From contig AP019702.1 in assembly GCA_006739055.1 (NCBI GenBank), positions 5,233,388 to 5,297,387 on the forward strand: DNA of 64,000 nt, in the 5' to 3' direction. This DNA comes from Allostella vacuolata (GTDB lineage: Bacteria > Pseudomonadota > Alphaproteobacteria > ATCC43930 > Allostellaceae). Below, in pieces: positions 1-64,000 of this stretch; the stretch's first letter is position 1, and every line of letters starts with the position of its first letter. The notes beneath the pieces were generated by a model that made no database searches, was not told where the DNA came from, and was given only the letters and a program-made list of their open reading frames with translations. Made by a program: the position numbers and the translations under genes.

Positions 1-874
1 CCAGCAGCATCAGGGTGGCCAGCGCAGAGGTGCGGTCGGCGAGCCAGCCGGCCGAGATGCGGCCGACCGCGCCCGCCATCTGGAGGAAGGCATAGGCGGT
101 GCCGGCCGCGGTCACGGCAAAGCCGAGGTCGGCGGTGAAATAGGGCACGTAGAACGAGAACAAGCTGCCCTGGGCGCAGGCGAAACAGAAGCCGGCATAG
201 GTCAGCAGCGCCATGCTCCGCACCTGCCGCACCATCCGATAGGGCTGGGCGAAGTTGGCCGGAGCCAGAATGCGGGCGAGCGGCAGCTGGCGCATGCCCG
301 TGCCGGATCGCCCCGCATCGAGCGCGCCGCGCAGCGGCTGGGTCGCGAGCACGATCGCCAGCGCGATCGCCGCCGACAGGGCCAGCGCCCAGCGCCAGTC
401 GAGCGCCACCGCCACCGCCGGGATGGCGAGCCCGCCGATCGCCTGGCCGACCGGCACCCCCGACTGCTTGACCGAGAAGGCGAGCCCGCGCCGGGCGGAC
501 GGCGTATGGCGGGCCAGGATGTCGCTGCTGGCGGGCGGCACCGGCCCATAGCCGAGCCCGAAGAGGAAGGCCGCCACCATCACCGCGGCCCAGGCGCCCA
601 TCGTGACCAGCAGCAGCGAGAGGGCCGCCAGGGACAGCCCGACCTGGAGCAGCCGCAGCGGCCCGAACTGCGCCAGCAGCGGACCGCAGCTCATCAGGTA
701 CCACATGCTGGCAACCGTCGAGAGGGCCGAGAAATAGCCGATGCGCTCGATCGGGACACCGGCCGCGGCCGTGATCATCGGCGCGCAGACGGCGACCACG
801 CTCGACAGGAACGAGATCGCGACCTGGATCGAGAAGGTGACGCCAAGGGCGCCGACCCAACTGTTCTGGGGCAT
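1..874 (-). CDS. MFS transporter, C-terminus cut by window edge
   Basis: Major facilitator superfamily inner-membrane carrier; substrate unknown. About 291 codons are present and the 3' end runs off the left edge. The protein starts MPQNSWVGALGVTFSIQ at the ATG at 874 and alternates hydrophobic helices with short basic loops. A segment GLGYGPVPPASSDILAR follows the first helices, and a G-x-L-x-D-R type loop (GWLADRTSA) lies near the cut end, as in the second MFS half. It lies 55 bases downstream of the phosphodiesterase gene on the same strand, so it may be the last gene of the Pho-box operon and could move a hydrolysis product. That link is inference from position only. Confidence 0.85.
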   Translation of the reverse strand, partial: MPQNSWVGALGVTFSIQVAISFLSSVVAVCAPMITAAAGVPIERIGYFSALSTVASMWYLMSCGPLLAQFGPLRLLQVGLSLAALSLLLVTMGAWAAVMVAAFLFGLGYGPVPPASSDILARHTPSARRGLAFSVKQSGVPVGQAIGGLAIPAVAVALDWRWALALSAAIALAIVLATQPLRGALDAGRSGTGMRQLPLARILAPANFAQPYRMVRQVRSMALLTYAGFCFACAQGSLFSFYVPYFTADLGFAVTAAGTAYAFLQMAGAVGRISAGWLADRTSALATLMLL

Positions 875-929
875 GGGGAACCTGGCCGGCCCGCGACGGG
901 AGCCGGCCCAAATGGAGGGTTCCTACTCC

Positions 930-1676
930 CTACCCCAACGACTGGCGGATGGCCACCGCGCGATCGGGCCGGTCGGTGGTGAAGACGTCGACCCCCATCT
1001 CGAACATGCGGCGGATGTCGGCATCCTCGTTGGCGGCGAAGCCGCCGATGCCGATGCCGGCATCGCGCACCGCCTTGACCACGTCCGGCGTCAGCATCGT
1101 GCGATGGACGGACAGGGCCGGCACGCCGTGCAGCTTGGCCGTCGCGATGGCGCCGGCGATGCCGACGTCGGTCATCACATAGTTGGACAGGATCCAGATC
1201 GTGCCCTTGGGCCGGCAGTGGCGGCTGAGCGCCACCAGCGTCTCCACCTGGAAGCTGGTCACCGTCGTTCGGTCGAGCGCGCCCTCGGCCTCCAGCACCG
1301 CCGCGACCATGGCCGGGGTCTGGGGATAGGGCCGGCGGTCATGGTCGGGCTTGATTTCCAGCCGGAGCGTGATCGCAGTCGGGCGGAAGATCCCGACCAC
1401 GTCCTCGAGCGCCAGCATCCGCTCGCCGTCGGTGCCCTTCAGGGTCAGCTGCTGCAGCTCGGCCCAGCTCTTCGCGCCGATCGGGCCGGTGCCGTCGGAG
1501 GTGCGCTCCAGCACCGGGTCGTGGAACACCGCCAACCGCCCGTCGGTGGTCGGATGCACGTCGAACTCGACCTGCTCGACCGGCAGCAGGGCCGTGTTGC
1601 GGAAGGCGGTGGGGCTGTTCTCGGGCCACACCAGGGCGCCGCCGCGGTGGGAAGCGATCTCGGTCCGGATGGTCAT
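930..1676 (-). CDS. Glycerophosphodiester phosphodiesterase family protein
   Basis: Hydrolyses phosphodiesters of the glycerophospho-X type to an alcohol and a phosphomonoester; 248 aa, usual for small bacterial GDPDs. The catalytic set is visible: His10-Arg11 in ASHRGG, Glu37 and Asp39 in EFDVHPTTDG, His52 in VFHDP, and a later LEIKP strand. There is no signal peptide, so it acts in the cytoplasm, unlike periplasmic GlpQ. It lies 42 bases after the last permease of a peptide-type ABC transporter whose operon begins with a phosphonate monoester hydrolase. This places it as the intracellular hydrolase of an imported phosphodiester. Start at the ATG at 1676; the Shine-Dalgarno sequence is weak. 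Confidence 0.92.
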   Translation of the reverse strand: MTIRTEIASHRGGALVWPENSPTAFRNTALLPVEQVEFDVHPTTDGRLAVFHDPVLERTSDGTGPIGAKSWAELQQLTLKGTDGERMLALEDVVGIFRPTAITLRLEIKPDHDRRPYPQTPAMVAAVLEAEGALDRTTVTSFQVETLVALSRHCRPKGTIWILSNYVMTDVGIAGAIATAKLHGVPALSVHRTMLTPDVVKAVRDAGIGIGGFAANEDADIRRMFEMGVDVFTTDRPDRAVAIRQSLG

Positions 1677-1688
1677 GGTCGACGTTTA

Positions 1689-1733
1689 CCTGCGTGTGGG
1701 GCCTGCCTGAGGGTGGGCCTACCTGAGTGTGGG
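1689..1733. repeat. Three imperfect copies of a 12-bp direct repeat
   Basis: Read on the + strand, CCTGCGTGTGGG (1689-1700), CCTGAGGGTGGG (1706-1717) and CCTGAGTGTGGG (1722-1733) are spaced 17 and 16 bases apart. They span the last codons of the upstream permease gene and the leader of the phosphodiesterase gene. They may be replication slippage or a protein-binding array; the sequence alone does not decide. Confidence 0.6.
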
Positions 1734-2675
1734 ATCGAGGCGGTCGCGCAGCCAGTCGCCGACGATGCTGATCGACAGCGTGGTCAGGATGATGACGACG
1801 CTGGGGGCCAGCATGATCCACGGCGCGCGCGTGATGTATTCGCGGCCATAGCCGACCATGTTGCCGAGCGAGGTGAGCGGCGGCTGCACGCCGAGGCCGA
1901 GGAAGGACAGACCGGATTCCAGCAGGATCGTCTCGGGGAAGGCCAGCGTCATGCTGACGATCAGGGTGGAGGCGATGTTGGGCAGGATGTGGCGGCCGTA
2001 GATGCGCCAGGCGGGCGCGCCCAGTTGGCGCACCGCGCCGGCATAGCCCTGCTCGTTGGCCGAGATGGCGAGCCCGCGCGAGATGCGGGCGTAGCGCTCC
2101 CAGCCGTGGAAGCCCATCAGGCAGATGAACAGGATCAGCGAGTTGCCGAAGAAGGCCAGCACCGCCAGCGCGATGATGAGGAACGGCATCGACGCCTGGA
2201 AGTCGATCATCATCAGCACGATGTCCTCGACCCAGCCGCGGAAATGGGCGGCCAGGATGCCGAGGAAGGTGCCGAGCGCGGCGGCGATGAGCGTGCCGAA
2301 GAACGCGATCAGCAGGCTCATGCGGATCGAGTAGAGCAGCCGCGACAGCACGTCCCGGCCGAGCTCGTCGGTGCCGAGCAGGTGGCGGATGTCCCCGCCC
2401 CAGCCGACCGGCGGCGACAGGCGCGCGCGCAGGTCCATGGCGGTGTAGGCGTAGCCGGCCAGCACCTCGACGAAGGTGGCGATGAACAGCATGCCGACGA
2501 TCCAGGCGAGCGCCAGCAGGACCGAGGGCGGCCAGGCCTCGAAGAAGCGCGCGAGGCGGCCGCGCGGCGCCCGCTTGGCCGAAACCTCGGCCGGGGCCTG
2601 GTTGCGCTCGCGCGTCACGGCATCGCCGTCGGGGGCACGTTTGTCGGGCGCGCGGTTGTCGGTCACGATCGCCAT
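1719..2675 (-). CDS. Peptide-type ABC transporter permease (DppC-like)
   Basis: Inner-membrane permease of the DppC/OppC family, 318 aa, pairing with the DppB-like protein encoded just upstream. A charged cytoplasmic N-terminus (about 45 residues) precedes the first helix. The extracytoplasmic GTDELGRDVLSRLLYSIR motif, hallmark of DppC-type permeases, lies about one third in. The family's EAA-like loop (AGAVRQLGAPAWRIYGRHILPN) comes near the middle. It starts 3 bases after the DppB-like gene stops. Substrate is inferred from the operon (phosphodiester or phosphonate ester) rather than from this protein. Confidence 0.93.
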   Translation of the reverse strand: MAIVTDNRAPDKRAPDGDAVTRERNQAPAEVSAKRAPRGRLARFFEAWPPSVLLALAWIVGMLFIATFVEVLAGYAYTAMDLRARLSPPVGWGGDIRHLLGTDELGRDVLSRLLYSIRMSLLIAFFGTLIAAALGTFLGILAAHFRGWVEDIVLMMIDFQASMPFLIIALAVLAFFGNSLILFICLMGFHGWERYARISRGLAISANEQGYAGAVRQLGAPAWRIYGRHILPNIASTLIVSMTLAFPETILLESGLSFLGLGVQPPLTSLGNMVGYGREYITRAPWIMLAPSVVIILTTLSISIVGDWLRDRLDPTLR

Positions 2676-2678
2676 GGC

Positions 2679-3614
2679 TCAGCCCGCCCCGGCGACGCGG
2701 CGCGTGCGCAGCCGCGGATCGATCCAGCCATAGAGCATGTCCACCGTCAGGTTGGCGCAGACCATGGTCGCGGCGACGAACAGGAGGATCGTCTGCACCA
2801 CGGCCAGGTCGCGGTTGGCGACCGCGATCACCAGCAGCCGGCCGACGCCGGGCCAGCTGAAGACGCTTTCCACCACCACCGCGCCCGCCACCAGGCTGCC
2901 GACCATGAAGCCGACGATGGTGACGGTCGGGATGGCGGCATTGGGCAGGGCATGGTCGATGATCACCCGGCGCCAGGGCAGCCCCTTGGCCGAGGCGGTG
3001 CGGATGTAGGGCTGGCCCAGCACCTCCAGCATGGCGCTGCGGGTGAAGCGGGCGAGCACCGCCGCCCCCGCCGTGCCGAGCGTGATCACCGGCAGGATGC
3101 CGTGCACCCAGCTGTCCTGGCCACCCGACGGCAGCCAGCCGAGATTGACCGAGAAGACCAGCACCAGGAGCAGGCCCAGCACGAAGCTCGGCACCGTGAA
3201 GCCGGCGACCGAGAACAGCATGGTCAGCCGGTCGGCCAGCTTGTTGCGGTGGAGCGCGGCATAGATGCCGGCCGGGATGCCGATGCCGATCTTCAGGATC
3301 AGCGCCGGGATGGTGAGCGCCAGCGTCGCCGGCACCCGTTCCAGCACCAGCTCCAGCGCCGGCCGGCCGTCGCGCATCGAGCGGCCGAGGTTGCCCTCCG
3401 CGATCGCCGCGAAATAGTGGAAGTACTGCTCCCACACCGGCCGGTCGAGACCCCAGGACTTGCGGAACGCCTCGATCGCCTCGGGCGGGGCGTCCGGCGA
3501 CAGGATCAGCAGCGCCGGGTCGCCCGACAGGCGCAGGATGATGAAGGCGAAGGTGACGACGAAGCAGATGGTGAGGAGCGCCCGCACCAGCCGGGTCGAG
3601 AGATAGCGGAGCAT
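2679..3614 (-). CDS. Peptide-type ABC transporter permease (DppB-like)
   Basis: Inner-membrane permease of the DppB/OppB family, 311 aa. I chose the ATG at 3614 (MLRYLSTRLVRALLTI) over the upstream ATG at 3689 because CTAGGAGGGGG sits just before it and the N-terminus then begins directly with the usual first helix. Family marks are RLSGDPALLILSPDAPPEA after helix 1 (the conserved GDP segment), SRLAAV-like loops, and VESVFSWPGVGRLLV near the C-terminus. It begins 10 bases after the ATPase gene. It heterodimerises with the DppC-like partner. Confidence 0.93.
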   Translation of the reverse strand: MLRYLSTRLVRALLTICFVVTFAFIILRLSGDPALLILSPDAPPEAIEAFRKSWGLDRPVWEQYFHYFAAIAEGNLGRSMRDGRPALELVLERVPATLALTIPALILKIGIGIPAGIYAALHRNKLADRLTMLFSVAGFTVPSFVLGLLLVLVFSVNLGWLPSGGQDSWVHGILPVITLGTAGAAVLARFTRSAMLEVLGQPYIRTASAKGLPWRRVIIDHALPNAAIPTVTIVGFMVGSLVAGAVVVESVFSWPGVGRLLVIAVANRDLAVVQTILLFVAATMVCANLTVDMLYGWIDPRLRTRRVAGAG

Positions 3615-3624
3615 GGGCCCCCTC

Positions 3625-4653
3625 CTAGGCCGCAAGCCGAGGCGAATCCGCCTCGCCATGGGCAACGTGGCAGGCGACGATCCGGCCATCCGGCATCGGC
3701 TTCAGGACCGGCGTGTCGACGACGCAGCGCGCCGTCGCCGCCGGGCAGCGGGGGTGGAAGGCGCAACCGGCCGGCCGGTCGACCGGGTTGGGCGGATCGC
3801 CCTTCAGGATCAGCCGCGGGCGGCGCCGCGCGGCGGCCGCGACGGGGATCGCCGAGACCAGCGCCTGTGTGTACGGGTGGGCCGGGTCGATCAGCAGCTG
3901 GTCCGGGTCGCCCTGCTCGACGACGCGGCCGAGATACATGACCGCCACCTCGTGGCAGATCTGGCGCACCACCTTGAGGTCGTGGCTGATGAAGAGGAAG
4001 GCGAGGTCGAACTTCGCCTGCAGGTCGAGCAGCAGGTTGATGACCTGCGCCTGGATCGACACGTCCAGGGCCGAGATCGGCTCGTCGCAGACCAGCAGCG
4101 AGGGATCAAGGATCAGGGCCCGGGCCAGCACGATGCGCTGGCGCTGGCCGCCCGACAGCTCGTGCGGGTAGCGGGCGAAGAAGGAGGGGCCGAGCCCGAC
4201 CGCGTCGAGCAGTTCCATGGCCCGCGCGTGCCGTTCGGCGCGGGCGCCGATGCCGTGGATCGCCAGCGGCTCCATGACCTGGATGCCGACCGGGATGCGC
4301 CGGTCGAGGGCGCCGAGCGGGTCCTGGTAGACCATCTGCATGCGCCGGCGCATCGCCCGCCAGGCGGCGGTGCCGGGTGCGGGGACCGGCTCGCCTTCGA
4401 AGCGCACCTCGCCGCCGGTCGGCGACAGGACGCCCAGGACCAGGCGCGCGGTGGTCGTCTTGCCGCAGCCGGATTCGCCGACCAGCCCCAGCGTGCGGCC
4501 GGGCCGCAGGTCGAAGGACACGCCGTCGACGGCGTGCAGGGTGGCGGCCTTGCCGAACCAGCCGCCGGCGCGACGCACCTGGAAGCTGCGCGCGAGATCA
4601 CGCACCTCCAGCAGGGGGCGGTCGGAGACGGGACGCCGGAGGGTCTCGGTCAT
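3625..4653 (-). CDS. Peptide-type ABC transporter ATP-binding protein (DppF-like)
   Basis: Cytoplasmic ATPase of the OppF/DppF type, 342 aa. Visible: Walker A GESGCGKTT (59-67), signature LSGGQRQRI, Walker B LLVCDEPISALD, and the C-terminal oligopeptide-transporter extension with its paired cysteines (GCAFHPRCP and later ACHVAHG). Its ATG overlaps the stop of the DppD-like gene by 4 bases (ATGA), implying coupled translation. With the DppD-like protein it forms the heterodimeric motor of this transporter. Confidence 0.94.
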   Translation of the reverse strand: MTETLRRPVSDRPLLEVRDLARSFQVRRAGGWFGKAATLHAVDGVSFDLRPGRTLGLVGESGCGKTTTARLVLGVLSPTGGEVRFEGEPVPAPGTAAWRAMRRRMQMVYQDPLGALDRRIPVGIQVMEPLAIHGIGARAERHARAMELLDAVGLGPSFFARYPHELSGGQRQRIVLARALILDPSLLVCDEPISALDVSIQAQVINLLLDLQAKFDLAFLFISHDLKVVRQICHEVAVMYLGRVVEQGDPDQLLIDPAHPYTQALVSAIPVAAAARRRPRLILKGDPPNPVDRPAGCAFHPRCPAATARCVVDTPVLKPMPDGRIVACHVAHGEADSPRLAA

Positions 4654-5624
4654 GCTGCCATCGCAGTCTGGACGCGGATGCAGGCCGCGCGGTGATCGGT
4701 GGCGACATGCACCAGCGGCGGCACCCCCGTGGTGCAGGCGGCGATCGCCTGCGGGCAGCGGGGGGCGAAGGCGCAGCCGGGCGGCAGGCGCGCCGGCTCC
4801 GGCACGGTGCCGGGAATGGCGACCAGGCGCCGGCGCGGCCCGTCGAGGTCCGGCAGGGCGGCCAGCAGACCCGTCGTATAGGGATGGCGCGGCGCCGCGA
4901 ACAGCTCGGCCGTCGGCGCCTCCTCCACGATGCGGCCGGCATACATGACGGCGATGCGGTCGCTGTTCTCGGCGACGACGCCGAGGTCGTGGCTGATCAG
5001 CACCATCGACATGCCGCCGTCGCGCCGCAGCTCGCGCAGCAGGTCGAGGATCTGCGCCTGGATGGTGGCGTCGAGCGCGGTGGTCGGCTCGTCGGCGACC
5101 AGCATGTCGGGCTCGCCCGCCAGCGCCATCGCGATCATGACGCGCTGGTTGGTGCCGCCGGAAAGCTGGTGGGGATAGTCGTCAAGCCGGCGCCGGGCGT
5201 CGGCGATGCCGACCCGTTCCAGCAACCGCTTCGCCTCGGCCCTGGCCGCCGCGCCGTCGAGGCCGCGATGCAGGCGCAGCGCCTCGCCGATCTGGCGGCC
5301 GATGCGGTGCACCGGGTTGAGCGCGCTGGCGGGATCCTGGAAGATCATCGCCACCCGCCGCCCGCGCACCGCCTCCAGCCTCGCGGCCGGCACGCCGAGC
5401 AGCGGCTCGCCCGATAGCTGGACCGAGCCGCCGACATGGGCGCGGGGGCCGAGCAGGCCGAGTGCGGCCAGCCAGGTGACACTCTTGCCCGACCCCGATT
5501 CCCCGACCAGGCCGATTGCCTGGCCCTTGCCGATGGTGAGGTCGACCCCGTGCAGGACGCGGACGACCCGGTGGCCGAGGTCGAAATCGACCGTCAGCCC
5601 CCGGATCGAGACCAGCGTTTCCAT
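4650..5624 (-). CDS. Peptide-type ABC transporter ATP-binding protein (DppD-like)
   Basis: Cytoplasmic ATPase of the OppD/DppD type, 324 aa, partner of the DppF-like ATPase. Walker A is GESGSGKSV (41-49), Walker [13 protein letters not shown], and the C-terminal extension holds [11 protein letters not shown]. The ABC signature reads LSGGTNQRV where DppD proteins usually have LSGGMRQRV, a mild deviation that keeps the essential LSGG and QR. The gene starts 7 bases after the second binding-protein gene. Confidence 0.94.
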
Positions 5625-5631
5625 GAAGCGC

Positions 5632-7263
5632 TCAGCCCCGCGTCATCTTGAAGTTGCGGGCCCGGAAATCCATCGCGAAGGACGGCGCCGGCTTCCAGGA
5701 GATATCCTTGCGCTTGCCGGTGAAGACGGCGGTCTGGTGCAGCACGGTGTAGGCCGGATCCTCCCGCTCGCAGATCTCCAGCATGCGGTGGAACATCGCC
5801 CGGCGCTTGGCCCGGTCGGTCGACGTCTCCAGCTCGACCGACAGCTTGTTCATCTCCGCATTGGTCCACTCGCCGATCTGCTGCTGCTGGCCCTTCGGTC
5901 CATGCTGGTTGACGATCGAGGAGACCGGGTCGTTGAAGGGCGCGCTGTTGGACCAGTCGCGGACTCCGCGCGGGCTGTTGCGGTCGAAGATCTGGCCCCA
6001 GTTCTCCTTCATCTGGATCTCGACGTTGATGCCGACCGCGCGCCACATCTCGACCAGCACCTGGGCCGTCGAGTTCTGGTTCGTGTAGTAGTTGTTGAGC
6101 ACGCGATAGGGGATGACGCCGCCCTTGTAGCCCGCCTCGCGCAGGAGCTTCTTGGCCAGGTTCGGATCATAGGCCGGCACCGACCAGTCGGCATGGAACA
6201 TCTGGTCGTAGAATTCCCACTGCAGGCCCTTCGGCACCCGGGTGCGCCCGGCCCACAGGGCGTCGACGATCAGCTGCCGGTCGATGGCATGGCACATGGC
6301 CTGGCGGACCCGCGGATCCTTCAGCTCCGGGTGCGCCTTGTCGAAGCAGACCAGCCGGTGGTTGCCGATCAGGCCGCCCGACACCTCGTAGCGGGCATGC
6401 TTCTCGATCTCGGGCACCTGGTCGGGCGGAATGTCGCAGGCGAAGTCGTACTGGCCGGAGACGAGACCGTTGATGCGGCTCGCCACCTCGGGCACCACGA
6501 CCAGGCGGATCTGCTTCACCGGCGGGCGGCCGCCCCAGTAGTCGTCGAAGGCGGCCAGCGTCAGCGAGGTGTCGGGACGGAACTCCACCACCCGGTAGGG
6601 GCCGGTGCCGACCGGGCTGCGCGCCCATTCGAGCCAGCTCTTCGCCTCGTTGAAGGCGCGGCGCGAGATGATCTGCGAGCCGCCGCGGGCGATGCGGCCC
6701 TCGAGGGTGACGTCCGGCTGCTTGTTGACGAAGCGGACCGTGTACTTGTCCACGGCCTCGATCCGCTCGAGCGCGGGCCACAGCCGCTTGGCGACGGCGG
6801 GCACCTCGGGCGGCAGGTCCTTGGTGTCGCCCGGCACGACGCTGGTGAACAGCTTCTGTTCCGGCGCCCCGGCCTTGCCGAACATGCGCTCCGGCCCGAA
6901 GCTGAAGACGACGTCGTCGGCCGTCACCTCGTCGCCGTTGTGGAACTTCACGCCGCGGCGCAGCGACAGCTCCACCGTGCGGTCGTCGAGCCGCTTCCAT
7001 TCCGTGGCGAGGCCCGGAATCTGCTGCAGCTCGCGCTGCAGGTCCTGCTCGATCAGGCACTCGAACAGGCTGGTCATGATGCGGGTGCCGACGTTCGACT
7101 GCTCGCGCAGCGGCTCCAGGGTGTTCGCGTTGACCACCTGCTGGACCGCCACGGTGATCGACGGGCGGTCGTCGGCCTGGGCCAGGGCGAAGCGCGGCAG
7201 GGCGCCCACGGCGCCGGCGGCGGCACCGGCCTTGAGCACGGCGCGTCGGGTAAATCGGGTCAT
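5632..7263 (-). CDS. Tat-exported ABC solute-binding protein, second tandem copy
   Basis: Periplasmic solute-binding protein of the peptide/nickel (SBP_bac_5, DppA-like) family, 543 aa. The N-terminus FTRRAVLKAGAAAGAVGAL is a twin-arginine signal ending near ALAQADDRPS, so export is by Tat. Family marks include GVKFHNGDEVTADDVVFSF, PVGTGPYRVVEF and DPRVRQAMCHAIDR. It aligns almost without gaps to the 545-aa protein encoded immediately upstream; the two differ by a 2-residue insertion near residue 115. I chose the ATG at 7263 because it gives the complete Tat signal. It lies 14 bases after the first copy and 7 before the ATPase gene. Confidence 0.93.
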   Translation of the reverse strand: MTRFTRRAVLKAGAAAGAVGALPRFALAQADDRPSITVAVQQVVNANTLEPLREQSNVGTRIMTSLFECLIEQDLQRELQQIPGLATEWKRLDDRTVELSLRRGVKFHNGDEVTADDVVFSFGPERMFGKAGAPEQKLFTSVVPGDTKDLPPEVPAVAKRLWPALERIEAVDKYTVRFVNKQPDVTLEGRIARGGSQIISRRAFNEAKSWLEWARSPVGTGPYRVVEFRPDTSLTLAAFDDYWGGRPPVKQIRLVVVPEVASRINGLVSGQYDFACDIPPDQVPEIEKHARYEVSGGLIGNHRLVCFDKAHPELKDPRVRQAMCHAIDRQLIVDALWAGRTRVPKGLQWEFYDQMFHADWSVPAYDPNLAKKLLREAGYKGGVIPYRVLNNYYTNQNSTAQVLVEMWRAVGINVEIQMKENWGQIFDRNSPRGVRDWSNSAPFNDPVSSIVNQHGPKGQQQQIGEWTNAEMNKLSVELETSTDRAKRRAMFHRMLEICEREDPAYTVLHQTAVFTGKRKDISWKPAPSFAMDFRARNFKMTRG

Positions 7264-7277
7264 GTCACGGTCCTCCG

Positions 7278-8915
7278 TTAACCCCGGTTCATCTTGAAAT
7301 TGTGTGCGCGGAAATCCATCGCGAAGGAGGGTGCTGCCTTCCAGGCGATGTCCTTGCGCTTGGCGGTGAAGATCGCAGTCTGGTGCAGCACCGTGTAGGC
7401 CGGATCCTCGCGCTCGCAGATCTCCAGCATGCGGCGGAACATCGCCCGGCGCTTGGCCCGGTCGGTGGAGGTTTCCAGCTCGACCGACAGCGTGTTCATC
7501 TCCGCGTTGGTCCACTCGCCGATCTGCTGCTGCTGGCCCTTCGGCCCATGCTGGTTCACCAGCGAGGCCAGCGGATCGTTGTAGAGGGCGCTGTTCGACC
7601 AGTCGCGCACGCCGCGCGGCGAGCCGCGGTCGAAGACCTGGGAGAAGTTCTCTTTCATCTGGATTTCGACGTTGAGGCCGACGGCGCGCCACATCTCGGT
7701 CAGGATCTGGCCGGTCGCGGTCTGGTTCGGGTAGTAGTTGTTGAGCAGGCGATAGGGGATGGCCCCGCCCTTGTAGCCGGCCTCGCGCAGCAGCCGCTTG
7801 GCCTCCGCCGGGTCGTAGGCCGGCACGGCCCAGTCCTCGTGGAACATCTGGCCGTAGAATTCCCACTGCAGGCCCTTGGGCACGCGGGTCCGGCCGCCCC
7901 ACAGGGAATCGACGATCAGCTGGCGGTCGATCGCGTGGGTGAAGGCCCGGCGCACCCGCGGGTCGCGCAGCTCCGGGTGGTTCTTGTCGAAGCAGGTCAG
8001 GCGATGGTTGGTGACGAGGCCGCCCGAGACCTCGAAGCGCGGGTTCTTCGTCACCTCGTCGACCTGGTCGGGCGGGATGTCGCAGGCGAAGTCGTACTGG
8101 CCGGAGAGCAGGCCGTTGATGCGGCTCGCCGCCTCCGGCACGACCACGAAGCGCAGCTGCTTGATCGGCGGCCGGCCGCCCCAGTAGTCGTCGAAGGCGA
8201 CCAGCGTCAGCGACACGTCCGGTCGGAACTCGGCGATCCGGTAGGGGCCGGTGCCGACCGGCTTGCGCGCCCATTCCAGCCAGTTCTTCGCTTCCGTGAA
8301 GGCCCGGCGCGAGATGATCTGCGAGGCCAGCCGGCCGATGCGGCCCTCCAGCGTCACGTCCGGCCGCTTGTTGACGAAGCGGACCGTGTACTTGTCGACG
8401 ATCTCCACCCGGTCGAGCGACGGCCAGAAGCGCCGTGCCACCGCGATCACCTCGGGCGGCAGGTCCTTGGTGTCGCCGGCGACGACGCCGGTGAAGAGCT
8501 TCTGGTCGCCGCCGCCGCCGCCGGCCGGGCCGAACATGCGCTCCGGCCCGAAGCTGAAGGCCACGTCCTCGGCCGTCATCTCGTCGCCATTGTGGAACTT
8601 GACGCCGCGGCGCAGCACCAGCTCGACGGTGCGCTCGTCGATGCGCTTCCACTCCGTCGCCAGCCCCGGGATGTCCTCGAGGTTGCGCTGCAGGTCCTGC
8701 TCGATCAGCGCCTCGAGGAAGCACGGCATGATGCGGTAGCCGACGTTCGACTGCTCGCGCAGCGGCTCCAGTGTGTTGGAGTTGACCACCTGCTGGACGG
8801 CGACGGTGATCGACGGACGGTTGTCGGCCTGGGCGAACGCCGGCCGGCCGAACGCGGCCACCGCGCCCCCGGCGGCACCGGCCTTCAGGAGGTCGCGGCG
8901 CGTTAGGCCGATCAT
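7278..8915 (-). CDS. Tat-exported ABC solute-binding protein, first tandem copy
   Basis: Periplasmic SBP_bac_5 family protein, 545 aa, with twin-arginine signal LTRRDLLKAGAAGGAVAAF and likely cleavage after AFAQA. It is a close tandem paralogue of the next gene and carries a short GGGGG run near residue 115 that the other lacks. Differences cluster in the middle (for example NHRLTCFDKNHPELRDPRV against NHRLVCFDKAHPELKDPRV), where peptide-type binding proteins hold ligand, so the pair may widen the substrate range. Its ATG overlaps the stop of the phosphonate monoester hydrolase gene by 4 bases. Confidence 0.93.
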   Translation of the reverse strand: MIGLTRRDLLKAGAAGGAVAAFGRPAFAQADNRPSITVAVQQVVNSNTLEPLREQSNVGYRIMPCFLEALIEQDLQRNLEDIPGLATEWKRIDERTVELVLRRGVKFHNGDEMTAEDVAFSFGPERMFGPAGGGGGDQKLFTGVVAGDTKDLPPEVIAVARRFWPSLDRVEIVDKYTVRFVNKRPDVTLEGRIGRLASQIISRRAFTEAKNWLEWARKPVGTGPYRIAEFRPDVSLTLVAFDDYWGGRPPIKQLRFVVVPEAASRINGLLSGQYDFACDIPPDQVDEVTKNPRFEVSGGLVTNHRLTCFDKNHPELRDPRVRRAFTHAIDRQLIVDSLWGGRTRVPKGLQWEFYGQMFHEDWAVPAYDPAEAKRLLREAGYKGGAIPYRLLNNYYPNQTATGQILTEMWRAVGLNVEIQMKENFSQVFDRGSPRGVRDWSNSALYNDPLASLVNQHGPKGQQQQIGEWTNAEMNTLSVELETSTDRAKRRAMFRRMLEICEREDPAYTVLHQTAIFTAKRKDIAWKAAPSFAMDFRAHNFKMNRG

Positions 8916-10471
8916 GCCATCTCTCCCGTCTCGGCGTAGGCGCGTTCCTCCAGCCCCTTGGGGGTGGAGCGATAGTGGGTCAGCGTGCGCTCGGCATAGC
9001 GCATCCGCCAGTTCAGCATCTTCTGGGCGTAGTCGCGGACCAGCGTCGCGTAGGCCGGGTCGTCGGCCCGGTTCTCGAACTGCCCCGGATCGCGCTTCAG
9101 GTCGAAGAGCAGCGGCGGCAGGGCCGCGAAGTGGACATACTTGAAGTCATGGTCCTGGACGACCGCGAGCGAGCACTCGTCCATGTGCAGGCCGAGCGCG
9201 GTCTCCGGCTGCGAGTAGAAGATGTCGCGGAAATCGAACTCGTAGTGCACCTCGGTCCGCCAGTCGGCGGGCCGGCCGCTGCGGGCGAAGGGCAGCAGGC
9301 TGCGCCCGTCGCACTGCCGCGGGCGCGGGGCGCCGAGCCATTCCATGATCGTGGGGAAGGTGTCGATCGTCTCGCTGAAGTCGTCGACGATCGTGCCGCG
9401 CGTCGCGTCCGCCTCGGGAGAGGGGTCGCGCAGGATCATCGGAATGCGGAAGCTCTCGTCGAAATAGCCGATCTTGCCGAGCATGTGATGGTCGCCCAGC
9501 TGCTCGCCATGATCGCAGGTGAAGATGATCAGCGTGTCGTCCCACTGCCCGGTCTCATCCAGGAAGGCGAAGACCCGGCCGAGCTGGTCATCGATCTCGC
9601 TCATCAGCCCGCGATAGGTGGCGCGCATCTGGCGCACCTCGGCATCGCCCAGATCCTTGGCAAAGCCCTTGGCGTTCTGGAAGAAGCCGCTCTTGCCGAT
9701 GTGGTTGACGTAGAAATCGAGCAGCGGGTGCTGGGCCGCTTCCGCCGCGGGCGAGGCGGCGCGCACCGGCGAGGGCATGTCGGCCGCGTCGTACATCGCA
9801 TTGTAGGGGGCGGGCGCGATGAACTGCGGATGCGGCCGGTAGTAGCCGAGATGGAGGAACCAGTTCCCGTCGCGGCGCCCCTTCAGGTAGGTCAGCCCGC
9901 GGTCGGTGAAATAGGCGGTGTCGCTGAGCTCGGCCGGGATGCGCGACGGGCGCGCCGTCGGGCCGGGCACGGCATCGTCGCCCTGCGGCATCCAGATGTC
10001 GGCGCGGTTCGGCGGCAACTCGAAACCGTGGGCCGCGACCCAGCCGAAATACCCGTCCATCGCCGGCTCGAACGGCCCGACCGAGCGGAACCCGTCCATC
10101 AGGTCGCCCAGGATCTTGAAGCGCGGGTCGTCGGCGCTGGTGGTGCGCGGGTCGGGGGTGGTGGTGGTGTAGCCGACCAGCGCCGGATCGTAGCCGGCGC
10201 GGCGCAGCGCCCGGCCCAGCGTGTCGTGGCGGTGATCCAGCGGGATGGTGTTCTGCACCGCCCGGTGGTTCATCTGATAGAGGCCGGTCAGCAGCGAGGC
10301 ACGGGCCGGGCCGCAGGGGGCGGTCTGGGTGAAGTGGTTGCGGAAGGTCACGCCCTCGCGGCACAGCCGGTCGAGGTTGGGCGTGTGGAGGTTCTCCATC
10401 CCCAGACATGCGAGATGATCGCCGCGCCACTGATCGACGACGATCAGCAGCACGTTCTTCGGTCGGCCCAT
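8912..10471 (-). CDS. Phosphonate monoester hydrolase-type sulfatase-superfamily enzyme
   Basis: Alkaline phosphatase/sulfatase-superfamily hydrolase, 519 aa. It matches the Rhizobium phosphonate monoester hydrolase (PMH), recalled from memory, along its whole length. PMH cleaves phosphonate monoesters and phosphodiesters with a formylglycine made from cysteine. Visible: metal Asp13 in VVDQW, the CxPxR maturation motif with Cys53 (APCGPARAS), the PMH-specific YTTTTPDPRTT segment carrying the Tyr/Thr pair, LGYYRPHP, and CDHGEQLGDHHMLGK with metal Asp-His and a Lys 13 residues on, the PMH spacing. No signal peptide is present, so it is cytoplasmic. It is the first gene after the Pho box. An arylsulfatase is the less likely alternative. 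Confidence 0.9.
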   Translation of the reverse strand: MGRPKNVLLIVVDQWRGDHLACLGMENLHTPNLDRLCREGVTFRNHFTQTAPCGPARASLLTGLYQMNHRAVQNTIPLDHRHDTLGRALRRAGYDPALVGYTTTTPDPRTTSADDPRFKILGDLMDGFRSVGPFEPAMDGYFGWVAAHGFELPPNRADIWMPQGDDAVPGPTARPSRIPAELSDTAYFTDRGLTYLKGRRDGNWFLHLGYYRPHPQFIAPAPYNAMYDAADMPSPVRAASPAAEAAQHPLLDFYVNHIGKSGFFQNAKGFAKDLGDAEVRQMRATYRGLMSEIDDQLGRVFAFLDETGQWDDTLIIFTCDHGEQLGDHHMLGKIGYFDESFRIPMILRDPSPEADATRGTIVDDFSETIDTFPTIMEWLGAPRPRQCDGRSLLPFARSGRPADWRTEVHYEFDFRDIFYSQPETALGLHMDECSLAVVQDHDFKYVHFAALPPLLFDLKRDPGQFENRADDPAYATLVRDYAQKMLNWRMRYAERTLTHYRSTPKGLEERAYAETGEMA

Positions 10472-10532
10472 GGGTACGTCGCCTCTTCCCAGCTACGGCG
10501 GTAGCCCGCCTCTTATCAGGGGGAGCCTACAG

Positions 10533-10554
10533 ATTCTTGACGGATTTATGACAG
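10533..10554 (-). promoter_or_regulatory. Pho box upstream of the phosphodiester operon
   Basis: On the minus strand the site reads CTGTCATAAAT followed by CCGTCAAGAAT, two 11-base direct repeats. The first 17 bases, CTGTCATAAATCCGTCA, match the classical PhoB consensus at all but one position. A further CTGT-starting 11-mer follows. The site ends 61 bases before the hydrolase ATG and sits in a locally AT-rich patch. A weak -10 candidate, GATAAG, lies at 10512-10517. Regulation by PhoB is inferred from sequence match and gene content. Confidence 0.75.
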
Positions 10555-10560
10555 TGAAAT

Positions 10561-10630
10561 TTCGTTCGGGCGCCTGCATCTTTTTTCAACAGACCCGAGA
10601 CACAATCGTCTCGGGTCCGTCCCGAACGAA
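10561..10630. repeat. Nested pair of perfect 10-bp inverted repeats
   Basis: Outer arms are TTCGTTCGGG (10561-10570) and CCCGAACGAA (10621-10630). Inner arms are GACCCGAGAC (10592-10601) and GTCTCGGGTC (10608-10617) around a 6-base loop. Both pairs are perfect. The element lies 28-97 bases after the DUF1445 stop codon and directly upstream of the Pho box, so it probably insulates the two operons. The inner hairpin lacks a following U tract on either strand, so ordinary rho-independent termination is uncertain. Confidence 0.6.
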
Positions 10631-10657
10631 CCAGCCATTTGCGCGTGCAATCGCCGC

Positions 10658-11485
10658 CTACGGGGCGCAGACCCGGTCGGATTCCAGGTCCGAGATCAGC
10701 CCCTTGGACGGCGCGGAGGTGATCATCAGCTCGATCCCCGACACCTCCGCCACGGCCTGCGGGGTCATGCTGCATGCCCAGAAAACAGGCACCACATCCT
10801 TGGGAATCTCCGGCACCGGGTCGCCCATCATCGGATGCTCCAGGTCGCAGCCGAGCGCCGCCGGATCGCCGATGTGGATCGGCGCGCCGTGGTTGAAGGG
10901 GAAGCGGCCGGTGAGCTGGGTCGCGATCAAGGCCTCCCTGGGCGTCAGCCAGCGCATGGTGACGACCAGCGGCCCGTGGAACGGCCCCGCCGCCTCGGTC
11001 TCGACCTTGGTGCGCAGCACCCAGCGGTTGCGCTCGGTCTGCACCCCGGCGCGACGCAGCGCCAGGTCGCAGGAGGTGTTGGAGCCGATGCAGAAAGCCA
11101 CGGAATCGTCGCGCCACAGGTCGACGATGTCGGTCCGGTAGCCCTCCAGCACGCCGTGGCGATAGACCGAATAGCCGGGGCTGTCGGTGCGCAGGTCGGC
11201 CCCGGGCGCGATCCGCCGCGGCTCGGGGTCGCCCGGGTCGGTCACGTCCAGCACCGGGCAGGGCCGCTGGTTGCGCTGGCAGAACAGCAGGAAGTCGAAC
11301 GCCAGCGCCTTGGGCAGGACGACCAGCGCGCACTGCACATGGCCGAGTGCGACGTTGCGGGTGGTGCGCAGCGTGAAGCGGCCCTCGCGCATCACCTGGC
11401 GCACCTCGCGCGGGGTCATCCGGCCATATTCCTCCAGCGTCGGCTCCCGCGGCTGGACCCGGTCCTCGACCATGCTCGTGGACAT
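10658..11485 (-). CDS. DUF1445 putative hydro-lyase (D-glutamate cyclase family)
   Basis: A 275-aa cytoplasmic protein of the DUF1445 family, annotated as putative hydro-lyase. Relatives include mammalian D-glutamate cyclase and Bacillus YcsI from the 5-oxoprolinase locus. Recognised from the N-terminal TPREVRQVMREGRF segment, the VAFCIGSNTSC motif and the C-terminal AEVSGIELMITSAPSKG and LESDRVCAP ending. It starts 28 bases after the TctC-like gene and appears to be the last gene of the TctBAC operon, suggesting that it acts on the carboxylate imported by that carrier. The actual reaction is not visible from sequence. Confidence 0.88.
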   Translation of the reverse strand: MSTSMVEDRVQPREPTLEEYGRMTPREVRQVMREGRFTLRTTRNVALGHVQCALVVLPKALAFDFLLFCQRNQRPCPVLDVTDPGDPEPRRIAPGADLRTDSPGYSVYRHGVLEGYRTDIVDLWRDDSVAFCIGSNTSCDLALRRAGVQTERNRWVLRTKVETEAAGPFHGPLVVTMRWLTPREALIATQLTGRFPFNHGAPIHIGDPAALGCDLEHPMMGDPVPEIPKDVVPVFWACSMTPQAVAEVSGIELMITSAPSKGLISDLESDRVCAP

Positions 11486-11513
11486 GACGGCGTTTCCTTC
11501 CGTTCCGGCGCGG

Positions 11514-12497
11514 TCAGTTGTCGATCTTCAGGCCCTGGGCGCGGATGATGCCGCCCCAGGTGTCGTACTCGGCCTTGACGAAGGCGGCGAGCTCGGCCGG
11601 GCTGGAGCCGACGCTCTCGGTGCTGAGGTCGGCCAGCCGGCGCTGGGTGTCCTCGTTCTTCAGCGCCACCAGCGCGCTGGCATGCAGCCGGTCGATGATC
11701 GGCTTCGGCGTTGCCGCCGGCACGAAGAAGGCCGTCCAGGAGGACACGGTCACCGCGAAGCCCTGCTCGGCCATGGTCGGCACGTCGGGCAGCTTCGACG
11801 AGCGCTTGTCGGCCGCCACCCCCAGCACCTTGAGCTTGCCGGCCTGGGCCGGCGACAGCACCGTCTGGATGTTCTCGAACATGACCGGCGGCTCGCCCGC
11901 CAGGACGGCGTTGCGCGCCGGGCCGGAGCCGTTGAAGGGGACATGGACCATGTCGAGCCCGGCCAGGGTGCGGAAGCGCTCCATGCCGAGATGGCCGCCG
12001 GTGCCGTTGCCGGGCGAGGCGTAGTTGAACTTGCCCGGGTTCGCCTTGACCAGCGCCGCCAGTTCCCGGGCGTCGGCCGCCTTCAGGCTTGGGTGCGCGA
12101 TCAGCACCCCGGCCGAGGTGGTCATCAGGGAGACCGGCGCGAACGCGGTCAGCGTGTCGTAGGAGAGGTTCTTGTAGAGGTTGGGGGCCAGCGCGTGGGT
12201 CGAGACGTTGCTGATGAAGAGGGTGTAGCCGTCGGGCGCAGAGCGCGCGACGAAGGCCGCGGCCGAGGTGCCGCCGGCAGTGCCCCGGTTGTCGACGACG
12301 ACGCGCTGGCCGAGGTCGGCGCTCATGCGCTCGGCGAAGATCCGGGCCAGCACGTCGGTGGTGCCGCCGGCCGGGAAGGGCACGATCAGGGTGATCGGCT
12401 TGGTCGGGTAGGCCTGGGCGTGGACCGGCGAAGCCGACAGGCCGGCGAGCGCCAGGAGGGCTGCGGCGGCACGGCAGAGTTGAGAAACCAGCGGCAT
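11514..12497 (-). CDS. Tripartite tricarboxylate transporter substrate-binding protein (TctC/Bug)
   Basis: Periplasmic binding protein of the Bug/TctC family, 327 aa. A Sec signal (LCRAAAALLALAGLSASPVHAQA) is followed by the family opener YPTKPITLIVPFPAGGTTD. Further marks are VVVDNRGTAGGTSAA, APDGYTLFI, and LPDVPTMAEQGF near residue 250. Bug proteins bind carboxylates and sometimes acidic amino acids; the ligand here is unknown. It is encoded 33 bases after the TctA-like gene and completes a three-part secondary carrier. Confidence 0.93.
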   Translation of the reverse strand: MPLVSQLCRAAAALLALAGLSASPVHAQAYPTKPITLIVPFPAGGTTDVLARIFAERMSADLGQRVVVDNRGTAGGTSAAAFVARSAPDGYTLFISNVSTHALAPNLYKNLSYDTLTAFAPVSLMTTSAGVLIAHPSLKAADARELAALVKANPGKFNYASPGNGTGGHLGMERFRTLAGLDMVHVPFNGSGPARNAVLAGEPPVMFENIQTVLSPAQAGKLKVLGVAADKRSSKLPDVPTMAEQGFAVTVSSWTAFFVPAATPKPIIDRLHASALVALKNEDTQRRLADLSTESVGSSPAELAAFVKAEYDTWGGIIRAQGLKIDN

Positions 12498-12530
12498 GGT
12501 CGAGTCCTCCTCCAGTCGGGTCAGCGGAAA

Positions 12531-14045
12531 TCAGTCCTCCCGGAACGCGGTCTGGCGCAGGCCGCGGACCGCCGGCAGGATGGTGACGACGAGCAGCAGC
12601 GCGGCGACCGCCAGGATGGCGGCGCTGAGCGGCCGGGTGACGAAGACCGTGGGATCGCCGCGCCCGATCAGCAGCGCCCGGCGCAGGCTCTCCTCCATCA
12701 TCGGGCCGAGCACGAAGGCGAGCAGCAGGGGGGCCGGCTCGCAGCGCAGCTTCAGCAGGACGTAGCCCATCAGCCCGAAGACCATCGTCAGGACGACGTC
12801 GAAGACGCTGTGGGCATAGCTGTAGGCGCCGATGGCGCAGAACAGCAGCACGGCCGGGAACAGGATGCGGTAGGGCACCCGCGTCAGCCGCGCCCAGACG
12901 CCGACCAGCGGCAGGTTGATGACCACCAGGATGAGGTTGGCCACCCACATGCTGGCGATGATCCCCCAGAACAGCTCCGGTTGCTGGTCGATCACGGTGG
13001 GACCGGGGGTGATGCCGTGGATCATCATCGCCCCCACCATCAGCGCCATCACGCCGTTCGACGGGATACCCAGCGTCAGCAGCGGGATGAACGAGGTCTG
13101 GGCGGCCGCGTTGTTGGCCGATTCGGGCGCGGCCACCCCTTCGATGGCGCCCTGCCCGAAGCGGCTGGGGTCGCGCGCCAGGCGCTTCTCCAGCGTATAG
13201 GCGGCGAACGAGCCGAGGATGGCGCCGCCGCCGGGCAGGATGCCGAGCAGCGATCCCACCCCGGTGCCGCGCAGCACCGCCGGCCAGGCCTGGCGGAAAT
13301 CCTGCCGGGTCGGCCACAGCCGGGTGATGGCGGCGGCGGGCGCGGCACCGCCCTGCATCCGTTCCAGGTGGACCGCGATCTCGGCGATGCCGAACACGCC
13401 CATGGCCAGCGGGATGAAGCCGATGCCGTCCGCCAGCCCCTCCAGCCCGAAGGTCAGGCGGTGGGCGCCGCTGTTCACATCGGTGCCGACGAAGCCCAGC
13501 ATCAGGCCGAGCAGGATCATCAAGAGCGCCTTCAGCACCGACCCCTGGGCCAGCACGATGGCGGCGACCAGCCCCAGCGCCATCAGCGCGAAATACTCGG
13601 CCGCGCCGAACAGCTGCACCAGGTCGGTGAGCGGCGGGGCGAACAGCGCCACCAGCAGGGTGGCGACGCAGCCGGCGAAGAAGGAGCCGAGCGCGGCCGT
13701 CGCCAGCGCCGCGCCGGATCGCCCCTGGCGGGTCATCGCGTGGCCGTCGAGGCAGGTGATGACCGAGGAGGATTCGCCCGGGATGTTCACCAGGATCGAG
13801 GTGATCGAGCCGCCATACTGGGCACCGTAATAGATGCCGGCCAGCATGATCAGCCCGCCGATCGGCGACAGGTGGAAGGTGACCGGCAGCAGCATCGCGA
13901 TCGTGGTGGCCGGGCCCAGGCCCGGCAGGACGCCGATCAGGGTGCCGAGCAGCGCGCCCAGGAAACAGTAGAGGACATTGCCGGGCGTGAGCGCGACCGA
14001 GAGGCCGAGCCCGAGATGGCCCGCGATCTCCTCTAGGCCGGCCAT
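12531..14045 (-). CDS. Tripartite tricarboxylate transporter large permease (TctA)
   Basis: Large multi-pass membrane component of a TTT-family carrier, 504 aa. I chose the ATG at 14045 (MAGLEEIAGHLGLGLSVALTP), which gives the usual N-terminus. The family motif GTLIGVLPGLGPATTIAMLLP follows, and a second repeat carries GSLLGILPGGGAILGSF, the inverted duplicate seen in TctA proteins. The start overlaps the TctB-like gene by 13 bases. It moves the substrate handed over by the TctC protein, driven by an ion gradient in known members. Confidence 0.94.
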   Translation of the reverse strand: MAGLEEIAGHLGLGLSVALTPGNVLYCFLGALLGTLIGVLPGLGPATTIAMLLPVTFHLSPIGGLIMLAGIYYGAQYGGSITSILVNIPGESSSVITCLDGHAMTRQGRSGAALATAALGSFFAGCVATLLVALFAPPLTDLVQLFGAAEYFALMALGLVAAIVLAQGSVLKALLMILLGLMLGFVGTDVNSGAHRLTFGLEGLADGIGFIPLAMGVFGIAEIAVHLERMQGGAAPAAAITRLWPTRQDFRQAWPAVLRGTGVGSLLGILPGGGAILGSFAAYTLEKRLARDPSRFGQGAIEGVAAPESANNAAAQTSFIPLLTLGIPSNGVMALMVGAMMIHGITPGPTVIDQQPELFWGIIASMWVANLILVVINLPLVGVWARLTRVPYRILFPAVLLFCAIGAYSYAHSVFDVVLTMVFGLMGYVLLKLRCEPAPLLLAFVLGPMMEESLRRALLIGRGDPTVFVTRPLSAAILAVAALLLVVTILPAVRGLRQTAFRED

Positions 14046-14479
14046 AGGGCGATCGGCAGCTGCAGCAGGTGGACGAAGACCAGCGCGCTGAAGGCCGCAC
14101 CGGCCAGCATCAGGACCAGCGTCTCGCCCGGACGCAGCGGCCGGTCGGCGAACCGGGCGGCCGCGATCAGCGCCATGGTCGCGCCGACCAGGCCGATCGG
14201 GTCGATCAGCAGCGCGAAGGCGCCGAGCGCCGCCAGGATCGCCGCGATCGGACCGAGCCTCCAGTCCACCCGATCCTCGTCCGTGGGGCGGGCCAGTGCG
14301 GCGCGCAGGCCCAGCACCGCCGCCAGCGCCAGGACAAGGATGCCGACCGTCGTCGGCAGGTATCCCGGCCCCATGCGCATCAGCGTCCCCGGCTCCAGCC
14401 CGCGGGACCCTGCGACGACGATCCCGCCGATCGTCGCGAAGAGGCCGGCGGCCAGGATGTCGGGACGGGTGGACTGCAT
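14033..14479 (-). CDS. Tripartite tricarboxylate transporter small subunit (TctB)
   Basis: Small membrane subunit of the TTT carrier, 148 aa with four predicted helices and a polar central loop (RPTDEDRVDW). The ATG at 14479 gives MQSTRPDILAAGLFATIGG, the typical TctB N-terminus; an upstream in-frame ATG at 14551 would add 24 residues unlike the family and would include the operator. It is the first gene of tctBA-tctC-DUF1445. A GTATAC operator lies 25 bases upstream of the start and a second about 125 bases upstream. Confidence 0.88.
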   Translation of the reverse strand: MQSTRPDILAAGLFATIGGIVVAGSRGLEPGTLMRMGPGYLPTTVGILVLALAAVLGLRAALARPTDEDRVDWRLGPIAAILAALGAFALLIDPIGLVGATMALIAAARFADRPLRPGETLVLMLAGAAFSALVFVHLLQLPIALWPA

Positions 14480-14500
14480 GCACCTGCCTTTCGCCCAGGG

Positions 14501-14510
14501 ATCGTATACC
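14501..14510. promoter_or_regulatory. Candidate GntR operator in the tctB promoter
   Basis: The sequence ATCGTATACC contains palindromic GTATAC at 14504-14509, matching the general GntR-family pattern (y-GT-m-k-AC-r). On the tctB strand it overlaps TATACG, a possible -10 element, so a bound repressor would block transcription of tctBA-tctC. It shares its core with the sites at 14601, 19763 and 24324 but is the weakest in the flanks. Confidence 0.5.
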
Positions 14511-14584
14511 AACGCCGCCTGCCCGCCAGCGGAATCGCAAGAAACGTGCAATATTTTGGGAGCTTCTGGAGCTATGGCCCGCCG

Positions 14585-16240
14585 CTAGGATTCTCGGGGG
14601 ATTGTATACAGCGCATCGTTCGCCAGCTGCCCCGCGCTCCAGGCCCGGCCCGGAACCGCATCCAGCAGCTCGCGCGTGTAGGCGTGCTGCGGCGCGCCGA
14701 AGATTTCCGCCGTCGGTCCGGTCTCGACGATCTCGCCCCGGCGCATCACGGCGATGCGGTCGCAGACCTGAGCCGCGACCCGCAGGTCGTGGGTGATGAA
14801 CAGCATCGCCAGGTCGAAGCGCCGCCGCACGTCGTTCAGCAGTTCCAGCACCTGCGCCTGGACGGAGACGTCGAGCGCGGACACCGGCTCGTCGGCGATC
14901 AGCAGCTTCGGCTCCACCGCCAGCGCGCGGGCGATGCCGATGCGCTGCCGCTGCCCGCCCGAGAACTCATGCGGATAGCGGTCGACGCCCGCCGGGTCGA
15001 GCCCGACCAGCCCCATCAGCTCCCGCGCCCGGGCAAACGCCTCCGCCCGCGGCCGCCCCTGGGCGAGCAGCCCGTCGGCGACGATGGCGCCGACCCGGCG
15101 GCGCGGGTTGAGCGAGGCGTACGGGTCCTGGAAGACCATCTGCACGTCGCGCCGCAGGGCCCGCAGCCGGCCGGGCGCCGCCGCCAGCAGGTCGGTGCCC
15201 TGGAAGGACACGCTGCCGCCGTCGGCCGGCAGCAGGCGGATCAGCAAGCGGCCCAGCGTCGACTTGCCGGAGCCGGATTCGCCGACGACGCCCAGCGTCT
15301 CGCCCTGGCGGATCGTCAGGTCGACGGACTTCACCGCCTCGACCACGCGGCGGCGCACGAAGATGCCGCCGGCCGAGCGATAAGTCTTGGTGAGGCCCCG
15401 GGCGACCAGGGCCGGCAGGCCCGCGGCGGCGGCCGACGGTGCCCGCGGCTCCAGCCGCGGCACCGCGGCGATCAGGGAGCGGGTGTAGGCATGCACCGGC
15501 CGGTTCAGCACCTGGTCGACCGGGCCGACCTCGACGATGCGGCCGTGCTGCATGACGGCGACGCGGTCGGCGATCTCGGCGACCACGCCGAAGTCGTGGG
15601 TGATGAAGAGGACCCCCATGCCGCGGGCGGACTGGATCGCCTTCACCAGGGCCAGGATCTGCTTCTGGGTGGTCACGTCGAGCGCCGTCGTCGGCTCGTC
15701 GGCGATCAGCAGCGAGGGCCCGAGCGCCAGCGCCATCGCGATCATCACCCGCTGCCGCTGGCCGCCCGACAGGCGGAACGGGAAGGCGAGCCGCAGCTGG
15801 TCCGGATCCGGCAGGTTGACCTGCGCCATCAGCTCGACGACGCGCGCCCGGCGGCCGGCCTCGTCCAGGCCGGTGTGGACGCGCAGCACCTCGTCGATCT
15901 GGTCGCCCACCCGCATCAGCGGGTTGAGGGCCGTCATCGGCTCCTGGAAGATCATGCCGACGTCGCGGCCGCGGCGGCGGCGCATCTCGTCCTCCGGCAG
16001 GCGCAGCAGGTCGACGCCGCCCAGCGCGATCGACCCGCCCGTCGCCCGCACGCCGCGCGGCAGCAGGCCCATGATGGCGGCCGCGGTCAGCGACTTGCCG
16101 GAGCCGGATTCGCCGACGATGCACAGGATCTCGCCCGCATGCACCTCGAAGCCGATGCCGTCGACGGCATCGACCCGGTCGCCGCCCGCGGGCAGGGCGA
16201 CCCGCAGGTCGCGAACAGCGAGCAGCGGAGGCGTTTCCAT
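14585..16240 (-). CDS. Fused double ATPase of a peptide-type ABC transporter (DppD-DppF)
   Basis: A 551-aa protein with two complete ATPase domains, equivalent to DppD and DppF joined. The first half has Walker [10 protein letters not shown] (43-51), LSGGQRQRV and [12 protein letters not shown]. The second has [21 protein letters not shown] and LLIADEPVSALD. Unlike the separate ATPases at 3625-5624 it lacks long cysteine-containing extensions. Its ATG overlaps the upstream permease stop by one base (TGATG). The last codons, encoding LYTIPRES, contain a perfect ATTGTATACA operator. It powers the permeases at 16240-18066. Confidence 0.95.
   Translation of the reverse strand: METPPLLAVRDLRVALPAGGDRVDAVDGIGFEVHAGEILCIVGESGSGKSLTAAAIMGLLPRGVRATGGSIALGGVDLLRLPEDEMRRRRGRDVGMIFQEPMTALNPLMRVGDQIDEVLRVHTGLDEAGRRARVVELMAQVNLPDPDQLRLAFPFRLSGGQRQRVMIAMALALGPSLLIADEPTTALDVTTQKQILALVKAIQSARGMGVLFITHDFGVVAEIADRVAVMQHGRIVEVGPVDQVLNRPVHAYTRSLIAAVPRLEPRAPSAAAAGLPALVARGLTKTYRSAGGIFVRRRVVEAVKSVDLTIRQGETLGVVGESGSGKSTLGRLLIRLLPADGGSVSFQGTDLLAAAPGRLRALRRDVQMVFQDPYASLNPRRRVGAIVADGLLAQGRPRAEAFARARELMGLVGLDPAGVDRYPHEFSGGQRQRIGIARALAVEPKLLIADEPVSALDVSVQAQVLELLNDVRRRFDLAMLFITHDLRVAAQVCDRIAVMRRGEIVETGPTAEIFGAPQHAYTRELLDAVPGRAWSAGQLANDALYTIPRES
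14601..14610. promoter_or_regulatory. Candidate GntR operator inside the 3' end of the ATPase gene
   Basis: ATTGTATACA is identical over 10 bases to the site in front of the GntR regulator gene (24324-24333). It lies within the final codons of the double-ATPase gene, exactly 100 bases from the GTATAC core at 14504. It may act with that site on the tctB promoter. Confidence 0.5.
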
Positions 16241-17085
16241 CACCGTCCCTCGCGCGACAGGCGCGGGTTGAGGGCGTCGCTCAGCCCCTCGCCCACCAGG
16301 TTGAGGGCGAGCACGGTCAGGACGATGGCCAAGCCGGGGAAGAAGCTGGTCCACCAGGCGAGCCGCACGACCGAGCGCGAGGCGCCGATCATGTAGCCCC
16401 AGCTCATCATGTTGGGGTCGCCCAGGCCGAGGAAGCTGAGGGAGGATTCGACCAGGATCGCGGTCGCCACCATCAGCGAGGCGGAGACGATGATGGGCGA
16501 GATGGCGTTGGGCAGGATCTCGACGAAGATGATGTGGCGGGCCGAGCGGCCGAGCACGACCGAGGCCTGCACGAACTCGCGCGTGCGCAAGGTCAGGAAC
16601 TCGCCGCGCACCAGGCGGGCGACGGCGGGCCAGCTGACGACGGCGATGGCGGTGACGATCGAGCCGATGCCGGGGGTGAAGATCGCCACCAGCACGACCG
16701 CGAAGACGAAGCTCGGGATCGTCTGGAAGAACTCCGTCAATCGCATGATCAGGTCGTCGACGCGGCCGCCGAAGTAGCCGGCGACGGCGCCGACACAGAT
16801 CCCGACCCCGACCGCGGCGAGCGTTGCGACGAAGCCAATCAGCAGCGACACCCGGGCGCCGTGGACGATGCCGGTCGCCACGTCGCGGCCCAGCGTGTCG
16901 GTGCCGAGCGGGTTCTCGGCGCCGAACGGCGACTGGAACGGCGCGCCCGCCATGTCCCACGGGTTGCCCGGATAGATGACCGGGCCGAAGGCGGCGACGA
17001 GCAGGATCGACGCCAGGACGACGAGGCCGACCACGGCGCCCTTGTTGCGGCGATAGCGCCGCCAGAAGTCGCGAAGAGCCGCCAT
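16240..17085 (-). CDS. Peptide-type ABC transporter permease (DppC-like)
   Basis: DppC/OppC-family inner-membrane permease, 281 aa. Marks: FWRRYRRNKGAVVGLVVL at the N-terminus, the periplasmic GTDTLGRDVATGIVHGARV motif, GYFGGRVDDLIMRL, and SLSFLGLGDPNMMSWGYMI towards the end. It follows the DppB-like gene by 3 bases and its stop overlaps the ATPase start. Substrate unknown; the neighbourhood (M81 peptidase, aspartate dehydrogenase-like enzyme) favours a peptide or amino-acid derivative. Confidence 0.94.
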   Translation of the reverse strand: MAALRDFWRRYRRNKGAVVGLVVLASILLVAAFGPVIYPGNPWDMAGAPFQSPFGAENPLGTDTLGRDVATGIVHGARVSLLIGFVATLAAVGVGICVGAVAGYFGGRVDDLIMRLTEFFQTIPSFVFAVVLVAIFTPGIGSIVTAIAVVSWPAVARLVRGEFLTLRTREFVQASVVLGRSARHIIFVEILPNAISPIIVSASLMVATAILVESSLSFLGLGDPNMMSWGYMIGASRSVVRLAWWTSFFPGLAIVLTVLALNLVGEGLSDALNPRLSREGR

Positions 17086-17088
17086 CGC

Positions 17089-18066
17089 CTAGGCCCCCAG
17101 CTCAATGCGGGGGTCGACCAGCGAATAGATCACGTCGGTCGCCAGGTTGACCGCGATGACGAGCGCGGAGGTGACCAGGAACACGCCCAGCAGCACGTTG
17201 TAGTCACGCTGCAGGACGGCCTCGTAGGCAAGCCGGCCGATGCCGGGCCAGGCGAACACCGTCTCGACCACGATCGAGCCGCCGAGCAGGTAGCCGGCCT
17301 TCATGCCCGCGATGGTGACGACCGGCAGGATGGCGTTGCGCAGGACGTGGCGGCGCAGGATCTCGCCCTCGCCCACCCCCTTGGCCCGGGCGGTGCGGAC
17401 GAAGTCCTGATCGCGCACCTCCAGCATCGAGGCCCGCGTCATGCGAGCATAGACCGCCATGTGGAAGAGCGTCAGCGTCAGGGCCGGCAGGACGAGGTGG
17501 CGGCCGACGTCGATCACCCGCTCGACCCCGCCCAGCTTGACCCCGACCGAGCCCATGCCGAAGGCCGGCAGCCAGCCGAGCGTGACCGAGAACAGCAGCA
17601 CGCCCATCAGCCCGACCCAGAAGAGCGGCGTGGCGTAGAAGAAGAGCGCCACCACGGTGATCGCGGAATCCGACCAGCGGCCGGCGCGGCGGGCCGCCAT
17701 CACCCCCAGCGTGACGCCGGCTGCCAGCGACAGGACGAAGGCGGTGCCGGTCAGCAGCAGGGTCGGCGGCAGGCGCTCGGCCAGCAGGTCGACCACCGGC
17801 CGCTGCTGGCGGTAGGAGAAGCCGAAGTCGAACGACAGGATGTTGGCGACATAGGCCCAGAGCTGCTCCAGCAGCGGCCGGTCGAGCCCGAACTGCTGGC
17901 GCAGCTGCTGCAGGAACAGTTCGTCCGACGCGCCGGCCTCGCCCGCCATCACCGCCGCCGGGTCGCCCGGCGCCAGGCGGATCAGCAGGAAGTTGAGGAC
18001 GACGATCCCGAGCAGGACGACGATGCCCTTCAGCGTCCGTTGCGCGATGAATTCCAGACGCTCCAC
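17089..18066 (-). CDS. Peptide-type ABC transporter permease (DppB-like)
   Basis: DppB/OppB-family permease, 325 aa, with first helix LKGIVVLLGIVVLNFLLIRL followed by the conserved APGDPAAVMAGEAGA segment. The C-terminus carries ETVFAWPGIGRLAYEA and ends VIYSLVDPRIELGA, the classical DppB tail. It starts 34 bases after the binding-protein gene and pairs with the DppC-like protein at 16240-17085. Confidence 0.94.
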   Translation of the reverse strand: MERLEFIAQRTLKGIVVLLGIVVLNFLLIRLAPGDPAAVMAGEAGASDELFLQQLRQQFGLDRPLLEQLWAYVANILSFDFGFSYRQQRPVVDLLAERLPPTLLLTGTAFVLSLAAGVTLGVMAARRAGRWSDSAITVVALFFYATPLFWVGLMGVLLFSVTLGWLPAFGMGSVGVKLGGVERVIDVGRHLVLPALTLTLFHMAVYARMTRASMLEVRDQDFVRTARAKGVGEGEILRRHVLRNAILPVVTIAGMKAGYLLGGSIVVETVFAWPGIGRLAYEAVLQRDYNVLLGVFLVTSALVIAVNLATDVIYSLVDPRIELGA

Positions 18067-18100
18067 GGCGCCGTCCCCTGCCTTCGCCGGCCCGTCCCCG

Positions 18101-19702
18101 TCAGCGCTGCATGTAGGCGTCGGCGAAGCCGTCGCGGACGCCGATCGCCGAGGTCACGACGTTGCGGAAGCGCTTGTCGATGAAGGTCGGGAACTCGAGC
18201 TCCAGCAGCCAGGCGACCGGCACGTCCTCCACCAGGATCTTCTGGATCTCGGTGTACATCTTCTGCGCCTCGCCCGCGTCGGCCGAAACCGCCGCCTTGT
18301 CGAACAGCGCGTCGATGCGCGGGTTGGAGTAGCCGTTGACGTTGCTGAACAGCACCCCCTTGCGGATGTTGCTGGAGACGTAGAGGCGCGACACGCCGAG
18401 CGCCGGGTGGCCCAGCTGGCTCAGCACCTGCAGCGTCATCTCGTAGTCCCAGTTGCGCACCCGGTCGCCCCAGGTGGCGACGTCGGCGCTGCGCAGGGTG
18501 ACCTGGATGCCGACGCGGCCCAGCGCCTGGCGGATATACTCGCCGGCCCGGACATAGACGTCGCCATAAGGCAGCTGGTCCATGGTGATGCGGGCGCGCA
18601 CCCCGTCGGCGCCGCGCTTCAGCCCCATCTCGTCGAGCAGCGCCTCGGCCTTCTTGGGGTCGAAGGCGTATTTCGGCACGTTGGCGTCATAGTGCGGGAT
18701 GCTGGAATGGATCGGCCCGGTCGCCGGCTTGCCGAGCCCGAACCAGACCCGGTCGCGCAGGAAGTTGCGGTCGATCGCATGATAGACGGCCTGGCGGAAG
18801 CGGCGGTCGTCGAGCGGCTTGGCCCGCAGGTTGAAGTCCAGCCAGACGATCTGGGCCAGGTACTCGTAGCCCTTGGTGGTCATCTCCAGGTGCGGCATCG
18901 CCTTCAGCCGCGGCACCTCGAAGGTCTCGATGTCGGCGAAGGCCGACAGGTGGGTCTGGCCCGTCTCCATGGCGACCGTGCGCGCGCTCGCGTCCGGCAG
19001 CACGCGGTAATAGATCTCGTCGAGGTAGGGCTTGCCCTTCTGCCAGTAGTCGTCGTTGCGCACCAGATGGATGTGCGAGCCGCGGACCCATTCCTTGAGC
19101 TTGAAAGGCCCGGTGCCGATCGGCTTGGCGTTGGCGGGGTTGGTGCGGAAGTCGGTGCCCTCGTAGATGTGCCTGGGCACGATCGGCGCGGTACTCGGCT
19201 CCCAGGCCATCAGGAAGGGCGCGAACGGGCCCTTCAGCTTGAACACCACCGTCAGCGGGTCGGGTGCGGTGATCGTCTCCGCGCGCTGGAAGATCGGGCG
19301 CGAGCGCGGGTGGACCGCCGTCAGATAGGTCTTGGCGCTGAAGACCACGTCGTCTGCCGTGAACGGCGTGCCGTCATGCCACTTCACGCCCTCCTGCAGC
19401 TTGAAGGTGTAGGTCAGCCCGTCGGGCGAGACCGACCACGACTTGGCCAGCCCCGGCATCGGCTTCAGGTCGAAGTCGTAGCGCAGCAGGCTCTCGTAGA
19501 TCTTGCCGCCGACGATGGCCGCCGGGGTGGTCTGGTTGATGCCGAGCATGAGCGTCGGCGGCTCGGGCGAGATGATGATGTTCATCGTGCCGCCGCGCGC
19601 CGGCGCGGGGGCCGGCGCCTGCGCCAGGGCCGGCCAAAGGGCCGCGGATGCGGCCAGGAGGATGCCGGCCGCGACGGCCCGCAGGGGGTGGATGGAAGGC
19701 AT
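18101..19702 (-). CDS. Peptide-type ABC transporter solute-binding protein
   Basis: Periplasmic SBP_bac_5 family protein, 533 aa, with a Sec-type signal (LRAVAAGILLAASAALWPALAQA) and no twin arginine, unlike the pair at 5632-8915. Family marks: EGVKWHDGTPFTADDVVFS, PIGTGPFKLKEW and DRRFRQAVYHAIDR. It is the first gene of the ABC operon running to 14585 and diverges from the M81 peptidase gene across a 131-base region holding a GTATAC operator. Not clearly related in detail to the first ABC system, so probably a different substrate. Confidence 0.94.
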   Translation of the reverse strand: MPSIHPLRAVAAGILLAASAALWPALAQAPAPAPARGGTMNIIISPEPPTLMLGINQTTPAAIVGGKIYESLLRYDFDLKPMPGLAKSWSVSPDGLTYTFKLQEGVKWHDGTPFTADDVVFSAKTYLTAVHPRSRPIFQRAETITAPDPLTVVFKLKGPFAPFLMAWEPSTAPIVPRHIYEGTDFRTNPANAKPIGTGPFKLKEWVRGSHIHLVRNDDYWQKGKPYLDEIYYRVLPDASARTVAMETGQTHLSAFADIETFEVPRLKAMPHLEMTTKGYEYLAQIVWLDFNLRAKPLDDRRFRQAVYHAIDRNFLRDRVWFGLGKPATGPIHSSIPHYDANVPKYAFDPKKAEALLDEMGLKRGADGVRARITMDQLPYGDVYVRAGEYIRQALGRVGIQVTLRSADVATWGDRVRNWDYEMTLQVLSQLGHPALGVSRLYVSSNIRKGVLFSNVNGYSNPRIDALFDKAAVSADAGEAQKMYTEIQKILVEDVPVAWLLELEFPTFIDKRFRNVVTSAIGVRDGFADAYMQR

Positions 19703-19762
19703 GGAACATCCTCCGGAAGGGGTGCCGACGCTTTCCGCCGGCCGGGCGAAACGGCAGCGTAG

Positions 19763-19772
19763 ATTGTATACT
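19763..19772. promoter_or_regulatory. Candidate GntR operator between the ABC operon and M81 gene
   Basis: ATTGTATACT sits almost midway in the divergent promoter region: its GTATAC core (19766-19771) is 63 bases from both the binding-protein start (19702) and the M81 start (19834). On the + strand TATACT (19767-19772) could serve as the -10 hexamer, and on the minus strand TATACA could do the same, so one bound repressor would shut both directions. Confidence 0.55.
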
Positions 19773-19833
19773 GCACGGAATGCAATATGCCTCGATCAAG
19801 CGATCCACGCCTCAAGCCCGGTGGGAGAAACCG

Positions 19834-21291
19834 ATGCCGCGTACCCTGGCCGTCGCCCGGATCTGGTTGGAAGTGAACTCGTTCTCGCCGGTGCCGAGCG
19901 TGCTGGCCGACTTCGAAGGCAGTGAATGGGCGCGGGGTCCGGCCGTGCTCGACCGCTTCCGCGGCACGCCCACGGAACTGGGCGCGGTCGCCGCCTTCGC
20001 CGACGCCAATCCCGACTGGCATGTGGAGGTACTGCGCTGCGCCGCCGCCCAGCCGGGCGGCCCGATGGATGACGGGCTGTTCGACCAGTTCCTGGAGGAG
20101 GTGCGCTCGGGCCTGGCGGCCGGCCGCTGGGACGCGGTCTACCTGTCCCTGCACGGCGCGCTGGCGACCGAGCGGCGGCGTACCCCGGACCTCGACCTGC
20201 TGCGCCTGGTGCGGGAGACCGTGGGAGAGACGCCGATCGGCGCCAGCTTCGACATGCACGCCAACATGGCGCCGGAGATCGCCCGCATCGCCGACGTCGC
20301 CGCCGGCTACAAGACGCTGCCGCACATCGACATGTTCGAGGTGGGCGAGAAGGTGCTGGGCATGCTGGTCGCGACGGTGGAGCGCCGCATCCGCCCGGTC
20401 GGCATCCTGCTGCGGGCGGGCCGCATCATCCACAGCCACAACATGCGCACCGCCGACGGCCCGATGAAGGACCTGGAGGAGATCGCCCGCGACCTGACCC
20501 GGCCGCCGATCCTCGACGTCACCCCGTTCGGCGGCTTCCCCTGGGCGGACACGCCCAACACCGGGGCGTCGGTGATGGTCTATGCCGACGGCGACGCGAA
20601 TGCCGCCGCGGCTGCGGCCGGGATCATGGCCGAGGCCATCCGCCGCAAGGCGCCCGAGTTCGCGGTGGTCCGCCCGGGGCCGGCCGAGGGCCTGCGGCAG
20701 GCGCTTGAGCTGGGCGTCGGGCCGGTCGCGGTCGTCGAATCCTCGGACAACATCTATTCGGGCGGCATCGCCGACACGCCCGGCCTGCTGCAGGCCCTGC
20801 TCGACCTGGCGCCGGGCGATCCTTGCGTATTCGCCTTCTTCTTCGACCCGCCGATGGTGGCCCGCGCCCATGCCGCCGGCCTGGGCGGCCGGGTCGCCGG
20901 CACCCTGGGCGGACGGATCAGCGGGGATTTCGGGCCGCCCGTGGCGATCGACGCCGAGGTGGTCCGCCTGACGGACGGCGTGTTCGTCAACCGGGGACCG
21001 ATGCTGCGCGGCGTCGAGACCAACCTCGGCCGCACCGCGGTCTTGCGCATCGGGCAGGTGGACGTGATCGTCACCGAGCGCCGCGAGCCGGTCAACGACC
21101 TCGCCTACATGGAGCTGCACGGCATCGACCTGGCCCAGGTGCGGCTCTTCTGCATCAAGGCCAAGAACCATTTCCGCGCCGCCTACGGCCCGGTCTGCCG
21201 CGCCTTCGTCGAGGTCGACACGCCGGGCCCGGCCGGGGTCGACCTCGCCCGCCTGCCGTTCCGCTTCGCCCCGGTCGAGGAGTACGTCTGA
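19834..21291 (+). CDS. M81 family metallopeptidase (MlrC-like)
   Basis: A 485-aa member of the M81 family, named for microcystinase C (MlrC). The residues proposed as zinc ligands in MlrC have counterparts with nearly the same spacing: His107 (LSLHGALATE), Asp140 and His142 (SFDMHANM), His164 (YKTLPHIDMFE); an N-terminal WLEVNSFSP matches the family's E-x-N-x-F opener. There is no signal peptide. I chose the ATG at 19834, preceded by GGGAGA, over an upstream in-frame ATG at 19780 that would place translation next to the operator. It diverges from a peptide-type ABC importer, so it probably hydrolyses what that imports. The substrate is unknown. Confidence 0.9.
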   Translation: MPRTLAVARIWLEVNSFSPVPSVLADFEGSEWARGPAVLDRFRGTPTELGAVAAFADANPDWHVEVLRCAAAQPGGPMDDGLFDQFLEEVRSGLAAGRWDAVYLSLHGALATERRRTPDLDLLRLVRETVGETPIGASFDMHANMAPEIARIADVAAGYKTLPHIDMFEVGEKVLGMLVATVERRIRPVGILLRAGRIIHSHNMRTADGPMKDLEEIARDLTRPPILDVTPFGGFPWADTPNTGASVMVYADGDANAAAAAAGIMAEAIRRKAPEFAVVRPGPAEGLRQALELGVGPVAVVESSDNIYSGGIADTPGLLQALLDLAPGDPCVFAFFFDPPMVARAHAAGLGGRVAGTLGGRISGDFGPPVAIDAEVVRLTDGVFVNRGPMLRGVETNLGRTAVLRIGQVDVIVTERREPVNDLAYMELHGIDLAQVRLFCIKAKNHFRAAYGPVCRAFVEVDTPGPAGVDLARLPFRFAPVEEYV

Positions 21292-21292
21292 C

Positions 21293-21323
21293 GGCAGGGG
21301 GCGGGCCGGACCCGCCCCCTGCC
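21293..21323. terminator. Bidirectional terminator-type hairpin between convergent genes
   Basis: A perfect 13-bp stem, GGCAGGGGGCGGG (21293-21305) with CCCGCCCCCTGCC (21311-21323), encloses a 5-base loop. It begins 2 bases after the M81 stop and ends 3 bases before the stop of the convergent aspartate dehydrogenase-like gene, filling the intergenic space. No long U tract follows on either strand. Confidence 0.7.
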
Positions 21324-21325
21324 CT

Positions 21326-22144
21326 TCAGCTGCCGACGTGCAGCGGCCCGACCATGGAGCGCAGGGCGGCGAGCACGCTGGGGGCGATGATCCGGCTGGT
21401 CTTGGGGTTCGATTCGGACGGCCGGTTGCGGCTCGTCAGCGACAGGACGACCTCGTCCGCCTCCAGCTCCACCGTGTGGATTGCGCCCGGGATGGTGGGG
21501 TCGGCCCAGATCTCGACCGTGGTGCGGTCGAACCCGACCCCGGCCAGGCTGAGGGAGATGGCGACGTTGAAGTGGCGCGGGAAGGCGGCCGCCGCCTCGC
21601 CGGCCGAGCCGGAGAAGACCTTGACGGCCTCCGCCAGCGGCTGGCGGAAGTCGAAGCCGCGCGCTTCCAGGTACTCCTCGCCGACGAAGGAGGCCGGCTT
21701 GATCCGCGAGAAGAGCCGCACCGAGCGAATCGTCCCCTCCGCCGCCGAGCGGATCGAATCCAGCCCCGGCAGGGCGCCGCTGGCGATGCGCACCCGCCCG
21801 CCATGCTTCTCGGCGAAGGCGACCATGTCGGGGAAGGCCGGGACGCCGCCGGCGCTGAGCGCCAGCAGGGTGCGGCCAGCCTCCAGCACCGTGCGCGCCA
21901 CCAGCGGGAAGGCGTCCGCGGTCGCGCACTCGACGATCACGTCGGCATGGTCCGGCAGCTCGGCCAGCGGCACCACCTTGGCCGAAGCCGACAGGCCGGC
22001 CAGGTTGCGGCGGGCCTGGTCCAGGTCGCGCGCGGTGACCGCCGTCAGCTCGGCCTGGGGCAGCGCGCCCTCGGCGAAGCGCCGGGCTAGGAACTGCCCG
22101 ACGCTGCCGAATCCCGCCAGCCCGACCCGCATCCGGGGCGCCAT
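21326..22144 (-). CDS. Aspartate dehydrogenase-like enzyme (NadX family)
   Basis: NAD(P)-dependent amino-acid dehydrogenase of the L-aspartate dehydrogenase family, 272 aa. Visible: Rossmann motif GLAGFGSVGQFL near the N-terminus, the SGALPGLDSIRSAA segment, HFNVAISLSLAGVGFDRT, and the family tail NRPSESNPKTSRI. Known members interconvert aspartate with oxaloacetate (or iminoaspartate) and ammonia. The ATG at 22144 shares one base with the stop of the MmgE/PrpD gene (TGATG), so the two are translationally coupled and likely act in one pathway. In a catabolic setting it would deaminate an aspartate-type product. Confidence 0.88.
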   Translation of the reverse strand: MAPRMRVGLAGFGSVGQFLARRFAEGALPQAELTAVTARDLDQARRNLAGLSASAKVVPLAELPDHADVIVECATADAFPLVARTVLEAGRTLLALSAGGVPAFPDMVAFAEKHGGRVRIASGALPGLDSIRSAAEGTIRSVRLFSRIKPASFVGEEYLEARGFDFRQPLAEAVKVFSGSAGEAAAAFPRHFNVAISLSLAGVGFDRTTVEIWADPTIPGAIHTVELEADEVVLSLTSRNRPSESNPKTSRIIAPSVLAALRSMVGPLHVGS

Positions 22145-23535
22145 CACGCGTTGTCCGGCGTGGCACCCATGAGGGCTGCGTAGCGGCCGACATCGGGGGC
22201 CGACCACAGCCCGTCGATCGCCGCCGCCAGGTCCGCGATGCGCTGGGGCGAGGCGACAGCGCCGGTCAGCCGCGCGAACTTCTCGCGCACCTCGGCATCC
22301 GACAAGGGCGCCTCGGGGTAGCCGCGGGCGATGCCGTTCTTGTCCGAGAAGGTCTGCCCGGCCTTGGTCGTCACCTCGACCACCGTCTCGTAGAGGTTGG
22401 GGAAGCCCTTATCCAGGTCGTCGTCCTTCACCACCGTGACGCGGGCCGACAGGCGGGCCACCTCCGGCTCGGACAGGCGGCGGTCGGTGAAGAGGTCGGC
22501 CACGCGCAGGCCGGTCTTCGACAGCGCGACCGGCAGGATGTACTGCGCGCAATGGCTCTTCAGCGGGTTGTCGTCGATGCAGTGCGTCCCGGACGAGGGG
22601 AAGCGCAGCACGATCGAATCGACGTCCTCGATCGCCAGGTTGTTGGCGCGCTGGATGCCGAGCAGGCTGTCGAGGCCGGGATGCAGGAAGGAGACGCTGG
22701 AATAGGGCTTGATCGCCAGTTCCATGATCCCGTCCCAGCGGGTGCCGAGCTCGTCGGTCAGGTGGTGCTGGGCGGGCTTGCGGCTGAAGGCGCCGAACAC
22801 GGTATGGCCATGGTCGAAGATGCCGATCGGCCCGCCGAAACCCTGGGACGCCAGCATCGCCGCCGTGACGCCGTTGCGCGCCGCCATGCCCATCTGGAAC
22901 GGCCGCGAATTCTCGGTCTCGTCCGACTCCCAGGCCATCAGGCCGGACGCCTGGCACCCGGCCAGCCCCAGCGCCTTGGTCACCTGCTGCTCGTCGAGGC
23001 CGAGCAGGAAGGCCGCCGCCGCGGTGGCGCCGAAGCAGCCGCACACGGCCGAGGGGTGGAAGCCGAGATTGTACTGCTCGACCGGGCCGAGCGCCATCGA
23101 CAGCCGGTACTCCAGTTCGCAGCCGATCACGACGGCGGCGACCAGGTCCTTGCCCGACTTGCCCAGGTGCTCGGCCAGCGCCAGCGCGGTCGGAACCATG
23201 ATCGCGATCGGGTGCAGCACGCCCTCGGGATGGTGCGGCTCGACATCGCAGGCGTAGCCCATGGTGCCGTTGGCGAGCGCGGCATGGACGACGCTGGTGC
23301 GGAAGCCGTGGCCGACGATGGTCGCCTGCGGGGCGCCGCCCTGGCCCTCGACGAAGCCGGCGATGCGCCGGCCGGTGGAGATTTTGGGGTCGGAGGCGGC
23401 GAGGAGCGCGCCACTGCCGTCCAGGATCATCTGCAGGGCGCGGGCCCTGACCGGCTCCGGCACGGAGTCGGCGGAGAAGCCCGCCACCAGTTTCGCCCAT
23501 GCCTCGGTCAGCGGACCGGTACCGCGCGTCGCCAT
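22144..23535 (-). CDS. MmgE/PrpD family protein
   Basis: Cytoplasmic protein of 463 aa, the usual length of MmgE/PrpD enzymes. The family holds 2-methylcitrate dehydratase, aconitate decarboxylase and iminodisuccinate epimerase. Marks: AALANGTMGYACDVEPHHPEG, CGCFGATAAAAFLLGLDEQQ, KPYSSVSFLHPGLDSLLG and DKNGIARGYPEAPLSD. It follows the GntR gene by 49 bases and is coupled to the aspartate dehydrogenase-like gene. No 2-methylcitrate pathway genes (prpB, prpC) are near, which argues against a propionate role. Epimerisation or dehydration of an aspartate-derived compound fits the neighbours but is inference. Confidence 0.9.
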   Translation of the reverse strand: MATRGTGPLTEAWAKLVAGFSADSVPEPVRARALQMILDGSGALLAASDPKISTGRRIAGFVEGQGGAPQATIVGHGFRTSVVHAALANGTMGYACDVEPHHPEGVLHPIAIMVPTALALAEHLGKSGKDLVAAVVIGCELEYRLSMALGPVEQYNLGFHPSAVCGCFGATAAAAFLLGLDEQQVTKALGLAGCQASGLMAWESDETENSRPFQMGMAARNGVTAAMLASQGFGGPIGIFDHGHTVFGAFSRKPAQHHLTDELGTRWDGIMELAIKPYSSVSFLHPGLDSLLGIQRANNLAIEDVDSIVLRFPSSGTHCIDDNPLKSHCAQYILPVALSKTGLRVADLFTDRRLSEPEVARLSARVTVVKDDDLDKGFPNLYETVVEVTTKAGQTFSDKNGIARGYPEAPLSDAEVREKFARLTGAVASPQRIADLAAAIDGLWSAPDVGRYAALMGATPDNA

Positions 23536-23584
23536 CTGCTGCTCTCCGCTCTAGAAATTCAGGGGGTGTTTCGGGAAGAGATCT

Positions 23585-24313
23585 TCAGCCCGGCCGCGAC
23601 CGGGCTGCGTCGGCGCCCATGTAGATGCGGGCATAGCCCTCGCGGATGACGTCGACGATCTGGTCGAGACGCCGGGTGATATGGCCGTTCATGGCGGCCG
23701 CGCAGCGGTCCGCGTCGCGCGCCATCAGGGCCTCGAGCATTTCGGCATGTTCGGTCTGGGTCGCCTGGCGACGCCCGTTCTCCATGTCGATCCAGCGGCA
23801 GAAGCGGATGCGGGCGTTGATGTTGCGCAGGATGTGCAGGAGCTCGCCATTCCGCGACAGGGTGGCGATGCGCTCGTGGAACGCCTCGTCGAGCCCGACC
23901 AGGTCGACCACCGAGGCGCCCTCGGGCGCGGCGCGGCTGGTCTTGAGGAAGGCGCCCAGCTCCTCCAGCTCGGCGTCGGAGGCGCGCTCCACCGCCAGGC
24001 GGGCCGCCGCCACCTCCAGCGACCGGCGCACCTCGTAGAGGTCGAAGATCTCCTTGGCGTCGAGCGGCCGGCACTGGAAGCCGCGATTGGGCGTGAAGAC
24101 GAGGAAGCCTTCGGTGACGAGGCGGTTGAGCGCCTCGCGGATCGGCGTGCGGCTGACCTTGAGCCGCTTGACGAGGTCGGCCTCCGCCAGCCGCTCCAGC
24201 GGGCGGAACTGGTAGGTGATGGCCATCGTCCGCAGCTGCTCGTAGGCGCGCTCGGCCAGGTTCACCTGGGTGCGCGGTCGGCGGCGGACTCGGCCGAGAG
24301 GTTCTCTTTCCAT
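23585..24313 (-). CDS. GntR/FCD family transcriptional regulator
   Basis: DNA-binding regulator of 242 aa: a winged helix-turn-helix in roughly residues 18-85 (LVKRLKVSRTPIREALNRL is the recognition region) followed by an FCD ligand-binding domain. The FCD metal-site pattern is present as LDEAFHERI, TEHAEML and NGHITRRLD. It diverges from the TPP-enzyme gene, and an ATTGTATACA palindrome lies 10 bases upstream of its ATG, suggesting autoregulation. No Shine-Dalgarno sequence is visible, and the operator's possible -10 would give a leader of only about 6 bases, so translation may be nearly leaderless. It probably controls the sites at 14501, 14601 and 19763 as well. Confidence 0.93.
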   Translation of the reverse strand: MEREPLGRVRRRPRTQVNLAERAYEQLRTMAITYQFRPLERLAEADLVKRLKVSRTPIREALNRLVTEGFLVFTPNRGFQCRPLDAKEIFDLYEVRRSLEVAAARLAVERASDAELEELGAFLKTSRAAPEGASVVDLVGLDEAFHERIATLSRNGELLHILRNINARIRFCRWIDMENGRRQATQTEHAEMLEALMARDADRCAAAMNGHITRRLDQIVDVIREGYARIYMGADAARSRPG

Positions 24314-24323
24314 TGCCGGCCGC

Positions 24324-24333
24324 ATTGTATACA
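24324..24333. promoter_or_regulatory. Candidate GntR operator between gntR and the TPP-enzyme gene
   Basis: ATTGTATACA with GTATAC at 24327-24332, in the 100-base divergent region. The core could double as a -10 hexamer (TATACA) in either direction. It is identical over 10 bases to the site at 14601-14610. Confidence 0.55.
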
Positions 24334-24413
24334 GAGACGTATTACGAGCAAGCCGCTCTCTTGCGGCACCATGGCCGACCTTGCACCACCATCGCATTGC
24401 CCGCGGGGGATTC

Positions 24414-26111
24414 ATGAGCAACCAGCTTTCCGGCGCCGAGGCCTTCGTCCGGCTGCTCCAGGGCCACGACGTGAAGCACGTCTTCGGCCTGTGCGGCGAC
24501 ACCAGCCTGCCGCTCTACGACGCGCTGTTCCGCCTCGACCACGGCATGACCCATATCCTGACCCGCGACGAGCGTTCGGCCAGCTACATGGCCGACGGCT
24601 ATGCCCGGGTCACCGGCAAGGTCGGCATCTGCGAGGGCCCGTCGGGCGGCGGCGCCACCTACATCCTGCCGGGCGTGGTCGAGGCCAACGAGTCGTCGAT
24701 CCCGATCCTGGCGGTGACCACCGACATCTCGGTCAGCGGCCGCGACCGCTACACCCTGACCGAGCTCGACCAGGAAAGCCTGTTCCGGCCGCTGTCGAAG
24801 TGGAACCGGGTGCTGAACCGCGCCGCCGACATCCCCAAGGTGGTGCGCGGGGCCTTCACCCACATGACCAGCGCCAAGCCGGGTGCGGCCCATATCGGCC
24901 TGCCCTTCGACGTGCAGAAGGACCCGGTCGACGAGTCCGACGTCTGGGCCGATCCCGCGCTGGGCCACTACCCCTCGCGCCGCTTCGGGCCCGACCCAGA
25001 GATGGTGGCGCGCGCGGCCGAGGCGCTGCTGTCGGCCAAGAATCCGCTCTTCATCTGCGGCGGCGGCATCGTCATCGCCGGCGGCGAGGCGGCGCTCGTG
25101 CAGCTCGCCGAATGGCTGGGGGCGGCGGTCGCCACCACCATCTCCGGCCAGGGCTCGATCCCGGAGGACCACCCGCTGGCGGTCGGCGTGGTCGGCTCGA
25201 ACGGCGGCACGCCGATGACCCGGGCGCTCGTCGACATGGCCGACCTGGTCGTCTTCGTCGGCTGCCGCGCCGGCTCGGTCACCACCGAGCGCTGGCGGCA
25301 CCCGCTGCCGGGCCGGGTCCCGGTCGTCCACATCGACGCCGACCCGGGCGTCTTCGGCGCCACCTACAAGACCCAGGTAGCGATGCTGTCCGACGCCCGG
25401 CTGGCGCTGGAGGCGATCCTGGCCGAGGTGAAGACGGCCCCCCGGCCGGCGATCGGCCGCCTGCTCGACGCGGCCGCCATCGCCAAGGCCAAGCGCGAGA
25501 AGTTCGGCGCCTTCGCCGCCCTCGCCCAGTCCGACGAGACGCCGATCCGGCCCGAGCGGGTGGTGGCGACGCTGCAGAAGCTGCTGCCCAACGACGCCGT
25601 CCTGGTCTGCGACCCGGGCACGCCCTGCCCCTACTTCTCGGGCTACTACGAGTTCAAGGCGAGCGGCCGGCACTTCATCTCCAACCGGGCGCACGGCGCG
25701 CTCGGCTACTCCATGTCGGCGGCGGTCGGGGCCTGGTACGGGCGGCCGCAGTCCAAGGTGCTGTCGATCATGGGCGACGGCTCGTTCGGCTTCACGGTCG
25801 GCGAGATGGAGACGATCGTGCGCCAGAAGGTGCCGCTGACGATGATCGTCTTCTCGAACAGCGTCTATGGCTGGATCAAGGCGGGCCAGAAGACCGGCTT
25901 CGACGCCCGCTACTTCTCGGTCGACTTCTCGCGCACCGACCACGCCAAGGTCGCCGAGGCGTTCGGGGTGAAGGCCTGGACGGTCCGCGACCCGGCCGAC
26001 CTGGAAGGCACCCTGCGCAAGGCGCTGGAGACCGACGGGCCGACCCTGGTCGACATCCACGCTCAGCCGCTGCAGGACGCCAAGGCCCCCGTCTCGGAGT
26101 GGGTGGCCTGA
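24414..26111 (+). CDS. Thiamine pyrophosphate-dependent enzyme (acetolactate synthase-like)
   Basis: A 565-aa protein with the three-domain layout of the acetolactate synthase/benzoylformate decarboxylase superfamily. The N-terminal domain has the catalytic glutamate in TRDERSASYMADGYAR; a central domain follows; the C-terminal TPP motif runs from MGDGSFGFTVGEME to FSNSVYG. The position after the catalytic segment reads CEGPSGGGATY rather than the TSGPGATN of true acetolactate synthases, and no FAD-domain signature is obvious, so it is likely a 2-oxoacid decarboxylase or lyase of unknown substrate. Start at the ATG at 24414 after CGGGGGA. It shares its operator with the divergent GntR gene. 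Confidence 0.9.
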   Translation: MSNQLSGAEAFVRLLQGHDVKHVFGLCGDTSLPLYDALFRLDHGMTHILTRDERSASYMADGYARVTGKVGICEGPSGGGATYILPGVVEANESSIPILAVTTDISVSGRDRYTLTELDQESLFRPLSKWNRVLNRAADIPKVVRGAFTHMTSAKPGAAHIGLPFDVQKDPVDESDVWADPALGHYPSRRFGPDPEMVARAAEALLSAKNPLFICGGGIVIAGGEAALVQLAEWLGAAVATTISGQGSIPEDHPLAVGVVGSNGGTPMTRALVDMADLVVFVGCRAGSVTTERWRHPLPGRVPVVHIDADPGVFGATYKTQVAMLSDARLALEAILAEVKTAPRPAIGRLLDAAAIAKAKREKFGAFAALAQSDETPIRPERVVATLQKLLPNDAVLVCDPGTPCPYFSGYYEFKASGRHFISNRAHGALGYSMSAAVGAWYGRPQSKVLSIMGDGSFGFTVGEMETIVRQKVPLTMIVFSNSVYGWIKAGQKTGFDARYFSVDFSRTDHAKVAEAFGVKAWTVRDPADLEGTLRKALETDGPTLVDIHAQPLQDAKAPVSEWVA

Positions 26112-26152
26112 CGAACGGCTGACCTGACGACCGGCTGACCTGACGACCGGCC
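26109..26152. repeat. 16-bp tandem repeat starting at the TPP-enzyme stop codon
   Basis: TGACGAACGGCTGACC (26109-26124), TGACGACCGGCTGACC (26125-26140) and a partial third copy TGACGACCGGCC (26141-26152). The first TGA is the stop codon of the TPP-enzyme gene, so each unit repeats an in-sequence TGA. It looks like slippage duplication at the gene's end. Confidence 0.7.
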
Positions 26153-26189
26153 GGGGCCGGACGGGGCTCATCCCCCGCCTGGCCCCGGC
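26150..26189. terminator. GC-rich hairpin between convergent genes
   Basis: A perfect 9-bp outer stem, GCCGGGGCC (26150-26158) with GGCCCCGGC (26181-26189), encloses a shorter 5-bp inner stem (26162-26166 with 26173-26177). It lies between the TPP-enzyme stop (26111) and the stop of the convergent DUF1513 gene (26208). No U tract is seen, so factor-independent termination is only probable. Confidence 0.55.
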
Positions 26190-26207
26190 GCATCGTCCCC
26201 CGGCGGG

Positions 26208-27323
26208 CTATCCCCGCAGGGACAGGAGATGGTTGTCCCAGCGTCCCCGGGCGGCGAGCGCCCCGGCCAGAGGCACGCCCTCGCCCGTGCCGGCATCGAA
26301 ACGGCCGGCGCCGCCGAGGCCGCTGGCGACGATGAAGCCGCCGTCCGGCCCCGCGGCCGCGATGCCGCAGCCGTCCGGCACGGCGGCGGCGGACAGCACC
26401 CGGCCGGTCTCGACGTCCCAGAAGGTGGCGAGATTGCCCCGCGGCGACGACACCCCCAGCACCCGCCCGGCCGCATCCATGGCCGCGCTGCCGCAATACT
26501 GGCGCATCGCCCGCAGCGTCGGGGGGGCGGCCTCGAAGAGGCGCAGCTCCGGCTCGCCCGGGCGATGGGTCCCGACCAGCGGGACCAGGTCCACCATCGG
26601 TCCCTCATACTGCGCGGCGAAGGCGACCTGGCCGTCGCCGGCGATCGCCAGGTGGCGGATGCCGAGCGGCCCCAGCCCGGCCGGCGGGCGCAGGACGGCG
26701 CGCAGCCGCCCGTCGCCGGCATCGAGATAGGCGAGCGTCGAATCCATCCCGCCGGTGTTGAGCTTCATCCGCGGCGCATCGAGGTGGGTGACGATGCCGC
26801 CATTGGCGACGACCAGCGTGCGCCCGTCGGGCAGCAGGCGGACATCGTGCGGGTCGAGCCCGCCCGAGTCCCAGGCGGCGACCGGGGCGTAGCCGCGGTC
26901 GGCCGCATAGACGCCGATCACCCCGCGCTCGCCCGCATAGTCGGATTCCGACGCGTAGAAGAGGCTGCCGTCGGCCGAGAAGATGCCATGGCCGTTGAAG
27001 CGCCGGCCGGGCGCATTGGCCACCAGGCCGCGGACCGTGCCGGTCGCCAGGTCGAGGATCGCCAGGTAGGTCCCGGGGCGCCGGGCGCAGGCGACCGCCT
27101 CCGCCCGGCCCGGCCGCTGCGCGAAGCCATGCCCACGCGCCGGCAGGGCAAGGTCGAAGGCGGCGTTGCCGTCGCCGTCGAAGGCGCTGGCGAAGAAGCG
27201 CTTGCCGGCATCGACCCGGGCGCCGAGCCAGTGCGGCCGGACGGACGCCCGCACTGGTGGGGCCACGGCCAGCAGCGCGCCGGCGAGGCCGCCGGCCAGG
27301 ACGTCGCGACGATGCAGCATCAT
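26208..27323 (-). CDS. DUF1513 family exported protein
   Basis: A 371-aa protein of the DUF1513 family, a beta-propeller-like exported protein that recurs beside imelysin and di-haem genes. The N-terminus MMLHRRDVLAGGLAGALLAV is a twin-arginine signal. The body shows repeated short strands with PDGRTLVVANGGIVTHLD and DPHDVRLLPDG. I chose the ATG at 27323 because GAGGGAG lies 8 bases upstream. It is the last gene of the imelysin operon and presumably works in the periplasm in the same iron or haem-linked process. Molecular function is unknown. Confidence 0.88.
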   Translation of the reverse strand: MMLHRRDVLAGGLAGALLAVAPPVRASVRPHWLGARVDAGKRFFASAFDGDGNAAFDLALPARGHGFAQRPGRAEAVACARRPGTYLAILDLATGTVRGLVANAPGRRFNGHGIFSADGSLFYASESDYAGERGVIGVYAADRGYAPVAAWDSGGLDPHDVRLLPDGRTLVVANGGIVTHLDAPRMKLNTGGMDSTLAYLDAGDGRLRAVLRPPAGLGPLGIRHLAIAGDGQVAFAAQYEGPMVDLVPLVGTHRPGEPELRLFEAAPPTLRAMRQYCGSAAMDAAGRVLGVSSPRGNLATFWDVETGRVLSAAAVPDGCGIAAAGPDGGFIVASGLGGAGRFDAGTGEGVPLAGALAARGRWDNHLLSLRG

Positions 27324-27336
27324 GGCGGTCACTCCC

Positions 27337-28452
27337 TCAATCCCCGTCGAGCGCGTTGAAGCCGAGCGGGATGCCCAGCGCCTCGGTCAGCCGCTGGGCG
27401 ATCAGCGCCTTCAGCGCCGCGGTCTCGCGCACCAGCCGCTCGGCCGCCGGTCGGCGCTTCGCATCCTCGACCGCGGATTCGAGCGGCGGCCGGATCGCCT
27501 CGGCGGTCGCCCGGACCTGGGCGAAGGCGCGGCGCAGCAGATCGTCCAGCGCCGCGTCGCCGGCAGGGCCGCGGACCACCGCGGAGAAGCCGTCCTTCCC
27601 CTCGTAGAGGGCTGCGCCCGCGGCCAGGTCGAGGCGGATGTTCTCGAGCGAGCGGCCGCTGCGCCAGGCCTCCGCCAGGCGCGGCCGGGCCGCCTGGATC
27701 GCACTGCCCAGCGGACGCGCCAGCTTGTGGTCCGACACCAGCTCGACCGACAGGTGCAGCGCCTTGACGAAGTCGAGCGTCGCCTCGCGCGGGTGCTGGT
27801 AGGGGGAATCGGCGGCGCCGGCCGCGGCCATCACCTTCAGGAAGGGGCGATCGCCGCCGACCCACTCGTGATGCACGTCGGCCGCCATCCGGGCGAGGTT
27901 GCCGGTCACCGAACGCAGCACCAGGCAGCGCCGCTTCGCGCCGTCGTCGCCGGCCAGAAGCAACGTTTCCGCCCCGTCCGCGAACATCAGCCGCTCCAGC
28001 GCGGGAAAGCCCTGGGCGGCCACGTTGCCGCGGCCGAACGCATCCGGCTCCAGCGCCGCCGGGTCGGCCTTGGCCAGCAGCTCCTCCAGGGCGCGGCCGA
28101 CGCTGTTGCGCGGGTCCGGCCAGAAGGCGATGCGCGCCGAGCGGGAAAAATACTCGACCGGGCCGAAGCGGACGTGCTGGATGCGCTGCCAGGCATCGGA
28201 GGCATCCGCATAGCGCCGCCGGAGCTCGACCAGCGGCGTCCGGCCGGGCTGGTCGCAGAAGGCGCGGGCCCCCGCATCGAGCGCCGCCGTCGCCTTGGCC
28301 AGCGCCTCGTAGCGCGGCACGACATAGCCGGTCGCCAGCGCCTCGTTGAGGCGGCGATAGACCGCCTCGTCCAGTTCCGCGGCCCGCCCGCCGGCGGTCG
28401 TCATCGCCAGGACCGCGAGGGCGGCCAGGGATCGCATCACCAGGGCCCGCAT
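27337..28452 (-). CDS. Imelysin family protein, second copy
   Basis: Imelysin-like (peptidase M75 type) exported protein of 371 aa, with a signal peptide MRSLAALAVLAMTTAGGRAA. The imelysin fold is recognised from VEYFSRSARIAFWPDPRN, QGFPALERLMF and the C-terminal AIAQRLTEALGIPLGFNALDGD-like ending. The GxHxxE motif of classical imelysins is altered here: G-F-P-A-L-E has Pro in place of His, as in the divergent paralogues that accompany di-haem genes. It begins 11 bases after the di-haem gene. Probably an envelope iron-uptake or iron-sensing component. Confidence 0.87.
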   Translation of the reverse strand: MRALVMRSLAALAVLAMTTAGGRAAELDEAVYRRLNEALATGYVVPRYEALAKATAALDAGARAFCDQPGRTPLVELRRRYADASDAWQRIQHVRFGPVEYFSRSARIAFWPDPRNSVGRALEELLAKADPAALEPDAFGRGNVAAQGFPALERLMFADGAETLLLAGDDGAKRRCLVLRSVTGNLARMAADVHHEWVGGDRPFLKVMAAAGAADSPYQHPREATLDFVKALHLSVELVSDHKLARPLGSAIQAARPRLAEAWRSGRSLENIRLDLAAGAALYEGKDGFSAVVRGPAGDAALDDLLRRAFAQVRATAEAIRPPLESAVEDAKRRPAAERLVRETAALKALIAQRLTEALGIPLGFNALDGD

Positions 28453-28463
28453 GGCTTGGCTCC

Positions 28464-29951
28464 TTAAAGCGACTTGAGGAAGGCGAGCAGGGCCTCGCGC
28501 TCGTGCCGGCTCATCGCCACCACCTTGCGCTGCGCCGCCTCGGCCTCGCCGCCGTGCCACAGGATGGCCTCCAGCGGCGAGCGGGCCCGCCCGTCATGCA
28601 GAAAGAAATTGTTGCCGTTGACCGTGTCGGTCAGCCCGATGCCCCAGAGTGGCGGGGTGCGCCACTCGCGCCCGTCGGCCAGCCCCTCGGGCCGCTGGTC
28701 GGCCAGGCCCTCGCCCATGTCGTGCAGCAGCAGGTCGGTGTAGGGCCAGATGAGCTGGCCGGACAGTTCCGGCCGGGCCGGATGGGACCCGGTCACGAAT
28801 TTCGGCCGATGGCAGGCCGTGCAGCCGCTCGCATAGAAGAGCCGCTTGCCCTCCAGCACCTGGGGGTCGTCGACGTTGCGCCGGGCCGGCACCGCCAGGT
28901 GGCGTGAATAGAAGGCAACCAGATCGAACATGGCCGGCACCACCTCGACCGCGCCCTGGCCGTGGGCGCCGTGCGGGGCGGACCGGCACGCCGCCTGGGC
29001 CGGGGTGCAGTCGCCCCAGGGGTCGCGCGACAGCGGGGTGGACAGGCCGATGTCGCCCGAAAAGGCATCGGCCACCTGCTGGGCGACGGTCGGCTGCCCC
29101 GCCTTCCAGCCGAACCGGCCGAGCATGACGCGCTCCTGCTCCCGGCTCCACACCCGGTTCGCCCGGCCCGAGATGCCGTCGCCGTCCTGGTCCTCCGGGT
29201 CGGCCAGGGCCAGGATGTCGGCCTCCGGGACCAGCTCCAGCAGGCCGAGGCCGATCATCGGCGGCGTCAGGCGCGGCGACATCATGGCCCGGGGGTGGAG
29301 CGGCCCGTAGTGGAGGCCGGCGATCGAATAGCTCGGACGGCGCAGATGGGCCACCGTGCCGTCGGCCAGCCGGACCGGCTCCTCCTTGTAGGCGATCTCC
29401 ATCGTCCCCTCGGCCAGATGGCCCTGGACCGAGAAGTTCTGCAGCTGCCCGCCATAGGTCGGCTCGGGAATGACCGCGGCCTTGAGGGTGGAGAGCCGCT
29501 CCATCTGCTCGGGCGTCTCCGGCGGGACCGACAGGCGAAGGAACAGCGACACCGCCGCCTCGCCCGGCGTCGGCACCCGCCCGCGGCCGTCCTTCAGGTG
29601 GCAGGACTGGCAGGACCGGGCGTTCCACAAGGGACCGAGCCCGTCCGACGAGCGGGTCGAGCTCGGCGCCGACACCCAGAGCTTGCGGAAGATGCCGTCC
29701 CCGACCTTGAAGTCGAGCTGGCGCTCGAACGACAGGTTGGCGGACGGGTGCGAGAACACGCTGGTGTTGATCGGGTGCCGCCCGGTGGCGGCCCCGCCCG
29801 GATTGTCCTCGTACGCCTCCGGCCGCGAGAAATCGGCGGTCGGGCGGACGACTTCCGGCAGTCCGGCGATCTCGGGCAGTGCCGGGCCGGCCGCCGCCGG
29901 TCCGGTCAGCAACAGCGACAATGCGGCGGCGGCCCCTGCTCGTATGCCCAT
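28464..29951 (-). CDS. Di-haem oxidoreductase (thiol oxidoreductase-like c-type cytochrome)
   Basis: Exported c-type cytochrome of 495 aa, with a signal peptide ending near TGPAAAGPA. Two haem-binding motifs are present: CQSCH (Cys114, Cys117, His118) and CTACH (Cys377, Cys380, His381). The family, annotated as di-haem oxidoreductase or thiol oxidoreductase, is distantly like MauG-type di-haem peroxidases and is regularly sandwiched between two imelysin genes, as here. It starts 22 bases after the first imelysin gene. It may change the redox state of periplasmic iron or of a partner protein; this is inference from context. Confidence 0.9.
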   Translation of the reverse strand: MGIRAGAAAALSLLLTGPAAAGPALPEIAGLPEVVRPTADFSRPEAYEDNPGGAATGRHPINTSVFSHPSANLSFERQLDFKVGDGIFRKLWVSAPSSTRSSDGLGPLWNARSCQSCHLKDGRGRVPTPGEAAVSLFLRLSVPPETPEQMERLSTLKAAVIPEPTYGGQLQNFSVQGHLAEGTMEIAYKEEPVRLADGTVAHLRRPSYSIAGLHYGPLHPRAMMSPRLTPPMIGLGLLELVPEADILALADPEDQDGDGISGRANRVWSREQERVMLGRFGWKAGQPTVAQQVADAFSGDIGLSTPLSRDPWGDCTPAQAACRSAPHGAHGQGAVEVVPAMFDLVAFYSRHLAVPARRNVDDPQVLEGKRLFYASGCTACHRPKFVTGSHPARPELSGQLIWPYTDLLLHDMGEGLADQRPEGLADGREWRTPPLWGIGLTDTVNGNNFFLHDGRARSPLEAILWHGGEAEAAQRKVVAMSRHEREALLAFLKSL

Positions 29952-29973
29952 GATCGTCCGGCTATCGTTTCGG

Positions 29974-31251
29974 TTACTTCGCGAAGATCTTGGCCGGGTC
30001 GTCGAGGCTGTCGGACCCCTCGAACTTGATCGGCTTCAGCTTGAGGTCGGCCACCACGCGTTCCAGCGTGCGGGTCTGGTCGGTGAGCGCGTCGATCGCG
30101 GCCTGCACCACGGCATTGCCCTCGGCATTGTCCGGCCCGATCATCTGGTCGTAGGCCTCCTTGGTCTCGGCCCGCTCCTTCATCCGGCGCATCGCCGCCT
30201 CGGAGGCTTCCAGCTTGGTGCGCATCTCGGCCGCCAGGCCCGCGTTGGTCGCCTGGACCAGGTCGGCCGGCGACGGGCCCTTCACCTCGCTGCCGTCGGT
30301 GCGCCTGTAGCTGCCGAACCACACCGAGCGGATGCCGACCACGTTGTAGTAGTGGCTGTTGTGGGTGTTGTCCGAGAAGCAGTCATGCTCTTCCTCGGGG
30401 TCGTGCAGCATCAGGCCGAGCTTCATCCGCTCGCCGGCCAGCTCGCCGTAGGACAGGCTGCCGACGCCCGTCAGGATGGCAGTGATGCCGCCGTCGGGCC
30501 CGCCCTTGGCCAGCGCCTTGCGGGCCTTGCCGTTCTTCGCCCACTGCTTCGTCATCCAGCCGAGGTCGTCGACCAGCAGGTCGGTCGCCACCTGGAGATA
30601 CTGCGCCCGGCGGTCGCAATGGCCGTTGGTGCAGGCGCTGCCCTTGGCATAGTCGGTCCAGGGCCGGTTGCCGGCGCCGGGACCGTTGCCGTTCAGGTCC
30701 TGGCCCCACAGCAGGAACTCGATCGCGTGCCAGCCGACGGCGACGTTCGCCTCGACCCCGCCCAGCTCGTGCAGCCGCTCCGAGATCAGCTTCTTGGTGA
30801 TCTTCCTCGCGTCGATCGTCTTGCCGCCGAACTTGATCTTGGGGTTGGCGATGACGTTGGCGGTGTAGAGCGGGTTCTCGTCGCTCTCGGAGCCGTAGGA
30901 GCTGTCGACATAGTCGATCAGGCCCTCGTCCAGCGGCCAGCCGTTCACCTTGCCTTCCCAGCCGTCGACGATGGCGTTGCCGAAGCGGAACACTTCCGTC
31001 TGCTGGTAGGGGACGCGGGCCGCGAGCCAGGCCGTCCGGGCCGCCTTCAGCGTCGCCTCGCCGGGCTGCTCCACCAGCGCGCCGACCGTCTTCTTCAAGG
31101 CCTCGGCGCCCGTGAGCGCGTCCTGGTACATCGCCTGGGCGATGTCGCCATAGGTCGAGACGATCTGGCGCTTGTCGGCGGCCTCGGCAGCCAGTGCCGG
31201 CACGAGGGCCGCGACGAATCCGAGGGCGAACAGATGCTTGGCGACGGACAC
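29974..31251 (-). CDS. Imelysin family protein with intact GxHxxE motif
   Basis: Periplasmic imelysin (IrpA-like, M75-type) protein, 425 aa. It keeps the GxHxxE signature at residues 173-178 (GWHAIEFLLWGQD), the proposed metal-binding motif. The start is read as GTG at 31251, giving VSVAKHLFALGFVAALVPALAAEA, because a strong GGAGGAGG sequence lies 7-8 bases upstream; GTG at 31260 would overlap that site. A Fur-type box lies 48 bases upstream. It heads a four-gene operon with the di-haem protein, a second imelysin and DUF1513. Family members are iron-regulated, and IrpA is needed for iron uptake in cyanobacteria. Confidence 0.92.
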   Translation of the reverse strand: MSVAKHLFALGFVAALVPALAAEAADKRQIVSTYGDIAQAMYQDALTGAEALKKTVGALVEQPGEATLKAARTAWLAARVPYQQTEVFRFGNAIVDGWEGKVNGWPLDEGLIDYVDSSYGSESDENPLYTANVIANPKIKFGGKTIDARKITKKLISERLHELGGVEANVAVGWHAIEFLLWGQDLNGNGPGAGNRPWTDYAKGSACTNGHCDRRAQYLQVATDLLVDDLGWMTKQWAKNGKARKALAKGGPDGGITAILTGVGSLSYGELAGERMKLGLMLHDPEEEHDCFSDNTHNSHYYNVVGIRSVWFGSYRRTDGSEVKGPSPADLVQATNAGLAAEMRTKLEASEAAMRRMKERAETKEAYDQMIGPDNAEGNAVVQAAIDALTDQTRTLERVVADLKLKPIKFEGSDSLDDPAKIFAK

Positions 31252-31298
31252 GGTCTTCACCTCCTCCAGGGTTCGTTGCGGCCAGACCATAGTGCAAC

Positions 31299-31313
31299 TG
31301 ATAATGACTGTCA
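31299..31313 (-). promoter_or_regulatory. Fur-type box upstream of the imelysin operon
   Basis: TGATAATGACTGTCA matches the 7-1-7 inverted-repeat Fur consensus (TGATAATNATTATCA) at all but two specified positions. It lies 48 bases before the imelysin GTG and 150 bases before soxB. Iron repression of the imelysin operon is inferred. In alphaproteobacteria the actual regulator could be Fur, Mur or an Irr-type protein. Confidence 0.65.
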
Positions 31314-31463
31314 TGCTTGCCGGACTATGCGGCAATGCGACGCTGCCGTCCGGCGGCCCGCTCCGCGGTGGACCCGGGGCGCGCTCCGCGGCGGCATTGC
31401 AAGGGCCCGCGGGTCCGATTAGCGTGTCGGCGCACCCATACGGCGATCGGACACCGTCCGCAG

Positions 31464-32717
31464 ATGACGCGATATTCGGCTTTCGGCCTCCTGACCAAGG
31501 CATTCGGCGGCCATGCCGGCTGGGGCCGCGCCTGGCGCGACCCGGCGCCGAAGGCCTCCTACGATGTCGTCATCATCGGCGGCGGCGGCCATGGGCTCGC
31601 CAGCGCCTATTACCTCGCCAAGGAGCACGGCATCACCAACGTGGCGGTGCTGGAGAAGGGGCCGATCGGCCTCGGCAACACCGGCCGCAACACCACGATC
31701 GTGCGCTCCAACTACCTCCTGCCCGAGAACAACCATTTCTACGAATGGTCGCTCAAGCTGTGGGAAGGGCTGGAGCAGGACATCAACTACAACGTGATGA
31801 TGAGCCAGCGCGGCGTCCTCAACCTGTTCCATTCGGACGCGCAGAAGGCCGCCGCCGCCCGGCGCGGCAACGCCATGCGCCTGATCGGCGTCGATGCCGA
31901 GCTGCTCGACCGCGAGCAGGTGCGCGCGATGGTCCCCCTGCTCGACTTCGACAATGCCCGCTTCCCGGTGATGGGCGGCCTGCTGCAGCCGCGCGGCGGC
32001 ACCGCCCGGCACGATGCCGTGGCCTGGGGCTTCGCGCGCGCCGCCGACGCCCGCGGGGTCGACATCATCCAGCATTGCGAGGTGACCGGCATCCGCCGCG
32101 AGGGCGACCGCGTCGTCGGCGTCGAGACGACGCGCGGCTTCATCGGCGCCGGCAAGGTGGGCATGGCGGTCGCCGGCAACACCTCGCGGGTCGCGGCCAT
32201 GGCCGGCCTCAGGCTCCCGATCGAGAGCCACGTGCTCCAGGCCTTCGTCACCGAGGGGCTGAAGCCCCTGGTCGACACGGTCGTCACCTTCGGCGCCGGG
32301 CACTTCTACATCAGCCAGTCGGACAAGGGTGGCCTCGTCTTCGGCGGCGACCTGGACGGCTACAACTCCTATGCCCAGCGCGGCACCCTGCAGATGGTGG
32401 AGCACGTCTTCGCCGCCGGGGTCGCCATGATGCCGTGCCTGTCGCGCCTGCGCGTGCTGCGGCAGTGGGGCGGGGTCATGGACATGACGATGGACGGCTC
32501 GCCGCTCATCTGCCGGACCCCGGTCGAGGGGCTCTACCTCAACGGCGGCTGGTGCTATGGCGGCTTCAAGGCGACACCCGGCTCGGGCTGGTGCTTCGCC
32601 CACACCATCGCCAACGACGCCCCGCACCGGCTGAACGCGGCGATGACGATCGAGCGCTTCCGCGACGGGCGGCTCATGGACGAACGCGGCACCGGCCCCT
32701 GGCCGTGGGCGCAATAG
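31464..32717 (+). CDS. soxB: Sarcosine oxidase subunit beta
   Basis: FAD-binding catalytic subunit of heterotetrameric sarcosine oxidase, which demethylates sarcosine to glycine and passes the methyl carbon to tetrahydrofolate; 417 aa. The dinucleotide-binding motif IIGGGGHGLASAYYL lies at about residues 37-51, and GNTGRNTTIVRSNYL is the family's flavin-site segment. I chose the ATG at 31464 (MTRYSAFGLLTKAFGGH), the standard SoxB N-terminus. It begins the soxB-soxD-soxA-soxG order typical of proteobacteria, and diverges from the imelysin operon. Confidence 0.95.
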   Translation: MTRYSAFGLLTKAFGGHAGWGRAWRDPAPKASYDVVIIGGGGHGLASAYYLAKEHGITNVAVLEKGPIGLGNTGRNTTIVRSNYLLPENNHFYEWSLKLWEGLEQDINYNVMMSQRGVLNLFHSDAQKAAAARRGNAMRLIGVDAELLDREQVRAMVPLLDFDNARFPVMGGLLQPRGGTARHDAVAWGFARAADARGVDIIQHCEVTGIRREGDRVVGVETTRGFIGAGKVGMAVAGNTSRVAAMAGLRLPIESHVLQAFVTEGLKPLVDTVVTFGAGHFYISQSDKGGLVFGGDLDGYNSYAQRGTLQMVEHVFAAGVAMMPCLSRLRVLRQWGGVMDMTMDGSPLICRTPVEGLYLNGGWCYGGFKATPGSGWCFAHTIANDAPHRLNAAMTIERFRDGRLMDERGTGPWPWAQ

Positions 32718-32736
32718 CAGGACCGGGAACCGGGAT

Positions 32737-33012
32737 ATGCATCTCATCACCTGCCCCTGGTGCGGCCCGCGCGACGAGGCGGAATTCGCCTATCGCGGCG
32801 ATGCGACCGTCGCACGGCCGGCTGCCGACGCCGGCATCGATGCCTTCTACGACTACGTCTACACCCGCGCCAACCCGCGCGGCTGGCACACCGAATGGTG
32901 GCACCACGCCGCCGGCTGCCACCAGTTCGTGAAGGTGGTGCGCCACACCCTGACCCACGCCATCGCCGCGACCGGCAAGCCCACCGACACCCTGCCGGTG
33001 CCGGCCGAATGA
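32737..33012 (+). CDS. soxD: Sarcosine oxidase subunit delta
   Basis: Small zinc-binding subunit, 91 aa. The zinc ligands known for this subunit are visible as Cys6 and Cys9 (TCPWCG) and His57 with Cys61 (WWHHAAGCHQF), the same 4-residue spacing as in characterised SoxD. It starts 19 bases after soxB, and its stop overlaps the soxA start by 4 bases (ATGA). Confidence 0.95.
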   Translation: MHLITCPWCGPRDEAEFAYRGDATVARPAADAGIDAFYDYVYTRANPRGWHTEWWHHAAGCHQFVKVVRHTLTHAIAATGKPTDTLPVPAE

Positions 33013-35960
33013 CCCGGATGCACCGCCGTCCCGCGATGCGCGCCCGCACGGGCGGCCATATCGACCGCGACACGACGCTCACCTTCCGCTTCGACGGGCG
33101 CGAGCTGACCGGCCACCCCGGCGACACGCTGGCCTCGGCGCTGCTGGCCCATGGCGTGCGCATCGTCGGGCGCAGCTTCAAGTACCACCGGCCGCGCGGC
33201 ATCTACACCGCGGGGCCGGAGGAGCCGAACGCGCTGGCCGGCATCGGCACCGGCGCCAGGCGCACCCCCAACACCAAGATGACCGCGGCCGAGCTCTACC
33301 AGGGCATGGTCGCGGAGAGCCAGAACCGCTGGCCGTCGCTGCGCTTCGATGCGCTGGCGGTCAATTCCGCGCTCGCCCGCTTCCTGCCGGCCGGCTTCTA
33401 CTACAAGACCTTCATGTGGCCGGCCTCCTTCTGGGAGAAGGTCTACGAGCCGGCGATCCGCCGGGCGGCCGGTCTGGGCCGGGCGGCGACCGAGCCGGAC
33501 CCCGACCATTACGAGGCGGCCCACGCCCATTGCGACGTGCTGGTGGTGGGGGCGGGTGCCGCCGGCCTGGCCGCGGCGCGGGCGGCCGGCGAAAGCGGGG
33601 CCCGGGTGATCCTGGCCGAACAGGACTTCCTGCTGGGCGGCGGGCTGCTGGCGGACCCCGTGCACGAGGGCTGGCGCCGCGAGATGACGGCGGCGCTGGA
33701 GGCGCTCGGCAACGTCGTGCGCATGCCGCGGACGACGGTGTTCGGCTATTACGAGCAGAACATGCTGGGCGCGATCGAGCGGGTGGCCGACCACCTGCCC
33801 GAGCCGCCGCCGCACACCGCCCGCCAGCGCTACTGGACGATCCGCGCCCGTGAGGTGGTGCTGGCGACCGGGGCCGACGAGCGGCTGATCGCCTTTCCCG
33901 GCAACGACCGGCCGGGGGTGATGCTGGCCGGCGCGGCGCGGGCCTATGCCAACCGCTTCGGCGTGCTGGCCGGCCGCCGCGCCGTGCTGTTCACCAACAA
34001 CGATGCCGCCTACGCCACGGTGGAGGCGCTGGCCGCCGCCGGCGCCGACCGCGTCACCGTCGTCGACACCCGTCCGCTCGGGCCCGCCGCCGCGGCCGCC
34101 CGCACCCGCGGGGTCGAGGTGCTGCCGGGACACGAGGTGGTGGGCGCCCATGGCGGCCGCGGCCTCTACAGCGTCGAGGCGCGCGCCCGCGGCGGCGACG
34201 GCGGCTTCCAGATCGACGCCGACCTGCTGTGCGTGTCGGGCGGCTACAACCCGGCCATCCACCTCGCCAGCCAGTCGCGCACCCCGCTTGCCTGGGACTC
34301 TGGCATCGCCGCCTTCGTGCCGGGCACCGCCGCCGGCCAGCGCTCGGCCGGTGCCGCGCGCGGCCGCTTCGGCATCGCGGCGGCCGCCCGGGACGGAATG
34401 GAGGCGGGCGGCGCGGCCGCGGCCGCCGCCGGCTTCGCCCGTCGCCCGGCATTCGAGCTGCCGGCCGGTGGGGCCGACCCGGACCTGACCGTCGCCCCCT
34501 TCTGGGAGGTCACCGCCCGCGGCAAGTCCTTCGTCGACCTGCAGCACGACGTGACCACGGCCGACATCCGCCTCGCCCATCGCGAAGGCTACGAGCATAT
34601 CGAGCACGCCAAGCGCTACACCACGCACGGCATGGCGACCGACCAGGGCAAGACCGGCGGGCTGGTCGGCGCCGCCGTCCTGGCCGAGGCCCGCGGCCTG
34701 CCGGTCGAGGCCGTCGGCATGCCGACCTTCCGGCCCTATGTGACGCCGATCACCTGGGGCGCGGTCGCCGGCCACCACATCCGGCGGGAGTTCGCGCCGA
34801 TCCGCCGCACGCAGCTGCATGACTGGCACGTCCGGCGCGGGGCGGAGTTCCTGGAAGCCGGGCTCTGGCTGCGCCCCGCCTTCTACCCGCGGCCAGGCGA
34901 GGCGCCGTGGGACGCGATCCTGCGCGAGGGGGCTGCCGTCCGCCGCTCGGTCGGCATCTGCGACGTCTCGACGCTCGGCAAGATCGACCTGCAGGGGGCC
35001 GACGCCGCCTTCTTCCTCGACCGGCTCTACATGAACACCTTCTCGACGCTGGCCGTCGGCCGGGCCCGCTACGGGCTGATGCTGCGCGAGGACGGCATGG
35101 TGTTCGACGACGGCACCACCACCCGACTGGCCGACGACCACTTCTTCATCACCACCACCACGGCCAATGCCGGCCGGGTGATGGAGCACATGGAGTTCCA
35201 CGCCCAGACGGTATGGCCCGAGCTCGACGTCCAGTTCACCTCGGTCACCGACCAGTGGGCGGCGATGTCGGTGGCGGGCCCGAACGCCCGGCGCACCCTG
35301 GCCAAGGTGGTGGCCGGGCTCGACCTGGACAACGCCGCCTTTCCCTTCATGGGCGTCGCCGACGCCACCCTGGCCGGCTGCCCGGTGCGCGTCTTCCGCA
35401 TCAGCTTCTCGGGCGAACTGGCCTTTGAGGTGGCGACGCCGGCCGGCTATGCCGCGATCGTCTGGGAGGCGATCCTGGAGGCCGGCCGGGAGTTCGCGAT
35501 CGAGCCCTACGGGGTCGAGGCGCTGGGCCTGCTGCGCATCGAGAAGGGCCATGTCGCCGGCGCCGAGCTGAACGGCCAGACCACCGCCGCCGACGTCGGG
35601 CTGGAGCGCATGGCCAAGAAGAAGGGCGACTTCGTCGGCAAGGCCCTGGCTGGCCGGCCGGGCCTGACCGACCCCGCCCGGCCGCGCCTGGTGGGCGTGC
35701 GCGCGGTCGCGCCGGACCAGCAGATCCGGCCGGGCGCGCACCTGCTGGAAGCCGGCTCCGACCGCAGCCTCGGCTGGCTCGCCAGCGTGACGAAGTCGGT
35801 CGAGCCCGGCGGCTGGATCGGCCTTGCCCTGCTGTCGGGAGGCGCCGCCCGGCACGGGCAGCGGCTGCAGGCGAGCTTCCCGCTCCACGGCGAGTCGGTC
35901 GAGGTCGAGATCTGCAGCCCGCACTTCGTCGATCCGGAGAATGCCCGTGTCCGCGCCTGA
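33009..35960 (+). CDS. soxA: Sarcosine oxidase subunit alpha
   Basis: Large subunit, 983 aa. An N-terminal ferredoxin-like segment (GHPGDTLASALLAHG, FKYHRPRGIYTAG) is followed near residue 175 by an NAD-binding domain (DVLVVGAGAAGLAAARAAG). The C-terminal half is a GcvT-like tetrahydrofolate-binding domain (GICDVSTLGKIDLQG, FSGELAFEVATPAGYA). It starts at the ATG overlapping the soxD stop, and its stop lies inside soxG. It channels the formaldehyde-level product to tetrahydrofolate. Confidence 0.96.
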   Translation: MTRMHRRPAMRARTGGHIDRDTTLTFRFDGRELTGHPGDTLASALLAHGVRIVGRSFKYHRPRGIYTAGPEEPNALAGIGTGARRTPNTKMTAAELYQGMVAESQNRWPSLRFDALAVNSALARFLPAGFYYKTFMWPASFWEKVYEPAIRRAAGLGRAATEPDPDHYEAAHAHCDVLVVGAGAAGLAAARAAGESGARVILAEQDFLLGGGLLADPVHEGWRREMTAALEALGNVVRMPRTTVFGYYEQNMLGAIERVADHLPEPPPHTARQRYWTIRAREVVLATGADERLIAFPGNDRPGVMLAGAARAYANRFGVLAGRRAVLFTNNDAAYATVEALAAAGADRVTVVDTRPLGPAAAAARTRGVEVLPGHEVVGAHGGRGLYSVEARARGGDGGFQIDADLLCVSGGYNPAIHLASQSRTPLAWDSGIAAFVPGTAAGQRSAGAARGRFGIAAAARDGMEAGGAAAAAAGFARRPAFELPAGGADPDLTVAPFWEVTARGKSFVDLQHDVTTADIRLAHREGYEHIEHAKRYTTHGMATDQGKTGGLVGAAVLAEARGLPVEAVGMPTFRPYVTPITWGAVAGHHIRREFAPIRRTQLHDWHVRRGAEFLEAGLWLRPAFYPRPGEAPWDAILREGAAVRRSVGICDVSTLGKIDLQGADAAFFLDRLYMNTFSTLAVGRARYGLMLREDGMVFDDGTTTRLADDHFFITTTTANAGRVMEHMEFHAQTVWPELDVQFTSVTDQWAAMSVAGPNARRTLAKVVAGLDLDNAAFPFMGVADATLAGCPVRVFRISFSGELAFEVATPAGYAAIVWEAILEAGREFAIEPYGVEALGLLRIEKGHVAGAELNGQTTAADVGLERMAKKKGDFVGKALAGRPGLTDPARPRLVGVRAVAPDQQIRPGAHLLEAGSDRSLGWLASVTKSVEPGGWIGLALLSGGAARHGQRLQASFPLHGESVEVEICSPHFVDPENARVRA

Positions 35961-36558
35961 GAGCCGCCCCGCCCCCGAGCCGCGGTCGCCGCTGGCGGGC
36001 CATCTGAAGCCCGGTCGCCACGGCGCGGCGGGCAGCCGGCCGCTGGTCCTGCGCGAGGTGCCGGCCACCATTGTCGAGCTCGCCGCCCGGCGCGGGCGTG
36101 CCGCCGAACTGGCGGCGGCCGTGCGCGGCGCGCTCGCCCTCGACCTGCCGCCACCCGGCCGCGGCGCCGCCGCGGCCGGGGCGACGGCCCTGTGGATCCA
36201 GCCGGACACCTGGCTCGTCGTCGCCCCGCGGGGGACCGAGGGGGCCCTGGCCGCGCACCTGAAGGGGGTGGCCGGCGCGGCCGGCTCCGTCGTCGACCAG
36301 TCCCACGGCAAGACGCTGCTCCACCTCGCGGGCGCGGACGCCCGGGCCGCCCTCGGCAAGGGATGCCGGATCGACCTCGACCCGGCGGCGTTCGGCCCCG
36401 GCCGGGCCGCCGTCACCCAGATGGCCCAGGTCGGCTGCGTCCTCTACCAGCACGACGACGTCCCGAGCTTCTCGCTGATCGTCCCGTCGAGCTATGCCAT
36501 CCCCTTCTTCGACTGGCTCTGCCATTCGGCCGCCGAGTTCGGCTACGAGGTCCCGTAG
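35941..36558 (+). CDS. soxG: Sarcosine oxidase subunit gamma
   Basis: Gamma subunit, 205 aa, with the GcvT-like small fold. Marks: RPLVLREVPATIVELAAR near residue 31, WIQPDTWLVVAP, DQSHGKTLLHLAG, and the C-terminal PSFSLIVPSSYAIPFFDWL. I chose the ATG at 35941, which overlaps the soxA end by 20 bases, because it gives the usual APESRP... SPLAGHLKPGRHG N-terminus. It completes soxBDAG. No folate-pathway genes follow, unlike many sox loci. Confidence 0.92.
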   Translation: MPVSAPESRPAPEPRSPLAGHLKPGRHGAAGSRPLVLREVPATIVELAARRGRAAELAAAVRGALALDLPPPGRGAAAAGATALWIQPDTWLVVAPRGTEGALAAHLKGVAGAAGSVVDQSHGKTLLHLAGADARAALGKGCRIDLDPAAFGPGRAAVTQMAQVGCVLYQHDDVPSFSLIVPSSYAIPFFDWLCHSAAEFGYEVP

Positions 36559-36618
36559 TCTCCTTATCCTCCCTCCCGGCCGGGCTCCCCCGGCCCACGC
36601 CGGACAACCCGCCCCCCC

Positions 36619-37866
36619 ATGCCCCAGCGCACGCCTGCCGCCGGCCGGTCCCTCGGCGTCCTCCGCCATCGCGGTTTCGCCGTCTACTGGGGCGCCCGCT
36701 TCCTCACCACCTTCGCCGCCCAGTTCGTCAGCGTCGCCGTCGGCTGGCACGTCTACAGCCTGACCCGCGACCCGCTCGACCTCGGCCTGGTCGGGCTTTT
36801 CCAGTTCCTGCCCTTCCCGGCGCTGATCTTCCTGACCGGCACGGTCGCCGACCGCTTCGACCGCCGCTGGATCATGGGCATCTGCATCGCGGCCCAGATC
36901 CTGTGCGTCGGCGCCCTGCTGGCCCTGGTCCTGGCCGGCGACGAGCGGACCTGGCCGATCTTCGCCCTGCTGGTGCTGTTCGGCACGGCGCGCGCCTTCC
37001 TCGGCCCCGCCTCGCAGTCGATCACCCCCAACCTGGTGCCGGGGGCGGAGCTCGCCACCGCCATCGCCTGGACGACCTCGTCCTCGCAGGTCGCCACCAT
37101 CCTGGGGCCGGTCGCGGGCGGGCTGCTCTACGGCCTGGGCGGCGCCCTGCCCTTCGCGGCGGCCGCGACCCTGATGCTGGCGGCCGTCGCCATGACGGCG
37201 ATGATCCCGGCGATGCCGCGGGCCAGCCTGCCGGGTGCGGTCGACTGGGCGGCGCTCAGCGCCGGCTTCCGCTACATCTGGCGCGAGAAGGTGGTGCTGG
37301 GCGCCATCTCGCTCGACCTGTTCGCGGTGCTGCTGGGGGGTGCCATCGCCCTGCTGCCCGCCTATGCCAGCGACATCCTGGCGGTCGGGCCGACCGGGCT
37401 CGGCCTCTTGCGCGCCGCCCCCGGCATCGGCGCGCTCGCCATGGCGCTGTGGCTGACGCGCTGGCCGATCGGGGACCATGCCGGGATCGTCATGTTCGCG
37501 GGCGTCGCCGGCTTCGGGCTGTTCACCGCGGTGTTCGGCCTGTCGGTCTGGCCGTGGCTGTCGATCCTGGCCCTGTTCCTGGTGGGTGCCCTCGACATGA
37601 TCAGCGTCTATGTGCGCGAGACGCTGATCCAGCTGTGGACGCCGGACCAGCTGCGCGGCCGGGTCAACGCCGTCAACATGGTCTTCATCGGCGCCTCCAA
37701 CGAGCTGGGGGCGTTCCGTGCCGGGGTGTCCGCCGCGCTGATCGGCGTGGTGCCGGCGGTCGTCGCCGGCGGGGTCGGGACGATGGTGGTGGCGGCGCTC
37801 TGGGCGCGCTGGTTCCCGCGCCTGCGGCGGATTCGCCGTGTCGATCGCGTCGAGAGTTCGGCGTAG
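36619..37866 (+). CDS. MFS transporter (EntS-like exporter family)
   Basis: A 415-aa major facilitator with about 12 hydrophobic segments. The N-terminus LGVLRHRGFAVYWGARFLTT is typical of the MFS_3/EntS-type exporters. The loop after helix 2 reads GTVADRFDRRW, the MFS G-x-x-x-D-R-x-x-R motif, and LRGRVNAVNMVFIGASNELG occurs in the second half. It starts 60 bases after soxG on the same strand, so it could be cotranscribed, but no substrate link to sarcosine is evident. Confidence 0.9.
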   Translation: MPQRTPAAGRSLGVLRHRGFAVYWGARFLTTFAAQFVSVAVGWHVYSLTRDPLDLGLVGLFQFLPFPALIFLTGTVADRFDRRWIMGICIAAQILCVGALLALVLAGDERTWPIFALLVLFGTARAFLGPASQSITPNLVPGAELATAIAWTTSSSQVATILGPVAGGLLYGLGGALPFAAAATLMLAAVAMTAMIPAMPRASLPGAVDWAALSAGFRYIWREKVVLGAISLDLFAVLLGGAIALLPAYASDILAVGPTGLGLLRAAPGIGALAMALWLTRWPIGDHAGIVMFAGVAGFGLFTAVFGLSVWPWLSILALFLVGALDMISVYVRETLIQLWTPDQLRGRVNAVNMVFIGASNELGAFRAGVSAALIGVVPAVVAGGVGTMVVAALWARWFPRLRRIRRVDRVESSA

Positions 37867-37902
37867 AGTGGGACCCTGTTCGGCACCTGGGGAGGAGACC
37901 GC

Positions 37903-38292
37903 ATGGGCATCACGGCAATGAACCACTTCACCGTCCTGACCGACGACCTGGACGCGACGGTCAAATTCTACGGCATGTTCGGGCTCAACCCCGGCTGGCG
38001 CCCGCCCTTCGGCTTTCCCGGCGCCTGGCTCTATTCGGGCGACACCGCCATCCTGCACGTCATCAAGCGAGACGCGGTCAACCGCATCGACGGGCTGCTC
38101 GACCACATGGCCTTCTCGGCGGTCGACCTGCCGGGCGTGGTCGACCGGCTGAAGTCGGCCGGCCACGAGTACGACCTGCGGCGGCTGGCGGGCGGCGGCA
38201 TCTGGCAGCTCTTCACCCGCGACCCGGCCGGCGCCAAGGTCGAGTTCGACTTCGCCGAGAACGAGCCGGCGCCGGAGGGCTACGCGGCCTGA
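37903..38292 (+). CDS. VOC superfamily (glyoxalase-like) protein
   Basis: A 129-aa vicinal-oxygen-chelate protein of one double-module length. Opening strand MNHFTVLTDDLDATVKFYG, central GDTAILHVI and DHMAFSAVDL, and closing RDPAGAKVEFDF fit the VOC fold; His and Glu in LHVI and KVEFDF are candidate metal ligands. Start ATG at 37903 after a strong GGGGAGGAG. It sits 36 bases after the MFS gene and converges with the 2-oxoacid oxidoreductase operon. The reaction is unknown; dioxygenase, lyase and resistance roles all occur in the family. Confidence 0.88.
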   Translation: MGITAMNHFTVLTDDLDATVKFYGMFGLNPGWRPPFGFPGAWLYSGDTAILHVIKRDAVNRIDGLLDHMAFSAVDLPGVVDRLKSAGHEYDLRRLAGGGIWQLFTRDPAGAKVEFDFAENEPAPEGYAA

Positions 38293-38302
38293 ACCGAGGA
38301 GG

Positions 38303-39358
38303 CTACCGAAGCGAGGCGTTCAGCTTGTCGAGCGCCTTCGCCCCGGGAACCAGGGCCGCGTCGTCGAGCGCGTTCAACGGTGTCGCCACCGTCGACAGCG
38401 CGTCGTGCAGGTCGGCCGCCTCGGGGTCGACGAACAGCAGGCCGGTCACCACCTCGCCCTTGGCCGACTGCTGCTGCAGGTAGGCCATGGCCGCACCGCG
38501 GTCGCGCGGGTCGTAGGTGGCGTCGAGCTTGCGCAGGCGCAGCACGGTGCCGTCATGCTGCGTCACCTCGACCAGTTCGCCCGGCGCGTACTCGGTCTCG
38601 ATCGGCGCCCGCTCGACCATGACGTCCAGCCGGTTGACGGCATCGTTGTGCTCGCGCACGAAGTCGAAGCTCTTGGTCGAGCCCGGGTGGTTGTTGAAGG
38701 CGACGCAGGGGCTGATGCAGTCGATGAAGGCGGCCCCCTTGTGGCGCAGCGCGGCCTTGATCAGCGGGACGAGTTGCTCCTTGTCGCCGGAGAAGCTGCG
38801 GGCGACGAAGCTCGCCCCCAGCAGCAGGGCCATGGAGGCGAGGTCGATCGGCTCGTCATGGTTGGCCACGCCGCGCTTGCTGAGCGAGCCCTTGTCGGCG
38901 GTGGCCGAGAACTGCCCCTTGGTCAGGCCGTACACGCCGTTGTTCTCGACGATGTAGAGCATGTTCACCGCCCGGCGGATCGAATGGGCGAACTGGCCGA
39001 GGCCGATGGAGGCGCTGTCGCCGTCGCCCGACACGCCGAGATAGACCAGGTCGCGGTTGGCCAGGTTGGCGCCGGTCAGGACCGAGGGCATCCGGCCATG
39101 GACGCTGTTGAAGCCGTGGCTGGCGCCGAGGAAGTAGGTCGGCGTCTTCGACGAGCAGCCGATGCCGGACAGCTTGGCGATGCGGTGCGGCGGCAGGTCG
39201 AGCTCGAAGCAGGCCTGGATGATGGCGGCACTGATCGAATCATGGCCGCAACCCGCGCACAGGGTCGAGACCGCGCCCTCATAGTCGCGCCGCGTGTAGC
39301 CGAGCGCGTTGGTCGGCAGCTTCGGATGATGGAAGCGCGGCTTGGCGAGATAGGTCAT
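38303..39358 (-). CDS. 2-oxoacid:acceptor oxidoreductase beta subunit (TPP-binding)
   Basis: TPP-binding beta subunit of a 2-oxoacid:ferredoxin-type oxidoreductase, 351 aa. Marks: TLCAGCGHDSISAAI near the N-terminus, GIGCSSKTPTYFLG, and the TPP motif from SGDGDSASIGLGQF to VENNGVYGLTKG. It makes acyl-CoA, CO2 and reduced acceptor together with the gamma-alpha fusion encoded upstream. Its ATG overlaps that gene's stop by 4 bases. The most likely substrate is 2-oxoglutarate, with pyruvate or branched-chain 2-oxoacids as alternatives; sequence alone does not settle it. Confidence 0.92.
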   Translation of the reverse strand: MTYLAKPRFHHPKLPTNALGYTRRDYEGAVSTLCAGCGHDSISAAIIQACFELDLPPHRIAKLSGIGCSSKTPTYFLGASHGFNSVHGRMPSVLTGANLANRDLVYLGVSGDGDSASIGLGQFAHSIRRAVNMLYIVENNGVYGLTKGQFSATADKGSLSKRGVANHDEPIDLASMALLLGASFVARSFSGDKEQLVPLIKAALRHKGAAFIDCISPCVAFNNHPGSTKSFDFVREHNDAVNRLDVMVERAPIETEYAPGELVEVTQHDGTVLRLRKLDATYDPRDRGAAMAYLQQQSAKGEVVTGLLFVDPEAADLHDALSTVATPLNALDDAALVPGAKALDKLNASLR

Positions 39359-41208
39359 GGGACCGCCTTTCGCAGCGGAACGACATTGAAGTCCGGCAGG
39401 GCCGCCAGCACCGCTTCGACGATGAAGCGCGCGGTGATCGGCGTGCCGTCATAGTGGCGCAGGCCCACCAGCTTCGCCGGGTCGACGCCGCATTCGGCGA
39501 CGATCAGCGTGCGCATCTGCCCGTCGCGGTTCTGCTCGACCACGAACACCACCTCGTGGCGGTGGATGAAGTCGGCGACCGCGTCCGGAAACGGGAAGGC
39601 GCGCAGGCGCAGCGTGTCGAGATGGATGCCGCGGCCGGCCAACCCGTCCAGCGCCTCCTCCATAGCCGCGTTGGTCGAGCCGTAGTGGATCACGCCCACC
39701 CGGGTCGGCTCGGCCGCCCGGCGCTCGACCGGTGCGGGGACGAGGGTCTTGGCGGTCTCGAACTTGGCGAGCAGGCGCTCCATGTTGTCGAGATAGACCG
39801 GCCCCTCCTCGCTGTAGCGGGCGTAGCGGTCGCGCGTCGTGCCGCGGGTGAAGTAGGAGCCGCGGGTCGGGTGGGTGCCGGGATAGGTGCGATAGGGGAT
39901 GCCGTCGCCGTCGACATCGAGATAGCGGCCGAAGTCGCGGCCGGCATCGAGCATCTCGCGCGTCATCACCTTGCCGCGGTCGAGGCGGCGGGCATCGTCC
40001 CAGGCAAACGGGCGGCACAGCCACTCGTTCATGCCGACATCGAGGTCGAGCATGACGAAGACCGGGGTCTGCAGCCGGTCGGCCAGGTCGAACGCGGTCG
40101 AGCCCATCTCGAACGCCTCGTGCGGGTCCTCCGGCAGCAGCAGGACATGCTTGGTGTCGCCGTGCGAGGCGTAGGCGCAGGCGAGGATGTCGGATTGCTG
40201 GGTGCGGGTCGGCATGCCGGTCGACGGCCCGCCGCGCTGCACGTCGAAGACGACGGCCGGGATCTCGGCGAAATAGGCGAGGCCCAGGAATTCCTGCATC
40301 AGCGAGATGCCGGGGCCCGATGTCGAGGTGAACGCACGCGCGCCGTTCCAGCCGGCGCCGATCACCATGCCGATCGAGGCCAGCTCGTCCTCGGCCTGGA
40401 CGATGGCGTACTTGTTCTGCTCGCCCTCGCCGCGGAAGCGCCGGCAATGGCGCTGGAACGCCTCGGCCAGGGACGAGGAGGGGGTGATCGGGTACCAGGC
40501 GCAGACCGTCGCCCCGCCATAGACCGCGCCCAGGGCGGCCGCCGCATTGCCGTCGACGAAGATGCGGTCGCCGACCGCGTCGGCCTTGCGCACCGTGAGC
40601 GGCAGCGGGCAGGGAAACTCCTGCAGGGCATAGTCGCGGCCCATGTGCAGGGCCGCGATGTTGGGGCGGATCAGCTTGTCCTTGCCCTTGAACTGCTCGG
40701 CGATCAGGGCCTCGATGACGGCCGGGTCGATGTCGAGCAGGGCCGACAGAGCGCCGACATAGATGATGTTCTTGAAGAGCTGCCGCTGCCGGGAATCCGT
40801 GTAGGCCCGGTTGCACATCGCCGTCAGGGGCACGCCCAGCACCGTGATGTCGGGCCGGAACTTCGACGGCGGGATCGGCTTGGTCGAGTCGTAGAACAGG
40901 TACCCGCCGGGGTCGATGCCCTGGACGTCCTTGTCCCAGGTCTGCGGGTTCATCGCCACCATCAGGTCGACGCCGCCGCGCGCCGCGCGCCAGCCGCGCT
41001 CGGTCACCCGCACCTCGTACCAGGTGGGCAGGCCCTGGATGTTCGAGGGGAAGATGTTGCGCGCCACCACCGGCACGCCCATGCGGATGATGGAGCGGGC
41101 GAAGAGGAGGTTGGCGCTGGCCGATCCCGAGCCGTTGACGTTGGCGAACTTGACGACGAAGTCGTTGGTCCTGTCCCCGACAGGAGCCTGGGTCAGTGGC
41201 TGCGGCAT
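39355..41208 (-). CDS. 2-oxoacid:acceptor oxidoreductase gamma-alpha fusion subunit
   Basis: A 617-aa protein. The N-terminal 190 residues or so are the gamma domain (FANVNGSGSASANLLFARSI, MNPQTWDKDVQG). The rest is the alpha domain with GNAAAALGAVYGGATVCAWYPITPSSS and GAGWNGARAFTSTSGPGISLM, the segment contacting the 2-oxoacid and TPP. I chose the ATG at 41208 (MPQPLTQAPVGDRTNDFVVK), which overlaps the upstream gene's end by 16 bases. It pairs with the beta subunit downstream. Electron exit is presumably through the FAD/iron-sulfur protein at 41193-43013. Confidence 0.93.
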   Translation of the reverse strand: MPQPLTQAPVGDRTNDFVVKFANVNGSGSASANLLFARSIIRMGVPVVARNIFPSNIQGLPTWYEVRVTERGWRAARGGVDLMVAMNPQTWDKDVQGIDPGGYLFYDSTKPIPPSKFRPDITVLGVPLTAMCNRAYTDSRQRQLFKNIIYVGALSALLDIDPAVIEALIAEQFKGKDKLIRPNIAALHMGRDYALQEFPCPLPLTVRKADAVGDRIFVDGNAAAALGAVYGGATVCAWYPITPSSSLAEAFQRHCRRFRGEGEQNKYAIVQAEDELASIGMVIGAGWNGARAFTSTSGPGISLMQEFLGLAYFAEIPAVVFDVQRGGPSTGMPTRTQQSDILACAYASHGDTKHVLLLPEDPHEAFEMGSTAFDLADRLQTPVFVMLDLDVGMNEWLCRPFAWDDARRLDRGKVMTREMLDAGRDFGRYLDVDGDGIPYRTYPGTHPTRGSYFTRGTTRDRYARYSEEGPVYLDNMERLLAKFETAKTLVPAPVERRAAEPTRVGVIHYGSTNAAMEEALDGLAGRGIHLDTLRLRAFPFPDAVADFIHRHEVVFVVEQNRDGQMRTLIVAECGVDPAKLVGLRHYDGTPITARFIVEAVLAALPDFNVVPLRKAVP

Positions 41209-43013
41209 GCGTGCCCCGCGTGGGTCATTTCGAGAAGGAACTTCTGCATGTCCCAGGCGCCGGTCGGGCAGCGCTCGGCGCAGAGGCCGCAATGGAGGCA
41301 GACGTCCTCGTCCTTCACCATCACCCGCCCGGTCTTGAGGTCCTCCGAGAGATAGAGGGCCTGGGTCAGGTTGACCGACGGCGCGTTGAGCCGGCCGCGC
41401 AGCTCCGCCTCCGGCCCGTTGGCGGTGAAGGTGATGCAGTCGACCGGGCAGATGTCGGCGCAGGCATCGCACTCGATGCAGAGCTGGGCGGTGAAGACCG
41501 TCTGGACGTCGCAGTTGAGGCAGCGCTGCGCCTCGGCGAAGGCGGTCCGGGCGTCGAAGCCGAGCTCGACCTCGACCGAGATGCTGCGCAGCGTCTTCTC
41601 GGGCTCGGCCCAGGGCACGCGGAAGCGCAGGTCGGCGGAGATGTCGTTGTCGTAGCTCCACTCGTGGATGCCCATCTTCTGGCTCGACGTCTCGACGCCG
41701 GGCGGCGGGCGCTCCGCCACGTCCTCGCCGCGGCAGAAGCGGTCGATCGAGATGGCGGCCTCGTGCCCGTGGGCAACCGCCCAGATGATGTTCTTCGGCC
41801 CGAAGGCACTGTCGCCGCCGAAGAAGACGCGCGGGTTGGTCGCCTGGAACGTGACGGGGTCGAGCTTGGGCAGGCCCCAGCGGTCGAATTCCACCCCGGT
41901 CTCGCGCTCGATCCAGGGAAAGGCGTTCTCCTGCCCGACGGCGACCAGCACGTCGTCGCAGTCGATCCGCTCGTCCGGCTCGCCGGTCGGCACCAGCGAG
42001 CGCCGGCCGCGCTCGTCATATTCGGCACGCACCCTCTCGAACAGCATGCCGGTGAGGCGCCCGCCCTCGTGCAGGAACTCCTTGGGCACCATGAAGTTGA
42101 GGATCGGGATGCCCTCGTGCGTGGCGTCCTCCTTCTCCCACGGCGAGGCCTTCATCTCGTCGTAGCCGGACCGGACCACGACCTTGACCTCGTCGCCGCC
42201 CAGCCGCCGGGCGGAGCGACAGCAATCCATCGCCGTGTTGCCGCCGCCCAGCACGATCACCCGTCGGCCGATGCGCTCGACATGGCCGAAGGAGACGCTG
42301 GACAGCCAGTCGATCCCGACATGGATGTTGGCCGCGGCCTCGCGCCGGCCCGGCAGGTCCAGGTCCTTGCCGCGCGGCGCGCCGGTGCCAACGAAGACGG
42401 CGTCGAAGCCCTCGTCCAGGATCGCCTGGAGACTGCGGACCTCCTGTCCCAGGCGCAGTTCCACGCCCATCCCGGTGATGTAGCCGACCTCCTCGTCGAT
42501 CACCTCCTCGGGCAGGCGGAAGCGCGGGATCTGGCTGCGGATCATGCCGCCGGCCCGCTGGTCGCGGTCGAAGACCGTGCAGTGGTAGCCGAGCGGCATC
42601 AGGTCCCGCGCCACGGTCAGCGCGGCGGGCCCCGCCCCGACCAGCGCCACCCGCTTGCCGTTCTTGACCGCCGGGATCGCCGGCAGGCGGTGGCGGATAT
42701 CGTCCTTGTTGTCGGCGGCGACGCGCTTCAGGCGGCAGATCGCCACCGGCTCGTCCTCGACCCGGCCGCGCCGGCAGGCGGGCTCACACGGCCGGTCGCA
42801 GGTCCGCCCGAGGATGCCCGGGAAGACGTTCGACTTCCAGTTGACCATGTAGGCGTCGGAATAGCGGCCGGCCGCGATCAGGCGGATATACTCCGGGACC
42901 GGCGTATGGGCCGGGCAGGCCCACTGGCAATCGACGACCTTGTGGAAATAGTCGGGATTTCGAATGTCGGTGGGCGGAACTCCGCCGACGCCGCCCGGAC
43001 CGCGTCCATCCAT
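41193..43013 (-). CDS. GltD-like NAD(P)H/FAD iron-sulfur subunit with C-terminal ferredoxin
   Basis: A 606-aa flavoprotein like the small subunit of glutamate synthase. The N-terminal iron-sulfur domain has cysteines in CQWACPAHTPVPEY and TCDRPCEPACRRG. FAD and NAD(P) sites are LVGAGPAALTVARDL and IVLGGGNTAMDCCRSARRLG. The C-terminus is a two-cluster ferredoxin (CIECDACADICPVDC, CLHCGLCAERCPTG). No glutamate synthase large subunit is present. It is first in the operon and overlaps the oxidoreductase alpha gene, so it likely transfers electrons between that enzyme and NAD(P)H. I recall a comparable three-part 2-oxoglutarate:NADP oxidoreductase in Azoarcus. Confidence 0.92.
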   Translation of the reverse strand: MDGRGPGGVGGVPPTDIRNPDYFHKVVDCQWACPAHTPVPEYIRLIAAGRYSDAYMVNWKSNVFPGILGRTCDRPCEPACRRGRVEDEPVAICRLKRVAADNKDDIRHRLPAIPAVKNGKRVALVGAGPAALTVARDLMPLGYHCTVFDRDQRAGGMIRSQIPRFRLPEEVIDEEVGYITGMGVELRLGQEVRSLQAILDEGFDAVFVGTGAPRGKDLDLPGRREAAANIHVGIDWLSSVSFGHVERIGRRVIVLGGGNTAMDCCRSARRLGGDEVKVVVRSGYDEMKASPWEKEDATHEGIPILNFMVPKEFLHEGGRLTGMLFERVRAEYDERGRRSLVPTGEPDERIDCDDVLVAVGQENAFPWIERETGVEFDRWGLPKLDPVTFQATNPRVFFGGDSAFGPKNIIWAVAHGHEAAISIDRFCRGEDVAERPPPGVETSSQKMGIHEWSYDNDISADLRFRVPWAEPEKTLRSISVEVELGFDARTAFAEAQRCLNCDVQTVFTAQLCIECDACADICPVDCITFTANGPEAELRGRLNAPSVNLTQALYLSEDLKTGRVMVKDEDVCLHCGLCAERCPTGAWDMQKFLLEMTHAGHACRSH

Positions 43014-43204
43014 GAAAAGCGCCCTTCCCTAGACCTCTCGACAGGCCCGCTTCGGGGTCCTTTTGCGGCGGATGCTTGCACGAAGCCTCGCCCAGCCGCA
43101 ACAATCTTTCCTCGGCCGCCGGGGTGCCCGGGCGGGGCTGGCCGCGCCTGCCGATCGGCCCATATCCCTCGGTTCCGGACCCCATTGTCGAAGGAAATCC
43201 GACC

Positions 43205-43555
43205 ATGCGTGCCCTCCCCGCGCTCGCCCTGGGCGCCACCCTGCTGATCGCAGCCCCTCTCGCCGCCCACCATGGCTGGGGCGCCTACGACGCGGCCCGG
43301 ACGCTGGAGCTGCAGGGCACGGTCAGGGAGATCGACTACGGCAACCCCCACGGCACCATGCGGCTGGAGGTGCCGGGCAAGACCTGGTTCGTCATCCTGG
43401 CCCCGCCGTCGCGCATGCGCAGCCGCGGCCTGACGCCCGAGATGGTGGCCGTGGGCAGGCAGGTGACGGTGGTGGGCTACCCCCACCGCACCGACGAACA
43501 GGAACTGCGGGCCGAACGCGTGATCGCCGGGGGCAAGACGGTGGAGCTGCGGTAG
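43205..43555 (+). CDS. DUF6152-type small exported protein
   Basis: A 116-aa protein with a clear signal peptide (MRALPALALGATLLIAAPLAAHHGWG). The mature part begins HHGWGAYDAARTLELQGTVREI and has an OB-like run of strands (GTMRLEVPGKTWFVILAPP). The HH at the mature N-terminus is typical of the family and could bind metal. It is followed 12 bases later by a membrane protein gene, with which it often pairs. Function unknown. Start at the ATG at 43205 after AAGGAAA. Confidence 0.82.
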   Translation: MRALPALALGATLLIAAPLAAHHGWGAYDAARTLELQGTVREIDYGNPHGTMRLEVPGKTWFVILAPPSRMRSRGLTPEMVAVGRQVTVVGYPHRTDEQELRAERVIAGGKTVELR

Positions 43556-43567
43556 GCGGCCCCCGGC

Positions 43568-44056
43568 GTGGAGGGGGCCGGCCATGTCGTCGCCTGGGCG
43601 CGGGCCGTCGAGCGGTCGGCGCTCGGCGACCTCATCCGGGAATCGGCCTGGCTCTATCCCTGGTCGAACGTGGTCCATGTCCTGGGCGTGGCCCTGATGG
43701 TCGGCGCGATCGCCGTGTTCGACCTGCGGCTGCTGGGGTTGCTGCGCGGCGGCCGGCCCGTCGACGCGGCGGCGCTGGCCCTGCCCGTCGCCAAGGCCGG
43801 CTTCGCGCTGACGGTGCCGACCGGGGCCATCCTCTTCATCGCGGAGGCCAACGGCGTCGTCACCAACTGGGTGTTCCTGGTCAAGTTCGCCGTCATCGCC
43901 GCCGGGCTTGCCAACATCGTCCTCTTCCATCGCGGCCGCTTCCGCGACATCCAGTCCTGGACCACGGTGCCGGCCGCGGCCCGCGGCGCGGCCGCGGTTT
44001 CGCTCGCCGCCTGGACGACCGCCGCCGTCTGCGGGCGCTATGCGGCCTACATCTAG
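43568..44056 (+). CDS. Small integral membrane protein (DUF6644-like)
   Basis: A 162-aa protein with four or five hydrophobic segments. Marks: RESAWLYPWSNVVHVLGVALMVG (His and Trp near the first helix), FDLRLLGLLRGGRPVD between helices, and TVPTGAILFIAEANGV. I believe it belongs to DUF6644, which often accompanies DUF6152. The start is uncertain: GTG at 43568 is the only in-frame candidate giving the whole first domain. Function unknown. Confidence 0.72.
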   Translation: MEGAGHVVAWARAVERSALGDLIRESAWLYPWSNVVHVLGVALMVGAIAVFDLRLLGLLRGGRPVDAAALALPVAKAGFALTVPTGAILFIAEANGVVTNWVFLVKFAVIAAGLANIVLFHRGRFRDIQSWTTVPAAARGAAAVSLAAWTTAAVCGRYAAYI

Positions 44057-44107
44057 GCCGTGCTACGGTCGATGCCGAATCCGACGCCGGAGCGAGGCCC
44101 GTCCCCG

Positions 44108-45529
44108 ATGAGCGAAGATCTCTCCTTCAGCATCCCCTACACCAATCTCTACTTCGCCTCGCTGGCGCCCCCGGTCCTCCGCTTCATCCCGCTGCTGCAT
44201 CGCTTCCAGGCAGGACCCGCCGCCGGCAGCGACCGCTTCACCTATGCCGAGTTCGGCTGCGGCCAGGGGCTGAGCCTGCTGGTCATGGCGGCCGCCAACC
44301 CGAACGCCACCTTCTACGGCATCGATTTCAGCCCCGGGCACATCGCGCGCGCCCGGCGCATGGCGGACGAGGCCGGCCTGGGCAACGTCGTGCTGCTGGA
44401 GCGCGCGTTCGAGGACATGCAGCCGGACGACCTGCCGCCGCTCGACTTCGCCGTGATGCACGGCGTCTACAGCTGGATCGGGCCGGAGACACGGGCCGCG
44501 CTCGTCGGCGTGCTCGACCGCCATGTGAAGCCGGGCGGCATCGTCCATGTCAGCTACAACACGCTGACCACCTGGACCAATCTGCTGCCGATCCAGAAGC
44601 TGCTGTCGGAATATGCCGCCCAGGCGTCCGGCACCCCCGAGGAGCGCGCGAACAAGGCGCTCGACTTCCTGGAGACGCTGCTTGCATCCAATGCCGGTCA
44701 TTTCCGCGAGGCCAAGGCGCTCGCCGGCTGGCTGAAGCACACGCGGTCGGGCGACATCCGCTACGTCCTGCACGAGTATTTCGTGCGCCACTGGGAGCCG
44801 ACCCCGCACAGCACGGTGGCCGCGCACATGGAGGGCGCGAAGCTGTCCTTCGTCGGCACCTGCGACGTGATCGACTCGATCGACCGCTACGTGATGGCGC
44901 CCGAGGTGGCCAAGATCGTCGCCGAGATTCCGGCCGGGCCGATCCGCGAGACGGCGAGCGACCTGGTGCGCAACAACAGCTTCCGCCGCGACGTCTATGT
45001 GCGCGGGCCGGTGCCGATGACGGCAGCGGAGCACCAGGCCCAGATGGCGGGGACGCGCTTCGCGCTGGTGCGCCGGCGCGACCAGTGCAAGCTCACGCTC
45101 AAGTTCCCGGTCGGCCAGGTGGAGTTGAACGCCCAGGCGTTCGATCCGCTGCTCGACCACCTGGTCCAGGGGCCGGCGACGGTGGCGGACCTCGCCCGGA
45201 CGGTGGGCGAGAAGCTGGATGCCGGCATGATCCGGCGCATCGTGACGCTGCACGCCGCCGGATACATCTTTCCCTGCCCGACGGCCGATGCCGACCCGGC
45301 CCCGTCCGAGCGCTTCAACCGGGTGCTCGGCCGGGAGATCGCGGCCGGGCACGGCCATGCCGTGCTCGCCTCGCCGGTGCTGGGCGGCGGGGTGCGCCTG
45401 CCGGCGCCGCGCATCGCGGCCCTGGCCGGCGCCGCGCCGCCGCCCGCGGCCGGCACGCCGGAGCGCGCCGGCTTCGAGGGCGACCGCGAAGCGATGGCCC
45501 GGCTCGGCGTGGCGACCCGCGCCGCCTGA
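44108..45529 (+). CDS. SAM-dependent methyltransferase with methyltransferase regulatory domain
   Basis: A 473-aa protein. The N-terminal class I methyltransferase core has the SAM motif AEFGCGQGLSLLVMAAANP and GIDFSPGHIARAR. The middle (about 210-330) matches the methyltransferase regulatory domain (YVLHEYFVRHWEPT, LSFVGTCDVIDSID), and the C-terminal 130 residues carry a winged-helix-like region. Such two-part enzymes act on unknown substrates. Start at the ATG at 44108 (MSEDLSFSIPYTNLYFASL), the family N-terminus. It stands alone and converges with the gene at 45543. Confidence 0.87.
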   Translation: MSEDLSFSIPYTNLYFASLAPPVLRFIPLLHRFQAGPAAGSDRFTYAEFGCGQGLSLLVMAAANPNATFYGIDFSPGHIARARRMADEAGLGNVVLLERAFEDMQPDDLPPLDFAVMHGVYSWIGPETRAALVGVLDRHVKPGGIVHVSYNTLTTWTNLLPIQKLLSEYAAQASGTPEERANKALDFLETLLASNAGHFREAKALAGWLKHTRSGDIRYVLHEYFVRHWEPTPHSTVAAHMEGAKLSFVGTCDVIDSIDRYVMAPEVAKIVAEIPAGPIRETASDLVRNNSFRRDVYVRGPVPMTAAEHQAQMAGTRFALVRRRDQCKLTLKFPVGQVELNAQAFDPLLDHLVQGPATVADLARTVGEKLDAGMIRRIVTLHAAGYIFPCPTADADPAPSERFNRVLGREIAAGHGHAVLASPVLGGGVRLPAPRIAALAGAAPPPAAGTPERAGFEGDREAMARLGVATRAA

Positions 45530-45542
45530 GACGCCCCGGGGC

Positions 45543-45959
45543 TCAATCGCTGCGCGCCCGCGGCGGCGCCCCGGACGCGGCCTTCTCGATCTCCAGCCCG
45601 TGCTCCAGCACCGGGCGGCCGACCAGGTTCCAGGCGGTGATGCCGTTGCACATCATCACCTGGACCAGCCCCTCCACCAGCTCGGGGATGGTGAGGCCGA
45701 GCTTCATCGACTGGGTGAGGTGGCTCTTGGCCCCGGTCAGGTTGCCGGCGGCGACATCGAGCAGGACGAAGATGAACTCCTTCGTCTTCAGGTCCAGCGC
45801 CGCACCCTCGGCGCGGTCGCGCATCACGAAGCCGCGCATGGCGGTATAGCCCGCGAAGGCGTCGGGGGCATGTTCCAGCATCACCTGGAACGTCTCGGGC
45901 ACCCGCCCGAAGGTCTTCATCAGGTTGTCGATGCCGCGCTGGATCGCTTCGTCGGTCAT
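45543..45959 (-). CDS. Carboxymuconolactone decarboxylase family protein lacking the redox cysteines
   Basis: A 138-aa protein of the CMD/AhpD fold, mainly helical, with PETFQVMLEHAPDAFAGY and LDLKTKEFIFVLLDVAAGN. The CxxC pair expected before the helix ending in SHL is absent (GNLTGAKSHL); only the conserved histidine remains. Peroxiredoxin-type activity is therefore unlikely, and a decarboxylase-like or structural role is more plausible. It is transcribed away from the uronate dehydrogenase gene; the 87-base gap between them holds no recognised site. Confidence 0.85.
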   Translation of the reverse strand: MTDEAIQRGIDNLMKTFGRVPETFQVMLEHAPDAFAGYTAMRGFVMRDRAEGAALDLKTKEFIFVLLDVAAGNLTGAKSHLTQSMKLGLTIPELVEGLVQVMMCNGITAWNLVGRPVLEHGLEIEKAASGAPPRARSD

Positions 45960-46046
45960 GGGTGCCCCATGGGGTTTCTACCGAAGCCGACTATCGCATA
46001 GTGTCCCGCCCAATAGTGTCCCCTCGGATCGGGAGAGAACGAAGCC

Positions 46047-46868
46047 ATGCCCCACCCCAACACCCAGTTGCGCGTCCTCATCACCGGGGCCGCCGGTCGC
46101 ATCGGCATGACGTTGCGCGACGGCCTGGCCGAACGCTATGCCCTGCTGCGCCTGGCCGACATCGCCCCCCAGGACGAGGCGGGTATGGGCGAGGAGGTGG
46201 TGACCTGCGACGTGGCCGACATGGCCGCGGTCGAGCGGGCGGTGGCCGGCATCGACGTCATCGTCCACCTGGCGGCGGTGCCCGACGAGGACGCCTGGGA
46301 CAAGCTGCTGCCGGCCAACATCTCCGGCACCTACAACATCTTCGAGGCGGCGCGGAAGGCCGGGGTGCGGCGGGTGATCTTCGCCAGCTCCAACCACGCG
46401 GTCGGCTTCCACCGCCGCGCCCGCCCGCTCGACGAGCACGACGTGCCGCGGCCGGACAGCCGCTACGGCGTGACCAAGGTGTTCGGCGAGGCGATCGGCC
46501 GGCTCTATGCCGACAAGCACGCGATGCAGGTGGCGTCCCTGCGCATCGGCTCGTTCCAGGAGCGGCCGCGCGACCGCCGCCAGTTGATGACCTGGATCTC
46601 GCCCAACGACATGGTGCGGCTGGTCGGCGCGGCGATCGAGGCGCCCGACTATCACTACATCACCCTCTACGGCGTGTCGGCCAACACGCGCGCCACCTGG
46701 TGGACGCATGCCGCCGACCTGATCGGCTACCGTCCCGAGGACGACGCCGAGGCGTGGGCCGACGACCTGATGACCAATGCCCCGCCGGAGCACCCGGTCG
46801 CCGTGCAGTTCCATGGCGGGCCGACCTGCGTCGTGGAGTTCGACGGCGAGCCGGGGCGGATCGACTGA
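46047..46868 (+). CDS. Uronate dehydrogenase-like NAD-dependent epimerase/dehydratase family protein
   Basis: Short-chain-type dehydrogenase of 273 aa, resembling uronate dehydrogenase, which oxidises galacturonate or glucuronate to aldarolactones with NAD. Marks: ITGAAGRIGMTL nucleotide motif, DVIVHLAAVPDED, FASSNHAVGFHRR, catalytic YGVTKVFGE (Tyr-x-x-x-Lys), RIGSFQERPRDRRQL and WWTHAADLIGYRPEDDAE. The SSNHAVG segment and C-terminal layout are what separates uronate dehydrogenases from other extended SDRs. No other uronate catabolic genes are adjacent, so a different sugar substrate is possible. Confidence 0.85.
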   Translation: MPHPNTQLRVLITGAAGRIGMTLRDGLAERYALLRLADIAPQDEAGMGEEVVTCDVADMAAVERAVAGIDVIVHLAAVPDEDAWDKLLPANISGTYNIFEAARKAGVRRVIFASSNHAVGFHRRARPLDEHDVPRPDSRYGVTKVFGEAIGRLYADKHAMQVASLRIGSFQERPRDRRQLMTWISPNDMVRLVGAAIEAPDYHYITLYGVSANTRATWWTHAADLIGYRPEDDAEAWADDLMTNAPPEHPVAVQFHGGPTCVVEFDGEPGRID

Positions 46869-46892
46869 CCCGGCCCGGATGCGCCGCCGCCC

Positions 46893-47714
46893 ATGAATTA
46901 TCGCCACGCCTACCATGCCGGGAACCACACCGAGGTCTTCAAGCACGCGGCCCTGGTCCTGCTGCTGGAGCATCTGCGGCAGAAGCCGAAGCCGTTCGTG
47001 GTGCTCGACACCCATGCCGGCCTCGGCCTCTATGACCTGAAGTCGGTCGAGGCCGGGAAGACGGGCGAGGCCGCGGACGGGGTCGGCGCCGTCCTCGCCC
47101 GGCCCCCGGAGGGTCTGGCGGCCTATGTCGCGGCGGTGCAGCCCTATGTCGAGCGCGGGCTCTATCCGGGCTCGCCCGCGATCGTGGCCGACCGACTGCG
47201 CGACGGCGACCGGCTGGCGGCGTGCGAGCTGCACCCCGAGGATGCCCTGGTGCTGCGCGCCAATTTCCGCCGCGACCGGCGGGTGGCCGTCCACCACCGC
47301 GACGGCTACGAGGCGCTGCCGGCACTGATCCCACCGCCGGAGCGGCGCGGGCTGGTGTTCCTCGACCCGCCCTACGAGGCGCGCGACGAGGCCGAGCGCC
47401 TCGGCCGGGCGCTGGTGGCGGCGGTCGGCAAATGGCCGACCGGGATCTATGCCGCCTGGTACCCGATCAAGGACGAGACGATCGGCCGGACCATCGCCGC
47501 CGCACTGGGGGCGGCCGGCATCGCCGGCTGCCTGCGGGCGGAGTTCCTGCGCCATCCGATCGACGGGGAGAGGCTGGCCGGCAGCGGCATGCTGTTCGTC
47601 AACCCGCCCTGGCGGCTGGACGAGGGGCTGGGCCAGGTGATGGACGGGCTGGCCCGCGCCTTCCCCTCGCCCGCCGCGCGCGGCCGGGTGGGGTGGCTGA
47701 CCACGCGGGAGTAG
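46893..47714 (+). CDS. rlmJ: 23S rRNA (adenine(2030)-N(6))-methyltransferase RlmJ
   Basis: Methylates A2030 of 23S rRNA; 273 aa, close to the Escherichia coli length. The RlmJ N-terminus MNYRHAYHAGNHTEVFKHA is intact, the SAM site region is LDTHAGLGLYDL, and the catalytic DPPY is at residues 158-161 (FLDPPYEAR). A housekeeping gene, 24 bases after the uronate dehydrogenase-like gene with no functional tie evident. Confidence 0.95.
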   Translation: MNYRHAYHAGNHTEVFKHAALVLLLEHLRQKPKPFVVLDTHAGLGLYDLKSVEAGKTGEAADGVGAVLARPPEGLAAYVAAVQPYVERGLYPGSPAIVADRLRDGDRLAACELHPEDALVLRANFRRDRRVAVHHRDGYEALPALIPPPERRGLVFLDPPYEARDEAERLGRALVAAVGKWPTGIYAAWYPIKDETIGRTIAAALGAAGIAGCLRAEFLRHPIDGERLAGSGMLFVNPPWRLDEGLGQVMDGLARAFPSPAARGRVGWLTTRE

Positions 47715-47814
47715 GCGGCGGGTCGCGAATCCGTGAACGGGCGGCTCTTGCTGCAATGCAACCGCGCCCCCAGGTCAGATGCTCTTCCTTCCCTCCGCGA
47801 CAGGTTCCCGACCC

Positions 47815-48888
47815 ATGCCGACGCTCCTCGACCCGATCGCCATCGGCGACCTCCGGCTGCCCAACCGCATCGTCATGGCGCCGCTGACGCGCAATCGCTC
47901 CAGCGGGCCGGGCCGGGTACCCAACCCGCTGATGCGCGACTACTACGCCCAGCGCGCCGGCGCCGGGATCATCCTGTCCGAGGCGACCTCGGTCACGCCG
48001 ATGGGCGTCGGCTATCCGCACACGCCCGGCATCTGGTCGGACGAGCAGGTGGCGGGCTGGCGCCAGGTGACCGACGGCGTCCATGCGGCCGGCGGGCGGA
48101 TCCTGCTGCAGCTCTGGCATGTCGGCCGCATCTCCGACCCCAGCTTCCATGACGGCGCCCCGCCGGTGGCGCCGAGTGCCATCGCCGCCCGCGGCCATGT
48201 CAGCCTGCTGCGGCCGCAGCGCCCCTATCCGGTGCCGCGCGCGCTCGACCGCGACGAGCTGCCGGGGGTGGTCGAGGCCTTCCGCAAGGGGGCGCAGAAC
48301 GCCGAGGCCGCCGGATTCGACGGGGTGGAGATCCACGGCGCCAACGGCTACCTGCTCGACCAGTTCCTCCAGGACGGCAGCAACCATCGCACCGACGACT
48401 ATGGCGGCTCGATCGAGAACCGGGCCCGCCTGATGCTGGAGGTGACGGACGCGGTGGTCGGCGTCTGGGGCGCCGGCCGGGTCGGCATGCACCTGGCACC
48501 GCGCGGCGATTCCCACGACATGGGCGACAGCGACCTCGCCGCCACCTTCGGCCATGTCGCGACCGAGCTCGGCCGCCGCCGGCTGGCCTTCCTGTGCGCC
48601 CGCGAATCCGTGAAGGAGCCGCGCCTCGGCCCGGCCCTGAAGGCCGCCTTCGGCGGCGTCTACATCGCCAACGAGGGCTTCACCCAGGAGAGCGCCGAGG
48701 CGGCGCTGGCCGCGGGCGAGGCCGACGCGGTCGCCTTCGGCAAGCTCTTCATCGCCAACCCCGACCTGCCGCGCCGCTTCGCCACCGGCGCCCCACTCAA
48801 CGCCTGGGACGCTTCGACCTTCTACTCGCAGGGCCCCGAGGGCTACACGGACTATCCGGCGCTGGCGGAGGCCGCAGCAGCCGAATGA
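47815..48888 (+). CDS. Alkene reductase of the Old Yellow Enzyme family (NemA-like)
   Basis: FMN-dependent ene-reductase, 357 aa, reducing activated C=C bonds or nitro compounds with NAD(P)H. Marks: LPNRIVMAPLTRNRS at the FMN site, LLQLWHVGRISDPSF with the active-site region, and GFDGVEIHGANGYLLDQFL followed by NHRTDDYGGSIENRAR, the OYE signature. The ATG at 47815 gives MPTLLDPIAIGDLRLPNR, matching the family start; an upstream ATG at 47779 would add 12 residues. It converges with the DJ-1-type gene at 48905. Confidence 0.94.
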   Translation: MPTLLDPIAIGDLRLPNRIVMAPLTRNRSSGPGRVPNPLMRDYYAQRAGAGIILSEATSVTPMGVGYPHTPGIWSDEQVAGWRQVTDGVHAAGGRILLQLWHVGRISDPSFHDGAPPVAPSAIAARGHVSLLRPQRPYPVPRALDRDELPGVVEAFRKGAQNAEAAGFDGVEIHGANGYLLDQFLQDGSNHRTDDYGGSIENRARLMLEVTDAVVGVWGAGRVGMHLAPRGDSHDMGDSDLAATFGHVATELGRRRLAFLCARESVKEPRLGPALKAAFGGVYIANEGFTQESAEAALAAGEADAVAFGKLFIANPDLPRRFATGAPLNAWDASTFYSQGPEGYTDYPALAEAAAAE

Positions 48889-48904
48889 GCGGGCGGCAGC
48901 CGGA

Positions 48905-50056
48905 TCACCGCGCCGTCGGCGTACCGGGGTACTCGAGCTGCATGGCGACGAGATCGGCGGTTCGCCGGCCGTAGCGGTCGGCGATCGCCGCCAGGGTCTC
49001 GTCCAGTGCCGCGGCCGGCGGCTGGCCATCCGGGCTGGCGAGCCGCTGCGCCGCCGGCCAGCCGGCCGCGACCCGGTCGGGCCGGATGCGGAGGCCGTTG
49101 CGGCTCTGCCGCGCCTCGGACGAGGCGGCGAAGGTCAGCGCGCGGGACCGGTAGGTGCGCGACCAGGCGTCGGCGACCAGGGCCAGCGCCACCTCGTCCA
49201 TGCCGGGCTTGAGCGCGATGCCGAGCTGCTCCCGATTCCAGAAGGCCGCCATGTTGCCGATCGCCGCCAGGGCGAAGGGGCGGGTGAAGCGGAAGGCATC
49301 GCTGTCGTGGCGCGCATCCCATTGCGCCACGCCGAGCTCGCGCGCCACCGCCTCGGCCTTGCCGCGCCCGGCGATCGCCTCGACCAGGGTCAGCATCATC
49401 GGCATCGAGGCACTGATCCCCGTGGTCGTCGCGACGCCCCGGTCGACCACCAGCCGCCGGTCCGCGACCAGCTCCACCATGGAATGGCGCTCGCGCAGTT
49501 CCGGCACATAGTACCAGTGCGTCGTCGCCCGCCGGCCATCGAGCAACCCGGCCGCGGCCACGACCTTGGCCCCGGCGCAGATGCCGATGATGATCGCCCC
49601 CTTCGCCGCCTGGCCGCGCAGCCATTCCAGCACCACCGGGTCGTCGTCGCGGTGCATGGCGGGCACGATGACGTGGTCCGCACCCTCCGGGTGGCGCGCA
49701 TCGAACTCGGCCACCGTCGCCTCGGCCTCGACCGTGAGCGCGGGATAGAGCGTGACCGGCCCCGGCCCGGTCGCCAGCGCCACGACGTCGGCCACGGCGG
49801 CGCGCTTGAGGATGCCGTAGGGCATCAGGTAGTCGGTGGTCTCGGTGCCGGCGTTGACGCCGACGACCGCGACCAGCGGGCGCCGCCGCTTCGGCGGCCG
49901 CAGGGCGTCCAGCGTGGCCGCCGCCTCGTCCCGGGCGATGGGCGGCATGGCCCGCGCCGGCACAGCAGGCGGCAGCGTCAGGATCCAGGCGGCCCCCGCC
50001 GCCGCCAGGACTGCGGCGACGGCCAGGCCGCCCCGCAGGAGCAGGCGCATCTGCAC
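48905..50056 (-). CDS. Membrane-anchored DJ-1/PfpI family protein
   Basis: A 383-aa protein with one N-terminal membrane segment (LLLRGGLAVAAVLAAAGAAWILTL) followed by a DJ-1/PfpI domain. The nucleophile-elbow cysteine is Cys160 in IGICAGAKVVAAAG, followed by GLLDGRRATTHW. The same GLLDGRRATTHW string occurs in the divergently encoded GlxA-type regulator, so the two domains are paralogous. The C-terminal 130 residues are not a helix-turn-helix and I do not recognise them. It is probably an extracytoplasmic sensor or binding protein whose partner is the GlxA regulator. Confidence 0.85.
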   Translation of the reverse strand: MQMRLLLRGGLAVAAVLAAAGAAWILTLPPAVPARAMPPIARDEAAATLDALRPPKRRRPLVAVVGVNAGTETTDYLMPYGILKRAAVADVVALATGPGPVTLYPALTVEAEATVAEFDARHPEGADHVIVPAMHRDDDPVVLEWLRGQAAKGAIIIGICAGAKVVAAAGLLDGRRATTHWYYVPELRERHSMVELVADRRLVVDRGVATTTGISASMPMMLTLVEAIAGRGKAEAVARELGVAQWDARHDSDAFRFTRPFALAAIGNMAAFWNREQLGIALKPGMDEVALALVADAWSRTYRSRALTFAASSEARQSRNGLRIRPDRVAAGWPAAQRLASPDGQPPAAALDETLAAIADRYGRRTADLVAMQLEYPGTPTAR

Positions 50057-50143
50057 GGGCGGTCCTCCGTTCCGTTCGGCTTGACGCCCGTCCTACCGCC
50101 GCTAGCTTCTGGCTGGAATGTCAAAGATCCGGTGATTCCTGCC

Positions 50144-51079
50144 ATGCGCCGCAGCACCGCGTTGGTGATCTTGCCCGGTTTCCAGCTGCTGGACGCGGCC
50201 GGACCGACCTCGGCGTTCGAGATCGCGGAGCGGTTTCGTCCCGGCAGCTACGAACTGGCATTGATGGCGCCGGACGGCGGCCAGGTCGAAAGCTCGTCCG
50301 GCCTCCGCCTGTCGGCGGGGCCGCTCGGCGACGGGCCCTTCGACACGGTGCTGGTGTCCGGCGGCGACATCGTCCGCTCCCGGCCGGCGATGGAGGCGAC
50401 CGTCGCGTGGCTCCGTCGCGTCGAGGCGCGCCGCACCGCCAGCGTCTGCTCCGGCGCCTACCTGCTGGCCATGGCGGGGCTGCTGGACGGCCGCCGCGCC
50501 ACCACCCACTGGGAGCGCACGGACGACTTCGCCCGCCGTTATCCCCGGGTGAAGCTCGATGCCGAGCGCATCTTCATCCGCGACGGCGACGTCTGGACCT
50601 CGGCCGGCATCTCCGCCGGCATCGACCTGGCGCTGGCCCTGGTGGAGGACGACCTCGGCCCCGCGGTCGCCCGCCGCACCGCCCAGCAGCTCGTCGTCCA
50701 CCAGCGCCGCCCCGGCGGCCAGTCGCAGTTCTCGGGGCTGGTCGAGCTGGGCGGCCGCACCGGCCGCTTCGTCGAGCTGGTCGAATGGATGCGCGCCCAC
50801 CTGGCCCAGCCCCTGACCGTCGACCGCCTCGCCGACCGCGCCGCCATGAGCCCGCGCAACTTCGCCCGCGCCTTCACCGCGGAGACCGGGACGACGCCCG
50901 CGAAGGCGGTGGAGCGGCTGCGGCTCGAAGCGGCCAGGCTGGCCGTCGAGACAACCCATGCGCCGCTCGACCGCATCGCCGAGGCCAGCGGCTTCGGCGA
51001 CCCCGGCCGCATGCGCCACGCGTTCCTGCGCAGCTTCGGCCACCCGCCGCAGGCGCTGCGGCGAGCGGGGCGGAAGTGA
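50144..51079 (+). CDS. GlxA family transcriptional regulator (DJ-1 domain plus AraC helix-turn-helix)
   Basis: A 311-aa regulator. Residues 5-190 form a DJ-1/PfpI-like domain (Cys102 in SVCSGAYLLAMAGLLDG). Residues 215-311 form an AraC DNA-binding domain with LTVDRLADRAAMSPRNFARAF and APLDRIAEASGFGDPGRMRHAF. Start at the ATG at 50144. It diverges from the membrane-anchored DJ-1 gene across 87 bases, a likely control region. Family members often regulate amine, betaine or arginine catabolism; the effector here is unknown. Confidence 0.93.
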   Translation: MRRSTALVILPGFQLLDAAGPTSAFEIAERFRPGSYELALMAPDGGQVESSSGLRLSAGPLGDGPFDTVLVSGGDIVRSRPAMEATVAWLRRVEARRTASVCSGAYLLAMAGLLDGRRATTHWERTDDFARRYPRVKLDAERIFIRDGDVWTSAGISAGIDLALALVEDDLGPAVARRTAQQLVVHQRRPGGQSQFSGLVELGGRTGRFVELVEWMRAHLAQPLTVDRLADRAAMSPRNFARAFTAETGTTPAKAVERLRLEAARLAVETTHAPLDRIAEASGFGDPGRMRHAFLRSFGHPPQALRRAGRK

Positions 51080-51090
51080 CATCGCAGGCC

Positions 51091-51137
51091 CCCGGGCTGC
51101 GCCGTCGCCCCTCTGCGTCGCGGCGGCGCAGCCCGGG
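51091..51137. terminator. Long perfect hairpin between convergent glxA-type and ilvD genes
   Basis: Arms CCCGGGCTGCGCCG (51091-51104) and CGGCGCAGCCCGGG (51124-51137) pair perfectly over 14 bases around a 19-base loop. The hairpin lies between the regulator stop (51079) and the ilvD stop (51144), so it can end transcription from both sides. A U tract is absent. Confidence 0.72.
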
Positions 51138-51143
51138 CCGGTC

Positions 51144-52817
51144 CTACCCGGTGACCGCCCCCTCGCTCGCCGGCCGTGCCAGCTGGGCGAACTTCGCCAG
51201 CACGCCGCGGGTATAGCGCGGGGCCGGCTGCACCCAGGCCGCCCGGCGCCGGGCCAGCTCCGCCTCGTCCACGTTCAGCTCCAGCAGCTGGCGGTGGGCG
51301 TCGATGGTGATCGGGTCGCCTTCCTGGACCAGCGCGATCAGGCCGCCCTCGTAGGCCTCCGGGGTGACGTGGCCGACGACCATGCCCCAGGTGCCGCCGG
51401 AGAAGCGGCCGTCGGTGATGAAGCCGACGGATTCGCCGAGGCCCTTGCCGATGATGGCCGAGGTGGGGGCCAGCATCTCGGGCATGCCGGGGCCGCCCTT
51501 GGGGCCGAGGTAGCGCAGGACCAGGATGTCGCCGGGGTTGATGCGGTCGGCCAGGATGGCGTCCATGGCCGACGCCTCGTCCTCGAACACCCGGGCCGGG
51601 CCGGTGATGACGGGGTTCTTCAGGCCGCTGATCTTGGCGACGGCGCCACCGGTGGCGAGGTTGCCCTTGAGGATGGCGAGGTGGCCCTCGGCATAGAGCG
51701 CCCGGTCGACGCTGCGGATCACCGTCTGCCCGGCGGGCGGGGCCGGCGCCACGGCCGACAGTTCCTCGCCCAGCGTGCGGCCGGTGATGGTGAGGCAGTC
51801 GCCGTCGATCATCCCGGCATCGAGCAGGATGCGCATCACCTGCGGGATGCCGCCCACCTGGTGCAGGTCGGTCGCCATGTACTGGCCGGACGGGCGCAGG
51901 TCGCAGATCACCGGCACGCGGCGCCGGACCCGCTCGAAATCGTCGATCGACCACTCGACCTCGGCGGCGTGGGCGATCGCGAGATAGTGCAGCACGCCGT
52001 TGGTGGAGCCGCCGGTCGCCATCATCAGCGCCACCGCGTTCTCGATCGAGCGGCGGGTGATGATGTCGCGCGGCCGCAGGTTGCGGCGCACGGCCGCCAC
52101 CAGCACGCCGGCCGACATGGCCGCGCTCTCCACCTTCTCCTCGTCCGGGTTGGCCATGGTGGAGGAGCCGAGCAGCGACATGCCGAGCGCCTCGAAGGAC
52201 GAGCTCATGGTGTTGGCGGTGTACATGCCGCCGCACGAGCCGGTGGTCGGGCAGGCATGGCGCTCGATCCCGTCGAAATCCTCCTTCGACATGCCGCCGG
52301 AGCCGAAGGCGCCCACCGCCTCGAAGGCCGACACGATCGACAGGTCCTGGCCCTTCCAGCGCCCGGGCTTGATGGTGCCGCCATAGACGTAGATGCCGGG
52401 CACGTTGCAGCGGGCGAGCGCCATCATCCCGCCCGGCATGTTCTTGTCGCAGCCGCCGATGACCAGGATGCCGTCCAGCCACTGGCCCTGGACGCAGGTC
52501 TCGATGCAGTCGGAGATGACCTCGCGGGAGACGAGCGAATACTTCATCCCCTCCGTCCCCATCGCCATCCCGTCGGAGATGGTGGGGGTGCCGAACACCT
52601 GCGGGTTGGCGCCCGCCGCGCGGACCGCGGCGATCGCCGCGTCGGCCAGCTTCTGCAGGCCGGCGTTGCAGGGGGTGATGGTGGAATGGCCGTTGGCGAT
52701 GCCGACCATCGGCTTGTCGAAGTCCGCCGCCTCGTACCCCATGGCATAGTACATGGAGCGGTTGGGGGAGCGGGCCACGCCCTGGGTGATGTGTCGGGAC
52801 CGATCGTTCGCCGCCAT
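51144..52817 (-). CDS. ilvD: Dihydroxy-acid dehydratase
   Basis: Dehydrates 2,3-dihydroxy-3-methylbutanoate and -pentanoate in valine and isoleucine synthesis; 557 aa. The three cysteines that hold the iron-sulfur cluster are at Cys50 (STITPCNAG), Cys123 (GGCDKNMPG) and Cys195 ([14 protein letters not shown]). The C-terminal [22 protein letters not shown] is the family signature. The pattern is of the IlvD type rather than the sugar-acid dehydratases. It ends opposite the GlxA-type gene. Confidence 0.94.
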
Positions 52818-52874
52818 CGTGGGGCCTCCCTGAAGATTGTGTGCGCGACCGAGCGGGCCGGCGGTTGCGGCCGA

Positions 52875-53375
52875 CTATCGCCCCCGGGCCGGCAGCGGGG
52901 AAGAGGCATTCGCCGGCGGCAGCCGCATCCGCGGCAGGCGGCGGCCCGGGTCGCCCGGCCAGGGCGAGGGCCGCCAGCCGACCAGGCGCGCCCCGTGGCG
53001 GCGATAGAACCCGGTCGCGTAGGGGTCGGCATCGAGCGTGAGGCAGCGATGCCCGGCCGCCAGCCCGCCCCGCCGCGCCAGCGCCAGCAGCCGGCCGCCC
53101 AGACCCCGCCCCATCGCCTCGGGCGCCACGAACAGGTCGTCGAGCCGGCCGCGGCGGCGGGCGACGAAGCCGAGCAGGCAGCGTCCGCGGGCCGCCACCC
53201 AGCAGTCGCCGCGGGCCAGCGTGCGGGGGCCGACCACCATGCCCGGCGCGAAATGCGCCAGGAAGCTGCCCGGATATCCCCAATGTGCCTTGGACCGCAG
53301 CACCAGCCGCGTCACCGCCCGCCATTCGGCCGGCCGGGGCCGGCGGATGCGGCAGAAGCCTTGCCTCGATGCCAT
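52875..53375 (-). CDS. GNAT family N-acetyltransferase
   Basis: Acetyltransferase of 166 aa. The acetyl-CoA-binding motif is DLFVAPEAMGRGLGGRLLALA (R/Q-x-x-G-x-G/A type), followed by LTLDADPYATGFYRRHGARLVG, the usual last GNAT strands. The N-terminal part (RPRPAEWRAVTRLVLRSKAHWGY) matches GNAT proteins that begin with a SKAxW segment. Start taken at the ATG at 53375. It lies 57 bases upstream of ilvD on the same strand; linkage is uncertain. The acyl acceptor is unknown. Confidence 0.86.
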   Translation of the reverse strand: MASRQGFCRIRRPRPAEWRAVTRLVLRSKAHWGYPGSFLAHFAPGMVVGPRTLARGDCWVAARGRCLLGFVARRRGRLDDLFVAPEAMGRGLGGRLLALARRGGLAAGHRCLTLDADPYATGFYRRHGARLVGWRPSPWPGDPGRRLPRMRLPPANASSPLPARGR

Positions 53376-53424
53376 GCCTCGTGTCCAAATCGCGCAGAGA
53401 GACTTCGTACCGGGGGTTCGCTTC

Positions 53425-54651
53425 ATGCGTCTGATCGCTTCCATCGCCGCCGCGGCGGCCGCCTTCACCATCGGCGCCGGGACGCCGGCCATGGCCCAGA
53501 ATACCGTGAAGATCGGCGCCATCGGGCCGCTGTCGGGGCCGGCCGCCGCGTCGGGCGTCGCCATGCGCAAATCCTGGGAGTTCGCGGCCAAGGAGGTCAA
53601 CGACGCCGGCGGCCTGATGGTCGACGGCAAGCAGAAGAAGATCGAGCTGATCTTCGAGGATTCGCAGTCCCGGCCCGAGATCGGCGTCAGCGCGGCCCAG
53701 AAGCTGCTGACCCGCGACAATGTCGACATCCTGGTGGGCGAGCTGTTCCACAGCCACGTCACCCTGGCGATCATGGAGCTGGCGCCGGCCTTCCCGAAGA
53801 TCTTCTTCACCGGGCAGCCCGTCAGCCAGGAGATCGCCCGCAAGATCGCCTCCGACAAGAAGAAGTACGGGAACTACTGGAAGTTCTCGTTCAACAGCGA
53901 CGCCTATGCCGCCACCACCTTCGAGACGACCGAGTGGCTGATCAAGGAAGGCAAGGTCAAGGCGCCGAACAAGACCTTCGGCTTCATCGCCGAGGAGACC
54001 GACTATTCCAAGTCGAACATCGAGTTCATGCGCAAGCTGTTCGAGCCGGCAGGCTGGAAGATGACCGGCCAGGAGCTGGTGCCGATCGGCAACGCCGACT
54101 TCTTCCCGCAGCTGTCCAAGCTGCGCGCGGCGCCGCCCGACGTGCTGATCAGCATCTTCACCTCGCCCAACGCCGGCGCGGCGCTGGCCAAGCAGATGAA
54201 GGAACAGGGCGTGAAGCCCTTCCACTTCGCCATCTTCTACCCGACGCTGCGCGAGTTCATCGCCGGCGCCGGCCCGGCCGGCGAGAACATCGTCTATTCG
54301 CCCCTGCTGTTCGACCCCGAGAACAACAAGGAGCACAAGGTCCTGTCGGACAAGATGAAGCCCTTCCTCGGCGTCGAGCCGTCGGGCGACCACGCCTTCG
54401 GCTACTGCAACGGCGTCATCCTGTTCGACGTCATCAAGCGGGCGGGGTCGGTCGAGGTGAAGAAGATGAACGAGGCCTTCGCCAAGACCGACACCAAGTG
54501 CACGCTGGGCCGCTGGGTGTTCGACCTCGAGACCCATTCGCCCAAGGTCGGCCCGGACTATTTCGCGGTCCCCGCCGCCCAGATCCAGAACGGCACGCAG
54601 CGCGCCATCTGGCCGTCCTCGGTCGCGACCAGCACCTACAAGCCCCAGTAG
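53425..54651 (+). CDS. Branched-chain amino acid-type ABC transporter substrate-binding protein
   Basis: Periplasmic binding protein of the LivJ-like type I fold, 408 aa. The Sec signal is MRLIASIAAAAAAFTIGAGTPAMAQ, and the mature part opens TVKIGAIGPLSGPAA. Marks: EFAAKEVNDAGGLMVDGK, DILVGELFHSHVTLAI and GFIAEETDYSKSNIEF. The ligand may be an amino acid, amide or aromatic acid; the family is broad. The promoter must lie within the 49 bases separating it from the divergent GNAT start, or inside that gene. Confidence 0.93.
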   Translation: MRLIASIAAAAAAFTIGAGTPAMAQNTVKIGAIGPLSGPAAASGVAMRKSWEFAAKEVNDAGGLMVDGKQKKIELIFEDSQSRPEIGVSAAQKLLTRDNVDILVGELFHSHVTLAIMELAPAFPKIFFTGQPVSQEIARKIASDKKKYGNYWKFSFNSDAYAATTFETTEWLIKEGKVKAPNKTFGFIAEETDYSKSNIEFMRKLFEPAGWKMTGQELVPIGNADFFPQLSKLRAAPPDVLISIFTSPNAGAALAKQMKEQGVKPFHFAIFYPTLREFIAGAGPAGENIVYSPLLFDPENNKEHKVLSDKMKPFLGVEPSGDHAFGYCNGVILFDVIKRAGSVEVKKMNEAFAKTDTKCTLGRWVFDLETHSPKVGPDYFAVPAAQIQNGTQRAIWPSSVATSTYKPQ

Positions 54652-54672
54652 GGGCGGGCGACGCTAGCGCAC

Positions 54673-54700
54673 CCACCCCGGGCCGTCGCGCCCGGGGTGG
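54673..54700. terminator. Hairpin between binding-protein gene and the ABC operon body
   Basis: CCACCCCGGGC (54673-54683) and GCCCGGGGTGG (54690-54700) form a perfect 11-bp stem with a 6-base loop, followed by a pyrimidine-rich CCCTCTTCCT. It sits 22 bases after the binding-protein stop and 47 before the ATPase gene. It probably attenuates transcription or protects the 3' end of the upstream message, giving more binding protein than transporter. Confidence 0.65.
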
Positions 54701-54746
54701 CCCTCTTCCTGCTGTCCCTGGCCGGCACCATCGAACGCAAAGCATC

Positions 54747-55478
54747 ATGACGACGAGCGAAGACATCCTGGCCGTCGAGGGGATCGGCATCCGCTTCGGC
54801 GGGCTGGTCGCCGTCAACGACGTCAGCTTCACGGTGCGCCGGGGCGAGGTGTTCGGCCTGCTCGGCCCGAACGGGGCCGGCAAGACGACCCTGTTCCACC
54901 TGATCGCCGGAGCCTTGCGGCCGACCACCGGGCGCATCCGCTTCGAGGGGCGCGACGTCACCGGGATGCGGCCCGACCAGCGCTCGCGCCTCGGCATCGC
55001 CCGCACCTTCCAGATCACCCAGCCCTTCGCCGAGCTGACGGTGGAAGAGAACGTGATGGCCGCCGCCCTGGTCCGCCACCGCTCGCTGGCCGAGATGCGC
55101 CACGCCGCCGGGCCCTATGTCGACATGGTGGGCCTGGCCCACAAGCGCCACGAACTGGCCAAGTCGCTGTCGACCGGGCAGCGTAAGCGGCTGGAGCTGG
55201 CCCGCGCCATGGCGACCGGCCCGCGCCTTCTGCTGCTCGACGAGGTGACGGGCGGCGTCGACCAGGCCAGCATCCCCGGCCTGATCGACCTGGTGGACCG
55301 GCTGCGCGAGACCGGCGTCACCCTGATCCTGGTCGAGCACAACATGCGGGTGATCATGCGCCTGTCGAACCGGATGATGTTCCTGAACCGCGGCGAGAAG
55401 CTGGCCGAGGGCACGCCCGAGGCAATCTCCAGCCACCCCGACGTGGTCAACCTCTATCTCGGCCAGCCCCATGCCTGA
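54747..55478 (+). CDS. Branched-chain amino acid-type ABC transporter ATP-binding protein (LivG-like)
   Basis: Cytoplasmic ATPase, 243 aa. Walker A is GPNGAGKTT near residue 42, the signature is LSTGQRKRLELARAM (LSTGQ, usual for LivG proteins), Walker B is LLLLDEVTGG, and the switch is LVEHNMRV. The C-terminus has GTPEAISSHPDVVNLYLG, the LivG tail. Start at the ATG at 54747. Its end overlaps the LivF-like start by 8 bases. Confidence 0.94.
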   Translation: MTTSEDILAVEGIGIRFGGLVAVNDVSFTVRRGEVFGLLGPNGAGKTTLFHLIAGALRPTTGRIRFEGRDVTGMRPDQRSRLGIARTFQITQPFAELTVEENVMAAALVRHRSLAEMRHAAGPYVDMVGLAHKRHELAKSLSTGQRKRLELARAMATGPRLLLLDEVTGGVDQASIPGLIDLVDRLRETGVTLILVEHNMRVIMRLSNRMMFLNRGEKLAEGTPEAISSHPDVVNLYLGQPHA

Positions 55479-56205
55479 GGCCGCGGCCATCGAGGCGCCC
55501 ATGCTCGAGGTGAAGGACCTCGACGTGAAGTACGGCGACGTCCAGGTGCTGTGGGACGTGTCGCTGACGGTCGGCCGCGGCGAGGTGGTGGCGGTGATGG
55601 GCCCGAATGGGTCCGGCAAGAGCACCATCCTGAAGGCGATCATCGGCCTGGTGCGGCCGTCGGGCGGCACCATCACGCTCGACGGCAAGACCATTTCCGG
55701 CCTGCCGGCGCACCAGATGGCCGGGCTCGGCGTGTCGCTGGTGCTGGAGCGCCGCCGCCTCTTCCCGCAGATGACCGTGCTGGAGAACGTGCGCATGGGC
55801 GCCTTCCACCCCGCCGTCCGCGCGCGGGAGAAGGAACGGCTGGAATGGGTCGAATACCTGTTCCCGATCATCCGCGAGCGCCGCGGGCAGCTGGCCGGGC
55901 GCATGAGCGGCGGCGAGCAGCAGATGGTGGCGATCGCCCGCGGCCTGATGTCGGGCCCGCGCCTGCTGATGATGGACGAGCCGTTCCTCGGCCTGGCGCC
56001 GCGCATCGTCGACCAGATCGTCGACATCATCCGCAAGATCAACGCCGAGGGCATCGCGGTGCTGTTCAACGAACAGAACGTCCACCTCTCCTTCTCCAAC
56101 TCCCATCGCGGCTACCTGCTGGAAAGCGGCCGCATCGTGCTGGAGGGCTCCGGGCTCGCCATGCTGGAGCACGAGATGGTGAAGCGCGTCTATCTCGGCA
56201 CCTGA
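55471..56205 (+). CDS. Branched-chain amino acid-type ABC transporter ATP-binding protein (LivF-like)
   Basis: Second cytoplasmic ATPase, 244 aa, partner of the LivG-like protein. Walker A GPNGSGKST, signature MSGGEQQMVAIARGLM, Walker B RLLMMDEPFLGLAP, and the LivF-type FNEQNVHLSFSNSHRGYLLE segment. The LivF habit of a slightly shorter helical domain and AxHYxxVLExGxI-type ending is seen as SGRIVLEG. Coupled to the preceding gene by overlap. Confidence 0.94.
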   Translation: MPEAAAIEAPMLEVKDLDVKYGDVQVLWDVSLTVGRGEVVAVMGPNGSGKSTILKAIIGLVRPSGGTITLDGKTISGLPAHQMAGLGVSLVLERRRLFPQMTVLENVRMGAFHPAVRAREKERLEWVEYLFPIIRERRGQLAGRMSGGEQQMVAIARGLMSGPRLLMMDEPFLGLAPRIVDQIVDIIRKINAEGIAVLFNEQNVHLSFSNSHRGYLLESGRIVLEGSGLAMLEHEMVKRVYLGT

Positions 56206-56215
56206 GGACCGGCCC

Positions 56216-57091
56216 ATGACCCTCACCCTCTTCCTGGAACAGCTGGTCAACGGGATCATCCTGGGGTCGATGTACGCGATCATGGGGGCGGGCCTCGCCC
56301 TCATCTACGGCACCATGCGCATCCTCAACTTCGCCCATGGCGAGTTCTACATGCTGGGCGGCTTCTTCGTGTTCTTCCTGTTCGCCCAGCACCACATCCA
56401 CCCGGTGCCGGCCGTGATCATCGCGGTCGCCGCCGTCGCCCTGATCGCGGCCCTGGTGCAGCGCCTGACCATCAACGTGCTGCTGAAGCGCGAGGGCTGG
56501 GCCTTCAGCACCATCGCCGCCACGCTGGGCGTCTCCATCTTCCTGCAGAACCTGGCGCTGGCCCTGTGGGGCGAGCGGTTCCAGTCCGTGCCCTACTTCG
56601 TCGAAGGGCTGCTGCAGGTGGGCGAGTTCCGCCTGCCCTGGCAGCGGGTGCTGATCTTCGGGGTCGCCGTAGGGGTGATGGCGACGATGGCGGTGGTGCT
56701 GCGCTGGACGCGCTTCGGCTGGGCGGTGCGGGCGACGGCCCAGGACGCGGAGGCGGCCGCCGTGGTCGGCGTGCCGGCCGCGCGCATCCACACCATCACC
56801 TTCGCGCTGGGGGCAGCACTGGCCGCGGTCGCCGCCGCCCTGCTGGCGCCGGTCTTCGCGGTCAACCCGTGGATGGGCCTGCCGCTCATCATCAAGGCGT
56901 TCGTCGTGGTGGTGCTGGGCGGGCTCGGCAGCTTCCCCGGGGCCATCGTCGGCGGCTTCCTGCTCGGCATCGTCGAGGCGATCGGCATCACCCTGACCTC
57001 GTCCGAATGGCGCGACGTGATCGCCTTCGGGATGATGATCCTCTTCCTCTGGGTCCGGCCCTGGGGCCTCTTCGGCGTGAAGGAGCGCTGA
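56216..57091 (+). CDS. Branched-chain amino acid-type ABC transporter permease (LivH-like)
   Basis: Inner-membrane permease, 291 aa. The LivH opener QLVNGIILGSMYAIMGAGLAL is present, then IYGTMRILNFAHGEFYMLGG, which is diagnostic for this family. Eight or so helices follow, with the cytoplasmic loop RATAQDAEAAAVVGV and the ending GLFGVKER. It starts 10 bases after the LivF-like gene and pairs with the LivM-like permease. Confidence 0.95.
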   Translation: MTLTLFLEQLVNGIILGSMYAIMGAGLALIYGTMRILNFAHGEFYMLGGFFVFFLFAQHHIHPVPAVIIAVAAVALIAALVQRLTINVLLKREGWAFSTIAATLGVSIFLQNLALALWGERFQSVPYFVEGLLQVGEFRLPWQRVLIFGVAVGVMATMAVVLRWTRFGWAVRATAQDAEAAAVVGVPAARIHTITFALGAALAAVAAALLAPVFAVNPWMGLPLIIKAFVVVVLGGLGSFPGAIVGGFLLGIVEAIGITLTSSEWRDVIAFGMMILFLWVRPWGLFGVKER

Positions 57092-57095
57092 CGCG

Positions 57096-58121
57096 ATGTT
57101 CGCCCCGCTCGCCCTCCAGGGACGGCTCGCCGTGGCGGCGCTCGTCGCCGTCCTCCTGGTCCTGCCGCTGGTCTGGCACGACACCTACGTCCTGCACCTG
57201 ATCATCCTGTCGATGGTCTTCGGCGCCTTCGCCGTCGCCTGGAACTTCACCACCGGCTATGCCGGGCTGAAGACCTTCGGCCACCATGCCTTCTTCGGCA
57301 TCGGCGCCTATTTCTCGGCCTTGATCTCGAAGAACTTCGAGATCACGCCGTGGCTGACGACGCCGGCGGCAGGGCTGGTCGCCGCCGCGGCCGGGCTGGT
57401 GGTGGCGCTGCCGGTGCTGCGCATCCGCTCGGTGCCGCACGTCGCCATGGTGACGCTCGGCTTCGCGGAGATCGTGCGCGTGCTGCTGACCGTCTTCCGC
57501 GAGACGACGCGGGGCGAGATGGGGCTGTGGGGCATCCCGGCCTATGACGGCTTCACCATCCCCGGCCTGGGCGAGGTGGTGTTCAACGCCGCCGAGAAGG
57601 TGCCCTACTACTACCTGGCGGCGTTCCTCTTCCTGGGATCGGTCTATGCGGTCGTGCGCATGGTCAAGTCGCCGGTCGGGCTGGCGCTGGTCGCGATCCG
57701 CGATTCCCAGGATGCGGCCGAGAGCCTGGGCATCAACCTGACCCGCTACAAGCTGCTGGCGTTCGCCACCAGCGCCTTCCTGGTCGGGCTGCTCGGCGCC
57801 TTCTACGCCCACTACATCCTGCTATTGACGCCGAGCTCGGTGCTGGGGCTGGACCTGATGATCCTGGTCATCGGCATGACCCTGATCGGCGGCGTCGGCA
57901 CCCTGTTCGGGCCCATCCTCGGCGCCTTCGTGATGACCATCGGGGTCGAGGCGATGCGCGGCATCGGCGAATACCGGATGCTGATCTATGGCGCGCTGAT
58001 CGTCGCCGTCGTCATGTTCATGCCGCGCGGCCTGGTGGCGCTGCTGGACGGACTGGGGCCCCGCTTCGGCTTCGGCCGCGGCGTGCGCATGGCGACCGCC
58101 GACGACGCCAAGACCGGCTGA
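57096..58121 (+). CDS. Branched-chain amino acid-type ABC transporter permease (LivM-like)
   Basis: Second permease, 341 aa. Marks: WNFTTGYAGLKTFGHHAFFGIGAY near residue 50 (usually GYAGLxSFGHAAFFGIGAY in LivM), VAIRDSQDAAESLGIN in the cytoplasmic loop, and VIGMTLIGGVGTLFGPILGAF towards the end. It starts 4 bases after the LivH-like gene and closes the operon, converging with the flippase gene at 58130. Confidence 0.95.
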   Translation: MFAPLALQGRLAVAALVAVLLVLPLVWHDTYVLHLIILSMVFGAFAVAWNFTTGYAGLKTFGHHAFFGIGAYFSALISKNFEITPWLTTPAAGLVAAAAGLVVALPVLRIRSVPHVAMVTLGFAEIVRVLLTVFRETTRGEMGLWGIPAYDGFTIPGLGEVVFNAAEKVPYYYLAAFLFLGSVYAVVRMVKSPVGLALVAIRDSQDAAESLGINLTRYKLLAFATSAFLVGLLGAFYAHYILLLTPSSVLGLDLMILVIGMTLIGGVGTLFGPILGAFVMTIGVEAMRGIGEYRMLIYGALIVAVVMFMPRGLVALLDGLGPRFGFGRGVRMATADDAKTG

Positions 58122-58129
58122 GTGCCGGC

Positions 58130-59407
58130 CTACCGCCGCAACAGCCGGCGCGCCTGGTCGGCCACCTCGCGCGGGGTGTCGCGCACGAGGCGCACCGGCT
58201 GGAAGCCCGCCACCCGCGTCGCGGCCACGACCAGCAGGGCCAGCGTCGTCGCCTGCATCCCGGCATAGGCGACGGCCGCCCCGACCACGCCCACCTGCGG
58301 CAGGAGCAGGAGCAGCAGCGCCACGTTGACGGCGAGGCCCGCCAGCTCGGCCCGCATCGCCCGGCCGGGATAGCCAGACGCCTTGACCGCCTGGGCCAGC
58401 ACCGCGCGCGCCGCGAGCGCCACCGCGCCCGCCGCATACCAGGCGAGGATCGGCACCGCCGGCGCGAAGGCGGGGCCATAGAGCAGCATCACCAGCCGGT
58501 CGGCGGCCAGCAGGAGGGCGACGGCGATCGCCCCCGCCAGCGCCACCGACAGACGGACATAGCGCTCCACCACCGGCCCGCGGTCCGCCGCCTCGACCAC
58601 CCCGGCGATGCGCGGATAGGCGACGTTGGCGAGCGTGACGGCAGGGATGGACGGGATGGCCGCGACCGCCATGGCCGCCACGTAGAGGCCGAGGTCGGTC
58701 GGAGTCAGCAGGCGGGCGATCAGCAGCTGGTCGAGGCGTTCGTTGACCAGCTGCACCACGACCCCGACCTGCAGGGGGGCCGCGAACCGCACGAGCTGGC
58801 CGAGCTCCCGCCGGTCGGGGGCCGCCTGCAGCCAGCCGCGGCGCCACGCCAGCAATCCCGCCAGGCCGGCCGACAGGCAGAAGCCGCCGAGATAGGCGAC
58901 CGTCACGCTCGCCACTTCGGCCATGCCCAGCAGCGCCAGGGCACCCACCGCCGAGACCGTGGCGACGGTGGTCGAGGCGCGGATGGCATTCCAGACGCCA
59001 TACTCCAGCCGCCCCTGGAACACCGATCCAAGGTAGAGCCCGACGAGGCCGGCCGGCACCATCAGGAAATAGACGAAGCCCGAATGCACCACGTCCGCCG
59101 CATGGCCGGACAGCAGCGTCGGGACCAGCGCCCAGCCGGCGGCGAGCGCGATGCCGCCGGCCAGCAGCGCCAGCACCAGCACCGAGGGGGCGAGGCGGCC
59201 GGGGGGTGCGGCCTTGGCCGCGCGATAGACGATGGCGTCGTTGACGGCGAGCCCGATCAGCCCCAGCGCCAGCATCGGATAGAGCAGCACCAGGGCGAGC
59301 TCGCCCCGCCCCTCGGGGCCCAGCAGCCGGGCCAGCATCACCGCGTTGGCCAACCCCAGGAGCTGGATCAGCGCGGTGGTCGCAAAGGACTGGAGCACGT
59401 GCAGCAC
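58130..59407 (-). CDS. Oligosaccharide flippase family protein (Wzx/MATE-like)
   Basis: A 425-aa polytopic membrane protein of the polysaccharide-export flippase superfamily, with about 12 helices. It opens LHVLQSFATTALIQLLGLANAVMLARLLGPEGRGELAL, the family start, and VNERLDQLLIARLLTPTDLGLYVAA matches the central conserved segment. The start is uncertain: GTG at 59407 or 59398, with no clear ribosome-binding site. It lies 20 bases after the sulfatase-like gene. It probably flips a lipid-linked glycan that the neighbour modifies. Confidence 0.82.
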   Translation of the reverse strand: MLHVLQSFATTALIQLLGLANAVMLARLLGPEGRGELALVLLYPMLALGLIGLAVNDAIVYRAAKAAPPGRLAPSVLVLALLAGGIALAAGWALVPTLLSGHAADVVHSGFVYFLMVPAGLVGLYLGSVFQGRLEYGVWNAIRASTTVATVSAVGALALLGMAEVASVTVAYLGGFCLSAGLAGLLAWRRGWLQAAPDRRELGQLVRFAAPLQVGVVVQLVNERLDQLLIARLLTPTDLGLYVAAMAVAAIPSIPAVTLANVAYPRIAGVVEAADRGPVVERYVRLSVALAGAIAVALLLAADRLVMLLYGPAFAPAVPILAWYAAGAVALAARAVLAQAVKASGYPGRAMRAELAGLAVNVALLLLLLPQVGVVGAAVAYAGMQATTLALLVVAATRVAGFQPVRLVRDTPREVADQARRLLRR

Positions 59408-59427
59408 GGCGTCGGACCCGGCCCGGG

Positions 59428-60993
59428 CTACCAGACGCCGAAGAAGATGCCGTGCTCCTTGTGCCGTGCCGTGCGCTGGCGCACCTCGGCGTCGGACAGG
59501 GTGGTCCGCAGCTTGCGCGCCCGCGCCCATTCCCACAGCCGGTCGCGCATCTCCGCCCGGACCGGGCGATGGCCGGGCGACTGCCCCAGGTCGACCCGCT
59601 CCTGCGGGTCCTCCTCGAGGTCGAAGAGCTGCGGCCGGAAGCCCAGCCAGTCGACATATTTCCAGCGCTCGGTCCGGACCATCCAGGCGCGGCATTCCGC
59701 CGGCTCGCGGCCGAGCGTCAGCCGCGCCTGGCGGAAGGCGTAGTCGAGTTCCGAGAAGGCCGCCTCCCGCCAGGTGACGGGGCCGGGGCCGCGCGTCAGC
59801 GGCAGCAGCGAGCGGCCCTCCAGCAGGTGCGGGGCGCCCGGCGTACCGGTCGCCTCCAGGAAGGTCGGCAGCAGGTCGATCGCCTCCACCAGCCGGCGCT
59901 CCACCCGGCCGCGGGTGGCGTCGGCCCGCGGGTCGGGGTCGACGACGATCAGCGGCACCCGGATCGCCTCCTCGTGGAAGATCTCCTTCTCCCCCAGCCA
60001 ATGGTCGCCCAGGAAGTCGCCATGGTCGGCGGTGAAGACGATCAGCGTGTCGTCGAGCCGGCCGAGGCGGCCCAGCGTCTCCACCAGCCGGCCCATATGG
60101 TGGTCGATCTGGGCGACCAGGCCCATGTAGGCCGGCCGCACCCGGCGCACGACCTCCTCGCGGGCAAAGTTCCGGGATTCCTCGTGCCCGCGATAGGCCG
60201 CGATCACCGGATGCGGCTCGACCAGCTCGGCCGGGTCGCGGTTGAGCGGCAGGCAGTCCTCCGGCCCGTAGAGCGCGTGGTAGGGAGCGGGCGCCATGTA
60301 GGGCCAGTGCGGCTTGACGTAGCTGAGATGCAGGCACCAGGGCGCGTCGCCCTGGTGCTCGACGAAGCGGATCGCCTGGTCGGTCATGTAGGCGGTCTCG
60401 GAATGCTCCTCGCGCACCCGGGCGGCCAGGTGGGCGTGGCGCATGTGCCAGCCGCTGACCACGCGGCCGTCCGGCGCCTCAGCCGAGATCACCCAGTCGT
60501 TCCAGGGATCGTCGCCGCCATAGCCGTGGGCCGCCAGGAAGGCCGGGTAGCCGCTCTCCCGCCCCGGGCGGCTGTGGCCGTCGTAGCGGTCGAGGGATTC
60601 GAACCCGCCCTCGCGCAGCAGGGCGGCCAGGGCCGAGCCGCCCTCGATGCCGAACCGGGCGAGGCCGTCGGCATCGGGCAGGACATGGGTCTTGCCGGCG
60701 AGCGCCACCCGCATGCCGGCCGGCCGCAGGTAGTCGCCGATCGTGCGTTCGCGCACCGACAGCGGCACCCGGTTCCAGGTGGCGCCGTGGCTGAACATGT
60801 AGCGCCCGGTGTAGAACGACATGCGCGACGGGCCGCACACGCCCGACTGCACATAGGCGCGATCGAAGCGCACGCCGCGCCGCGCCAGACGGTCGAGGTG
60901 GGGGGTCTTCAGGTGCGGGTGGCCGGCGGCACCCAGATGATCCGCGCGCAACTGGTCGCACATGACGAACAGGATGTTCCGAACGCTGCCCAT
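59428..60993 (-). CDS. Sulfatase-like hydrolase
   Basis: Sulfatase-superfamily enzyme of 521 aa. The formylglycine motif is Cys53 in GVCGPSRMSF (C-x-P-S-R, the standard sulfatase form), metal site MCDQLRADHLG at the N-terminus, catalytic LAGKTHVLP, HLSYVKPHWPY, and the metal pair in FTADHGDFLGDHWLGEK. It lacks the YTTTTPDPRTT segment of the phosphonate hydrolase at 8912-10471, so it is a different subfamily (choline- or aryl-sulfatase-like). No signal peptide is seen. I chose the ATG at 60993, preceded by GGGGAGGGG. Substrate unknown. Confidence 0.9.
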   Translation of the reverse strand: MGSVRNILFVMCDQLRADHLGAAGHPHLKTPHLDRLARRGVRFDRAYVQSGVCGPSRMSFYTGRYMFSHGATWNRVPLSVRERTIGDYLRPAGMRVALAGKTHVLPDADGLARFGIEGGSALAALLREGGFESLDRYDGHSRPGRESGYPAFLAAHGYGGDDPWNDWVISAEAPDGRVVSGWHMRHAHLAARVREEHSETAYMTDQAIRFVEHQGDAPWCLHLSYVKPHWPYMAPAPYHALYGPEDCLPLNRDPAELVEPHPVIAAYRGHEESRNFAREEVVRRVRPAYMGLVAQIDHHMGRLVETLGRLGRLDDTLIVFTADHGDFLGDHWLGEKEIFHEEAIRVPLIVVDPDPRADATRGRVERRLVEAIDLLPTFLEATGTPGAPHLLEGRSLLPLTRGPGPVTWREAAFSELDYAFRQARLTLGREPAECRAWMVRTERWKYVDWLGFRPQLFDLEEDPQERVDLGQSPGHRPVRAEMRDRLWEWARARKLRTTLSDAEVRQRTARHKEHGIFFGVW

Positions 60994-61061
60994 GCCGCCC
61001 CTCCCCAAGGTGGGGCAGCTTTCGCCCTCCGCCCCCTCCGCGTCAAGGCGCGCGGCGTCGA

Positions 61062-61075
61062 TTGACCCAGGTCAA
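61062..61075 (+). promoter_or_regulatory. FNR/Anr-type box upstream of the SafE/UreH-like gene
   Basis: TTGACCCAGGTCAA is an inverted repeat of the FNR pattern TTGAT-N4-ATCAA, with C/G at the fifth positions. Its centre is about 85 bases before the ATG at 61153. A -10 at the expected distance is weak, so this site is less certain than the one at 62759. Confidence 0.5.
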
Positions 61076-61152
61076 GGGCGGGCGCGGTGGTCCCGGCGCA
61101 TGGTGGCGATCCGCTTCGAGCACCCCCCGATCACCCGAACAGGCCCCCGGCG

Positions 61153-61893
61153 ATGCACCACCCCGGCCCCGACTTCCTCGACGCGCTCGCCTCGGGCGAT
61201 ACCGGGCGGATCGCGCTCGCCATGCTGGTCGCGGGCCTGGTGGGCGGGCTCGGCCATTGCGCGGGGATGTGCGGGCCCTTCGTCCTGGCGCAGGTGGCGG
61301 CGGCCCTGCCGGGGGAAGGCCGCCGGTACGGCACTCTGCAGCGCCTGGCCGGCGCGGCGCTGGTCCCCTACCATCTCGGCCGGGCGACCACCTATGTCGC
61401 GCTGGGGGCGCTCGGCGGCGCGCTGGCCGGCCGCGCAGCGCTGGCCGTGGAGACGCGCTGGCTGACCGCGGGGTTCCTGTTGCTGGCCGCAGCGGCCCTG
61501 CTGCTGTGGGGCCTGGACGGGCTGGCCCGGCTGCGCCCGGCAGCCCTGCCCGGGCGGGACCTCGCCCAACGGCTGGCCGGCCGGCTGGGGCCGCTCCTGG
61601 GCGATCCACGCGGCATGCGCGGCTATGCCCTGGGGGTGGCGCTGGGCTTCCTGCCCTGCGGCCTGCTCTATGGCGCGCTGGCGGCCGCGGCCGCGACCGG
61701 CAGCGCCGGCGGCGGGGCGATGGCGATGGCCGCCTTCGTCGCCGGCACGACGGTGCCGCTCGCCGGCGTCGCCTGGCTCGGCGCCTTCTTCGGCCGCCGC
61801 TGGTCCGGAACGCTCAGCCGGGCCGCCCCCGTCCTGCTGGTCGCCAATGCCCTGTTCCTGCTGTGGGTGGCGGCAGGGCAGTTCGCCGCCTGA
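61153..61893 (+). CDS. SafE/UreH-like membrane protein
   Basis: A 246-aa membrane protein of the sulfite exporter TauE/SafE (UreH-like) family. Six or so helices; Cys36 and Cys40 in GLGHCAGMCGPF and a third cysteine in LGFLPCGLLYGAL are characteristic and could bind copper. Such proteins often lie next to cbb3 oxidase genes, where they are linked to copper supply, and ccoN begins 945 bases downstream. An FNR/Anr-type box precedes it. Start at the ATG at 61153. Its end is 3 bases from the convergent DUF2189 gene. Confidence 0.87.
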   Translation: MHHPGPDFLDALASGDTGRIALAMLVAGLVGGLGHCAGMCGPFVLAQVAAALPGEGRRYGTLQRLAGAALVPYHLGRATTYVALGALGGALAGRAALAVETRWLTAGFLLLAAAALLLWGLDGLARLRPAALPGRDLAQRLAGRLGPLLGDPRGMRGYALGVALGFLPCGLLYGALAAAAATGSAGGGAMAMAAFVAGTTVPLAGVAWLGAFFGRRWSGTLSRAAPVLLVANALFLLWVAAGQFAA

Positions 61894-61896
61894 CCC

Positions 61897-62670
61897 CTAT
61901 TCCACCAGGTCGCGATAGGCGTGCCAGCTGGCATGGCCCAGGATCGGCAGGACGACCGCCAGCCCCAGGGTCAGGGTCGCCAGCCCGAACGCGGTGCAGG
62001 CGGCGATGATCGCCGCCCACAGGGCCATGGTCCAGGGGTTGGCGCGCACGGCCGCGACGCTGGTCGCGATCGCGGTGAAGACGTTGACGTCGCGGTCGAG
62101 CAGCATCGGGATCGAGACCGCCGAGAAGACGAAGGTCACGACCGCCAGCACGCCGCCGATCGCCGAGCCCACCACCAGCAGCGGCAGGCCGCGCGACGAC
62201 AGCAGCACGTCCCCCACCAGCCGGTTCCAGTCGCCCCCTGAATCACCGACGAAAAGGGTGAAGAGCAGGATCGCGATCCGCACCCAGGCCAGGTGGATGA
62301 GCAGCAGCACCAGCCCCATCAGGCCGATCTGCGAGGCATTGGCCCGGAAGGCGCCCGCCGCCGCGCGCAGGGTCGGCGGCTGCCCGGCCGCCACCCGCCG
62401 GCTGGTCTCGTAGAGCCCGGCGGCCAGGACCGGGGCCACCAGCAGGAAGCCCGCGGCGAGCGGCAGGGCCAGGGCGAAGTGCCCCGCCGCCAGGAGCCCC
62501 AGCAGCAGGATGGCGCTGGCCGCCACCACCGCCCCGCCATAGGCGAGGCTGACGGTGCCCGCCGCCCGGAGATCGTGCCAGCCCGCGGCCAGCCACGCCC
62601 AGGGCCGGTCGACCGGCACCCGCCTCACGCGGGGCGATGGTGTGGTGAAGACCGGAATGGCTTCGGTCAT
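61897..62670 (-). CDS. DUF2189 integral membrane protein
   Basis: A 257-aa protein with six hydrophobic segments. It is recognised as DUF2189 from [19 protein letters not shown] at the N-terminus, the [17 protein letters not shown] loop, [16 protein letters not shown] and the C-terminal [17 protein letters not shown]. Start at the ATG at 62670. It diverges from ccoN across 168 bases containing an FNR-type box and so may also respond to oxygen. Function unknown, but DUF2189 genes recur beside respiratory oxidase genes. Confidence 0.85.
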
Positions 62671-62758
62671 GGTCTGCGTCCCCTTCCCCAGGCGCCGATC
62701 GGCCGCGACCTTCCGCCGCGCCGCCATAGACCGTTGCCGCACCGGGCCGCCGCCGTCG

Positions 62759-62799
62759 TTGACGTACATCAATGCCGCGCCGGCCGCACCGCCCACAAT
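62759..62799 (+). promoter_or_regulatory. FNR/Anr box and -10 of the ccoN promoter
   Basis: TTGACGTACATCAA (62759-62772) matches TTGAT-N4-ATCAA at nine of ten specified positions. CACAAT (62794-62799) lies about 31 bases from the box centre, the spacing expected when the box is centred at -41.5 (class II activation). Low-oxygen induction of the cbb3 oxidase is known for this arrangement; here it is inferred. Confidence 0.72.
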
Positions 62800-62838
62800 G
62801 CCCCCTGTCTCGGCCCGAGACGGAGGGGAGTTCCAGGT

Positions 62839-64000
62839 ATGAGCGCGATCGCGGCAGTGGATGGTCCGGGGGTGCCGGCCCTGACCGAGGTTCGGGTACG
62901 CCCGGCATTCGAGCCGGTGGAGGATGTCGTCCGCGCGTTCGTCGTGGCGACCATGTTCTGGGGGATCGCCGCCTTCATGGTGGGCGTCGTCATCGCCCTG
63001 CAGCTCGCCTTCCCGATCCTCAACCTCGACCTGGAATGGACCACGTTCGGCCGGCTCCGGCCACTGCACACGTCGGCCGCCATCTTCGCCTTCGGCGGCA
63101 GCGCGCTATTGGGTACCTCGATCCACGTCGTGCAGCGCACCTGCCGGGCGCGCCTCTTCGGCGGCGACCTGATGGGCTGGTTCATCTTCTGGGGCTACCA
63201 GCTGTTCATCGTGCTGGCGGCGACCGGCTACCTGATGGGGATCACCCAGTCCAAGGAATATGCCGAGCCGGAATGGTACGTCGACCTGTGGCTGACCATC
63301 GTCTGGGTCGTCTACCTGGTCGCCTTCCTCGGCACGATCATGCGTCGCGAGGAGCCGCACATCTACGTGGCGAACTGGTTCTACCTCGCCTTCATCGTCA
63401 CCATCGCCATGCTGCACATCGTCAACAACCTGGCGATGCCGGTCTCGCTGTTCGGCTCGAAGAGCTACATCCTCTTCGCCGGCGTCCAGGACGCGATGAT
63501 CCAGTGGTGGTACGGCCACAATGCCGTCGGCTTCTTCCTGACCGCGGGCTTCCTCGGGATGATGTACTACTTCATCCCGAAGCAGGCGGACCGCCCGGTC
63601 TATTCCTACCGGCTGTCGATCGTCCACTTCTGGTCGCTGATCTTCCTCTACATCTGGGCCGGCCCCCACCACCTGCACTACACGGCCCTGCCCGACTGGA
63701 CGCAGACGCTCGGCATGACCTTCTCCGTCATGCTGTGGATGCCGTCCTGGGGCGGCATGATCAACGGGCTGATGACCCTGTCCGGCGCCTGGGACAAGCT
63801 GCGGACCGACCCCGCGCTGCGCTTCTCGGTGACCGCCGTCGCCTTCTACGGGATGAGCACGTTCGAGGGCCCGGTCATGTCGATCAAGCCCGTCAACGCC
63901 CTCAGCCACTACACCGACTGGACCATCGGGCACGTCCATTCCGGCGCGCTCGGCTGGGTCGCCTTCATCGTCTTCGGCGCCGTCTACTACCTGGTGCCGG
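62839..64000 (+). CDS. ccoN: Cytochrome c oxidase cbb3-type subunit I, C-terminus cut by window edge
   Basis: Catalytic haem-copper subunit of the high-affinity cbb3 terminal oxidase; 387 residues are present before the edge. Visible: His77 in [16 protein letters not shown] (low-spin haem ligand), the copper-site histidine in [19 protein letters not shown], and the pair in [13 protein letters not shown]. The N-terminus has a roughly 30-residue extension before the first helix, common in alphaproteobacteria. Start at the ATG at 62839 after CGGAGGGGAG. It should be followed by ccoO, ccoQ and ccoP outside the window. Confidence 0.96.

Follow-up and report, generated by a model that had tools for sequence, protein, structure and literature searches.

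Promoters activated by PhoB, of the type found at E. coli phoA and pstS, carry CTGTCAT-type 7-mers repeated every 11 bp, and this box replaces the -35 element. In E. coli phoA, where the box has two units, 28 bp separate the first unit from the TA step of the -10 element; in promoters of this type with more units, the TA step lies further off, by about 11 bp for each additional unit. The promoters of phnG, pstS and ugpB are well-established PhoB targets, and the E. coli-type consensus of the Pho box is CTGTCATAWAWCTGTCA.

Phosphonate monoester hydrolases-phosphodiesterases (PehA/PMH) are well-known cases of catalytic promiscuity that also cleave phosphonate monoesters and sulfate esters in vitro; to our knowledge, their natural substrate is open. 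The enzymes of Burkholderia caryophylli and Rhizobium have been characterized enzymatically, according to works cited in PMC5649143. In the acc system of the Ti plasmid (pTiC58, AccA-AccBCDE-AccF-AccG), the binding protein AccA and an ABC transporter are paired with a cytoplasmic phosphodiesterase, AccF, as described in PMC4526662, and phosphate limitation is reported to switch the operon on (PMC4086400, citing Kim et al. 2008). The Xanthosan system, AvrBs2-XanT-XanP, similarly imports a sugar phosphodiester and cleaves it as a nutrient, according to PMC12807533.

Here we describe a locus in a 64,000-nucleotide stretch of Allostella vacuolata DNA (hereafter, the window) that shares features with each of these systems. 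We put the probability at roughly 80% that a site upstream of its pehA gene is a PhoB-activated promoter of an operon for phosphodiester import and cytosolic cleavage, acc-like in layout and with a PMH in the place of AccF. Pho boxes and Pho-regulated use of phosphodiesters are known, and a box of this sort is nothing unusual; what is new is that PMH, an AccA-like transporter and a Pho box occur together in a conserved triple link. Among the papers listed from the open-licence literature (most subscription journals lie outside it), we found none linking PMH/PehA with PhoB, a Pho box or phosphate starvation.

The box occupies 10522..10554 on the minus strand. It lies in the 186-bp spacer between a D-glutamate cyclase family gene (PF07286; 10658..11485, minus), which we do not think is part of the operon, and pehA (8912..10471, minus), and it faces pehA on the same strand, 83 bp from its start. 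The array is assigned from its consensus match, its score with a trained matrix, the conservation of its core in Stella and the phasing of units in orthologs. Read on the minus strand, its three 11-bp units are CTGTCATAAAT (10554-10544), CCGTCAAGAAT (10543-10533) and CTGTAGGCTCC (10532-10522), in the context TTTCA CTGTCATAAAT CCGTCAAGAAT CTGTAGGCTCC CCC TGATAAGAGG. With two clear CTGTCAT-like units 11 bp apart and a weak third, the array contains the pair of phased units that marks the Pho type. Compared with E. coli PhoB promoters, the site is alphaproteobacterial in flavour, has a weak third unit, and is a PhoB site by prediction from its sequence. A plus-strand target was considered and rejected: ORF 10470-11141 begins beyond the box and overlies the D-glutamate cyclase family gene, and the box faces pehA.

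The first-pass annotation had described a near-perfect Pho box, matching the consensus at all but one position in an AT-rich patch of a GC-rich window, and both parts of this description hold. The 17-mer CTGTCATAAATCCGTCA agrees with the E. coli-type consensus CTGTCATAWAWCTGTCA at 16 of 17 positions (16/18 over 18 bases), and the runners-up in the 64 kb reach 12/18, at 8 places. Among 100 order-1 Markov sequences of 64 kb, none reached 16 matches and 4 reached 15. The GC content of the patch (10520-10570) is 47%, vs 71% for the window.

We trained a Pho matrix on the regions upstream of phnG (11), pstS (30) and ugpB (23), drawn from a search of 61 genomes, namely the window's own and those of relatives. 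Matches to the E. coli-type consensus served as seeds, 52 distinct sites were kept, and PMH promoters were absent from the training set. The window site scores 21.2 bits with this matrix; its second and third units alone score 13.0 bits and the next non-overlapping site in the window 10.5 bits. None of 200 column-shuffled matrices finds an equally good place in the window.

Our genome-wide statements rest on three pattern searches of the 5.83-Mb, single-contig genome, and matrix ranks are given among the pattern matches that were scored. The exact pattern CTGTCATNNNNCNGTCA occurs once, at the window site; with up to one mismatch it is found in 12 places vs 2 for the reversed control. The pattern CTGTCATNWWWCTGTCAY with up to three mismatches is found in 17 places vs 3 for the control, and two overlapping matches precede a ugpB-type gene above the family cut-off. 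The strict pattern YGTCAYNWAWNNKYMA is found in 9 places vs 0 for the reversed control. Four of the nine are promoters of phosphorus operons: the window site, phnG (C-P lyase), a second ugpB, and a ugp-like operon in which a UgpC-like ATPase gene lies near a UgpB-like gene, both below their cut-offs. Among the remaining strict matches, one lies before an XRE-cupin regulator gene (assigned by eye), one is intragenic, and three have no sense-strand gene in the gene calls.

By score, the window site ranks sixth among the pattern matches scored. Above it are sites of 23.7 bits (ugpB), 22.9 and 22.4 bits (no clear sense gene), 22.2 bits (phnG) and 21.5 bits, the last preceding a permease gene with weak similarity to PhnV. 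An abundance of equal scores outside Pho contexts had been named beforehand as an outcome that would speak against the box; among the scored pattern matches equal scores do exist, since five other places reach or exceed the score of the window site, and about half of these are in Pho contexts. The genome also encodes PhoB itself (346 bits, above the family cut-off of 296).

An alignment of four Stella genomes shows a spacer that has largely diverged and, within it, conservation of the box core and of part of the -10-like element. The invariant positions are TTTCACTGTCA, GT.A of the second unit, GTAGG in the third, TAAGA within the -10-like element and some of the bases immediately ahead of the start codon. 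For more distant comparisons, the E. coli consensus alone was rejected as a criterion because it was too weak: the best matches in 80 loci were 9-14, and a reversed-consensus control came close behind.

The trained matrix was used in its place, and each ortholog operon was scanned on the sense strand over the 250 bp ahead of its first gene. The ortholog set is the best 80 of 123 matching stretches (63-93% identity in the best segment), and after an incomplete locus was dropped (L089; L numbers designate individual loci) 79 were scanned. A sense-strand box of at least 8 bits precedes 71 of these 79 PMH-ortholog operons, and one of at least 12 bits precedes 57. As control promoters we took 526 further upstream regions, drawn from 75 of the loci; among these, the sense strand reaches at least 8 bits in 33 and at least 12 in 10, and the antisense strand at least 8 in 50. 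When the loci are grouped into 26 clusters by upstream sequence, a sense site is found in 20 and an antisense site in 4. Scores stay under 8 bits at eight loci, namely L015, L017, L026, L027, L029, L047, L092 and L074 (7.9 bits).

A single Reyranella-type cluster accounts for 45 of the 79 loci, and we treat it as weaker evidence because its element, TCGTCACGATCTTGAAAC, has no clear third unit. Outside this cluster, the sense strand reaches at least 8 bits in 27 of 34 loci and at least 12 in 21, vs 7 of 34 with at least 8 bits on the antisense strand. At L084 and L087, the sense scores are 9.7 and 9.6 bits vs antisense scores of 10.3 and 10.2. In five loci the PMH gene comes last in the operon; in 4 of these the box, with at least 8 bits, has shifted to the start of the SBP gene, and it is strong only in L019 (16.1 bits). 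The counts change little with the training set, in which 16 of 64 loci were shorter than expected and were taken at a fixed offset, with some regions misplaced. Retraining without these 16 (48 regions, 44 sites) gives 21.4 bits for the window site, at least 8 bits at 67/79 loci and sites in 18/26 clusters, and when nine Stella loci, two of them from the window's genome, are removed as well (39 regions, 36 sites), the figures are 21.0 bits, 71/79 and 19/26.

The promoter geometry also follows the PhoB type. A predicted -10-like element, TGATAAGA (10511..10518, minus), has its TA step 39 bp from the start of the box and 17 bp from the start of the third unit. We compared 17 promoters: that of the window and those of 16 loci that have a sense site and lie outside the Reyranella-type cluster. 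When single-unit scores are ranked over 81 offsets in these promoters, offset 0 comes first, +11 second, +22 third and +33 fourth, the last two lying outside the matrix. In 15 of the 17 representatives, the distance from the start of the box to a -10-like TA step is 28, 39 or 50/51 bp, so that successive distances differ by roughly the length of one 11-bp unit. The distance is 28 bp in L073 and L086, each with two good units, 39 bp in the window, L013, L014, L060, L038 and L019, and 50 or 51 bp in L064, L041, L069, L045, L065, L068 and L072. TA steps number 25 in the interval between offsets 24 and 57, and 16 of them sit at these four offsets (28, 39, 50 and 51), which were picked after looking. 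Under a stricter rule, which counts 17 bp to the TA from the start of whichever positively scoring unit comes last, 10 of 17 promoters conform (L065 off by one), and L060, L072, L088 and L083 break the rule; the three Stella promoters, the window's included, obey it only when their weak third unit is taken into account.

These results qualify the earlier claim that a third CTGT-starting 11-mer continues the phase. The phase is real in the orthologs, as the rank of offset +22 shows, and the unit itself is weak in the window, where CTGTAGG matches CTGTCAT at 4 of 7 positions and scores -1.1 by the unit matrix. Taken together, unit phase and TA spacing support the prediction of genuine PhoB-type promoters and support the third unit.

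Downstream of the box, eight genes run on the same strand, with pehA first and a glycerophosphodiester phosphodiesterase (GDPD) gene last. PehA/PMH (8912..10471, minus) scores 957 bits with NF045661 (cut-off 900), belongs to PF00884, and carries a CGPAR (CxPxR) motif; its best PDB matches, full-length, are the Burkholderia caryophylli and Rhizobium enzymes (2w8s, 821 bits; 2vqr, pRL90232, 815 bits). We saw no signal peptide in PehA/PMH by eye. A candidate for formylglycine maturation is present in the genome as an FGE-sulfatase domain protein (PF03781) over the cut-off. Two AccA-like family-5 binding proteins follow, SBP1 (7278..8915, minus; PF00496) and SBP2 (5632..7266, minus), which are 80% identical. 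Next come ABC transporter genes, each below every equivalog cut-off: ATPases of OppD/DppD type (4650..5624, minus) and OppF/DppF type (3625..4653, minus), and permeases of OppB type (2679..3689, minus) and OppC type (1719..2675, minus). The start codon of the OppB-type permease may lie further in, as most family matches start at residue 26. The GDPD (930..1676, minus) is UgpQ-like, with 103 bits to NF006989 (below the cut-off of 264) and 157 bits to PDB 3ks5.

The gene order recurs elsewhere. Among the best 80 of 123 stretches, PMH comes first in 25 loci and is followed by SBP and Opp genes (L014, on a cut contig, lacks Opp), and in 6 loci, one of them incomplete, the Opp block comes first and PMH last. 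In the other 49 of these 80, PMH stands without an SBP-Opp block in the available sequence; where contigs are short, this carries little weight. On plasmid pRL9 of Rhizobium johnstonii 3841 (L060), an annotated PehA gene heads the matching gene order and has a sense box of 12.8 bits; the structure-solved Rhizobium enzyme pRL90232 (2vqr) appears to be the product of this pRL9 gene.

A Pho box on every PMH-like gene is ruled out, since two PMH-like paralogs of the genome have none (5.7 and -9.0 bits). The paralog with -9.0 bits lies in the window at 59428-61008 (minus) and is a second PMH-like protein of the sulfatase superfamily, with 323 bits to NF045661, below the cut-off of 900.

The binding proteins are closest to AccA. 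The seven best distinct PDB sequences for SBP1 and SBP2 are all AccA entries except 8cke, which has a generic molecule name and a score nearly equal to theirs. AccA scores 283 bits against SBP1 (4ra1) and 280 bits against SBP2, vs 119 and 126 bits for the best chain outside the AccA group. PMC4526662 describes AccA as contacting phosphate through Asn54, Ser419, Tyr375 and Tyr376, and the pyranose through Asn54, Ser419, Asn284, Glu510 and others. We transferred AccA residues by eye on an alignment with SBP2, with a chain-to-paper numbering offset of 28. SBP2 keeps Asn54, Tyr375, Tyr376, Ser419 and the hinge residue Asn284; it lacks the sugar-pocket residues Tyr145, Trp178, Trp423 and Glu510 and differs from AccA at Met372, Thr430 and Glu434. 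By eye, then, the pyranose-2-phosphate pocket of AccA is incomplete, with its phosphate contacts kept and its sugar-pocket residues lost. The phosphate contacts and the hinge Asn also read across by eye to all eight aligned SBPs of PMH operons. These keep the motifs SNVG, NYY and WSN and the hinge Asn, none of which is seen in a different SBP of Opp type encoded in the window and aligned with them. ORF 19582-21171, also placed in this alignment, was discarded as non-homologous and likely in the wrong frame.

Since the AccA sugar-pocket residues are not conserved, the ligand is probably not agrocinopine; it is likely a phosphodiester with a different head group. With the AccA pocket only partly present, we do not class the operon as acc itself. 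Like acc, it combines an AccA-like SBP, an ABC transporter and a phosphodiesterase, and acc too is under phosphate-limitation control. It differs in having PehA/PMH in the place of AccF and, in the window, an additional UgpQ-like GDPD; family matches named no AccF, AccG or AccR among the genes of the run. It also lies on a chromosome-sized contig in Stella and on plasmid pRL9 in Rhizobium. The resemblance to the Xanthosan system is one of import and cleavage, whereas the families of that system, a TonB-dependent transporter and a 2H phosphoesterase, are unlike those of the window.

The first-pass annotation had also held that the adjacent genes serve phosphorus acquisition. The gene content of the run, with PehA/PMH, AccA-like SBPs and a GDPD, looks suited to the uptake and cleavage of molecules that contain phosphorus; together with PhoB in the genome and a box conserved across genera it supports this claim. 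We infer the following course of events in the cell. When phosphate is scarce, phosphorylated PhoB would bind the tandem 11-bp units, which stand where a -35 box would otherwise be, and bring RNA polymerase to the -10 element TGATAAGA, switching on pehA-SBP-SBP-oppDFBC-GDPD, presumably as one transcript. The AccA-like SBPs and the Opp-type ABC transporter would bring in small phosphodiesters, most likely those of sugars or glycerol. The formylglycine hydrolase PehA/PMH, if cytosolic as predicted, and the GDPD would then cut the diesters in the cytosol into phosphomonoesters and, finally, phosphate.

The repeat could instead be bound by another regulator of the OmpR family whose direct-repeat site resembles that of PhoB. 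Other response regulators do exist in the genome, as the PhoB model has 69 matches there and only one is over the cut-off. However, the matrix was derived solely from the promoters of the PhoB targets phnG, pstS and ugpB, and the unit sequence, the 11-bp spacing and the distance to the -10 element, judged against E. coli phoA, fit the PhoB class, so that we find a different regulator improbable. A chance match, with an AT-rich stretch between genes resembling the Pho consensus by accident, is highly improbable in our estimation. At the 47% GC of the patch, weak matches of at least 8 bits arise in 17% of cases per 233 positions on one strand, and many intragenic PhoB sites are transcriptionally inert in E. 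coli, according to PMC10294691. Even at 47% GC, however, a composition model expects a score of 21.2 bits only 0.0002 times in the 186-bp spacer, and chance is contradicted by conservation across Stella and across genera in orientation, phase and distance.

A further alternative accepts the box and concerns the purpose of the operon, which might be the use of phosphonate monoesters or sulfate esters instead of phosphodiesters. The enzyme family is named for phosphonate monoesters, the C-P lyase gene phnG of this genome has a Pho box of its own, and PMC5649143 raises the possibility that a distant PMH-like enzyme releases phosphonates from esters of marine polysaccharides. Against these points, the operon-linked GDPD and the AccA-like binding proteins point to phosphodiesters, and sulfate-ester use would leave the Pho box unexplained. 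The GDPD argument is not decisive, because an operon-adjacent GDPD was found only in the window, L013, L015, L019 and L089. On balance we hold a phosphonate or sulfate purpose to be unlikely and favor a PhoB-controlled operon for phosphodiester uptake and cleavage.

The presence of a similar box before relatives of the operon suggests a purpose for a much-studied enzyme. A conserved Pho box and AccA-like SBPs in one operon give PMH a concrete candidate role, the scavenging of phosphodiesters. The ligand of the AccA-like transporter is directly measurable, and the Rhizobium pRL9 locus makes the reading testable. More tentatively, and with somewhat less than even confidence, we suggest that across the Alphaproteobacteria the natural job of PehA/PMH may be that of the cytosolic phosphodiesterase in PhoB-controlled, AccA-like uptake of environmental sugar-phosphodiesters. 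If true, acc would have a widespread counterpart outside tumour-inducing bacteria, implying a pool of agrocinopine-like phosphodiesters outside plant tumours.

Several observations were made along the way. In the Reyranella-type cluster, the element lies mostly 88-97 bp upstream of pehA (e.g., in L022) and is strongly conserved. Its first part, TCGTCACGATCTTGAAAC, fits the Pho matrix; in L022, L037 and L067, the three loci inspected, a CACGTG palindrome follows that is not part of a Pho box and may bind another factor. In L060, the pehA spacer also holds a 23.1-bit antisense Pho box (8865-8882) that points away from pehA, and the genes upstream of it run in the direction of pehA. In L026 (8091-10996), a further SBP_bac_5 protein, 43% identical to SBP1 of the window, has a 17.6-bit Pho box upstream and is followed by a PF01663 gene (type I phosphodiesterase/nucleotide pyrophosphatase); PF01663 also follows the Opp block in L068.

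Elsewhere in the genome, the 22.9- and 22.4-bit sites at C1:1606367-1606384 (L093) and C1:1345414-1345429 (L210) have no clear sense-strand gene in the gene calls; perhaps a small RNA or a small gene lies behind them. A 19.9-bit Pho-like box at C1:3532106-3532121 (L213) lies 68 bp upstream of the XRE-cupin regulator gene assigned by eye, making its product a possible candidate for a secondary regulator under phosphate control.
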